DNA of 35,804 nt, taken from the NCBI GenBank assembly GCA_902761655.1, contig CACWLD010000012.1, forward strand, positions 1-35,804, in the 5' to 3' direction. Made by a program: the position numbers and the translations under genes. Origin of the DNA: an uncultured Bacteroidia bacterium. Lineage in GTDB: Bacteria; Bacteroidota; Bacteroidia; Bacteroidales; UBA932. This document shows, in pieces, positions 1-35,804 of the stretch (its first letter is position 1; every line of letters starts with the position of its first letter). The notes beneath the pieces are model-generated. The model worked only from the letters and a program-made list of their open reading frames with translations, ran no database searches and was not told the DNA's origin.

Positions 1-300
1 CACATTGAGTTCGTCAATCAGGTTGAAGCTCTGGAACACGAAGCCGATGTTGCCCTTGCGGAACTTGGTGCGCTCCTTCTCCTTGAGGTTCGCCACCTCT
101 GTGCCGAGGAGTTCATAGCTGCCGCTGGTGGGGTTGTCCAGCAAGCCCAGTATATTCAGCAGCGTGGACTTGCCGCAGCCCGAAGGGCCCATGATGGCGA
201 CGAACTCCCCGTCCTTGATTTCAAAGCTGACGCCGTTCAGCGCCGTGGTCTCGATTTCTTCCGTGCGAAAGACCTTGGTGAGGTTGGATACTTGAATCAT
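1..300 (-). CDS. ABC transporter ATP-binding protein, LolD/MacB type (C-terminus cut by window edge)
   Basis: Reading the minus strand from ATG at 300 gives 100 residues open to the left edge. It has a Walker A motif GPSGCGKST (residues 38-46) and a Q-loop FVFQSFNLIDE (Gln90), in the spacing and wording of the LolD/MacB/FtsE family. This family energises lipoprotein release, peptide or macrolide export, and similar mechanotransmission pumps. The Walker B and signature motifs lie outside the window, so the substrate class cannot be read. In Bacteroidota such ATPases usually head operons with MacB-like permeases; here the downstream genes are not visible. The start codon sits inside a 49-bp tandem duplication (separate entry). 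The gene may be cargo of the integrated element inferred from the integrase and tRNA remnant to its right, or it may be chromosomal. Confidence 0.88.
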   Translation of the reverse strand, partial: MIQVSNLTKVFRTEEIETTALNGVSFEIKDGEFVAIMGPSGCGKSTLLNILGLLDNPTSGSYELLGTEVANLKEKERTKFRKGNIGFVFQSFNLIDELNV

Positions 301-388
301 CTTTATGGTATTTACACTTTTATCGTTTACCGAGACGTACTTGAATCATCTTTATGGTATTTACACTTTTATCGTTTACCGAGACGTA
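289..388. repeat. 49-bp tandem duplication over the ABC-ATPase start
   Basis: Positions 289-339 and 338-388 are identical over 51 bases with a period of 49. The unit holds the first four codons of the ATPase (read on the minus strand), its translation-initiation region and one TTTACAC box (311 and 360). The outer copy recreates the ATG and the first four codons, then runs to a stop after nine codons (320-349, minus strand), giving a short leader ORF 19 bases upstream of the true start. It could be a recent duplication, a copy-number switch, or a trace of recombination next to the integrase. An assembly artefact is possible. Confidence 0.9.
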
Positions 389-450
389 AACAAACAACGG
401 GCCATTTAAGTTAATATACTATATATCAAATATTTACGAAATGAAGAGAG

Positions 451-500
451 GTGTAATAACTGTAAAGGACTTTACACAAAGTGTAAATATGGGTTTACAC
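451..500. promoter_or_regulatory. Cluster of GTGTAAA/TTTACAC boxes upstream of the ABC ATPase
   Basis: A perfect inverted repeat TTTACAC-AAA-GTGTAAA lies at 471-487 and a further TTTACAC at 494-500. A partial GTGTAA is at 451-456 and TGTAAA at 461-466. Two more TTTACAC copies are in the tandem repeat at 311 and 360. The arrangement resembles operators for a dimeric repressor or response regulator controlling the ABC-transporter gene, whose promoter must lie in 301-553. The regulator is not identified. The rest of this 253-base gap is AT-rich with no gene. Confidence 0.45.
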
Positions 501-553
501 TTTGTCATTTCTGGAGAGTGTCGGTTGTGCCGCTTGTGTCGCTTCTAGAAAAA

Positions 554-1915
554 CTATATTTTGATGTCGTCCGTGTTGAACTTCTGCATTTCCTGGACGC
601 GGATGCTATCGGCGACATCAACATAAGGCTTCATTGACTTGTAGTCAGCGTGACCTGTCCACTGCATTACGACATTGACTGGAATTCCTTTCGCAAGAGC
701 ATTACAGATGAAGGAACGACGGCCGGTATGGGTGCTGACGAGTTCGTGTTTTGGCGATGTTACATCACGCCGTTCATTACCCTTGTAGAAGGTTTTGCGT
801 ACCGGTTCGGATATGTCTGCCAACTTACAGAGTTCTTTCAACTCCGCATTCATTTTCTGGTTGGAGATAACAGGGAGAGCCTTATCACCAGGGATAGGAA
901 CATCCTTGTATTTGTCCAGGATTCGTTGCGTTACCTTATTGAACTCGATTCTGATGCTATCGGCTGTCTTGACCGTTGTAACGTCGATAAACGAATCCTT
1001 TACATCGCTCTTTTTCAGATTCTCCACATCTGAGTACCGGAGACTGGAATAGCAGCAAAAAACGAAGACATCCCGGACCTTTTCCAAGTGTTTCTTTCCT
1101 TCAGGAATCTGATAATCACACAGTTTCTTGATCTCTTGCTCCGAGAGAAATACAACGGGGTTTTTCGTGGACTTGAGTTTCGGCTTAAAGGATTTGTAAT
1201 CCATCAGGGAATTATATCCCTTCTCCGTTGCCCAGTTCAAGAACCATTTGAGGAAGTCGAGTTTCTTCCCGATGGTAGAATTCTTGAGGCCGGTTTCATC
1301 CTCCTCGTCACCTGTAGCTTTCTTCTTTTTAATCTTCTTTGTATCACGAAGATAGATGACGAATTGTGTCAATCCTTCCTCGGTAAGATCCTCGAAGCGT
1401 AGATTCTTGTTAAAAGCCTGCAGGTCATTCCACAGCGCGTCAAACTTTTCATAGGTCTGAGGTGTCCAGGCGTTCTTGATCCCACACTCCCGGGTGAAGG
1501 CCTTAAAAGCAACCGAGAACTCAACGGCTTTGCTACGTTTCTTGACAAGATTGACTGTTTTCTCTTTGACCGTCTTCCGCAACGCTTCCTTGAACATTTC
1601 TGCAGAAGGGATGGTCTTCTCAATCTCATAGCCTTTGAAGAGATCTTCGACATAATTCTGATACTCGGCAAGGGTTGCGTTAATGACTGATCCCGTCTGC
1701 CCATGTCTATTGAGCGCCTCTTTCTTGGCCAATCCATTCTCCGAATCCCATTGGTCACGATGGATGGATATCCCTAGAGGGACATCCACCCGGATGCCAC
1801 AATAGGTAATCCGCATCCGGATAGGATACTCCCTATCTCCACCACAGGTTTCATCTGCAGGGGTCTTGCTCGTTTTGAGACCGAAAGAAATACTGTGCTT
1901 TATTAGCATAACCAT
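554..1915 (-). CDS. Tyrosine site-specific integrase (Bacteroidetes type)
   Basis: 453 residues. Residues 1-120 form an arm-type DNA-binding region, about 130-240 a SAM-like core-binding domain, and 255-440 the catalytic domain. The full catalytic set is visible: Arg293 (SSLRYSD), Lys316 (VKT), His396 and Arg399 (HTGRR), His422 (WTGH) and nucleophile Tyr431 (YVDV). It would cut and rejoin DNA at an attachment site to insert or excise a mobile element. Length and organisation match integrases of Bacteroides integrative elements and prophages. It is less GC-rich than the flanking genes, consistent with transfer. The gene starts about 130 bases from a putative tRNA-Ser 3' remnant and has its own strong promoter. 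No relaxase, excisionase or phage structural gene is in view, so the element type is unknown. The start could be Met1 or Met3. Confidence 0.92.
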   Translation of the reverse strand: MVMLIKHSISFGLKTSKTPADETCGGDREYPIRMRITYCGIRVDVPLGISIHRDQWDSENGLAKKEALNRHGQTGSVINATLAEYQNYVEDLFKGYEIEKTIPSAEMFKEALRKTVKEKTVNLVKKRSKAVEFSVAFKAFTRECGIKNAWTPQTYEKFDALWNDLQAFNKNLRFEDLTEEGLTQFVIYLRDTKKIKKKKATGDEEDETGLKNSTIGKKLDFLKWFLNWATEKGYNSLMDYKSFKPKLKSTKNPVVFLSEQEIKKLCDYQIPEGKKHLEKVRDVFVFCCYSSLRYSDVENLKKSDVKDSFIDVTTVKTADSIRIEFNKVTQRILDKYKDVPIPGDKALPVISNQKMNAELKELCKLADISEPVRKTFYKGNERRDVTSPKHELVSTHTGRRSFICNALAKGIPVNVVMQWTGHADYKSMKPYVDVADSIRVQEMQKFNTDDIKI

Positions 1916-1928
1916 CCAATAATGGCCC

Positions 1929-1959
1929 CAAAAATAGCCCCATTTTTTGGAAAATCAAA
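1929..1959 (-). promoter_or_regulatory. Bacteroidota promoter for the integrase
   Basis: On the minus strand a -33 TTTG (complement of 1956-1959) is followed after exactly 19 bases by the -7 box TATTTTTG (complement of 1929-1936). This is a full match to the phylum consensus TTTG-N19-TAnnTTTG. Transcription would begin around 1922, a few bases before the ATG at 1915, leaving a very short leader. Confidence 0.7.
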
Positions 1960-2050
1960 GCATTTAAGTGAAATAATTTGATAAGTAACAGATTGACTAA
2001 CTGATTAGTTGTGAAATAGAATGATAGAATATGTATAGTTAGGACATAAT

Positions 2051-2064
2051 CTCGTCCTCTCCGC
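2051..2064 (+). other. Probable tRNA-Ser 3'-end remnant, candidate attachment site
   Basis: The sequence CTCGT-CCTCTCC-G-C reads like the 3' part of a T-stem, the 3' acceptor strand (complement GGAGAGG), and the discriminator G73 of a serine tRNA. It is followed at once by a terminator. No 5' part of a tRNA precedes it: the upstream bases do not form a T-loop. Integrases of this class often insert at tRNA 3' ends and leave such a duplicated tail at the far border. This would mark the chromosome (right) to element (left) junction. It is only about 14 bases, so coincidence cannot be excluded. Confidence 0.45.
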
Positions 2065-2096
2065 AAAAAAGCCGATGCCGTCGCATCGGCTTTTTT
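2065..2096. terminator. Bidirectional rho-independent terminator
   Basis: A perfect 8-bp stem GCCGATGC/GCATCGGC (2071-2078 and 2083-2090) with loop CGTC is flanked by A6 on the left and T6 on the right. It can stop transcription from either side. It is likely the original terminator of the tRNA gene whose 3' tail seems to precede it. Confidence 0.88.
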
Positions 2097-2150
2097 GCTG
2101 TACTCCAGAAATCGCAACAAATGGGGATTACCGCCAGGAGGAAGCACTAG

Positions 2151-2158
2151 TAACTTTG
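2151..2158 (+). promoter_or_regulatory. Bacteroidota -7 box for the ECF S-component gene
   Basis: TAACTTTG fits the TAnnTTTG -7 consensus and lies 35 bases before the ATG at 2194. The -33 region has no clear TTTG, so the match rests on the -7 box alone. Confidence 0.45.
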
Positions 2159-2193
2159 TAGTCAGTAATAATAACCTGTAAATCAAAGTAACT

Positions 2194-2742
2194 ATGAAAC
2201 CTATTTACAAAATCGCCCTTCTGGCCGTAGCCTATCTTCTCACATATATTCTGGGTTCTTGTACCGGCATCATTCATCCGGGGTGCTACGCATATGTAGG
2301 GGCAATCCTTCCCCTGCTGACAGCCTTCATCTATCTTTTGACCTGCGCCTCTATACAGGGCTTCGGCGCGGCTACGGTCCTGAACGGATTCGTCTTTGTC
2401 ATATTACTGATTGCGGGCGAGGCGGATACCACGCTTGCCATCGGCTTTGCAATCCTGACGGCTCTCGCTGAAATAATCCGTTATTTCTGCAAGTATGATA
2501 CGCTGAAAGGCGTACGCTGGAGCTTCATCCCCTTTGCGTTCTCCTTCTTCGCATACACCGCCCACTGGTGGTCCGACACTGAAGGGTCGCTCGCTGCTGC
2601 CGTAGAGGAAATGCGTCCAGGATATGACCAGCTTATGGTTCCCGTCATCAACAACATCCCGGTTCTGGTTGTAGTGCTGGTCCTGACAATTCCCGTTGCC
2701 ATCCTGGCAATGCGCCTGGCTGAACGGTCACTGAAAAAGTAA
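2194..2742 (+). CDS. MptD-family putative ECF transporter S component
   Basis: 182 residues, mostly hydrophobic, with about five membrane segments. The wording GAILPLLTA near residue 37, LAEIIR in the middle, and a last helix ending in a basic tail (AERSLKK) match the MptD/Trep-Strep family of ECF substrate-binding membrane proteins. Length is normal for the family (about 180-200). Such S components bind a vitamin or other small molecule and work with an energising module (EcfA, EcfA', EcfT). No ECF ATPase or T component is adjacent, so it may share a module encoded elsewhere. The substrate is not predictable. It appears to be the first chromosomal gene beyond the element border. Recognition is by remembered family pattern, not by search. 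Confidence 0.65.
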   Translation: MKPIYKIALLAVAYLLTYILGSCTGIIHPGCYAYVGAILPLLTAFIYLLTCASIQGFGAATVLNGFVFVILLIAGEADTTLAIGFAILTALAEIIRYFCKYDTLKGVRWSFIPFAFSFFAYTAHWWSDTEGSLAAAVEEMRPGYDQLMVPVINNIPVLVVVLVLTIPVAILAMRLAERSLKK

Positions 2743-2808
2743 GCAGAAATTTGTCTATCTTTACACTGATGTTCCGGTGTAAGGATAAACCGGCAGTTTC
2801 TGAACCAA

Positions 2809-3966
2809 ATGACTATTAGACTGGAAAAACCTGAAGATTACCGTGAGGTAGAAAACTTGACCCGCGAGGCTTTTTGGAATGTATATCGTCCCGGTTGCAC
2901 GGAGCACTATGTGCTGCACTGCTACCGGGACAATCCTGATTTCATCCCCGAACTGGATTTTGTGATGGAGGAGGATGGCCGCATCATAGGCCACGTGATG
3001 TTCTCAAAGGCCCAACTGATCCTGAACGACGGCACCCGAAAACCTTCCTGGACCTTCGGCCCCATCAGCATCCATCCGGATTATAAACGGAAGGGGTATG
3101 GGCTGCGGATGCTCCAGTATGCGCTGGAGGAAGCCCGTAAAATGGGCGTAGGCTTCCTATGTATGGAAGGCAATATCGACTTTTACCGCAATGCAGGGTT
3201 CGGTCTTGCAAGCAAATTCAATATACATTATCACGACTTTCCCAAGGAGGAGGAAGTCCCGTTCTTCCTGGCCCAGGAACTGATTTCCGGCTGGCTTGTC
3301 GCCAACGGTATAGATGAAGCCACCTACTGTCCGCCCAAAGGTTATTTTGTCGCTGATGAGAACCCGGAAGCCTTTGAGGCATACGAAGCAACTTTCCCAA
3401 AGAAGGAGAAACTCCGTATTCCAGGGCAGCTTGGGTATGATGGCGTTATTATGGAATCCGGCAGGATTGTGCTCCGCCCCTGGCGGGAGGACGATGCTCC
3501 GGCTCTGTATAAATACGCTTCAGACCCGGAGGTGGGGCCTCGCGCCGGCTGGGAGCCACACAAATCCATTAAGGAAAGCCTTGAGATAATCCGCACGGTC
3601 TTCCACAATGACACTACTTGGGCTATTGAGCTCAAGGAGACCGGCGAGCCGCTTGGCGCGATGGGTTATCTGCCCGCTGAGGGCAGTCAACTGCCTTCCA
3701 GGAAAGGTGAGCCGCTTGTGGGTTACTGGGTAGGCAGACCATATTGGAACAGAGGCATTTGCACAGAGGCCTTGCAGTTGATGCTCGGCCATATAAGGGA
3801 AGCCACTGATATAAGGTCGCTGATTGGCAGCCACTTCATTGACAACCCTGCCAGCGGACGGCTTATGGAGAAGTGCGGATTTGTCCCCACCGGCGAGACT
3901 TGTATTGACCAAACCCTGGCCGGATCCGACAGCCCTATGAGGGTTCTTAGATTAGAAATCAAATAA
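2809..3966 (+). CDS. Tandem GNAT acetyltransferase fusion
   Basis: 385 residues with two complete GNAT acetyl-CoA-dependent acyltransferase domains. Domain 1 (residues 1 to about 205) carries the acetyl-CoA loop in GPISIHPDYKRKGYG and the EGNIDFYRNAGF segment seen in stand-alone YhbS-like GNATs. Domain 2 (about 215-385) is RimJ/RimL-like, with RIVLRPWREDDA at its start, YWNRGICTEAL for acetyl-CoA binding, and NPASGRLMEKCGF. Met215 precedes domain 2 and looks like its ancestral start, so the protein reads as an in-frame fusion of two once-separate genes. Substrates are unknown; RimL-like domains often act on protein N-termini or amino sugars. It is followed 12 bases later by a zinc-ribbon gene, probably co-transcribed. 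Confidence 0.88.
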   Translation: MTIRLEKPEDYREVENLTREAFWNVYRPGCTEHYVLHCYRDNPDFIPELDFVMEEDGRIIGHVMFSKAQLILNDGTRKPSWTFGPISIHPDYKRKGYGLRMLQYALEEARKMGVGFLCMEGNIDFYRNAGFGLASKFNIHYHDFPKEEEVPFFLAQELISGWLVANGIDEATYCPPKGYFVADENPEAFEAYEATFPKKEKLRIPGQLGYDGVIMESGRIVLRPWREDDAPALYKYASDPEVGPRAGWEPHKSIKESLEIIRTVFHNDTTWAIELKETGEPLGAMGYLPAEGSQLPSRKGEPLVGYWVGRPYWNRGICTEALQLMLGHIREATDIRSLIGSHFIDNPASGRLMEKCGFVPTGETCIDQTLAGSDSPMRVLRLEIK

Positions 3967-3978
3967 TTATAGATTGAT

Positions 3979-4251
3979 ATGGAAATGAAATTTTGCCAGA
4001 GCTGCGGGATGCCGCTCACAGAAGAAATCCTTGGAACCAATGCCGACGGAAGCAAGAATGAAGATTACTGCATCTACTGCTACAAGGACGGCAAGTTCCT
4101 TCAGGACTGCACAATGGATGAAATGATAGAGTTCTGCGCCCAGTTCGTGGACGAAGTGAACAAGAACCTGCCGCAGCCCATCACCAAAGAGGAGTACATC
4201 TCCCAGATGAAAACCTACTTCCCCCAACTGAAACGCTGGCGCCAGGAGTAA
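3979..4251 (+). CDS. Small zinc-ribbon protein
   Basis: 90 residues. Two CxxC pairs (CQSCG near residue 6 and CIYCY near residue 32) form a putative zinc ribbon, and the remainder is helical and acidic (TMDEMIEFCAQFVDEVNK). This is the wording of the Pfam putative zinc-ribbon family (Zn_ribbon_2), common as a free-standing protein in Bacteroidota and Firmicutes, often beside acetyltransferases or methyltransferases. Its biochemical role is not established. It lies 12 bases after the GNAT fusion on the same strand, so it likely shares that transcript. Confidence 0.85.
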   Translation: MEMKFCQSCGMPLTEEILGTNADGSKNEDYCIYCYKDGKFLQDCTMDEMIEFCAQFVDEVNKNLPQPITKEEYISQMKTYFPQLKRWRQE

Positions 4252-4269
4252 CTTTCCCCAAAATCTCAA

Positions 4270-4364
4270 AAGTGTGCAGGGCGGTCCATCCGTTGGACCG
4301 CCTTACACGTTTTACCCCTATTTTCGTGCAGGGTGGTCCATTGGATGGACCGCCCTGCACACTT
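4270..4364. repeat. REP-like palindrome pair (BIME-type) beside the RAYT gene
   Basis: Two GC-rich hairpins face each other. Hairpin A has a perfect 9-bp core stem (4280-4288 with 4294-4302) extended by an imperfect, bulged base. Hairpin B has a 15-bp stem with one G-U pair (4326-4340 with 4346-4360). In addition 4270-4291 and 4343-4364 are perfect inverted repeats of 22 bases, so the whole block can fold as one long stem. Bulged palindromes in inverted pairs next to a RAYT gene are the classic substrate of that transposase family. Either hairpin may also end transcription of the zinc-ribbon gene, though no T-run follows. Confidence 0.75.
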
Positions 4365-4451
4365 GCCTGTAAATTAAACGTTTAATTGCCTTCAAGGAGT
4401 AGTAATCAACGAATCATTATTCCATATTTGTTTCCTAAACTTAAACATACT

Positions 4452-5309
4452 ATGGATTACTATTTAGTTACTACCAGTCATCTTGAAAGCGCCACTTTAT
4501 TCCGGGAAAATGCCGACTTCATTGTTGGAATGAATGCCGTTCCCCTTATTGCCGCATACACAGGGGTTGTTATCGTTGCATTCATTTTGATGTCCAACCA
4601 CGTCCACTTCATTCTTTATTGTACCTACAGTCAGGCTTTGGATTTCATCAATGGCTACAAGAAACATTATTCTTTCTATCTGGCCAAGAAATATGGCATA
4701 AAGGAGACTCTCAGAAGAAATAGCGTCGACATCCAGAAGTTAGACCAATCCGGAGAATCTCTTGAGCGTGCCATAGCGTATGTCCAGATGAACCCCGTCG
4801 CGGCCAACATTTGCCTTAATCCGTTTGATTACCCTTGGGGTACAGGCAACTGTTATTTCAAAGTATCTACTTCTAAAGGAATCCCTGTCGACAATCTTTC
4901 CGCCCGCTCCCGCCACGCATTGTTTCACAGCCGAAAAGAGGTTCCAAGAGGTCTCCTTGTTGGGGAAAGTGGATTCATCCTTCCCGAATCATACATCCAA
5001 AAGGGCAGAGTCGAAGCCATTTTCCGCAGCCCTAACAGGATGCAGTATTTCCTCAACTCCTCTTCAAAAGCCAAAATCCGATTGGAATCCAAAGACTCAG
5101 AGACACCTTCCTTAAAGGATACAGTCGTTCTGCCACTGATGTTGGATCTGTGTCAGAAGATGTTTGGGAAAGGGTTGGTCAATGAATTGACTCCGGAACA
5201 GTTGACTGAACTATTGCGGCAGTTGCGCTACCGATGTTCTTCTAACATTAACCAATTAGCCCGCGTTACGGGATTGTCATATACACAGATAGCTAAACTG
5301 CTTGAATGA
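4452..5309 (+). CDS. REP-associated tyrosine transposase (RAYT, Y1_Tnp family)
   Basis: About 285 residues from the ATG at 4452; an in-frame TTG at 4386 would add 22 residues. It shows the HUH metal-binding motif MSNHVHF (His50, His52) and the RAYT hallmark AYVQMNPVAANI with DYPWG. Tyr110 in that block is the best candidate nucleophile. The C-terminal 60 residues look like a helix-turn-helix region (NQLARVTGLSYTQIAKLL), as in other Bacteroidales RAYTs. Members are single-copy domesticated relatives of IS200/IS605 transposases that bind and cleave REP hairpins as single strands. The REP-like block ends 87 bases upstream; no matching palindrome was seen on the downstream side. All key residues are present, so it is probably active. 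Confidence 0.87.
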   Translation: MDYYLVTTSHLESATLFRENADFIVGMNAVPLIAAYTGVVIVAFILMSNHVHFILYCTYSQALDFINGYKKHYSFYLAKKYGIKETLRRNSVDIQKLDQSGESLERAIAYVQMNPVAANICLNPFDYPWGTGNCYFKVSTSKGIPVDNLSARSRHALFHSRKEVPRGLLVGESGFILPESYIQKGRVEAIFRSPNRMQYFLNSSSKAKIRLESKDSETPSLKDTVVLPLMLDLCQKMFGKGLVNELTPEQLTELLRQLRYRCSSNINQLARVTGLSYTQIAKLLE

Positions 5310-5349
5310 TATGGGATTCAGACTTCAAATTAATTTGTATCTTTAAGGT

Positions 5350-6036
5350 ATGACAATATTAGAAGCGATAGAGGTGAGGCATTCGGTGAGGAAGTACACC
5401 GGAGATCCCATACCGGAGAGTGTTCTGACTGCCCTCCGGGAGAAAATTGATGAGGTTAACCGTATAGGGAACCTGCACGTCCAGTTGGTCACGGACGAGC
5501 CCAAGTCATTCAGCGGCCTGATGGCGTACGGAGCCTTCTCCGGCGTCAACAGTTACTTGGTGATGGCCGGCAAGAAGGATGATTCCCTGGATGAGCGCAT
5601 AGGCTACTACGGCGAGCAACTGGTCCTGCTGGCTCAGACACTGGGCCTGAACAGTTGCTGGGCGGGAGCCAGCTATAAGAAAATCCCCGGGACTTATGTC
5701 CTGGAGGATGATGAAAAGACTGGATGCTACATAGCCATCGGCTTTGGCATCAACCAGGGGAACAGCCATAAGATAAAGGCACGCGGCGATGTAAGCAACG
5801 CCAGCGACCTCACTCCAGCCTGGTTCAATAAAGGGATTGACGCCGCACTCCTGGCCCCCACTGCAGTCAATCAGCAGAAATTCTACTTCGAATACCTGAG
5901 AAAGAAATGGGACGGCAAACCCAAAGTCTCCGCAAAGCCCACCTTCTCAATGATAGGCTATGCAAAGATGGACCTGGGAATTGCCAAATACCACTTTGAA
6001 GTGGCTGCAGGGAAGGAAAACTTCCAGTGGGCCTGA
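5350..6036 (+). CDS. Nitroreductase-family FMN oxidoreductase (TM1586-like)
   Basis: 228 residues. The N-terminus ILEAIEVRHSVRKYTGDPIP is the FMN-phosphate-binding start of the nitroreductase fold. GEQLVLLAQTLGLNSCWAGASYK is the central helix and turn, and LLAPTAVNQQ near residue 175 is the second FMN-contact region. The layout of two short half-domains matches the TM1586 subfamily. It would reduce nitro compounds or quinone-like substrates with NAD(P)H; the natural substrate is unknown. It converges with the large lipoprotein gene: its stop at 6034-6036 is one base from that gene's stop. A TATCTTTA sequence (5338-5345) directly before the ATG resembles a -7 box but is too close to be convincing. 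Confidence 0.85.
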   Translation: MTILEAIEVRHSVRKYTGDPIPESVLTALREKIDEVNRIGNLHVQLVTDEPKSFSGLMAYGAFSGVNSYLVMAGKKDDSLDERIGYYGEQLVLLAQTLGLNSCWAGASYKKIPGTYVLEDDEKTGCYIAIGFGINQGNSHKIKARGDVSNASDLTPAWFNKGIDAALLAPTAVNQQKFYFEYLRKKWDGKPKVSAKPTFSMIGYAKMDLGIAKYHFEVAAGKENFQWA

Positions 6037-6037
6037 C

Positions 6038-8359
6038 CTACTTCAGTTCTTGGTACAACTCCGGATCAAACTCTTCAAGCGCGGTGACGCCGTGCAGATG
6101 GTTGATTGATATCCACGGAAGCCAGGTGCGATGCGCACCTATTCCGCGGATGGGATTCATACGCCAGTGCTCCTGCTGCCAGCCGGGGCCGGCCATATCG
6201 TAGGTCCGGCCTGGCAGCGCCAGCATAGCCTTGGTGCCGTGCAACAGCACGCGCGCCACGTCCAGTTCGTGCGCATCGCCGGTGTATTTGTATAGCTTGG
6301 CGTAGATGGGCACGGCCCAGTCCAGATACTGGTCAACGCCGCCCACGTCGTTGGAACCTATTATGTTGGCACCGATGACCGGGACGCCGGGCTTCCAGCC
6401 CAGCAAGTCCGGGTCGGCCCCTGCGGGCATCGGGATGTCCCATATCCATATCCAGGCCTCCGCGTAGTCTGCAGCGGCACGGGCGCGCTGAAGCCATTTT
6501 TCGTCCTGAGTATCTTCGTACAAAGTCATGAAAGCTTCGGCGCTAAGCATACCTGATTCCTTGTCGGCAACGCTGGGGGTGCCGGTTGCACCTTGATATA
6601 CTCCCTTGCTGCCATATTCTTTCCAGATGTATTCCGCGGCCTTGATGGCTGCTGCCTTGTAAGTGTTGTCTCCGGTGAAGTTAGCGAGTTTCACGAGGAA
6701 TGGGACGGGCGCATATGAGAGTGCGCCGGATTGGTCGGAAATGGCTCCGTCATCGCCCCACTCGGCGGGGAAGGAGCCGTCGGGACGCTGCAGCGGAAGC
6801 AGCCAGTCAGCAAAGCTCTTGCCCCATGCCAGCCACTGCGGATGCTGCACTCCGCGCTGTTTCTCGCGCTCTAGCATATCCATAAGACGCGCGAGGTCCT
6901 CAGGGATAGGACGAAGGCCCCAGCTGTTACCTCCGTGGATGTTGCCCACATGGCCGGTGCGGAGGTTCAGGCCCTCGCCTACAGGCGGATCAAGAGGGAC
7001 ATACTTCACCAGCGAATACATTATCTCTTCTGCCAGCTGGCTGAAGCGCGTGCCTCGAGGGCTCTGGTCGCGGTAAGCCTCCATCAGGAACTGCTCCGCA
7101 ATCTCCACGTGCTTGCCGCAGAAGCCCACTACCGCGTACTCCCAGATTTCCAGCTCTGCCGCCGTGGGATCAAGGTCGATTCCCAGCTGGCGGGCCCAGG
7201 CCTGCATCTTGGGGATGTCCGGATTGTAGTTGGAACGATTAGGGAACTGCCTGTTTGTCGGACGGAAAGATCCCGGCTTGCCCGACTTGGCATCTATCAC
7301 GAACGGTACTCCCGCACGGTCTTTATACTCTATTACCTGAGAGGCCAGATGGTCCAGCAGAGTGGTACGCATCTGCTCCAGGTCCACTTTCTCCACTTTC
7401 GGGTCCAGCATAGCCCAGGCCTGACGCCACGCGTCGCGCTCCACTCCCGGCATCTGGTCCGATGTCCCAAGCAGGAACGCCAGCCGGTACTCCTGCGTGA
7501 AACCGTCCTGCACAGGATGCAGGCGGATGCGCGTAATTGACTCCACCGGAGTATCGCTGGTCCTGAAAAATCCACCTGCGAATTCCCTGCAGGTACCAGG
7601 ATAAATGAACGATATGCCTACGCCATTGTCAGTGGCGGCCACCTCAAGGGTGCCGAATCCAAGACCAGGCTCTATCACGCAGTCGGTTGCCGCCGCCGTG
7701 GTTTCTTCCCAAGTGGTAGCTCCGTCCGGATTGCGGTCAAGAACAGCGAACCAGTCGTATGCATCTCCAGTACCGTCAACCACTGCTGCAAGCGGCGCAG
7801 CCAGATAGTCTTCCCTGAGGGAGAAGTATCCGGCATCATAGAATGCGCGGCCGCCCTTTGAAAAATCCGTAGTATGAGGATCGCCGAAGATGACGCCCGG
7901 GATGAAATACTTGCAGTCCTTCCACTGAGTCTGTGTCTCCAGCCCTGTGGCGGTGCAAAATCCAACGCCTTCCTGAGAGTCGCTTACAGTGACACTTCTG
8001 TCCAGGAGCAGAGTCTCCCCGTCTATTCTCCACAGGTCGTGGAAAGTGAAGACGCTGCCGCCGGCTTCAATCTCGGCAGTAGCATCGACCTTGCGCACAC
8101 TGGGTTTCACAGATGTGTAGGAAGCCTCGAACTCTGACAGCGTCTTTCCATCAGCACAAAGATATAGCTTGGCCGGAGCCAGCTGCTGCAGAATGTCGCC
8201 ATCGGCACGGGTTACCGTGATGCCATATGTCTTCTGGCCGGAACCGGTGAATCTGACCACCGAGCCGGAGTCGGTTTGCCCCAGGCGGACATCATAACTG
8301 CATCCCGCCAGCAGGAACAAGGCTGCAAGGCAGATACTTACGGATATTACTCTTTTCAT
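6038..8359 (-). CDS. Large lipoprotein with beta-rich N-terminus and alpha/alpha-toroid-like C-terminus (unassigned, glycosidase-like)
   Basis: 773 residues. A lipoprotein signal peptide ends in LLAGC (lipidated Cys20). Residues 20 to about 320 are rich in beta strand and aromatic residues. From about 330 to 770 the protein becomes a run of helical pairs with Trp/Gly/His-rich turns (GNIHGGNSWGL, PLQRPDGSFPAEWGDDG, KESGMLSAEAF, GPGWQQEHWRMNP), as in six-hairpin glycosidases and polysaccharide lyases. I do not recognise a named family. A surface or periplasmic carbohydrate-active role is inference. It starts 6 bases after the FMN-binding gene and is very likely translated from the same mRNA, an unusual pairing. 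Confidence 0.8.
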   Translation of the reverse strand: MKRVISVSICLAALFLLAGCSYDVRLGQTDSGSVVRFTGSGQKTYGITVTRADGDILQQLAPAKLYLCADGKTLSEFEASYTSVKPSVRKVDATAEIEAGGSVFTFHDLWRIDGETLLLDRSVTVSDSQEGVGFCTATGLETQTQWKDCKYFIPGVIFGDPHTTDFSKGGRAFYDAGYFSLREDYLAAPLAAVVDGTGDAYDWFAVLDRNPDGATTWEETTAAATDCVIEPGLGFGTLEVAATDNGVGISFIYPGTCREFAGGFFRTSDTPVESITRIRLHPVQDGFTQEYRLAFLLGTSDQMPGVERDAWRQAWAMLDPKVEKVDLEQMRTTLLDHLASQVIEYKDRAGVPFVIDAKSGKPGSFRPTNRQFPNRSNYNPDIPKMQAWARQLGIDLDPTAAELEIWEYAVVGFCGKHVEIAEQFLMEAYRDQSPRGTRFSQLAEEIMYSLVKYVPLDPPVGEGLNLRTGHVGNIHGGNSWGLRPIPEDLARLMDMLEREKQRGVQHPQWLAWGKSFADWLLPLQRPDGSFPAEWGDDGAISDQSGALSYAPVPFLVKLANFTGDNTYKAAAIKAAEYIWKEYGSKGVYQGATGTPSVADKESGMLSAEAFMTLYEDTQDEKWLQRARAAADYAEAWIWIWDIPMPAGADPDLLGWKPGVPVIGANIIGSNDVGGVDQYLDWAVPIYAKLYKYTGDAHELDVARVLLHGTKAMLALPGRTYDMAGPGWQQEHWRMNPIRGIGAHRTWLPWISINHLHGVTALEEFDPELYQELK

Positions 8360-8365
8360 CTTATG

Positions 8366-8758
8366 TTATTTCTGTATGCTCTTCAGGCCTGCCTTGATAT
8401 TCTCTTTCAAGGCCTCGCAGGACATTGTACATCCCGAAATTGCATCTACATCGGACTCCAGGGCCTCCTTGACGGTCATACCTTTAAATGCATCTAGAAT
8501 CTTGACGGCATTCTGGTAGAAAGAAGGGGTCTCTTCGCTGGGAAGGGCCTCAACGGACTGAATCTTGCCTCCAACAATGGTAATCTTAACCGGTGTTGCG
8601 GCGTGATGGCCCAGGACATCCTTGCACATTTCTGTGGTATCGATGACCTTTTTCTCATCAGCCTTCTTCTGGGCCGATGCCGGGAACACTGTAAAAGCAA
8701 CGGATGCCAGCGCAATAAGCGCCACCACCGCGATCAATATCTTAGAAGTCTTTTTCAT
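8366..8758 (-). CDS. Exported FMN-binding domain protein
   Basis: 130 residues: an N-terminal signal peptide (about residues 1-29, ending ASA) followed by one FMN-binding domain of the NqrC/RnfG type. The C-terminal motif DAISGCTMSC (residues 105-114) matches the flavinylation pattern DxxSGxT, in which ApbE links FMN covalently to a Thr, here Thr111. The residue before it is Cys instead of the usual Ala, and a second Cys follows at 114. Such small proteins carry electrons outside the inner membrane. No ApbE, Rnf or Nqr gene is nearby. It is the first gene of a two-gene unit with the large lipoprotein and has a plausible promoter. Confidence 0.85.
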   Translation of the reverse strand: MKKTSKILIAVVALIALASVAFTVFPASAQKKADEKKVIDTTEMCKDVLGHHAATPVKITIVGGKIQSVEALPSEETPSFYQNAVKILDAFKGMTVKEALESDVDAISGCTMSCEALKENIKAGLKSIQK

Positions 8759-8777
8759 AAACCTATATTTCTGTTTG

Positions 8778-8785
8778 CAAAGTTA
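8778..8785 (-). promoter_or_regulatory. -7 box for the FMN-binding/lipoprotein unit
   Basis: The minus strand reads TAACTTTG (complement of CAAAGTTA), a match to TAnnTTTG 19 bases upstream of the ATG at 8758. A TTTA, one base from the -33 TTTG consensus, lies 19 bases further upstream. Confidence 0.55.
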
Positions 8786-8811
8786 CTTATTCTGCGAGCA
8801 ACTGTAAATCC

Positions 8812-9600
8812 CTATTTATAAGGAAGTGTGACTTTGAACGACAGCCCCGCCGCAGGGGTGAAGCCGCTGCGCACAGGAGACGGGGTGCTGGCCAGGAACG
8901 GCTCAAGCCGAACGTCCAGGCCAGCCCCATAACGCTGCGCCCGGAGGTCCTGGATGTACATATTCTTGACCTTGGCAATGCGTACCGCATCAACAATACT
9001 CCAAATATTCAGTCCTACATTGGCCAGTGCACTTATAACGGAAGCAGTAGAAATATCATAGTCCGCATCAGTCTTACTGCTGCCTGGAACACTGGTATAA
9101 TGGACGTCTATGCCAGCGCTTGTTATGCTTGTAAGAATAACGTTTCCAACTAAAAAGCCTGCAGCACGCCACCACTCTCCTTCTATTGCCTGGCCAAGTC
9201 CGGGGAACACATAAGAAGCAAAGCCAAGCCAACCAGGGCTGTATTTGTCGTCATATTGACGAATATACATCTTTGGGTTGTAAATATGCTTTAACTGCTT
9301 GTATCTCAGGCCCTCAAGGACCGGACCGTCTGAATAAGCCATATTCACCGGGACACCGTCAAAAATGTCCTTTTCTCCGTTCTGGTATCTTATCATAACT
9401 ACCTGAGCCGTGCTGATCGAATAGGATGGACCGTCAAGATTGCTGAATCTTTTATACTTTATCATCAGCGGAGAAACCTCTTCTACCTTTGCCTGAATGT
9501 CCTCACCGCTACGGGTGGTGATGATATCCTGTGCGCGGGAAACCATCACGCTTCCAAGCAGCGCCACAGCTATGAATATCAATCTTTTCATCGTTCTCAT
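8812..9600 (-). CDS. Exported DUF5683-like protein
   Basis: 262 residues starting MRTMKRL; Met4 is an equally good start. A signal peptide ends VSRAQ. The first half has a beta-rich segment with ITTRSGEDIQAKV and YSISTAQVVMIRY wording, which recurs in Bacteroidales exported proteins. The second half contains WLGFASYVFPGLGQAIEGEWWRA, typical of the DUF5683 membrane-associated family, followed by a hydrophobic stretch and a C-terminal strand ending KVTLPYK. The function is unknown. It stands alone between the thrE-ended operon and the FMN unit, with its own -7 box. Confidence 0.78.
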   Translation of the reverse strand: MRTMKRLIFIAVALLGSVMVSRAQDIITTRSGEDIQAKVEEVSPLMIKYKRFSNLDGPSYSISTAQVVMIRYQNGEKDIFDGVPVNMAYSDGPVLEGLRYKQLKHIYNPKMYIRQYDDKYSPGWLGFASYVFPGLGQAIEGEWWRAAGFLVGNVILTSITSAGIDVHYTSVPGSSKTDADYDISTASVISALANVGLNIWSIVDAVRIAKVKNMYIQDLRAQRYGAGLDVRLEPFLASTPSPVRSGFTPAAGLSFKVTLPYK

Positions 9601-9612
9601 CGTTTAACTCTG

Positions 9613-9620
9613 CAAATATA
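9613..9620 (-). promoter_or_regulatory. -7 box for the DUF5683-like gene
   Basis: The minus strand reads TATATTTG (complement of CAAATATA), matching TAnnTTTG 12 bases before the ATG at 9600. A TTTT lies 19 bases upstream in the -33 position. The short leader favours the second Met (9591) as the start. Confidence 0.5.
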
Positions 9621-9650
9621 ATTATCCCCCGCCATATTTAAAACACCCTG

Positions 9651-9674
9651 CTCCTTCCGTGTCAGACGGAGGAG
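9651..9674 (-). terminator. Candidate terminator of the sulfonolipid-type operon
   Basis: A hairpin CTCC-TCCGT/ACGGA-GGAG with one bulged T lies 5 bases past the ThrE stop on the minus strand. It is followed by a weak TGTTTT tract instead of a strong T-run. It is also just upstream of the promoter of the next gene. Confidence 0.4.
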
Positions 9675-9679
9675 GGGTC

Positions 9680-10912
9680 TCAGTGCGCGGATCTGAGCTT
9701 GCGGGTGAGGAGGTTGGCGCTGAGGACTATGCCCAGGACAATTGCCAGGGTGATCTTGACGGCGGTGAAACCGGCGGCAAGGGCGGAGTCCATCTGAGTG
9801 GAAACCACGAAGTAGGAACTCCAGAAGACGCCGGCGCCTGGAATCAACGGGAATATTCCACAGATGAGGAAGACGGTGCTGGGGCACTTGAAGCGGTGCG
9901 CGGCGGCCAGGGACAGGAGCGCCACCAATGTGGCGGCGAAGAATGTCCCGCCCGCCGGGCCCAGACCCAGATACCTGGTGAACACCAGGTAGGTAAGCCA
10001 TCCGGCCATACCAACGACTCCGCATTGGAGATAGAATTTGCGCGGAACGCCGAAAAGCACTGCAAAGGAGGCCGTGCCTATGAACGATGCGGCCAACTGA
10101 ATGGGAAGCATTGCCGTCACTGGATCAGTGATAGTCCCCTTAAGATGGATCATCCCTCCTTCAATGGCACTCTGGGCTATGAAGGCAAGGCACACCCCCA
10201 CGGCAATGCACAGGAACACCATCATAGCATCCAGCAGGCGCGTGATACCTGCCAGATAATCTTCTCCGGCGATATCCCTTAGACCATTTGTGAATGCCAC
10301 TCCCGGAATGAGCGGGATAAGCGTTCCAACCATCATATTTCCAAGGTTCTGTCCGAAACCAAAGTGGTTGAAAAGGATGCAAAGCGCAGTCCCGAGCGCC
10401 CCTGCAAAAATGTTGCTTAGCGCCTTGGAAAGCGAGGGAACGCACACCAGGACCAGGAACAGATACACAAAGGTGCCCGCCACCAACGCTGCCGCGCAGT
10501 CAAGCAGGCTGCCGCCGAAGATGGCGCAGAATGCGCCACTTCCCAGCGCCGCGCCTGCGAACTGCTCCCACAGCGGTTTCTCCGGCATCCGCCGTATCTC
10601 CTCCACCTTCTTCTCTGCCTCATCCAGCGTATATTTTCCTGCGGAAACATCGCGCGAGAACTGGTTCACTGCCACCACCTTGTCCAGGCGGGCCCCCTTG
10701 ATGGGGATGAACTTGACGTTGGCATAGGCCTTTCCTGTCGTGAAAATACCGTTGCTCAAGACGAAGAAGTTCTCGTTCTGCTCGCCAAAGTGGGTGGCGA
10801 TCCTCTCCATAGTATCCTCGACGCGGGATATCTCCGCGCCGTTCTCAAGCAGGATGTGCCCGGCTTCGGAAGCCAGCGAAAGTATCCTTGCAGAAGTTTC
10901 TTGGCTGTTCAT
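9680..10912 (-). CDS. ThrE-family threonine/serine exporter-like membrane protein
   Basis: 410 residues. The N-terminal half (about 1-250) is the ThrE/DUF1212 domain, with GAEISRVEDTM at its start and the membrane segment LIPLIPGVAFTNGLRDI. The C-terminal half is the second ThrE domain with CGIFPLIPGAGVF. About ten membrane segments are expected. The family exports threonine and serine in Corynebacterium; in Bacteroidota both domains are often fused as here. It is the last gene of a seven-gene run, 3 bases after the previous stop. Because the operon uses a serine-derived amino acid, it may move serine, cysteate or a related compound; this is inference. Confidence 0.85.
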   Translation of the reverse strand: MNSQETSARILSLASEAGHILLENGAEISRVEDTMERIATHFGEQNENFFVLSNGIFTTGKAYANVKFIPIKGARLDKVVAVNQFSRDVSAGKYTLDEAEKKVEEIRRMPEKPLWEQFAGAALGSGAFCAIFGGSLLDCAAALVAGTFVYLFLVLVCVPSLSKALSNIFAGALGTALCILFNHFGFGQNLGNMMVGTLIPLIPGVAFTNGLRDIAGEDYLAGITRLLDAMMVFLCIAVGVCLAFIAQSAIEGGMIHLKGTITDPVTAMLPIQLAASFIGTASFAVLFGVPRKFYLQCGVVGMAGWLTYLVFTRYLGLGPAGGTFFAATLVALLSLAAAHRFKCPSTVFLICGIFPLIPGAGVFWSSYFVVSTQMDSALAAGFTAVKITLAIVLGIVLSANLLTRKLRSAH

Positions 10913-10915
10913 AGT

Positions 10916-11206
10916 TTATTTTTTGCGTCCTCCCCTTTTATCTACCCATATCCACAGCAGATACATCAGCGCGCCCCATACCAGGAACAATAATACATAA
11001 ACCCAGAAAGGAAGGGTAGCGGTGTATGTATCCCTGTTGACATATTTTTCAAAATTGGGGATATCGGCATAATAATAGGCCCCGGCCCCAAAATCGAGGT
11101 CGTCCTGTAGGCCTATACCATTAGCCATTATATAAATGGCCGTGGCAAGGACTGCTATGCCCACAACGGCAAAAGCCACCCTTGCCACAGTCTTTTTCTT
11201 AGCCAT
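10916..11206 (-). CDS. Small two-TM membrane protein of unknown function
   Basis: 96 residues: a Lys-rich N-terminus, a first membrane helix (about 8-28), an acidic and Tyr-rich external loop of about 40 residues, a second helix (about 65-88) and a basic tail (RGGRKK). No family is recognised. Its ATG directly abuts the YeiH-family stop with no gap, and ThrE follows 3 bases later, so it is translationally embedded between two transporters and may be an accessory subunit of one of them. Confidence 0.75.
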   Translation of the reverse strand: MAKKKTVARVAFAVVGIAVLATAIYIMANGIGLQDDLDFGAGAYYYADIPNFEKYVNRDTYTATLPFWVYVLLFLVWGALMYLLWIWVDKRGGRKK

Positions 11207-12544
11207 TTAGTTCAGAACAGGGATTGGGAATACCTTTCCTGAAAGCAGGAACCATACGGCAAACAGAGTGAGGGCAATGTTGAACAACTGTCCCACTACA
11301 TACAGCCACAGAACCTTTCCGCCCTGCATCTGCTTAACGATCTCCTTGAAGTTGGTATCCAGTCCAATGCTTACGAAAGCCAGGACGAAAGCCCAGTTCT
11401 TATACTGGTCCAGCACCTTGTTGATAGCGCTCACCTGATCCGCACCTGCAAGAGGCTGGATGATGAAGGAAGCGATGAGAGATGCAACAAAGAAACCGAT
11501 GATGAACTTGGGGAAGCGGGTCCAAATCTCGCTTGCGCCAACCTTCTGGGTTCCGTTCTTGTCTACCTTGGTAGCGAAGAACAGTGCCACGAAGAATGCG
11601 ATGAAACCGATGAGGATGTTCTGGATCATCTTCACGAGCACGGCGGCCTTCTCCGCCTCTCCGCCAAGGGCGGAACCGGCAACGGCAACTGCTCCGGTAC
11701 TGTCAACAGTACCTCCAATGAGGGCGCCTCCCATAATAGGAGACATCTGGGCCCAGCGGATGAGCATAGGCTCGAACACCATCATAAGGACGGTGAAGAT
11801 GATGGAGATGGAAACTACCATTGTAAGGTCTGTCTTCTTGCAGTTTGAAGCTGCGCCGGTGGCGATGGCTGCTGATGTACCGCAGACTGATGTAGCGGCG
11901 GCCATTGTGATTACCAGCGGCTTGTTGTCAAGTTTCAGGACCTTGGTTCCGAACCACCACATAAAGATGATGACGATAGGTGTTACTATCCAGGCGATTC
12001 CAAGTCCGTAAAGGCCGAACTTTGCAATGTTGGAGAACAGCACGGAGAATCCCATAATTACCAGACCGGTCTTGATGTAGAACTCTGTCTTTACGGCCGG
12101 CTTGAGCCAGTCAGGAACTCCAACCGTGTTGGAAATGAGAAGTCCCACTATCAAGGCCCAGAAAGCCCACTCCAGATAACGGTTGAGAGTGTACTCTGCG
12201 CTGATAAGGCGCACGATGATTGCCAGTACGAACAGTCCCAGGAATGCAGGGATGTACTTCTTGACATTGCCGCCCATAAGCTTGACGCCAATGGTGAACA
12301 GGACGCCAAGGACGACCACTGTCCGTAAAAGCTTCCACCAGAAAGCTGCGGTTGCGAGCTGGCTTCCAAGTGACGGCAGACTTGCCGCTTTAGCTTCTCC
12401 CAGCCCGAACGTGCTGAAACTGAGTGCGGAGAAGTTGAAAGCACCTGTAAGGACTGCTACACAGCCGATAAGGATGACAACGAATCCAATCCATACGGCC
12501 AGCCAGTCTTCTGTGCTGAAGAGTTTAGATTTTTGTTTGCTCAT
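11207..12544 (-). CDS. YeiH-family (UPF0324) putative sulfate/sulfite exporter
   Basis: About 445 residues with 10-11 membrane helices. The ATG at 12544 (MSKQKSK) is preferred over an upstream one that would overlap the SDR stop. Family motifs are clear: FYIKTGLVIMGFSVLF, AAATSVCGTSAAIAT, GGALIGGTVDSTGAVAVAG and a C-terminal FVLAFVSIGLDTNF. Relatives in this family (SuyZ, TauZ) sit beside sulfonate-degradation genes, including cysteate degradation in Paracoccus, and are proposed to export sulfate. Here it lies in a cysteate-synthesis-type operon, where sulfite handling or uptake is conceivable. The direction and substrate are inference. Confidence 0.85.
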   Translation of the reverse strand: MSKQKSKLFSTEDWLAVWIGFVVILIGCVAVLTGAFNFSALSFSTFGLGEAKAASLPSLGSQLATAAFWWKLLRTVVVLGVLFTIGVKLMGGNVKKYIPAFLGLFVLAIIVRLISAEYTLNRYLEWAFWALIVGLLISNTVGVPDWLKPAVKTEFYIKTGLVIMGFSVLFSNIAKFGLYGLGIAWIVTPIVIIFMWWFGTKVLKLDNKPLVITMAAATSVCGTSAAIATGAASNCKKTDLTMVVSISIIFTVLMMVFEPMLIRWAQMSPIMGGALIGGTVDSTGAVAVAGSALGGEAEKAAVLVKMIQNILIGFIAFFVALFFATKVDKNGTQKVGASEIWTRFPKFIIGFFVASLIASFIIQPLAGADQVSAINKVLDQYKNWAFVLAFVSIGLDTNFKEIVKQMQGGKVLWLYVVGQLFNIALTLFAVWFLLSGKVFPIPVLN

Positions 12545-12546
12545 AT

Positions 12547-13329
12547 CTACATAGATTTGATTTTCATTGCAAGCCGGGCGCACAGTCCCGGGAAGAAACG
12601 CTTGATATAGACCATTATGAGTTCCTTGCGGCCTACGAGAACCTCGCGGCGGCCTTTGTCAAAGGCTTTCGCGATCTTCCGGGCAGCGTCCTCAGGACTG
12701 AGGCCGCCCGCCTGCCCGGGATCCATCTTCCCGTGCTGCGCGCCGCCCTTGTCCAGGGCGTAGAACGATATGTTGGTCCTGACCCTGCCGGGGCACACCA
12801 GCGTCACGCGGATGCCGCGCGGGGCGTACTCAGCCCGCAGGGTTTCAAAGAAACCGTAAAGGGCGTGCTTTGACGAACTGTACGCGCAGCGCAGCGGGAA
12901 GCCGAAGCGGCCCGCTATGGAGGTGGTGGCGGCTATATGCCCGCCGCCGGCCTCCAGCATCCGCGGCAGGATGGCCTTTGCCATAGCCACGGGCGCGAAG
13001 TAGTTCACTTCCATTATGCGGCGCACCATCTCCATAGAGGTGTCCTCTACTGTGGTGCGCTGGCTGATTCCTGCGTTGCAGTACATCAGGTCTATGCCTC
13101 CGAACGCGTCCCAGGCCTGCTGCACAAGCCCGGGGACGCCGTCAGCGTCCAGCAGGTCGAAAGGGAGGGCCTTGGCGCCGGCCGCCCCAAATCCAAGGCA
13201 CTTTTCCGCCACGGCCTCCAGTTTCTCCTTTTCATTGGAAGTAACCACCACATAGGCTCCACGCTTTGCGTAGAGATATGCGCAGGCCTCCCCAATGCCT
13301 GACGATGCTCCGGTAATCCAAATTTTCAT
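12547..13329 (-). CDS. SDR oxidoreductase, probable 3-ketocapnine reductase
   Basis: 260 residues, a classical short-chain dehydrogenase. The NAD(P) motif TGASSGIG (6-13) starts right at the N-terminus, followed by CNAG (84-87), Asn109 and the catalytic Ser137, Tyr150 and Lys154 (YSSSK). The extended C-terminus (KELIMVYIKRFFPGLCARLAMKIK) is amphipathic, as in DHRS7-like and 3-ketosphinganine reductases that sit at membranes. In the operon it follows the cysteate synthase with no gap and the acyltransferase just upstream, so reduction of 3-ketocapnine to capnine is the natural role. A 3-ketosphinganine reductase would be the alternative. Confidence 0.85.
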   Translation of the reverse strand: MKIWITGASSGIGEACAYLYAKRGAYVVVTSNEKEKLEAVAEKCLGFGAAGAKALPFDLLDADGVPGLVQQAWDAFGGIDLMYCNAGISQRTTVEDTSMEMVRRIMEVNYFAPVAMAKAILPRMLEAGGGHIAATTSIAGRFGFPLRCAYSSSKHALYGFFETLRAEYAPRGIRVTLVCPGRVRTNISFYALDKGGAQHGKMDPGQAGGLSPEDAARKIAKAFDKGRREVLVGRKELIMVYIKRFFPGLCARLAMKIKSM

Positions 13330-14613
13330 CTAGAACAGATTCTTTACTTTCCTGACAACCTGCTCCGCATCCAGGTCCGGTTCCAATACCAGGTCCGGCT
13401 GCTTGAGCACGAAGCCCTTGCTTATTGCACCCAGCGTTCCGCCGCCGGTGCAGTTGAGCATAATGTATTCGTCTTTTTTGACCTTGCCTTCCTTGACAGC
13501 CTTGTCCAGGGCGGTAACTGCTACGCAGGCAGCCGGCAACAGGTCATACCCTTCAAGGTTACGGAACTGAAGAAGCCAGAATACTATGTCGTTGTTATCG
13601 GCAAGGAAAACGTCTCCGCCGCTCTCCTTGAGAGTGTCGAAAAGGCCTCCGGCTATGCCGTAAGGGGGTTTCCTGTTGGAGAGCACCTTGGCAAGGATGA
13701 CCTCCGCCTGGCGGCGGCCTTCCTCGGGCTCAAGGTCCACCAGCTTGCGTGATTCCTGCTTCCAGGAATCGTACATAAGGGAGAACGGGGCGTTCTGCGC
13801 AACGTAGACGCGCATATGGTTCTCGCCGAAGCGTCCGTCAGCCGCCAGCCTCTGCGCGTTTTCCCAGGCCGCTATGGCTCCGGTTCCGGAGCCTACCGCC
13901 TGGAAATAAGCGTCAGGTATGCGCCCCACTTTCTCAGCAAAGCTGAGGATGGTGGTGCCCATACCGTCGCGCCTCGCCACGTTCTTTGCCCCTCCCTCAA
14001 GGAAGAAGGCAGGATCCGTGGCCAGCTTTTCGCCAAGGGCGATGGCATCGTAATAATCACACCCGTGAGGGACCGCGATAAGCTTGACGCATTTGTCAAG
14101 CGGCTTGCGGAACCACAGGTCGTGGCAGCTGTCCAGGGGGACGCATATAACTACCGGGATGCCGTTGTCCGAGCACACCTGGGCGAAAGCCCTTGCGGTG
14201 TTTCCGGCGGACTGCACCACCAGCACGCGCTTCTCCCTCTTATCCATACGGGCAAGGACGCTGTAGGCCTCGGTCTCCTTGAAGGAGCAAGTCTTCATCT
14301 TTGCCCCTATCCTGGGGTTCCAGCCGGAGAACGTTATGTACAGGTTCTCCAGGTCCAGATACCTTGCAAGTCCCCTGGACTTATAAGTAACGGGGGCGCA
14401 GGAATGCTTGAGGGTGCGCTTGATGGGCATCCAGTTGGCATATCGGTATATTCCGTCAAGTTCCTTGCGGACGGTGAATTCACGGTTGTCGTACACGGCC
14501 CTGACCAGCGACGGTTCAGGACTCTGGGGGTCCGACATAGTCCAGCCTTCATCCTCAAGGAGACGTCCGGTGGCAACATTTATCAGACCGTATTTTGTGG
14601 GTTCGAATCTCAT
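13330..14613 (-). CDS. Cysteate synthase (threonine-synthase-like PLP enzyme)
   Basis: 427 residues with the fold-type II PLP pattern of threonine synthase. The probable PLP lysine is Lys112 (CSFKETEAY), with SAGNTARAF (135-143) for substrate and cofactor contact and a phosphate loop GSGTGA (241-246). The wording departs from biosynthetic threonine synthase (usual SFKDRG) and fits the cysteate-synthase branch known from Methanosarcina, which makes L-cysteate from O-phosphoserine and sulfite. An alpha-oxoamine synthase, SDR and sulfur-oxyanion-type transporter beside it support that reading, while no other threonine genes are near. It begins 2 bases after the previous stop. Family assignment is from memory of the motifs; a TIGR03844-type model would settle it. 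Confidence 0.8.
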   Translation of the reverse strand: MRFEPTKYGLINVATGRLLEDEGWTMSDPQSPEPSLVRAVYDNREFTVRKELDGIYRYANWMPIKRTLKHSCAPVTYKSRGLARYLDLENLYITFSGWNPRIGAKMKTCSFKETEAYSVLARMDKREKRVLVVQSAGNTARAFAQVCSDNGIPVVICVPLDSCHDLWFRKPLDKCVKLIAVPHGCDYYDAIALGEKLATDPAFFLEGGAKNVARRDGMGTTILSFAEKVGRIPDAYFQAVGSGTGAIAAWENAQRLAADGRFGENHMRVYVAQNAPFSLMYDSWKQESRKLVDLEPEEGRRQAEVILAKVLSNRKPPYGIAGGLFDTLKESGGDVFLADNNDIVFWLLQFRNLEGYDLLPAACVAVTALDKAVKEGKVKKDEYIMLNCTGGGTLGAISKGFVLKQPDLVLEPDLDAEQVVRKVKNLF

Positions 14614-14615
14614 AG

Positions 14616-15881
14616 TTATTTAATGATTGCCATATCGGGGATTTCTTTGTCATATTCTCCGCGGGCGAGGCGCTCCTTGATGTCGCGGAACGCGTCAAGC
14701 GTGCGCTCAACATCTTCCATACTGTGCGCGGCGGTAGGGATGATCCTGAATATGAGCATTCCAGGAGGAATGACGGGATAGGTTACAATGGAGCAGAAGA
14801 TATGGTAGTTCTCCCTGAGGTCCACTGCAATGTTGGAAGCCTGGTTGATGCCGCAGGCCAGATGAACGGGGGTCACGCAGGCCTCTGCGGGGCCAATTTC
14901 GTAACCCAGTTCGCGGAAGCCTTCCTGCAGGCGGCGCGTAACTTTCCAGAGTTGCGCGCGGCGCTGGTCGCCTTCCGGGCTGTTGATTATCTCAAGGCGC
15001 TTGATGCAGCCTTCCACAATTGGCATAGGCAGAGCCTTGGCGTACATCTGGGAGCGCATATTGTAACGCAGATAGGTGATTATTTCCTTCTTGGAAGCGA
15101 CGAAGCCTCCAATTGTGGCCATTGACTTGGCGTAAGCGCCAATGTAGAGGTCAACGCCGTCCATTACGCCAAAGTGCTCGGAGGTTCCCCTTCCGTGAGG
15201 GCCCATAACGCCAAAACCGTGGGCATCGTCAATCATAAAGCGGAATTTGTACTTCTCCTTGAGTGCCACGATCTGGTCCAGGATTCCAAGGGCGCCAGTC
15301 ATTCCGAACACTCCCTCCGTGATCACCAGCACGCCGCCGCCGTTCTCGTCCGCAACCTTGCAGGCGCGGGCCAGGACTTTCTCGCAGTCGGCTATGTTGT
15401 TGTGGCGGAATTTGTACTTTTCTCCAATGTGGAGGCGGATTCCGTCAAGGAGGCAGGCGTGGCACTCAGCATCGTAGACGATGACGTCGTGACGGCCTAC
15501 AAGGGCGTCAATGGTGGAAACTATTCCCTGGTAGCCAAAGTTGTACAGGAAGGCGGCCTCCTTGCACTCGAACTCTGCGAGCATACGCTCGAACTTCTCG
15601 TGAAGGGAGGTGTGGCCTGTGAGCATACGGCTTCCCATAGGGTAAGCCATTCCCCAGCGGGCCGCACCTTCCGCGTCCGCCTTGCGGATCTCCGGATGGT
15701 TGGCCAGGCCAAGGTAGTTGTTAAGGCTCCAGCACAATACTTCCTGGCCGTTGAACCTCATATGCGGGCCAAGTTCTCCTTCCAGTTTAGGGAATGCGAA
15801 ATAACCTTCGGCTTTCTCCCGGTACTGGCCGATAGGACCGCCGGTAGATGCCATAATTTTCTCGAAAATGTCTTTATACAT
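14616..15881 (-). CDS. Alpha-oxoamine synthase, probable cysteate acyltransferase (SulA/CFAT-like)
   Basis: 421 residues, fold-type I PLP enzyme of the serine palmitoyltransferase / glycine C-acetyltransferase family. PLP lysine Lys252 (AYAKSMAT), Asp219-His221 (DDAHGFG) and ring-stacking His141 (CHACLLDG) are present. The N-terminus YFAFPKLEGELGPHMRFNG and the segment NMRSQMYAKALPM match the Bacteroidota branch used for sulfonolipids, where cysteate is condensed with an acyl donor to 3-ketocapnine. Automated pipelines often label it 2-amino-3-ketobutyrate CoA ligase or SPT. The adjacent cysteate synthase makes cysteate the favoured amino-acid substrate over serine. It lies 6 bases after the VOC gene. 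Enzyme class is firm; the exact substrate is inferred. Confidence 0.82.
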   Translation of the reverse strand: MYKDIFEKIMASTGGPIGQYREKAEGYFAFPKLEGELGPHMRFNGQEVLCWSLNNYLGLANHPEIRKADAEGAARWGMAYPMGSRMLTGHTSLHEKFERMLAEFECKEAAFLYNFGYQGIVSTIDALVGRHDVIVYDAECHACLLDGIRLHIGEKYKFRHNNIADCEKVLARACKVADENGGGVLVITEGVFGMTGALGILDQIVALKEKYKFRFMIDDAHGFGVMGPHGRGTSEHFGVMDGVDLYIGAYAKSMATIGGFVASKKEIITYLRYNMRSQMYAKALPMPIVEGCIKRLEIINSPEGDQRRAQLWKVTRRLQEGFRELGYEIGPAEACVTPVHLACGINQASNIAVDLRENYHIFCSIVTYPVIPPGMLIFRIIPTAAHSMEDVERTLDAFRDIKERLARGEYDKEIPDMAIIK

Positions 15882-15887
15882 ATTGCT

Positions 15888-16961
15888 TTATTTGATTTTT
15901 TCTCTTGATACAAGGCCCATAAGGCGGAACAGGAACTTTGGTAGTTCTTTCTGTGGATCCCGCTTCTTAAGGTCTATGAACCATCCCAGTTTCTTGACCA
16001 CCGGGACCTTTTCCGTCTCCACGAACTCTATGAGCGTGCCGTCAGGATCCTCTATGTAGGTGAAGCGGCCGGCGGCGTCTCCCATATTGAACTTTTGCCC
16101 GTCGGGGCAGCTGTCAACGGTGAAAGGATGGCCCAGGGCGGCGCAATGCGCGCCAAGGGCGTCCGTGCCGCAGACATCGAAGCAGATCTGGATGAAGCCT
16201 GGGTCACCCCACTGACGCCCCTCGAAAATCTTGCGGGGGGTGTGGTCCAGCGCCTGGACCAGTTCTATGGTATTCTTTCCCATCAGGCCCGCGAAGGCGC
16301 CCTTTCCCTGGCCTGACGGGGCCAGGAGCACGCGCCTGTAGCGCTCCGTGCAGCCGGGCATTATGTTCCAGTCATCAAAGATGCCTATGGTGTCATAAAG
16401 GAGGGTGTCATAGCCAAGGACGTCCTTGTAGAAAAGGATTGAGGCGTCCATATCAGAAACGCCCACCACGGCGCCAAAGATACCGCCGTTCATCCTGTTC
16501 TGCTCTATGTAAACCTCCTGGTTTTCCACAACCTGGAAACAATTGCCGTAAAGGTCCTTGACATAGAAGCAGGGGGTGCCGTCCGGAAGTGAGGAGATAT
16601 CCCCTACTCCGTCCCACTTTTCCCTTATAATGCTATGGAAGGCCTCTACGTTACGGCTTTTGATCTTTGCGGCGAATATGCCCAGGTCTCCCACCGATAT
16701 ATCGAAATCAGCGCTGACCGGCTTCCTTTGGGAGTACTGCCAAATCTCAAGTCCGCCGCCGCCCTGAAGGTTTACGGCTATGCAAGCGTGACGATTCTGA
16801 GGCTGGCCACCCGTGTATGGAAGCATCCTTTCAGCAACGGTATCATCTTCAAGAATCTTGATGTCCATTCCGAACATCTCAATGAACCAGTTCCAGGATT
16901 TGCGGAAATTGACGGTTCCCACACCAACCTGCTGGATGCCTGTTATAGAGAAATCTGCCAT
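15888..16961 (-). CDS. Double-VOC-domain protein heading the sulfonolipid-type operon
   Basis: 357 residues with two vicinal-oxygen-chelate modules (about 5-150 and 158-310) and a basic C-terminal tail (LVSREKIK). The overall layout resembles two-domain dioxygenases such as 4-hydroxyphenylpyruvate dioxygenase, but the metal ligands differ. Module 1 has Gln11 where His is usual, Glu72 and Gln143. Module 2 has Gly163 at the first ligand position and Glu in LIEFVE near its end. It may be non-catalytic, use an altered metal site, or act on a lipid intermediate. It is first in the operon, 6 bases before the acyltransferase, which argues for a role in the same pathway. The function is unknown. Confidence 0.8.
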   Translation of the reverse strand: MADFSITGIQQVGVGTVNFRKSWNWFIEMFGMDIKILEDDTVAERMLPYTGGQPQNRHACIAVNLQGGGGLEIWQYSQRKPVSADFDISVGDLGIFAAKIKSRNVEAFHSIIREKWDGVGDISSLPDGTPCFYVKDLYGNCFQVVENQEVYIEQNRMNGGIFGAVVGVSDMDASILFYKDVLGYDTLLYDTIGIFDDWNIMPGCTERYRRVLLAPSGQGKGAFAGLMGKNTIELVQALDHTPRKIFEGRQWGDPGFIQICFDVCGTDALGAHCAALGHPFTVDSCPDGQKFNMGDAAGRFTYIEDPDGTLIEFVETEKVPVVKKLGWFIDLKKRDPQKELPKFLFRLMGLVSREKIK

Positions 16962-16983
16962 TGAATATGGTATATAAAGTTAT

Positions 16984-17018
16984 CAAAGATAGCAATGATT
17001 TTTGTATCTTGCGACAAA
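16984..17018 (-). promoter_or_regulatory. Promoter of the sulfonolipid-type operon
   Basis: On the minus strand TATCTTTG (complement of 16984-16991) matches the -7 box, 22 bases before the ATG at 16961. A TTTG (complement of 17015-17018) lies 23 bases upstream, slightly longer than the usual 19-21. The 72-base gap must also hold the divergent promoter for the S9 peptidase, whose best box is TATCTTGC at 17005-17012, so the two overlap. Confidence 0.55.
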
Positions 17019-17033
17019 TTCTCTGGTTAGTTT

Positions 17034-19844
17034 ATGAAAAGACGTGCATTATTTTTCCTGATTGCAGCCATTGTCCTTTGCTGCAAAACCATTTCTCTCA
17101 ACGCCCAAAACAAACCTCTGGACCATAGCGTCTATGACGGATGGCAGTCCGTAAGCGCCCTTAAACTTACCCCTGACGGGGGTATGGTCAGCTATGAGGT
17201 GGTTCCCCAGGAAGGTGACGGAACCCTTTATGTCAAGAACCTGAAATCCGGCGCTGAACTGGCCGTAGAGCGCGGCACAGGCCTCAAATGGGCCGGTGAC
17301 GCAAGCTGGGCCGTATTCACCGTCAAGGCTCCTTTCGACTCCACCCGCCAAGCTAAGATTGACAAGAAAAGCCGTGACGACCAGCCCAAGGACAGCCTTG
17401 CGCGCCTGAACCTGCGCACATTGCAGTGGGAGATGATCGGGGCGTCCGGAAGCACCGCAATGGGTCTTGACGCGGCGCCGTATATCTTTGCCGCGCAGGA
17501 AGTGAAAGGACGCAAATCCAGGAAACTTCTGGTTATAGACACCGCTACAGGAGCAGTGGATTCCATATTGAACGTCTCTTCCTTTGAGGCGGACAGGTCA
17601 GGCAAGCGCCTGGTAGTGGCCACCGCAAAGGAGGATGCGGACTCGCTCTCCCGCAGCGCCGTGATCCTGTATGACTACGCTGCCGGCAAGGAAGAAACCC
17701 TGCACGCCGATAAGAAATCATACGCCAACCTCCGTTTCAACAATGACGGAAACAAGGTGGTCTTCACTGCCACGGACCAGGAAGAGAAGACAGACGGAAC
17801 TCCGCGCCACTCCATTTATCTGGCGCAGGAGAAGGTGGTGACGGCGGCAACGCGCCGCACCCCGGCCGTCACACGCTGGGATACCGGCGAGGTGCTGGCC
17901 GCAGACTGCGCGGACCTGCCCAAGGGCTGGGTTGTCAGCGCCCCAAGCCGCCCGGCTTTCTCAAACAACGCCGGCCGCCTGGTACTCACCCTGTCAGAGT
18001 ACTTCCCTGCCAAGGACACCACCGTATATGAATTCGAGGCCGCCCAGCTGGACATCTGGGTCTGGGACCAGAACACCGTTCCGCCAATGGACAAGCTGGG
18101 CCGCGCACGCACCCGCACCGCCATTGTCAACCTCAACAATCCCGGCAAGCTGCTGGTGCTTTCCTCCAACCCTTCGGACAGGATAACCTTCTTTAACGGA
18201 GCGGATGCGGACTACGCACTGTCTTCTGACACAGGCAATTATGTGATAGATAATATGTGGGCTTCCGACAGCCGCTCAGACGTTTCCCTTGTGGACCTTC
18301 GCGACGGCAGCCGCAAGCTTCTGAGCAAGGAATCCACAGGCTACGGCATCCCTTCGCCATACGGCAAATACCTGGCTCACTTTGATCCGGCGGACGGTAA
18401 CTGGTACTGTCTGGACCTTGCCAGCGGCGCCCTTGTCAACCTCACTGGAAACACCGGCATCAACTTCTGGGACGAAGACGACGACCATCCAATAACAGGT
18501 TACACACCTATAGGCACCCCGTCCTGGGTAGGCACTGACGAAGCCCTTCTCCTGGCAGACAAATACGATATCTGGAAGTTCTCCCCGGACGGCTCCAAGG
18601 CGGAGAACCTTACCCGCGGCGCAGGCCGCAGGGACAAGGTTCAGTACCGCGTCACCAGCCTTGACGGACGGACCAACCCGTACCTGTACCAGTTTATCAA
18701 GACCCAGCCTGCAAAGGGCAGCATCCGCCTCACTTCTTTCGACACCCAGACAAAGCAGAACGGCTTTGCCACCGTGGACATCGTACGCGGCGGAGAGCCC
18801 CAGGGCTTCCTTGCGGAGAAATCCTTCACCACCGTCACCAAGGCGGACAATGCAGACGTGATCGCATACCTGAAGGGAGACTTCCGCAACCCTATGGACC
18901 TATACATAACCAAGGACAATTTCAAGACGGACACCAAGCTCACAGCAATCAACCCTCAGCAGGCCCAGTACCGCTGGGGCGACGTGCAGCTGGTTCACTG
19001 GAACGCATACGACGGCACCAAGCTGGACGGCCTCCTGTTCACTCCTGACGGAGTCCAGCCTGGCGACAAGCTTCCAATGATGATATACTTCTACGAGAAG
19101 AACTCTGAGACTCTGTTCAACTACCGCCAGCCGGCTCCCAGCCGCTCCACAGTGAACATTTCATTCTTTGTGAGCCGCGGATACGTGGTATTCATCCCGG
19201 ATATCGTTTATGTTGACGGACACCCAGGAGAGAGCGCCTTCAACTGTGTATGCTCCGGTGCCGAGTCAATGTGCCGCCAGTTCAGCTATATAGACAAATC
19301 CAAGATGGCCATCCAGGGCCAGAGCTGGGGCGGATACCAGACTGCGTACCTTGTTACGCGCACAAATATGTTTGCCGCAGCGGGCGCGGGCGCCCCTGTG
19401 GGCAATATGACCAGCGCGTACGGCGGCATCCGCTGGGAGAGCGGAAACAGCCGCATCGGCCAGTATGAGCACGGACAGAGCCGCGTGGGCACCACGCTGT
19501 GGGAAGGTCTCGACCTTTACATAGAGAACTCCCCTGTCTTCCACGCACCGTTCGTGAACACTCCAGTGCTCATAATGCACAACGATGCTGACGGCGCAGT
19601 GCCCTGGTATCAGGGAATAGAGTTCTTTATGAACCTCAGGCGCCTGGGCAAGCCGGCCTGGCTGCTGGAGTACAACAACGAGCAGCACAACCTGTCCGAG
19701 AGGCGCAACAGCAAGGACCTTTCCATCCGCCTGTCGCAGTTCTTCGACCATTACCTGAAAGGGGAACCATTGCCTGTATGGATGGAGAGCGGAATTCCTT
19801 ACGCCCGCAAGGGTAATTACTTTGCAACAGAATACGCAGAATAA
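17034..19844 (+). CDS. Secreted S9-family (prolyl oligopeptidase-like) serine peptidase
   Basis: 936 residues. A signal peptide ends in SLNAQ near residue 25. A long beta-propeller-like region follows to about residue 650, then an alpha/beta-hydrolase domain. The catalytic triad is visible: Ser764 (GQSWGGY), Asp853 (NDADGAVP) and His885 (NEQHNL). This is the prolyl-oligopeptidase/DPP-IV-like layout used by Bacteroidota to trim peptides in the periplasm. The M28 peptidase follows after 15 bases, suggesting one peptide-degrading operon. It is transcribed away from the sulfonolipid operon. Confidence 0.93.
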   Translation: MKRRALFFLIAAIVLCCKTISLNAQNKPLDHSVYDGWQSVSALKLTPDGGMVSYEVVPQEGDGTLYVKNLKSGAELAVERGTGLKWAGDASWAVFTVKAPFDSTRQAKIDKKSRDDQPKDSLARLNLRTLQWEMIGASGSTAMGLDAAPYIFAAQEVKGRKSRKLLVIDTATGAVDSILNVSSFEADRSGKRLVVATAKEDADSLSRSAVILYDYAAGKEETLHADKKSYANLRFNNDGNKVVFTATDQEEKTDGTPRHSIYLAQEKVVTAATRRTPAVTRWDTGEVLAADCADLPKGWVVSAPSRPAFSNNAGRLVLTLSEYFPAKDTTVYEFEAAQLDIWVWDQNTVPPMDKLGRARTRTAIVNLNNPGKLLVLSSNPSDRITFFNGADADYALSSDTGNYVIDNMWASDSRSDVSLVDLRDGSRKLLSKESTGYGIPSPYGKYLAHFDPADGNWYCLDLASGALVNLTGNTGINFWDEDDDHPITGYTPIGTPSWVGTDEALLLADKYDIWKFSPDGSKAENLTRGAGRRDKVQYRVTSLDGRTNPYLYQFIKTQPAKGSIRLTSFDTQTKQNGFATVDIVRGGEPQGFLAEKSFTTVTKADNADVIAYLKGDFRNPMDLYITKDNFKTDTKLTAINPQQAQYRWGDVQLVHWNAYDGTKLDGLLFTPDGVQPGDKLPMMIYFYEKNSETLFNYRQPAPSRSTVNISFFVSRGYVVFIPDIVYVDGHPGESAFNCVCSGAESMCRQFSYIDKSKMAIQGQSWGGYQTAYLVTRTNMFAAAGAGAPVGNMTSAYGGIRWESGNSRIGQYEHGQSRVGTTLWEGLDLYIENSPVFHAPFVNTPVLIMHNDADGAVPWYQGIEFFMNLRRLGKPAWLLEYNNEQHNLSERRNSKDLSIRLSQFFDHYLKGEPLPVWMESGIPYARKGNYFATEYAE

Positions 19845-19859
19845 TAAAACACGTCATAT

Positions 19860-21326
19860 ATGAAAAAGACACTTTTCACCTTATTGGCCGTATTGACGGT
19901 AACCCTTACCGCAGGCGCGCAGGATAAAGTTACCCGTACCGTCCTGGAACTGGGCAAAACCGATAACCACACAATGCAGCACGCAGACTACATTGCCCGC
20001 AACATTGGCGGACGCCTGGTGGGTACGCATATGCTTCACCACGCAGAGGACTGGGTGGCGGATCAGTTCCGCTCCTGGGGTCTGGAGGTCACCCTTCAGG
20101 AAGCCGTGACCATAAACGTGGGTTTCGACCGCGGACCCTGGTCCGGCCGCTATATGGCGGAGGACGGCTTCTCGCTGCACTTCGGCACTCCGGCTTACAC
20201 GGCCGGAACCCGCGGCCCGCAGAAAGGCCGAGCCATCCTGGAGCCAAAGAACCAGCAGGAATTCGATAGGGTGAAAGGTGCGCTCAAGGGTGCGTGGGTG
20301 ATGCTGGAGACTGGTGCTACCAGCGGCCTGGCCATTGACGCCAGCGCCAAGGCGGATTCCACCCGCGCGGCGCAGCTCGCCGCCGGCGAGGACGCCGTGG
20401 TGCCAATGTACCGCCAGATGGTTGAAGCCGGAGTGCTGGGCTTCATCCGCCCTTCCAAGCTCCCTATGCAGGTCCTCTACAATAGGGCAACCTGCTTTGA
20501 CCTTACAATGGACAACCTTCCCACCGCCTGTGACATTCTCCTTGACGAGCACCAGTTCGAGACTCTCAAACAGAAAGTGGCGGACCGCCAGGAAGTGATC
20601 CTGGAGTTTGACATCCGCAACCACTTCTTCCCCGGCCCGATGAAGTATCACAACATTCTTGCAGTGATCCGGGGCACCAAATATCCTGACGAATACGTGA
20701 TGATGGGAAGCCATCTTGACGCCTACGACATTGCCACCGGTTCCACCGACGACGGCCAGGGCGTCTGCGTCACTATGGAAGCCGCCCGCCTTCTGGCCGC
20801 CGCAGGCGCCAAGCCGGAGCGCTCCATAATGTTCTGCATCTGGACCGGCGAGGAATACGGCCTGCTGGGATCCAAGTACTTCGTAGAGAACAAGACCGTT
20901 CCCTGGAACAAGATATCCAATTACTTCAACCGTGACGGAGGCCCTCTTGCAGCCGTTTCAGTCACCGTTCCCCCTTCTATGTACGATGACTTTGTAAAGG
21001 CCTGCAAGCCACTGGAGGATTATAACCCCAAGATTCCATTCAAGGTGATCAAGCGTGAGGGCGAGCCTCAGGCGCGTCCAACAAGCGCCGGCGGCTCGGA
21101 CCACGCCTACTTTGCGATGAACGGCATTCCGGCCATCTCCTTCCGCGAGCAGGATGTCTTTGGCTACGACTTCGTCTACCGCGACATCTGGCACACGGAG
21201 GATGACCTCTATGACAAGCTCATCCCGGAGTATATGGAGCACTCGGCCGTTGTCCAGGCCGTCACCGCCTACGGACTCGCCAACCTTAACCACCTCCTCT
21301 CCCGCTCCGACCTCTACAAAGACTAA
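19860..21326 (+). CDS. Secreted M28-family zinc peptidase
   Basis: 488 residues. A signal peptide ends TAGAQ near residue 20, an N-terminal PA-type insertion is likely at about 120-250, and the M28 catalytic domain starts near 265. The metal-ligand motifs are GSHLDAYD (His285), GSTDDGQG, WTGEEYGLLG and WHTEDD, the usual two-zinc set. It would be an aminopeptidase or carboxypeptidase acting on peptides outside the cytoplasm. It is 15 bases after the S9 peptidase on the same strand. Confidence 0.92.
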   Translation: MKKTLFTLLAVLTVTLTAGAQDKVTRTVLELGKTDNHTMQHADYIARNIGGRLVGTHMLHHAEDWVADQFRSWGLEVTLQEAVTINVGFDRGPWSGRYMAEDGFSLHFGTPAYTAGTRGPQKGRAILEPKNQQEFDRVKGALKGAWVMLETGATSGLAIDASAKADSTRAAQLAAGEDAVVPMYRQMVEAGVLGFIRPSKLPMQVLYNRATCFDLTMDNLPTACDILLDEHQFETLKQKVADRQEVILEFDIRNHFFPGPMKYHNILAVIRGTKYPDEYVMMGSHLDAYDIATGSTDDGQGVCVTMEAARLLAAAGAKPERSIMFCIWTGEEYGLLGSKYFVENKTVPWNKISNYFNRDGGPLAAVSVTVPPSMYDDFVKACKPLEDYNPKIPFKVIKREGEPQARPTSAGGSDHAYFAMNGIPAISFREQDVFGYDFVYRDIWHTEDDLYDKLIPEYMEHSAVVQAVTAYGLANLNHLLSRSDLYKD

Positions 21327-21332
21327 CTGCCG

Positions 21333-21455
21333 ATGAATACAAAACTGATGGAGTTGGCGGATTCCTATCGCCAGGCGGGGGATGCGATTCACGACAATAT
21401 CCTCTTTTACCAGACCATTCTTTCCATAGCGGGAAGCCTGGAGGCATACTTATAG
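21333..21455 (+). CDS. Possible 40-residue protein
   Basis: An ORF of 40 codons (MNTKLMELADSYRQAGDAIH... ending GSLEAYL) starts 6 bases after the M28 stop and ends 35 bases before the LolA-like ATG, on the same strand. It is helical in character, with no signal peptide. No family is recognised. It may be a real small protein of the operon, a relic, or chance. Confidence 0.3.
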   Translation: MNTKLMELADSYRQAGDAIHDNILFYQTILSIAGSLEAYL

Positions 21456-21490
21456 CATTAAGACAACGGACAAACAAAACAACAAATAGA

Positions 21491-22117
21491 ATGAAAAAGA
21501 TTTTCAGCGTTATTTTAGGATGCCTGCTGGCAACAGCCGCATTTGGGCAGACTGCAGAGGAAATAGTTGCCCGTATGGACGAAGTAATGGGCCAGCATAG
21601 TGAAAGCGAAGGTTTAATAATGACTATGGATATGAAGCTCCCAATCATTGGCACTATATCAACCACAGCCTACACCTTGGGTAACAAGATACGAATGGAA
21701 GCCAATACGGGAGACGGCAATATCATCTCCTGGATGAACGAAGACACTTCCTGGACTTACGATGTGAACAAGAATGAGATAGAGATCGAGAACAGGAAAA
21801 GCAGTTCCAGCGAAGCGGAAGACAATGCCAAGATGCTCACGGGAATAACTGAAGGCTACAGCGTATCCATAAAGAGACAGACCGCTGACGCCTGGTACAT
21901 CAACTGCAAGAAACTCAAGACCAACAAGGAAAAGGACGACCCCAAGACAATGGAACTTGTAGTGGCTAAAGACACATACAGGCCAATAAGCCTTTCCGCA
22001 ACCCTTTCCCTGGTAACCGTCACTATCCGAAACCTCAATTTTGGAGTAACTGAAAGCCAGGTTACCTTTGACCCCTCACAATACCCCGGAGCCCGTATCA
22101 TTGACAAAAGACAATAG
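21491..22117 (+). CDS. LolA-like outer-membrane lipoprotein carrier family protein
   Basis: 208 residues. A signal peptide ends AAFGQ near residue 20, followed by TAEEIVARMDEVMG, an opening typical of LolA/LolB-fold proteins. The rest is a beta-rich half-barrel (GNKIRMEANTG, ISWMNEDTSWTYD, MELVVAKDTYRP). The fold carries lipoproteins or other lipids across the periplasm. It may have a lipid partner here, given the sulfonolipid genes 4.5 kb away, but no direct link is shown. It is downstream of the peptidase pair and could share its transcript. Confidence 0.75.
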   Translation: MKKIFSVILGCLLATAAFGQTAEEIVARMDEVMGQHSESEGLIMTMDMKLPIIGTISTTAYTLGNKIRMEANTGDGNIISWMNEDTSWTYDVNKNEIEIENRKSSSSEAEDNAKMLTGITEGYSVSIKRQTADAWYINCKKLKTNKEKDDPKTMELVVAKDTYRPISLSATLSLVTVTIRNLNFGVTESQVTFDPSQYPGARIIDKRQ

Positions 22118-22210
22118 AGCCCTCTTATTTGTCAGATAAATTGAGATAATAATCCTGAGTGGCGGCTTTTATTGAGTCGAGTATTTTTTCTTCATCAACG
22201 TTAAAAAAAA

Positions 22211-22241
22211 TTTGCAGATTAGAATAATTGTCATACCTTTG
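22211..22241 (+). promoter_or_regulatory. Consensus Bacteroidota promoter for the outer-membrane barrel gene
   Basis: TTTG at 22211-22214, 19 bases, then TACCTTTG at 22234-22241: a full consensus match. The start of transcription would be near 22248, about 40 bases before the ATG at 22289. The remaining intergenic DNA (22118-22210) is AT-rich with no gene seen. Confidence 0.75.
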
Positions 22242-22288
22242 CAGTGTACTATTGAACTAATACACAAAGATACTAAAAGAAAAACTAT

Positions 22289-24676
22289 ATGAAAAAGGTA
22301 TTGACAACTCTTCTGGGAAGCATAATGTTTTGCTCTTCCCTGTTTGCAGGAAAACAGAATAACGTAATACTGCGCGGAAGCGCAAAGGACGCATCGGGCG
22401 AGCCCGCCGCATACGCCACAGCGTTCATCACTAGTGCCGACGGCGCCATTGCGGCGGGTGTCTCCGCCGATGCGGACGGCGCCTTCGAGCTTGTCGCCCC
22501 CGCTGGCGAATACACCCTGACCGTGGCGCTCGTAGGCTACAAGGACGCCGTGCAGCGCGTCAGGATAGAAAGAGCACTCACCACTCTCCCCCCTATCGTC
22601 CTTCAGGAAGATTCAGAACTCCTGGGCGAAGCCGTGGTGACCGCGGTGATGCCAAAGACCAAACTCACGGGCGAAGGCCTCCAGACTTCTGTCCACGGTT
22701 CTGTTCTTGAAAACGTGGGAACGGCAAACGACGTCCTGGGCAAAGTCCCCGGCATTATCAAGGGCGACAAAGGCATAGAGGTAATAGGAAAAGGCGCTCC
22801 GCTAATATATATTAACGGCCACAAAGTCACAGACGCAAGCGAACTTGACCGCCTTCTCAGCCACGAGATCCAGAGCGTGGAGGTGATCAACAACCCGGGC
22901 GCCCAGTATGATGCATCGGTGCGAAGCGTTGTACGCATCCGCACCGTGCGCCGCCAGGGCGAGGGCTTCGGCTTCAACGCCAACATCTCCGACAGTCAGT
23001 CACTGCGCCGCGCCAACCACAACGGCATCAACACCTCTGTAAATTCAAACTACAGGAAAGGCAACTTTGACCTTTTTGCCGGAATAGACTGGTTGAAAAA
23101 CGCAGATTTCCAGTGGAGTGACATCAAGCAGGAAACCTACAGCACCCCTGAATTCAAGCTGGAAGGTCCCCTGGACTATGACGCCACCTCAATTAAATAC
23201 GCCCACCTGAACACCGGCTTCAACTGGCAGATTGCAGACAATCACTTTACCGGAATGAAGGTTGACTTGGGGTCCGAGTACTCCTTTTACGCCAAATCCA
23301 TCATCAAGAACGACATCTTCCTGGACAATGTCTTCCAGGATCATCTTGAGTCCACTACAATTGACCGGACCGGCAGCAAACGCCCGAATACTCTGGGCCT
23401 CAACGCCTACTACAACGGCAACGTAGGCAACCTGAACATTGACTTCAACGTAGATTACTACGGCTCATTGAGCAGCGTCCACTCCACCAGTGATGAGATC
23501 AGCTCCATCGGTGACAACGCCAGCATTGTCTCCGACAATGAGGGCAACAACAAGCTCTACGCCGCCAAGCTGGCCCTCTCCTACCCTATCGGTCAGGGAA
23601 TGTTCCAGATGGGAACGGAAGAGACCTTCTCCCGCACAAAGAGCAACTATACCATATCCGGCGCCGCAATCCCTTCATCGTCATCGGCCGTGAAGGAAGA
23701 CAATCTGGCCGCTTTCGCCAGCTACGGCTTTATGCTGGGCCAGGTGGCCCAGGCGAGTGCCGGCCTCCGCTACGAGCACGTCAACTACGCCTACGAGAAC
23801 TACCTTGGCGATGACGACTTCACCCGCCGCTACGACAACCTCTTCCCAACCCTCTCAATCGCGGGCGTCCTGGGCCCCGTGCAGGCTTCGCTCAGCTACA
23901 GCGCCAAGACATCCCGCCCGGACTTCGAGAGCCTCAACGAGACCTTCCGCTACAACAACCGCTACCTCCTTCAGAGCGGCAACGCCAAGCTCCAGCCGCA
24001 GATCCTCCAGAACCTGAGCCTCAGCGCAATGATTGGAGTCTTCGCCTTTCAGGCCGATTACGCCCGCGTCAACAGCGCCATCCTGCGCTGGTGCGAACCA
24101 TACGACAACCAAGGCGTTATCCTCTCACATTACGTCAACCTGGACAAGCCTATGTACGCATACTCTGCATACGTCGTTGCCACCCCTACAATAGGTGTCT
24201 GGAATATCAACTACGCAGTAGGTCTCCAAGGAGAGCGTCTCACCCTTGACTTAAAAGACCCAACCCAGCCATCCGGTCAAAGGACCCTTTCCTGCAACGG
24301 CAAACCAATCTGGATTGCACAGTTGCAGAACACCTTCTCCCTGAATAAAGGCTGGCAGATTGAACTGGGCGGAATATGCCGCTCAAAAGGATACAGCGAC
24401 GTGTACTACATTTATAACTCATACGTGAGCCTCAACGCCGCCGTACAGAAGACCCTCCTCAAGGACGGCTCGCTGGTAATCCGCCTCGCAGGCGAAGACC
24501 TGCTCGGCCAGGAAGCCAACAACGCCTTCGGTGACTTCGGCTCCTACAAGATATGGCAGACTAACATCAGGGACACCCAAAAAATAACCCTCTCCGTCCG
24601 CTACCGCTTCAACAGCGCCCAGAGTAAATACAAAGGCACCGGAGCGGGATCCGATGCCAAAGCTAGAATGCAATAA
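22289..24676 (+). CDS. TonB-receptor-like outer-membrane beta-barrel protein
   Basis: 795 residues. A signal peptide (about 1-20) is followed by a carboxypeptidase-regulatory-like beta-sandwich (about 28-105, with VALVGYKDAVQRV). A plug-like domain (about 115-215) contains GKVPGIIKGDKGIEVIGKGAPLIYINGH and RLLSHEIQSVEVINNPGAQYDA. The remainder is a 22-strand-type barrel with many alternating aromatic residues. This is the OMP_b-brl_3 subtype of TonB-dependent receptor. It is shorter than SusC (about 1000 residues) and has no SusD partner here, so it more likely imports a small molecule or acts in envelope biology than in glycan uptake. It is convergent with the GH2 gene (14 bases between stops). 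Confidence 0.85.
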   Translation: MKKVLTTLLGSIMFCSSLFAGKQNNVILRGSAKDASGEPAAYATAFITSADGAIAAGVSADADGAFELVAPAGEYTLTVALVGYKDAVQRVRIERALTTLPPIVLQEDSELLGEAVVTAVMPKTKLTGEGLQTSVHGSVLENVGTANDVLGKVPGIIKGDKGIEVIGKGAPLIYINGHKVTDASELDRLLSHEIQSVEVINNPGAQYDASVRSVVRIRTVRRQGEGFGFNANISDSQSLRRANHNGINTSVNSNYRKGNFDLFAGIDWLKNADFQWSDIKQETYSTPEFKLEGPLDYDATSIKYAHLNTGFNWQIADNHFTGMKVDLGSEYSFYAKSIIKNDIFLDNVFQDHLESTTIDRTGSKRPNTLGLNAYYNGNVGNLNIDFNVDYYGSLSSVHSTSDEISSIGDNASIVSDNEGNNKLYAAKLALSYPIGQGMFQMGTEETFSRTKSNYTISGAAIPSSSSAVKEDNLAAFASYGFMLGQVAQASAGLRYEHVNYAYENYLGDDDFTRRYDNLFPTLSIAGVLGPVQASLSYSAKTSRPDFESLNETFRYNNRYLLQSGNAKLQPQILQNLSLSAMIGVFAFQADYARVNSAILRWCEPYDNQGVILSHYVNLDKPMYAYSAYVVATPTIGVWNINYAVGLQGERLTLDLKDPTQPSGQRTLSCNGKPIWIAQLQNTFSLNKGWQIELGGICRSKGYSDVYYIYNSYVSLNAAVQKTLLKDGSLVIRLAGEDLLGQEANNAFGDFGSYKIWQTNIRDTQKITLSVRYRFNSAQSKYKGTGAGSDAKARMQ

Positions 24677-24690
24677 AAACTGTATCTCCT

Positions 24691-27820
<3,130 letters not shown>

Positions 27821-27878
27821 ATAATACCCGCATAAATGCTTATACCCTAAGGATAGGGGAAAAATCAGTGAAAAAATG

Positions 27879-27886
27879 TATTTTTG
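27879..27886 (+). promoter_or_regulatory. -7 box for the DUF4421 gene
   Basis: TATTTTTG matches TAnnTTTG 19 bases before the ATG at 27906. No TTTG is seen at the -33 position. The 122-base divergent gap holds only this and the GH2 promoter. Confidence 0.4.
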
Positions 27887-27905
27887 TCTGTGAAAGTATT
27901 TTGAG

Positions 27906-29063
27906 ATGCGGGTGAACCGATACATACTTATTTTGGGAATGGCCCTGACGTTTCTGGGCACAGCCGCTGCGCAGGAGCAGAAAGGTTTCATTGGGCGTAC
28001 CATTGACAAACTTACAGCTCCGTTGGCTGAACTTGACCCCAACGCCGTCTATCAGCCAAAACCACGGTGGACCTTCGCCCTTACCGGCGATTTCCATCAG
28101 GCAGGCATTACCCAGGAATTAGCTTATACTGTAGGCGTAGGCAAGGTGGATGATTGGGGTAATATAACCCAGGAAGATGTCCCTGCCACCATTTCATCCA
28201 AGCTTATAAGCAATGTTGACAATTCCATAGGATTCCAGGCGGGATATGGCAGTCTGAGCCTTGCCCTGAACAAGCAGATAAGCAAGAGTGAGAATGACAG
28301 GACCTTTACCTTTGATTACCAGTCCGCGGGATATGCCCTGCAGGTGCAGTTCTACAATCTGTCCCATCTGGTAACTTATCACTCGATAGTTGCGGACCCC
28401 TCTCACTGGGGTTATCAGGAATGGGACGAGACAACTGAAGATCCCGGGCGTTTCCGCTCCCTTATCGTGGACGCATTCTATGCTTTCAACCGAAGGACAT
28501 TCGCATACTCCGCAGCTTATAAGGGGAATATGTTCCAGAAACGGAGCGCCGGCAGCTGGATGTTCGGAACCAAAGTCATACTGGGAGAATTCGCCATAAA
28601 TCCAGACGAATCTATAGTAACCTGGGCCGGGGGCTTGGCAAGGCAGACATCGGCTCAAGTATCCTTTGGCGGCGGTTATTCCTATAATTTTGTCCCGTTG
28701 CACAGGCAGCCCTATGCGGACAGGGACAAGGGATTGCGTAACCTTACAATGAACGTTACCTTACTTCCTATGGTAACCCTGTTCAACCAGTTTACCGGCA
28801 CGTCATATTATTGGGACGATGACGGCAACTCTGCGGAACGCAAAGATGTGATGAACGGAAAACTGCTTGTGAACTATGTGGTCCGTGTGGGCGTAAGCTA
28901 TTCCCACGACCTCTTTACCGTGAACCTGTCCGCCAGCCACGACAGTTTCTCATATAAGGGCACTACCTCAATCCTGCTCTTTGGAGTGGATCAGAATGGT
29001 ATTAAGACTGACGGGAACTTCTCCCGTTGGACAGTTGCCTTACGTCTTGGGAAGCGTTTCTAG
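27906..29063 (+). CDS. DUF4421-family exported protein, probable outer-membrane barrel
   Basis: 385 residues. A signal peptide ends TAAAQ near residue 22. The following text (GFIGRTIDKLTAPLAELDPNAVYQP, then alternating strands such as NSIGFQAGYGSLSLALNKQ and a C-terminal strand ending RLGKRF) fits the DUF4421 family of Bacteroidota outer-membrane proteins. The terminal aromatic residue is typical of barrel insertion signals. Its function is unknown. Its stop overlaps the stop of the convergent patatin gene within the palindrome CTAG (29060-29063). Confidence 0.78.
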   Translation: MRVNRYILILGMALTFLGTAAAQEQKGFIGRTIDKLTAPLAELDPNAVYQPKPRWTFALTGDFHQAGITQELAYTVGVGKVDDWGNITQEDVPATISSKLISNVDNSIGFQAGYGSLSLALNKQISKSENDRTFTFDYQSAGYALQVQFYNLSHLVTYHSIVADPSHWGYQEWDETTEDPGRFRSLIVDAFYAFNRRTFAYSAAYKGNMFQKRSAGSWMFGTKVILGEFAINPDESIVTWAGGLARQTSAQVSFGGGYSYNFVPLHRQPYADRDKGLRNLTMNVTLLPMVTLFNQFTGTSYYWDDDGNSAERKDVMNGKLLVNYVVRVGVSYSHDLFTVNLSASHDSFSYKGTTSILLFGVDQNGIKTDGNFSRWTVALRLGKRF

Positions 29064-31489
29064 AAATCGAATCCCACTGACACCGATACAGATACTCCTC
29101 TTACACTGCACCACTGCAGGCCTAGCATCATAGGGCCAAGGATGGACTTCTGTCCAATTTCCAGTCCGAACGCATAGGCAGTGGGCGCGGTCTTGATAAC
29201 ATCTGAAAGCTTGTCCTTATCCTGGAACATTCCCGTCCGGAGAGTCAGATAGTTCTTGTGGTTCAGCCGGTAACGCAAATCCACCTGCATTGAGGCGGCA
29301 AAGTTGCCGCAGGCCTGGAATCCCGTGTTGAAGCCGAAGTAAGGGATCTGATTGTCAATGTACCTCCCTGCCAATATACCGCCTGCGCCAAGTGTATGGA
29401 TGAAGTTCATACGTCCAGGGTATTCCGTCTGCCATCCGAAGTAAACTGATGGCTGAAGAACAAATCTGGAACCAAGAGGAACTGCTACGGAAGCCTGGGC
29501 GTTGCCAACACTGTATGGAGGCACTTCACCCTCGTAATACTCACCTTCTTCCATCCATTCATCTTCCATATAAGTTGAGTATCCGTCAAAGACGTACCGT
29601 GTGTTCAATGACAGGCGGAAACCGCGTGTAGGGAAATAACTCTCATTAAAGGTGTCGTATTTCAGATTGGCGAACGTGGAGAACCACCTGCTCTTGAAAT
29701 CCCAACCCTGCCATTGCATATTCTGGTCAAGGTAATACTCGTACGGCTCCATATCCGCAGCGAAGCCCAGGCGCACGTTTCCGTAGACCATCCTGGAGTC
29801 CTCGAAATAGGCTTCTGCGCGTGAATTCACTCCATTGTAGCGCGCTTTGCCCCCGTCCTCGCGGTAACTGAAATTGCGATAAGAATTCTTGAAGGTTACG
29901 CCGAATACCGGCAGCTGGGCCATAGGTTTGTAAGACAAGTCCATATTCAATTCGGAGACCTGGCCTGCCTTTAGTTCAGATATGAAGCGGAAGCCGGATA
30001 GACGGCGGGTGCCCAGAGCCAGGAATCCGGCCACGTATACGCCTTCGTCCACATTGGCGTGTACTCCTACGCCGGCCTCGTGGGTCTGTCCTTTCTGGCA
30101 GTCGAATATCAGAGTGTAAGGCTCTTCCGTGCCGCTGAGACGATATGTAACGGACTCGAAAGCCTTGGTTCCATAAAGCGCTGAGAGCACCTGTTCAATC
30201 TCCTCCCGCCCGTACATTCCGTCACGCGGGAGACGCGCCGGATTTACGATGAATTCGGATTCCTTTGGATCGACGCCCTCATAGCGGATTTCGCTTACCT
30301 TGACTTTCTGCTTATAGATATCAACAGCGTGAGGAGTGTCCTGTTTCTTGACTGCCTGCCTGGCGCCAACCCTTCGGGCTATCTCTTCAAAGGCGGCGCT
30401 GTTCTGCTTTGCCTTGTCATATCCCTGGGCTATGATATCGTCCACGCTGGCGGAATCGAATGACAGCATATTGTAGCCCGGCAGTTCGTGCTGCAGCAGG
30501 ATGTCCGTATTCTTACGGTTCTCTTCACAGATGTCCACGGACATAAGGGTGATATGCTGCATAGCCAGGTTGGCAAGGCTTCCAAGGTCCGCAAGGTCGC
30601 GTGGAGTTGGCATCTCAGATCCTATTACTATGTCCGCGCCCATAGTACGGGCAAGGTCAACCGGGAAATTGTTTCGGGTTCCTCCGTCCACAAGCACCAT
30701 TCCCTCAAGGCGTACGGGGCGGAAGTAACCAGGTATTGCCATAGTGGACCGCATTGCATCCACTATGCTGCCGGATGTCCAGTTCTTCTCAGTCATACTG
30801 AGCATATCCGTTGCCACGCAGAAGAACGGCACCGGCAACTGGTCAAAGGCAAGTGAATCCTGATAGCCGACGGATACGGAACTGAGTGTGTTCCTTACAT
30901 TGAATCCAAAGAGGAAACCGTCCGGAAGACCCAGTCCTATCTTGGCCATCATCTCCTGTCCCATATCACCCGTGCGGGTGTCGCTCTGTTCATAGTTCTT
31001 GTCATATCCCAACTGCCTTTCTACACGGGACCGCATATCCTCGTTATCATAATGGAACGGGATGGTTACGGCAAAACGCTCCTTGTTCTTTCTTACCTTG
31101 TAGGTCTGATAGCTGTCCGGTATCTTGTCTGACATCATCACGGTCCAGTCTATGGCCCGCACAAGGGAGTCGATGTATCCGGCGCCATAACCCAGCGAGT
31201 AGAGGCCTGAGACCAGACCTCCCATACTGGTTCCGCCAACCATATCTACCGGGATTCCCATTTCCTCAATGTACCGCAGGACGCCCAGGTGGGCCATTCC
31301 GCGGGCGCCTCCGCCGCCCAGCACGACCGCCACCGTGGGGCGGTGCTGCCGTATGGAATCCATCTTGGCGCGGACGCGTATTATTGCCAGTGAATCCTGC
31401 TCAGGATCAACGCTTGGCAGGACGAAATGGTTTTGGGCCATACAAGGTACGGCCATCAGAAGGGAGAGAAAAATCAGGATACGTTTCAT
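29060..31489 (-). CDS. Patatin-like phospholipase fused to an Omp85/BamA-type barrel
   Basis: About 809 residues from the ATG at 31489 (MKRILIFLSLLMAVPCMAQ, a signal peptide); the upstream in-frame Met would place it behind a non-signal stretch. The patatin domain (about 50-380) has GGGGARG (oxyanion hole), GTSMGG with nucleophile Ser88 and DGG with Asp268. A POTRA-like segment (VSEIRYEGVDPKESEF, near 405) and a C-terminal 16-strand barrel ending VSVSVGFDF follow. This layout is that of PlpD-type autotransporters, which place a phospholipase outside the outer membrane. It would hydrolyse lipid acyl esters. It lies downstream of the GH8 terminator. Confidence 0.9.
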   Translation of the reverse strand: MKRILIFLSLLMAVPCMAQNHFVLPSVDPEQDSLAIIRVRAKMDSIRQHRPTVAVVLGGGGARGMAHLGVLRYIEEMGIPVDMVGGTSMGGLVSGLYSLGYGAGYIDSLVRAIDWTVMMSDKIPDSYQTYKVRKNKERFAVTIPFHYDNEDMRSRVERQLGYDKNYEQSDTRTGDMGQEMMAKIGLGLPDGFLFGFNVRNTLSSVSVGYQDSLAFDQLPVPFFCVATDMLSMTEKNWTSGSIVDAMRSTMAIPGYFRPVRLEGMVLVDGGTRNNFPVDLARTMGADIVIGSEMPTPRDLADLGSLANLAMQHITLMSVDICEENRKNTDILLQHELPGYNMLSFDSASVDDIIAQGYDKAKQNSAAFEEIARRVGARQAVKKQDTPHAVDIYKQKVKVSEIRYEGVDPKESEFIVNPARLPRDGMYGREEIEQVLSALYGTKAFESVTYRLSGTEEPYTLIFDCQKGQTHEAGVGVHANVDEGVYVAGFLALGTRRLSGFRFISELKAGQVSELNMDLSYKPMAQLPVFGVTFKNSYRNFSYREDGGKARYNGVNSRAEAYFEDSRMVYGNVRLGFAADMEPYEYYLDQNMQWQGWDFKSRWFSTFANLKYDTFNESYFPTRGFRLSLNTRYVFDGYSTYMEDEWMEEGEYYEGEVPPYSVGNAQASVAVPLGSRFVLQPSVYFGWQTEYPGRMNFIHTLGAGGILAGRYIDNQIPYFGFNTGFQACGNFAASMQVDLRYRLNHKNYLTLRTGMFQDKDKLSDVIKTAPTAYAFGLEIGQKSILGPMMLGLQWCSVRGVSVSVSVGFDF

Positions 31490-31505
31490 TAATACAAAAA
31501 TAATA

Positions 31506-31531
31506 AAGGGGCGTGATTTTTCACGCCCCTT
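31506..31531 (-). terminator. Terminator after the GH43-GH8 operon
   Basis: A perfect 11-bp stem AAGGGGCGTGA/TCACGCCCCTT with loop TTTT, followed on the minus strand by a T-rich stretch. It lies 7 bases past the GH8 stop and separates that operon from the patatin gene. Confidence 0.85.
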
Positions 31532-31538
31532 CACTGAA

Positions 31539-32816
31539 TTATTTCTGAGGTGGAATTGCTTGGTAGTGCCCACTCAGGTGCATGAATGCGAACAAGCGGA
31601 GAAGACCGTCGTAATAGGCGTCAAAGTAGCCGTCGTCATACGGTTCGTTCTTGCTGTCCCAAAGCCTCTGGACAAATTCTCTTGAGATTTCGTTGTCAGC
31701 GGCAAGGGTTACCGCAGCAGTGGTAGCTACAAGACCAACTGAGTGACGCAGTTTCTGGGCAGCGTACTGACCCATACCGGCGCGCATAGAGGTCTCCGGC
31801 TCTGTTCCGTCTACGTAATACTGATCCACAAAGTCATCAATTCCCTTTGAATAGAAGAAGTTCTGGATGGTGTTGGCGTAGTTGTTCTGCCACTCCTTGT
31901 CTGCGCAAGCCCAGGAGTAATCCAGTGCAATGTTCATAGGAACACGCCAGGAATCATACCTGAACGATGGCTTCTGCGGACGGCCGAATCCCCTCTGCAT
32001 AAAGGATCCGTCATAGTTGTTGTAATCAGGATTAAGACCTGTTACAGGGTCGATACTCTTGTGCAGGTACTCGCGGCTTGCCTTTGCGCACTCGCGGTAG
32101 AAGTCTGCACGTCCGTCGTATGCCCAACGGGCCCATACCTCATAAAATGCAGGAAGGTGATATGAAGGGTCTGTGTAGTTAACACCGCCGCCGTCCGGAG
32201 TGAAGGTAATCAGATGGTTCTCTTTGTTGATGAAAGGCATAATACCTGCCTCGCCTGTCTTCTCCCAGGAAGAGTTCAGGATGTTCTGGGCTTCGGCCAG
32301 ATAGTTGATCTCTCCGTCATTGCCCCAGCGGTTGGAAGCGAATACCAAGGCTGTGATGAAGTAGAGCTCTCCGTCAGAAGCCGGGCCTGCGCCGCGGATC
32401 TTTCCGTCCGGAACGCTAAGGCTCCAAGCAAAGTATCCCTTCATTGGACCGTCCTGGTACTGCATATACTTCTTGGCCCAACGCCAGATCTTGTCAAATT
32501 CCTTTTTCTTGTCCAGCTGTACGCACACCATAAGTCCGTAGGACATTCCCTCTGTACGGGCGTCATAGTTCTTGATGTCAGAAACGTAAGCCATATCATC
32601 TCCTACCTCAAAGTAAACCTTGTTAGGTCCGTAGAAGACTTCCTGGAAAATGGACTCCAACTTGGCGTCAATCTCTTTCTTAGAGTAACCCATCTCTGCA
32701 AATACGTTGCGGTACTTGCCTGTGTCAAGGCCTCCCTTATCCCAAGGTTTCAGCTTCTTAGGACCGCAGGAAACCAGCGTCAATACTGTTGCTAACGCGA
32801 TAAATAACTTTTTCAT
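31539..32816 (-). CDS. GH8 lipoprotein, probable reducing-end xylose-releasing exo-oligoxylanase
   Basis: 425 residues. A lipoprotein signal ends LVSC (Cys17). The (alpha/alpha)6 barrel carries Glu89 (RTEGMSYG) as proton donor, Asp148-Glu150 (SDGELYF) and Asp288 (RYDSWR) as likely base, the GH8 arrangement of the Bacillus Rex enzyme, which removes xylose from reducing ends of xylo-oligosaccharides. The length suits the family. It follows GH43 by 3 bases. Together with GH43 it indicates breakdown of xylan or arabinoxylan fragments at the cell surface or periplasm. Confidence 0.85.
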   Translation of the reverse strand: MKKLFIALATVLTLVSCGPKKLKPWDKGGLDTGKYRNVFAEMGYSKKEIDAKLESIFQEVFYGPNKVYFEVGDDMAYVSDIKNYDARTEGMSYGLMVCVQLDKKKEFDKIWRWAKKYMQYQDGPMKGYFAWSLSVPDGKIRGAGPASDGELYFITALVFASNRWGNDGEINYLAEAQNILNSSWEKTGEAGIMPFINKENHLITFTPDGGGVNYTDPSYHLPAFYEVWARWAYDGRADFYRECAKASREYLHKSIDPVTGLNPDYNNYDGSFMQRGFGRPQKPSFRYDSWRVPMNIALDYSWACADKEWQNNYANTIQNFFYSKGIDDFVDQYYVDGTEPETSMRAGMGQYAAQKLRHSVGLVATTAAVTLAADNEISREFVQRLWDSKNEPYDDGYFDAYYDGLLRLFAFMHLSGHYQAIPPQK

Positions 32817-32819
32817 ATG

Positions 32820-34268
32820 CTACCTGTCCCTGAAGTTCCACTTGGAATTGTCACTGTTGAAGTCATATTTGCCAAGGGCGACGGTAGAGTCGCCAGTGCA
32901 GATAAGAGCGAGAGGCTCGTCGTGTCCCGGAACGCTCTTGGGCATAATCCTGTAAGAGCCGTCTATGAGCTGCTCAATCCTCCAGAGCTGCTCATCCGCA
33001 CCTGTGAATGCAGGAACCGTTACAAGTTCCTCTGCTTCTGTGGCGGCAAGGGCCCTGTGGGTTCCCTCAATCTCAATCTTGTAGTAAGGGAATCCAAGGT
33101 ATCCGCCGGCATCTTCAACCGGGGTGATAGTCCACCTCTGGTGAGGACGGAACATATAGTCGTTTGCCCTTACGCCAATCTCACCCTTTGGCCAGTCTGC
33201 AATAACATCCACCAGCTTCTGGTTCTCTATTGCGAATGTAGGATCATTTACGCTTCCGAATCCTCTTGTACTCCTGCCGGCCATACGGACGAAGTCAACG
33301 GTAATCTCGAGGGCGTATCCCCTGCGCACTGACTCAATCTCAAAGGTGCCTGGCTTGAACTGGTCTGCCACGAATGGCCAGTCGTCCCTCCACTGGAGAG
33401 CGTTGATTGCAAGTACGGATCTGCCGCTCAGGTCCATATCAGCCTCATAGTGGCAAGACATTCTCTCTACTCCTTCGTCAACTACAAAGTGTCCGAAGTG
33501 GCCTGGTCCGGTCACCCTGTTGCCTGCAGAAAGAACCATCCTTCCGCCGCCTTCCATCATATCACGTCCTACATTGTCATAGTAAGGTCCGCGAGGGTTG
33601 CGTGAACGGCCTACAACAATATTGTAAGTGGAGTTTACGCCGTCGCAGCAGGTTCCGTGTGTTGCAAGGAGATAGTACCATCCGTTGCGGTACATCAATG
33701 CAGTTGCCTCGCAGTCGATAGCTATGTCTGTAGCAACGTCGCCAGGCATACGGTTGCCCGTCTTGGGGTCAAGCTCGCATATGCGGATGGTTCCGAAGTA
33801 TGTTCCGTATGAGCACCAGAGTTTTCCGTCAGGTCCCATCAGGAATGCAGGGTCAATTGCCCAACAGTCTTCGTCGGCCTCGGCCCAAGCAACAAGCATA
33901 GGGTCTGAATACCCAAAGTCCGGAGATTCCGGATCCAGGGTCTTTGTCCACATTGTGATGATATTTCCGCGGGTCTTGCCCTCGGTGCCTGGGAATCCTG
34001 CGCTGTAGGATACCAGATAGCGGTCGCCTATCTTGATTACGTCAGGGGCGACGCCGCCACCAGTGCGTACTCCACCACCGGTCCAAGTATAGCCGTCCTC
34101 TGAAATGAGGCCGCCGCTGCCGGTTCCAAAGGTATAGTATTTACCATCACACTCAGCAATGGTGGAAGGGTCGTGTATAAAGATGTTGCCTTTTAACTGT
34201 GCGTTGGCAGAAATGGCTGACAGAGCCATAAGAATAATAGCTGCCGCTAATATGTATAATTTCTTCAT
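32820..34268 (-). CDS. GH43-family secreted arabinofuranosidase/xylosidase-type enzyme
   Basis: 482 residues. A signal peptide ends SANAQ. A five-bladed propeller (about 28-320) has Asp33 (HDPS) as base, Asp139 (AIDPAF) as the pKa-tuning residue and Glu187 (DCEATAL) as acid. A C-terminal region (about 330-482) with repeated QLWRI/RWTI elements looks like a ricin-type or other beta-trefoil binding module. It would act on arabinose or xylose side chains; the subfamily is not assigned. It is the middle gene of the operon, 12 bases after the 232-residue protein. Confidence 0.88.
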   Translation of the reverse strand: MKKLYILAAAIILMALSAISANAQLKGNIFIHDPSTIAECDGKYYTFGTGSGGLISEDGYTWTGGGVRTGGGVAPDVIKIGDRYLVSYSAGFPGTEGKTRGNIITMWTKTLDPESPDFGYSDPMLVAWAEADEDCWAIDPAFLMGPDGKLWCSYGTYFGTIRICELDPKTGNRMPGDVATDIAIDCEATALMYRNGWYYLLATHGTCCDGVNSTYNIVVGRSRNPRGPYYDNVGRDMMEGGGRMVLSAGNRVTGPGHFGHFVVDEGVERMSCHYEADMDLSGRSVLAINALQWRDDWPFVADQFKPGTFEIESVRRGYALEITVDFVRMAGRSTRGFGSVNDPTFAIENQKLVDVIADWPKGEIGVRANDYMFRPHQRWTITPVEDAGGYLGFPYYKIEIEGTHRALAATEAEELVTVPAFTGADEQLWRIEQLIDGSYRIMPKSVPGHDEPLALICTGDSTVALGKYDFNSDNSKWNFRDR

Positions 34269-34280
34269 AGCTGCTGTACT

Positions 34281-34979
34281 TTACTGGTTTGTTACTGTGA
34301 AATCCTTGAAGATGTTTCCGTTCTCGTCATAGAAACGGATGCAGAAATCGCTCATTCCAGGGCCGTTGATGACGGTTCCCCTGACAACGTTCTTGCCCTT
34401 GTGAAGGGTGAGCTTAGGAGATACGCAGTCGTCAACTACCATACGACGGTCGTTGGAAAGGAGGATTGCCTCTTCACCGTTGACATACCAAATGGAACCT
34501 GAATTGGAGCCGACTGCCATCCTTACGGTCACGTCCTTGTCCACGTTGATTACCGTAACAGCCATAAACACTCCCTCTGTAGGTCTGAGTCCAAGTCCGG
34601 AAGCGAAACGATAAAGCTTCACGTTATACTTCTTGCTGTCAAGGCAGTGCCATTTGAGTTTTGTCTTGTCTGCAAGAGTAACTGTCTGCCCGTCCTTAGG
34701 CACCATAGTATTCTGGTCCTTGAAATAGACGGTAGCGAATTCTTTCCTAAGATAGCTGTCATTGAAAGCAGCGTTAGAATTCAGACCAGGTTTTCCGATA
34801 GGTTCAAGCAACGTCCATCTCTGAACGAAACCCTTTGCGTCCGGTCCTGCCGGAACGGCAGTGCTAGGAGAAAAATAGTCTTCTAACGTCAGTGGAGGCA
34901 TCTGACCCGGAGCAGACTGTGCGTTCATTTGAATCCCTAGTCCTAAAAACAAGAGAGTCAAAACAATCAATTTTTTCAT
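34281..34979 (-). CDS. Secreted beta-rich protein of a xylan operon, possible carbohydrate-binding module
   Basis: 232 residues. A signal peptide ends QMNAQ near residue 21. The mature part is strand-rich and contains ITVINVDKDVTVRMAVGS-like wording near residue 145, SIWYVNGEEAIL and HKGKNVVRGTVINGPGMSDFCIRF, recalling jelly-roll sugar-binding domains placed at the N-terminus of esterases and glycosidases. No catalytic residues are recognised. It is first in the operon before GH43 and GH8, so a xylan-binding role is a reasonable inference. Confidence 0.75.
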   Translation of the reverse strand: MKKLIVLTLLFLGLGIQMNAQSAPGQMPPLTLEDYFSPSTAVPAGPDAKGFVQRWTLLEPIGKPGLNSNAAFNDSYLRKEFATVYFKDQNTMVPKDGQTVTLADKTKLKWHCLDSKKYNVKLYRFASGLGLRPTEGVFMAVTVINVDKDVTVRMAVGSNSGSIWYVNGEEAILLSNDRRMVVDDCVSPKLTLHKGKNVVRGTVINGPGMSDFCIRFYDENGNIFKDFTVTNQ

Positions 34980-35008
34980 TTGTTAATAAATTTATGATTA
35001 GTGTGTAC

Positions 35009-35016
35009 CAAAGATA
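35009..35016 (-). promoter_or_regulatory. -7 box for the GH43-GH8 operon
   Basis: The minus strand reads TATCTTTG (complement of CAAAGATA), a TAnnTTTG match 29 bases before the ATG at 34979. The -33 position falls in the SusD terminator stem and lacks a TTTG. Confidence 0.5.
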
Positions 35017-35031
35017 CAAAAATAAAATAAA

Positions 35032-35063
35032 TGGGCGGACCTTGAAATATCAAAGTCCGCCCA
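35032..35063 (-). terminator. Terminator after the SusD gene
   Basis: A 9-bp stem TGGGCGGAC/GTCCGCCCA, one mismatch and a further TTGA/TCAA stem around the loop AATA. On the minus strand it is followed by a T-rich tract. It lies 41 bases past the SusD stop, so the downstream hydrolase operon has its own promoter. Confidence 0.85.
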
Positions 35064-35104
35064 CCTCAATAAACTAACCTGATTCTATAAAAAGAATCTA
35101 TCTA

Positions 35105-35804
35105 TTAATTCCAACCAGGGTTCTGGTTCAGGTTCTCGTTCTGCTCAACGGTGTTCTTAGGGAACGGCATACGCTCATTCTTTCCTGCCTTGAAGCCGTA
35201 ATCTGTGTTGTAGTAAGCGTCGCTGTAGTCAACAACAAGGTGGTGCTTCTTTCCGGTAGCATTTCCTGTTACTGGATCCCAGAACTCATCGTAGAATGAA
35301 GGAACTTCCTTACCCTGATCCTTAAGAACTGTTGCAGCATCGCCCCAGCGTACGAGGTCAGCGAAACGGCATCCCTCTACGAACATCTCGAAGCGCTTCT
35401 CCTGCTTGACGTTCTCCATTGTAAGAGCGCTGTAGGTAGGAGCACCTGCGCGCTCTGCCACCATATTGAGGTACTGCAGACCGTCGTTGTCGTTGGTCAT
35501 TGCGCAAGCCTCTGCATAGAGCAGGAGTAGTTCTGCGTAACGCATTACGTTCTGGTTCTCGTGGGTGTTGGAGTCTGTATTCTTGTTAAGGTCTGCCTTA
35601 CGGGGAGCCCTCTTCAATGAGAAGTAACCAACGCTTCCAAAGTAGTGGTAGCCAGGCTGGATACCAATCTTAGGATTCATCATCTTCTCCTCTGCGCTCT
35701 GGCCCTCGAATCCGTTCCAGTCAAGCTCTGCGATCATCTCGTCATAGGACATGATCCAAGCTTTCCTACGGTATGAGTCAGGCTCGTGATTCATAATGGC
35801 CTCT
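35105..35804 (-). CDS. SusD/RagB-family nutrient-binding lipoprotein (N-terminus cut by window edge)
   Basis: The frame stays open to the right edge, so only the C-terminal 233 or so residues are present. MRYAELLLLYAEACAMTND, RAGAPTYSALTMENVKQEKRFEMFVEGCRFADLVRWGDA and the ending MPFPKNTVEQNENLNQNPGWN are the standard C-terminal SusD wording. SusD caps the SusC TonB-dependent channel and binds glycan at the cell surface; susC should lie just upstream, outside the window. The glycan is probably xylan-like judging by the hydrolases that follow. Confidence 0.95.
   Translation of the reverse strand, partial: EAIMNHEPDSYRRKAWIMSYDEMIAELDWNGFEGQSAEEKMMNPKIGIQPGYHYFGSVGYFSLKRAPRKADLNKNTDSNTHENQNVMRYAELLLLYAEACAMTNDNDGLQYLNMVAERAGAPTYSALTMENVKQEKRFEMFVEGCRFADLVRWGDAATVLKDQGKEVPSFYDEFWDPVTGNATGKKHHLVVDYSDAYYNTDYGFKAGKNERMPFPKNTVEQNENLNQNPGWN

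Follow-up and report, generated by a model that had tools for sequence, protein, structure and literature searches.

What does a run of seven closely packed genes in a Bacteroidales genome make, and do all seven take part? The window (the whole stretch of DNA analysed, 35,804 bases) is one entire contig of a 2.0 Mb genome that is 93.7% complete. Its ORF list shows seven genes, all on the minus strand, running from 16961 to 9680 and separated by 6, 2, 0, 2, 0 and 3 bases (Table 1), exactly as the first-pass annotation had described them. That annotation had read the run as a cysteate-to-capnine operon to which two transporters, a two-TM protein and a VOC protein had been added. Its family labels were borne out by the Pfam and NCBIfam matches, namely PALP/TIGR03844, Aminotran_1_2, adh_short, Cons_hypoth698 (YeiH) and ThrE + ThrE_2, and only the 96-aa protein had no match in either collection. 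Judged by its genes, this rumen bacterium appears to carry a one-operon gene set for a sulfur-containing, sphingolipid-like membrane lipid. The start of the YeiH ORF was set at the ATG at 12544, as the first possible start, a GTG at 12583, would overlap the SDR gene. Upstream of the first gene, TATCTTTG fits what we take to be the Bacteroidota -7 element, TAnnTTTG.

Table 1. Features of the operon and its upstream region, in window coordinates.
Feature	Position	Strand	Basis
TATCTTTG, -7 element match upstream of the VOC start	16984..16991	-	consensus match only
VOC-superfamily protein, 357 aa, two barrels, operon gene 1	15888..16961	-	family search, occurrence
Cysteate fatty-acyl(-ACP) transferase (CFAT / SulA / CapB type)	14616..15881	-	solved-structure sequence match, SulA lysine
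Archaeal-type cysteate synthase (predicted: O-phosphoserine + sulfite -> cysteate)	13330..14613	-	TIGR03844
SDR type 1 (SDR1), candidate 3-ketocapnine reductase	12547..13329	-	PF00106, genus co-occurrence with VOC
YeiH-family (PF03601) membrane protein, candidate sulfite transporter	11207..12544	-	Pfam, co-occurrence, papers on relatives
96-aa protein, two hydrophobic stretches (by sight)	10916..11206	-	frequent YeiH neighbour
ThrE-type exporter, ThrE + ThrE_2 domains, lineage-specific member	9680..10912	-	Pfam

The assignment of the core enzymes was assessed by scores. In the TIGR03844 search that had been proposed as a check, the synthase reached 425.3 bits (cut-off 324.9), compared with 60.5 bits for the best threonine synthase model, and on these scores a threonine synthase was rejected. 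The sequence of the acyltransferase matched the solved structures 7U7H (547.5 bits) and 28EH (544.0 bits; named cysteate-C-fatty acyltransferase) far better than the serine palmitoyltransferase 3A2B (210.9 bits). According to the accessible part of PMC9304779, 7U7H is SulA of Alistipes, and Lys281 distinguishes SulA from Spt, which has alanine there. The window protein carries a lysine (Lys282) at this position and not the alanine of serine palmitoyltransferase; its PLP lysine is predicted at residue 252. The SulA-type lysine is present in all 109 loci with a CFAT match (at least 44% identity; the window's own locus included). On this lysine and the scores, a serine palmitoyltransferase was rejected. 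The kinships that the first-pass annotation had named as contradicting its reading (synthase with threonine synthase, acyltransferase with serine palmitoyltransferase or KBL) were compared by scores and did not appear.

The third core protein is an ordinary classical SDR with a PF00106 match. Its nearest solved sequence relatives are 11-beta-hydroxysteroid dehydrogenases, it falls slightly below its nearest curated model (210.5 against 215 bits), and no 3-ketocapnine reductase model was found among the matches listed (25 of 219 NCBIfam). In a published screen of SDR candidates, activity was seen for no more than 3 out of 12 and 3 out of 7 (available text of PMC11211663). Taken together, the curated model, the solved-structure matches and the SulA lysine support the three core genes as a capnine-type set, as had been claimed, and from these genes we infer capnine production by the organism. 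An archaeal-type cysteate synthase has been reported from Alistipes and Odoribacter (PMC10191378, in the part available), so this part of the pathway was already known.

In several relatives, another fold-II PLP enzyme (PLP2) lies between CFAT and the SDR (L231:12344-13564, L237:7711-8931, and likewise in L180, L229, L230, L233, L234, L236, L238, L240, L241 and L242). The two of the twelve that were scanned are threonine-synthase-like, with 153-184 bits (below the cut-off of 303), and score 117-120 bits against TIGR03844 (below 324.9); the remaining ten gave 22-23% matches. PLP2 is a candidate for a further kind of cysteate synthase. Four genomes (G004, G040, G086 and G101; assemblies 55-89% complete) have a cysteate synthase and no close CFAT among the matches listed, possibly owing to missing or cut data; G101 has a CFAT match of E 4e-48 outside the matches listed.

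To follow the VOC gene beyond the window, we used a genus sample of 121 genomes and a phylum sample of 296 genomes (140 genera), with the window's genome counted in both. Counts of CFAT in the genus refer to the matches listed at 65% identity or more, from which short fragments may be missing. VOC was found in 30 of the 121 genus genomes and CFAT in at least 90, and all 30 VOC genomes have CFAT (p 5e-5, kinship ignored). The same pattern was observed in the phylum: VOC occurs in 41/296 genomes (22/140 genera), CFAT in 108/296 (53 genera), and each of the 41 VOC genomes has CFAT (p 3e-21, by genus p 2e-11, both ignoring kinship). The tie of VOC to CFAT therefore extends well beyond one species, in support of the first reading. 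CFAT was found without VOC in 67 of the 108 genomes, so VOC is not indispensable to the acyltransferase route.

VOC also recurs next to pathway genes. CFAT or an SDR lies beside it (within 350 bases, same strand) in 29 of the 30 genus loci, and in the thirtieth the contig stops 30 bases past VOC. The same holds for 71 of 80 public loci, which are the best 80 of 541 and hence biased to close kin, and for 6 of the 18 phylum loci examined (of 41). The other 12 have neither gene adjoining; in L305 one 250-aa gene intervenes. Within the best 80 of 541 public loci, where neighbourhoods were compared as had been suggested, an SDR is present in 71 and CFAT in 52. The orders among these 80 are VOC-CFAT-SDR (23), VOC-SDR (20), VOC-CFAT-SDR-CysS-YeiH-TM2 (6), CFAT-PLP2-SDR-VOC (5), VOC-CFAT-PLP2-SDR (4), the seven-gene order of the window (2; L166 and L167), eight further patterns in 11 loci, and VOC alone (9), some of them cut by contig ends. 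These recurrent neighbourhoods rule out a chance run of genes, and the complete seven-gene order is lineage-restricted. In the divergent lineages L308 and L309 the order is SDR-CFAT-VOC. The VOC relatives among the best 80 of 541 come mostly from metagenome-assembled Bacteroidales of the rumen or gut. The closest, at 96% identity, is from a yak-rumen sequence record; another, with 70%, is named Candidatus Cryptobacteroides. As gene calling was crude (of 20 loci, 4 were left without a CFAT call and 3 without a YeiH call, and SDR2 beside CFAT was missed in L135 and L144), coordinates were taken from the CFAT and SDR2 match lists instead. Next to VOC or near it, L305:5472-8852, L306:7571-10897 and L307:2226-5576 encode proteins of 1,108-1,126 aa that end in a SulA-lysine acyltransferase; by sight, their N-terminal part looks like an acyl-AMP ligase plus a carrier protein.

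The partner of VOC is one type of SDR. SDR1 (at least 39% identity) was found in all 30 VOC genomes of the genus sample and, without VOC, in two more, one of them a stretch with a stop (G020) and the other G108; four further matches of 35-37% were excluded because they are SDR2 by position. SDR2, a different SDR, occurs in 68 of the 121 genomes, in 66 of these on the contig of CFAT and no more than 273 bases away from it (median distance 36). The genus search found no SDR2 match in the window genome. Among the 90 CFAT genomes (matches listed), SDR2 is present in 10/30 with VOC and in 57/60 without it (p 7e-10, kinship ignored); either VOC-SDR1 or SDR2 is found in 87, and neither in 3. All 10 genus genomes with VOC directly beside CFAT lack SDR2, and so do 20 of the 30 VOC genomes, which points to a replacement of the reductase. 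A tree of the 90 acyltransferases, which follows one gene and not the species, implies 15 changes for VOC and 11 for SDR2. Once kinship was corrected for, the exchange could be tested on just 5 supported pairs that are independent of each other; of these, an average of 3.3 agreed with the exchange, 0.0 contradicted it and 1.7 were neutral, and with so few pairs the median p, 0.25, falls short of significance. As co-occurrence, adjacency and a near-complementary distribution, VOC + SDR1 largely takes the place of the SDR2 that adjoins CFAT in other genomes of the genus. In relatives such as L131 (5109-7233), CFAT and SDR2 are flanked by a gyrase-B-type gene on one side and by an HD-domain membrane protein on the other, past which trigger factor and ClpP follow by sight. 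In G020, which has no VOC match, the SDR1 stretch with the stop (C172:5-652) looks as if the SDR decays after VOC loss.

The VOC protein has the paired beta-alpha-beta-beta-beta modules, forming barrels, that define its superfamily. A single glyoxalase family match was obtained, in its second half; against TIGR00068 (glyoxalase I) it scored 19.8 bits, below the cut-off of 120. With glyoxalase I, methylmalonyl-CoA epimerase and PcpA it shares the two-barrel fold, but it differs from them in its genome context of sulfonolipid genes and in sequence, being at most 14% identical to the full-length structural matches (ranks 1-9, among the matches listed). Conserved in the family are Q11, E72, Q-or-H258 and E312, residue 258 being Gln in the window protein and His in distant kin. 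These look like what we take to be the ligand positions of glyoxalase I (Gln, Glu, His, Glu). These residues make VOC a candidate metal-dependent proton-transfer enzyme or isomerase, which may work with SDR1.

The YeiH protein scored 168.7 bits against PF03601 (cut-off 24.5) and 87 bits against the TIGR00698 subfamily, below its cut-off of 232.6. A close YeiH (at least 70% identity) is present in 70 of the 121 genus genomes, 68 of which have CFAT among the matches listed (p 6e-12, kinship ignored). YeiH, too, is thus linked to CFAT well beyond one species, in keeping with its place among the claimed additions. Of the public VOC loci (best 80 of 541), 18 contain YeiH and 17 the small protein; outside the cluster, the latter adjoins YeiH in only some loci. 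The available part of PMC12880088 describes Salmonella yeiH as the main sulfite-resistance gene, and PMC11582611, in the part available, argues that SuyZ of Paracoccus, which is tied to cysteate breakdown, extrudes sulfite. Like these putative sulfate (sulfite) exporters, the operon YeiH belongs to PF03601 and has a neighbouring enzyme that uses sulfite; unlike them, it is encoded in a biosynthetic operon, not a degradative or stress-related one, and often has a small membrane partner. The probable cargo of the operon YeiH is sulfite, which cysteate synthase takes as its substrate. The window genome (93.7% complete) gave no match to PF01507 (PAPS reductase type), which is found in 18 of the 121 genus genomes; with YeiH in the operon, the source and control of sulfite become testable. 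An anticorrelation of YeiH with sulfate assimilation, hinted at in the first 61 genomes, was not upheld in 121, where 9 CFAT genomes have a PAPS_reduct match above 140 bits and 2 of these also have a close YeiH.

ThrE behaves differently. The protein has both exporter domains (ThrE, 221.6 bits; ThrE_2, 125.1 bits) and scores 84.8 against the equivalog NF047720 (cut-off 550). ThrE was found in 39 of the 121 genus genomes, and CFAT (matches listed) in 26 of these 39 compared to 64 of the 82 without ThrE (p 0.19). Co-occurrence in the genus hence gives no support to the claim that ThrE is an addition to the pathway. The only hint in its favor is that it is collinear in 4 public VOC loci (best 80 of 541) from two cluster types, L166-L167 and L230 + L233.

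We lean towards the view that this is a capnine operon in which YeiH handles sulfite and VOC is a true component, acting with SDR1 at the 3-ketocapnine stage. By homology, cysteate synthase would form cysteate from O-phosphoserine and sulfite, the acyltransferase would turn cysteate and acyl-ACP into 3-ketocapnine, and the SDR would convert this to capnine. YeiH, perhaps with its small membrane partner, would carry sulfite across the inner membrane, either supplying the synthase or venting an excess. VOC and SDR1 would largely replace the reductase that most relatives keep beside CFAT. As a conjecture, VOC might use a metal to take the acidic proton off C2 of the amino-ketone and put it back, whereby the C2 configuration would be kept or set for the reductase. 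The narrower proposal that VOC and SDR1 are a two-protein module swapped for the ordinary reductase, with VOC epimerizing 3-ketocapnine at C2 in a metal-dependent manner or proofreading its stereochemistry, is possible, and we put it forward tentatively.

VOC and SDR1 could instead be a tailoring module that acts on capnine or the N-acylated lipid and yields a second sulfonolipid species. Such a role would fit the coexistence of two SDRs, with SDR2 also present in 10 of the 30 VOC genomes, and the 20 of 30 genus genomes in which VOC lies apart from CFAT; we regard it as rather doubtful in view of the absence of SDR2 from 20 of the 30 VOC genomes, all 10 CFAT-linked ones included, and the 87 of 90 CFAT genomes (matches listed) with one system or the other. 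It is unlikely that VOC repairs or detoxifies by-products of the amino-ketone (e.g., epimers, dimers or aldehydes) and is useful outside the route: glyoxalase I is among its relatives and 67 of the 108 CFAT genomes in the phylum do without it, but the pairing with one SDR type (30/30 in the genus) and the varied positions next to biosynthetic genes fit a route enzyme better. A chance neighbour, as the 12 of 18 phylum loci examined without adjoining CFAT or SDR might suggest, is scarcely credible when every VOC genome, 30 in the genus and 41 in the phylum (the window's own in both), has CFAT and 14 patterns besides VOC alone (best 80 of 541, some cut by contig ends) keep pathway genes near it.

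The remaining alternatives concern the other proteins. YeiH, the small membrane protein and ThrE might export operon products or cysteate and have no part in sulfite handling, as the family name of ThrE (threonine/serine exporters) and its collinearity in the two cluster types could indicate. This is quite improbable, since ThrE has no association with CFAT, Salmonella YeiH protects against sulfite (PMC12880088, available part) and the Paracoccus protein SuyZ is argued to expel it while cysteate is broken down (PMC11582611, available part). That the acyltransferase takes serine, so that the operon yields ordinary sphingoid bases, is just as hard to credit as a chance VOC neighbour: the enzymes share a superfamily and the SPT, KBL and BioF models of NCBIfam match below cut-off, but the SulA-type lysine, the 547 versus 211 bits and the cysteate synthase in the same operon argue against it.

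CapA, CapB and CapC of the capnine pathway were reportedly described in Biochemistry in 2022. The operon has in common with the CapA-CapB-CapC, Cys-CFAT-KCR and SulA systems (compared for Capnocytophaga, Ornithobacterium, Chryseobacterium and Alistipes) a cysteate synthase, an acyltransferase with the SulA lysine and an SDR, here the candidate reductase. It differs in having all genes together, an archaeal-type synthase, VOC, YeiH and the small membrane protein, and an SDR of the type that pairs with VOC. The validated KCRs are not clustered with cfat or Cys, as stated in the available text of PMC11211663. The mostly open-access papers searched, judged by their listings and by selected passages, connect neither VOC nor YeiH proteins with capnine-type lipids, in agreement with the earlier claim that they are undescribed parts of the pathway. 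One match for sulfonolipid and glyoxalase (PMC8319176) is, in the part available, a list entry in work on another, roseobacter lipid. VOC appears to be an undescribed companion enzyme and seems to belong with the reductase of the pathway.

Sulfonolipids of gut and environmental Bacteroidota have been linked to inflammation, gliding and choanoflagellate development, and reductase assays gave two product peaks that the authors took for epimers (both from the accessible part of PMC11211663); VOC might bear on these two peaks. As the sulfonolipid pathway is still incomplete, VOC, so far found only with CFAT and tracking the reductase step, is a concrete gene to test, and it could mark a part of the sulfonolipid producers. 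If the epimerase reading is true, VOC would be the first enzyme of its superfamily in the synthesis of sphingoid-type bases, in several distant lineages of the phylum.

Some further observations concern the surroundings of the operon. Behind ThrE, at window positions 6038-9600, a 773-aa protein without a Pfam match, an FMN_bind protein and a 262-aa protein are encoded, all on the minus strand, and L166 and L167 have these three genes, likewise arranged, behind the operon as well. A patatin-like phospholipase fused with an Omp85-type barrel lies at 29060-31489, and a gene for a tyrosine-type phage integrase at 554-1915, close to the contig end. The same genome contains a second cysteate synthase-SDR-YeiH-TM2-ThrE run, 83-93% identical, on a contig of 5,028 bases (L003, contig C53, 3-4945) that begins two bases ahead of the synthase ATG. 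This run probably stems from a co-assembled sister strain, the contig having broken at the expected site of the very conserved acyltransferase.
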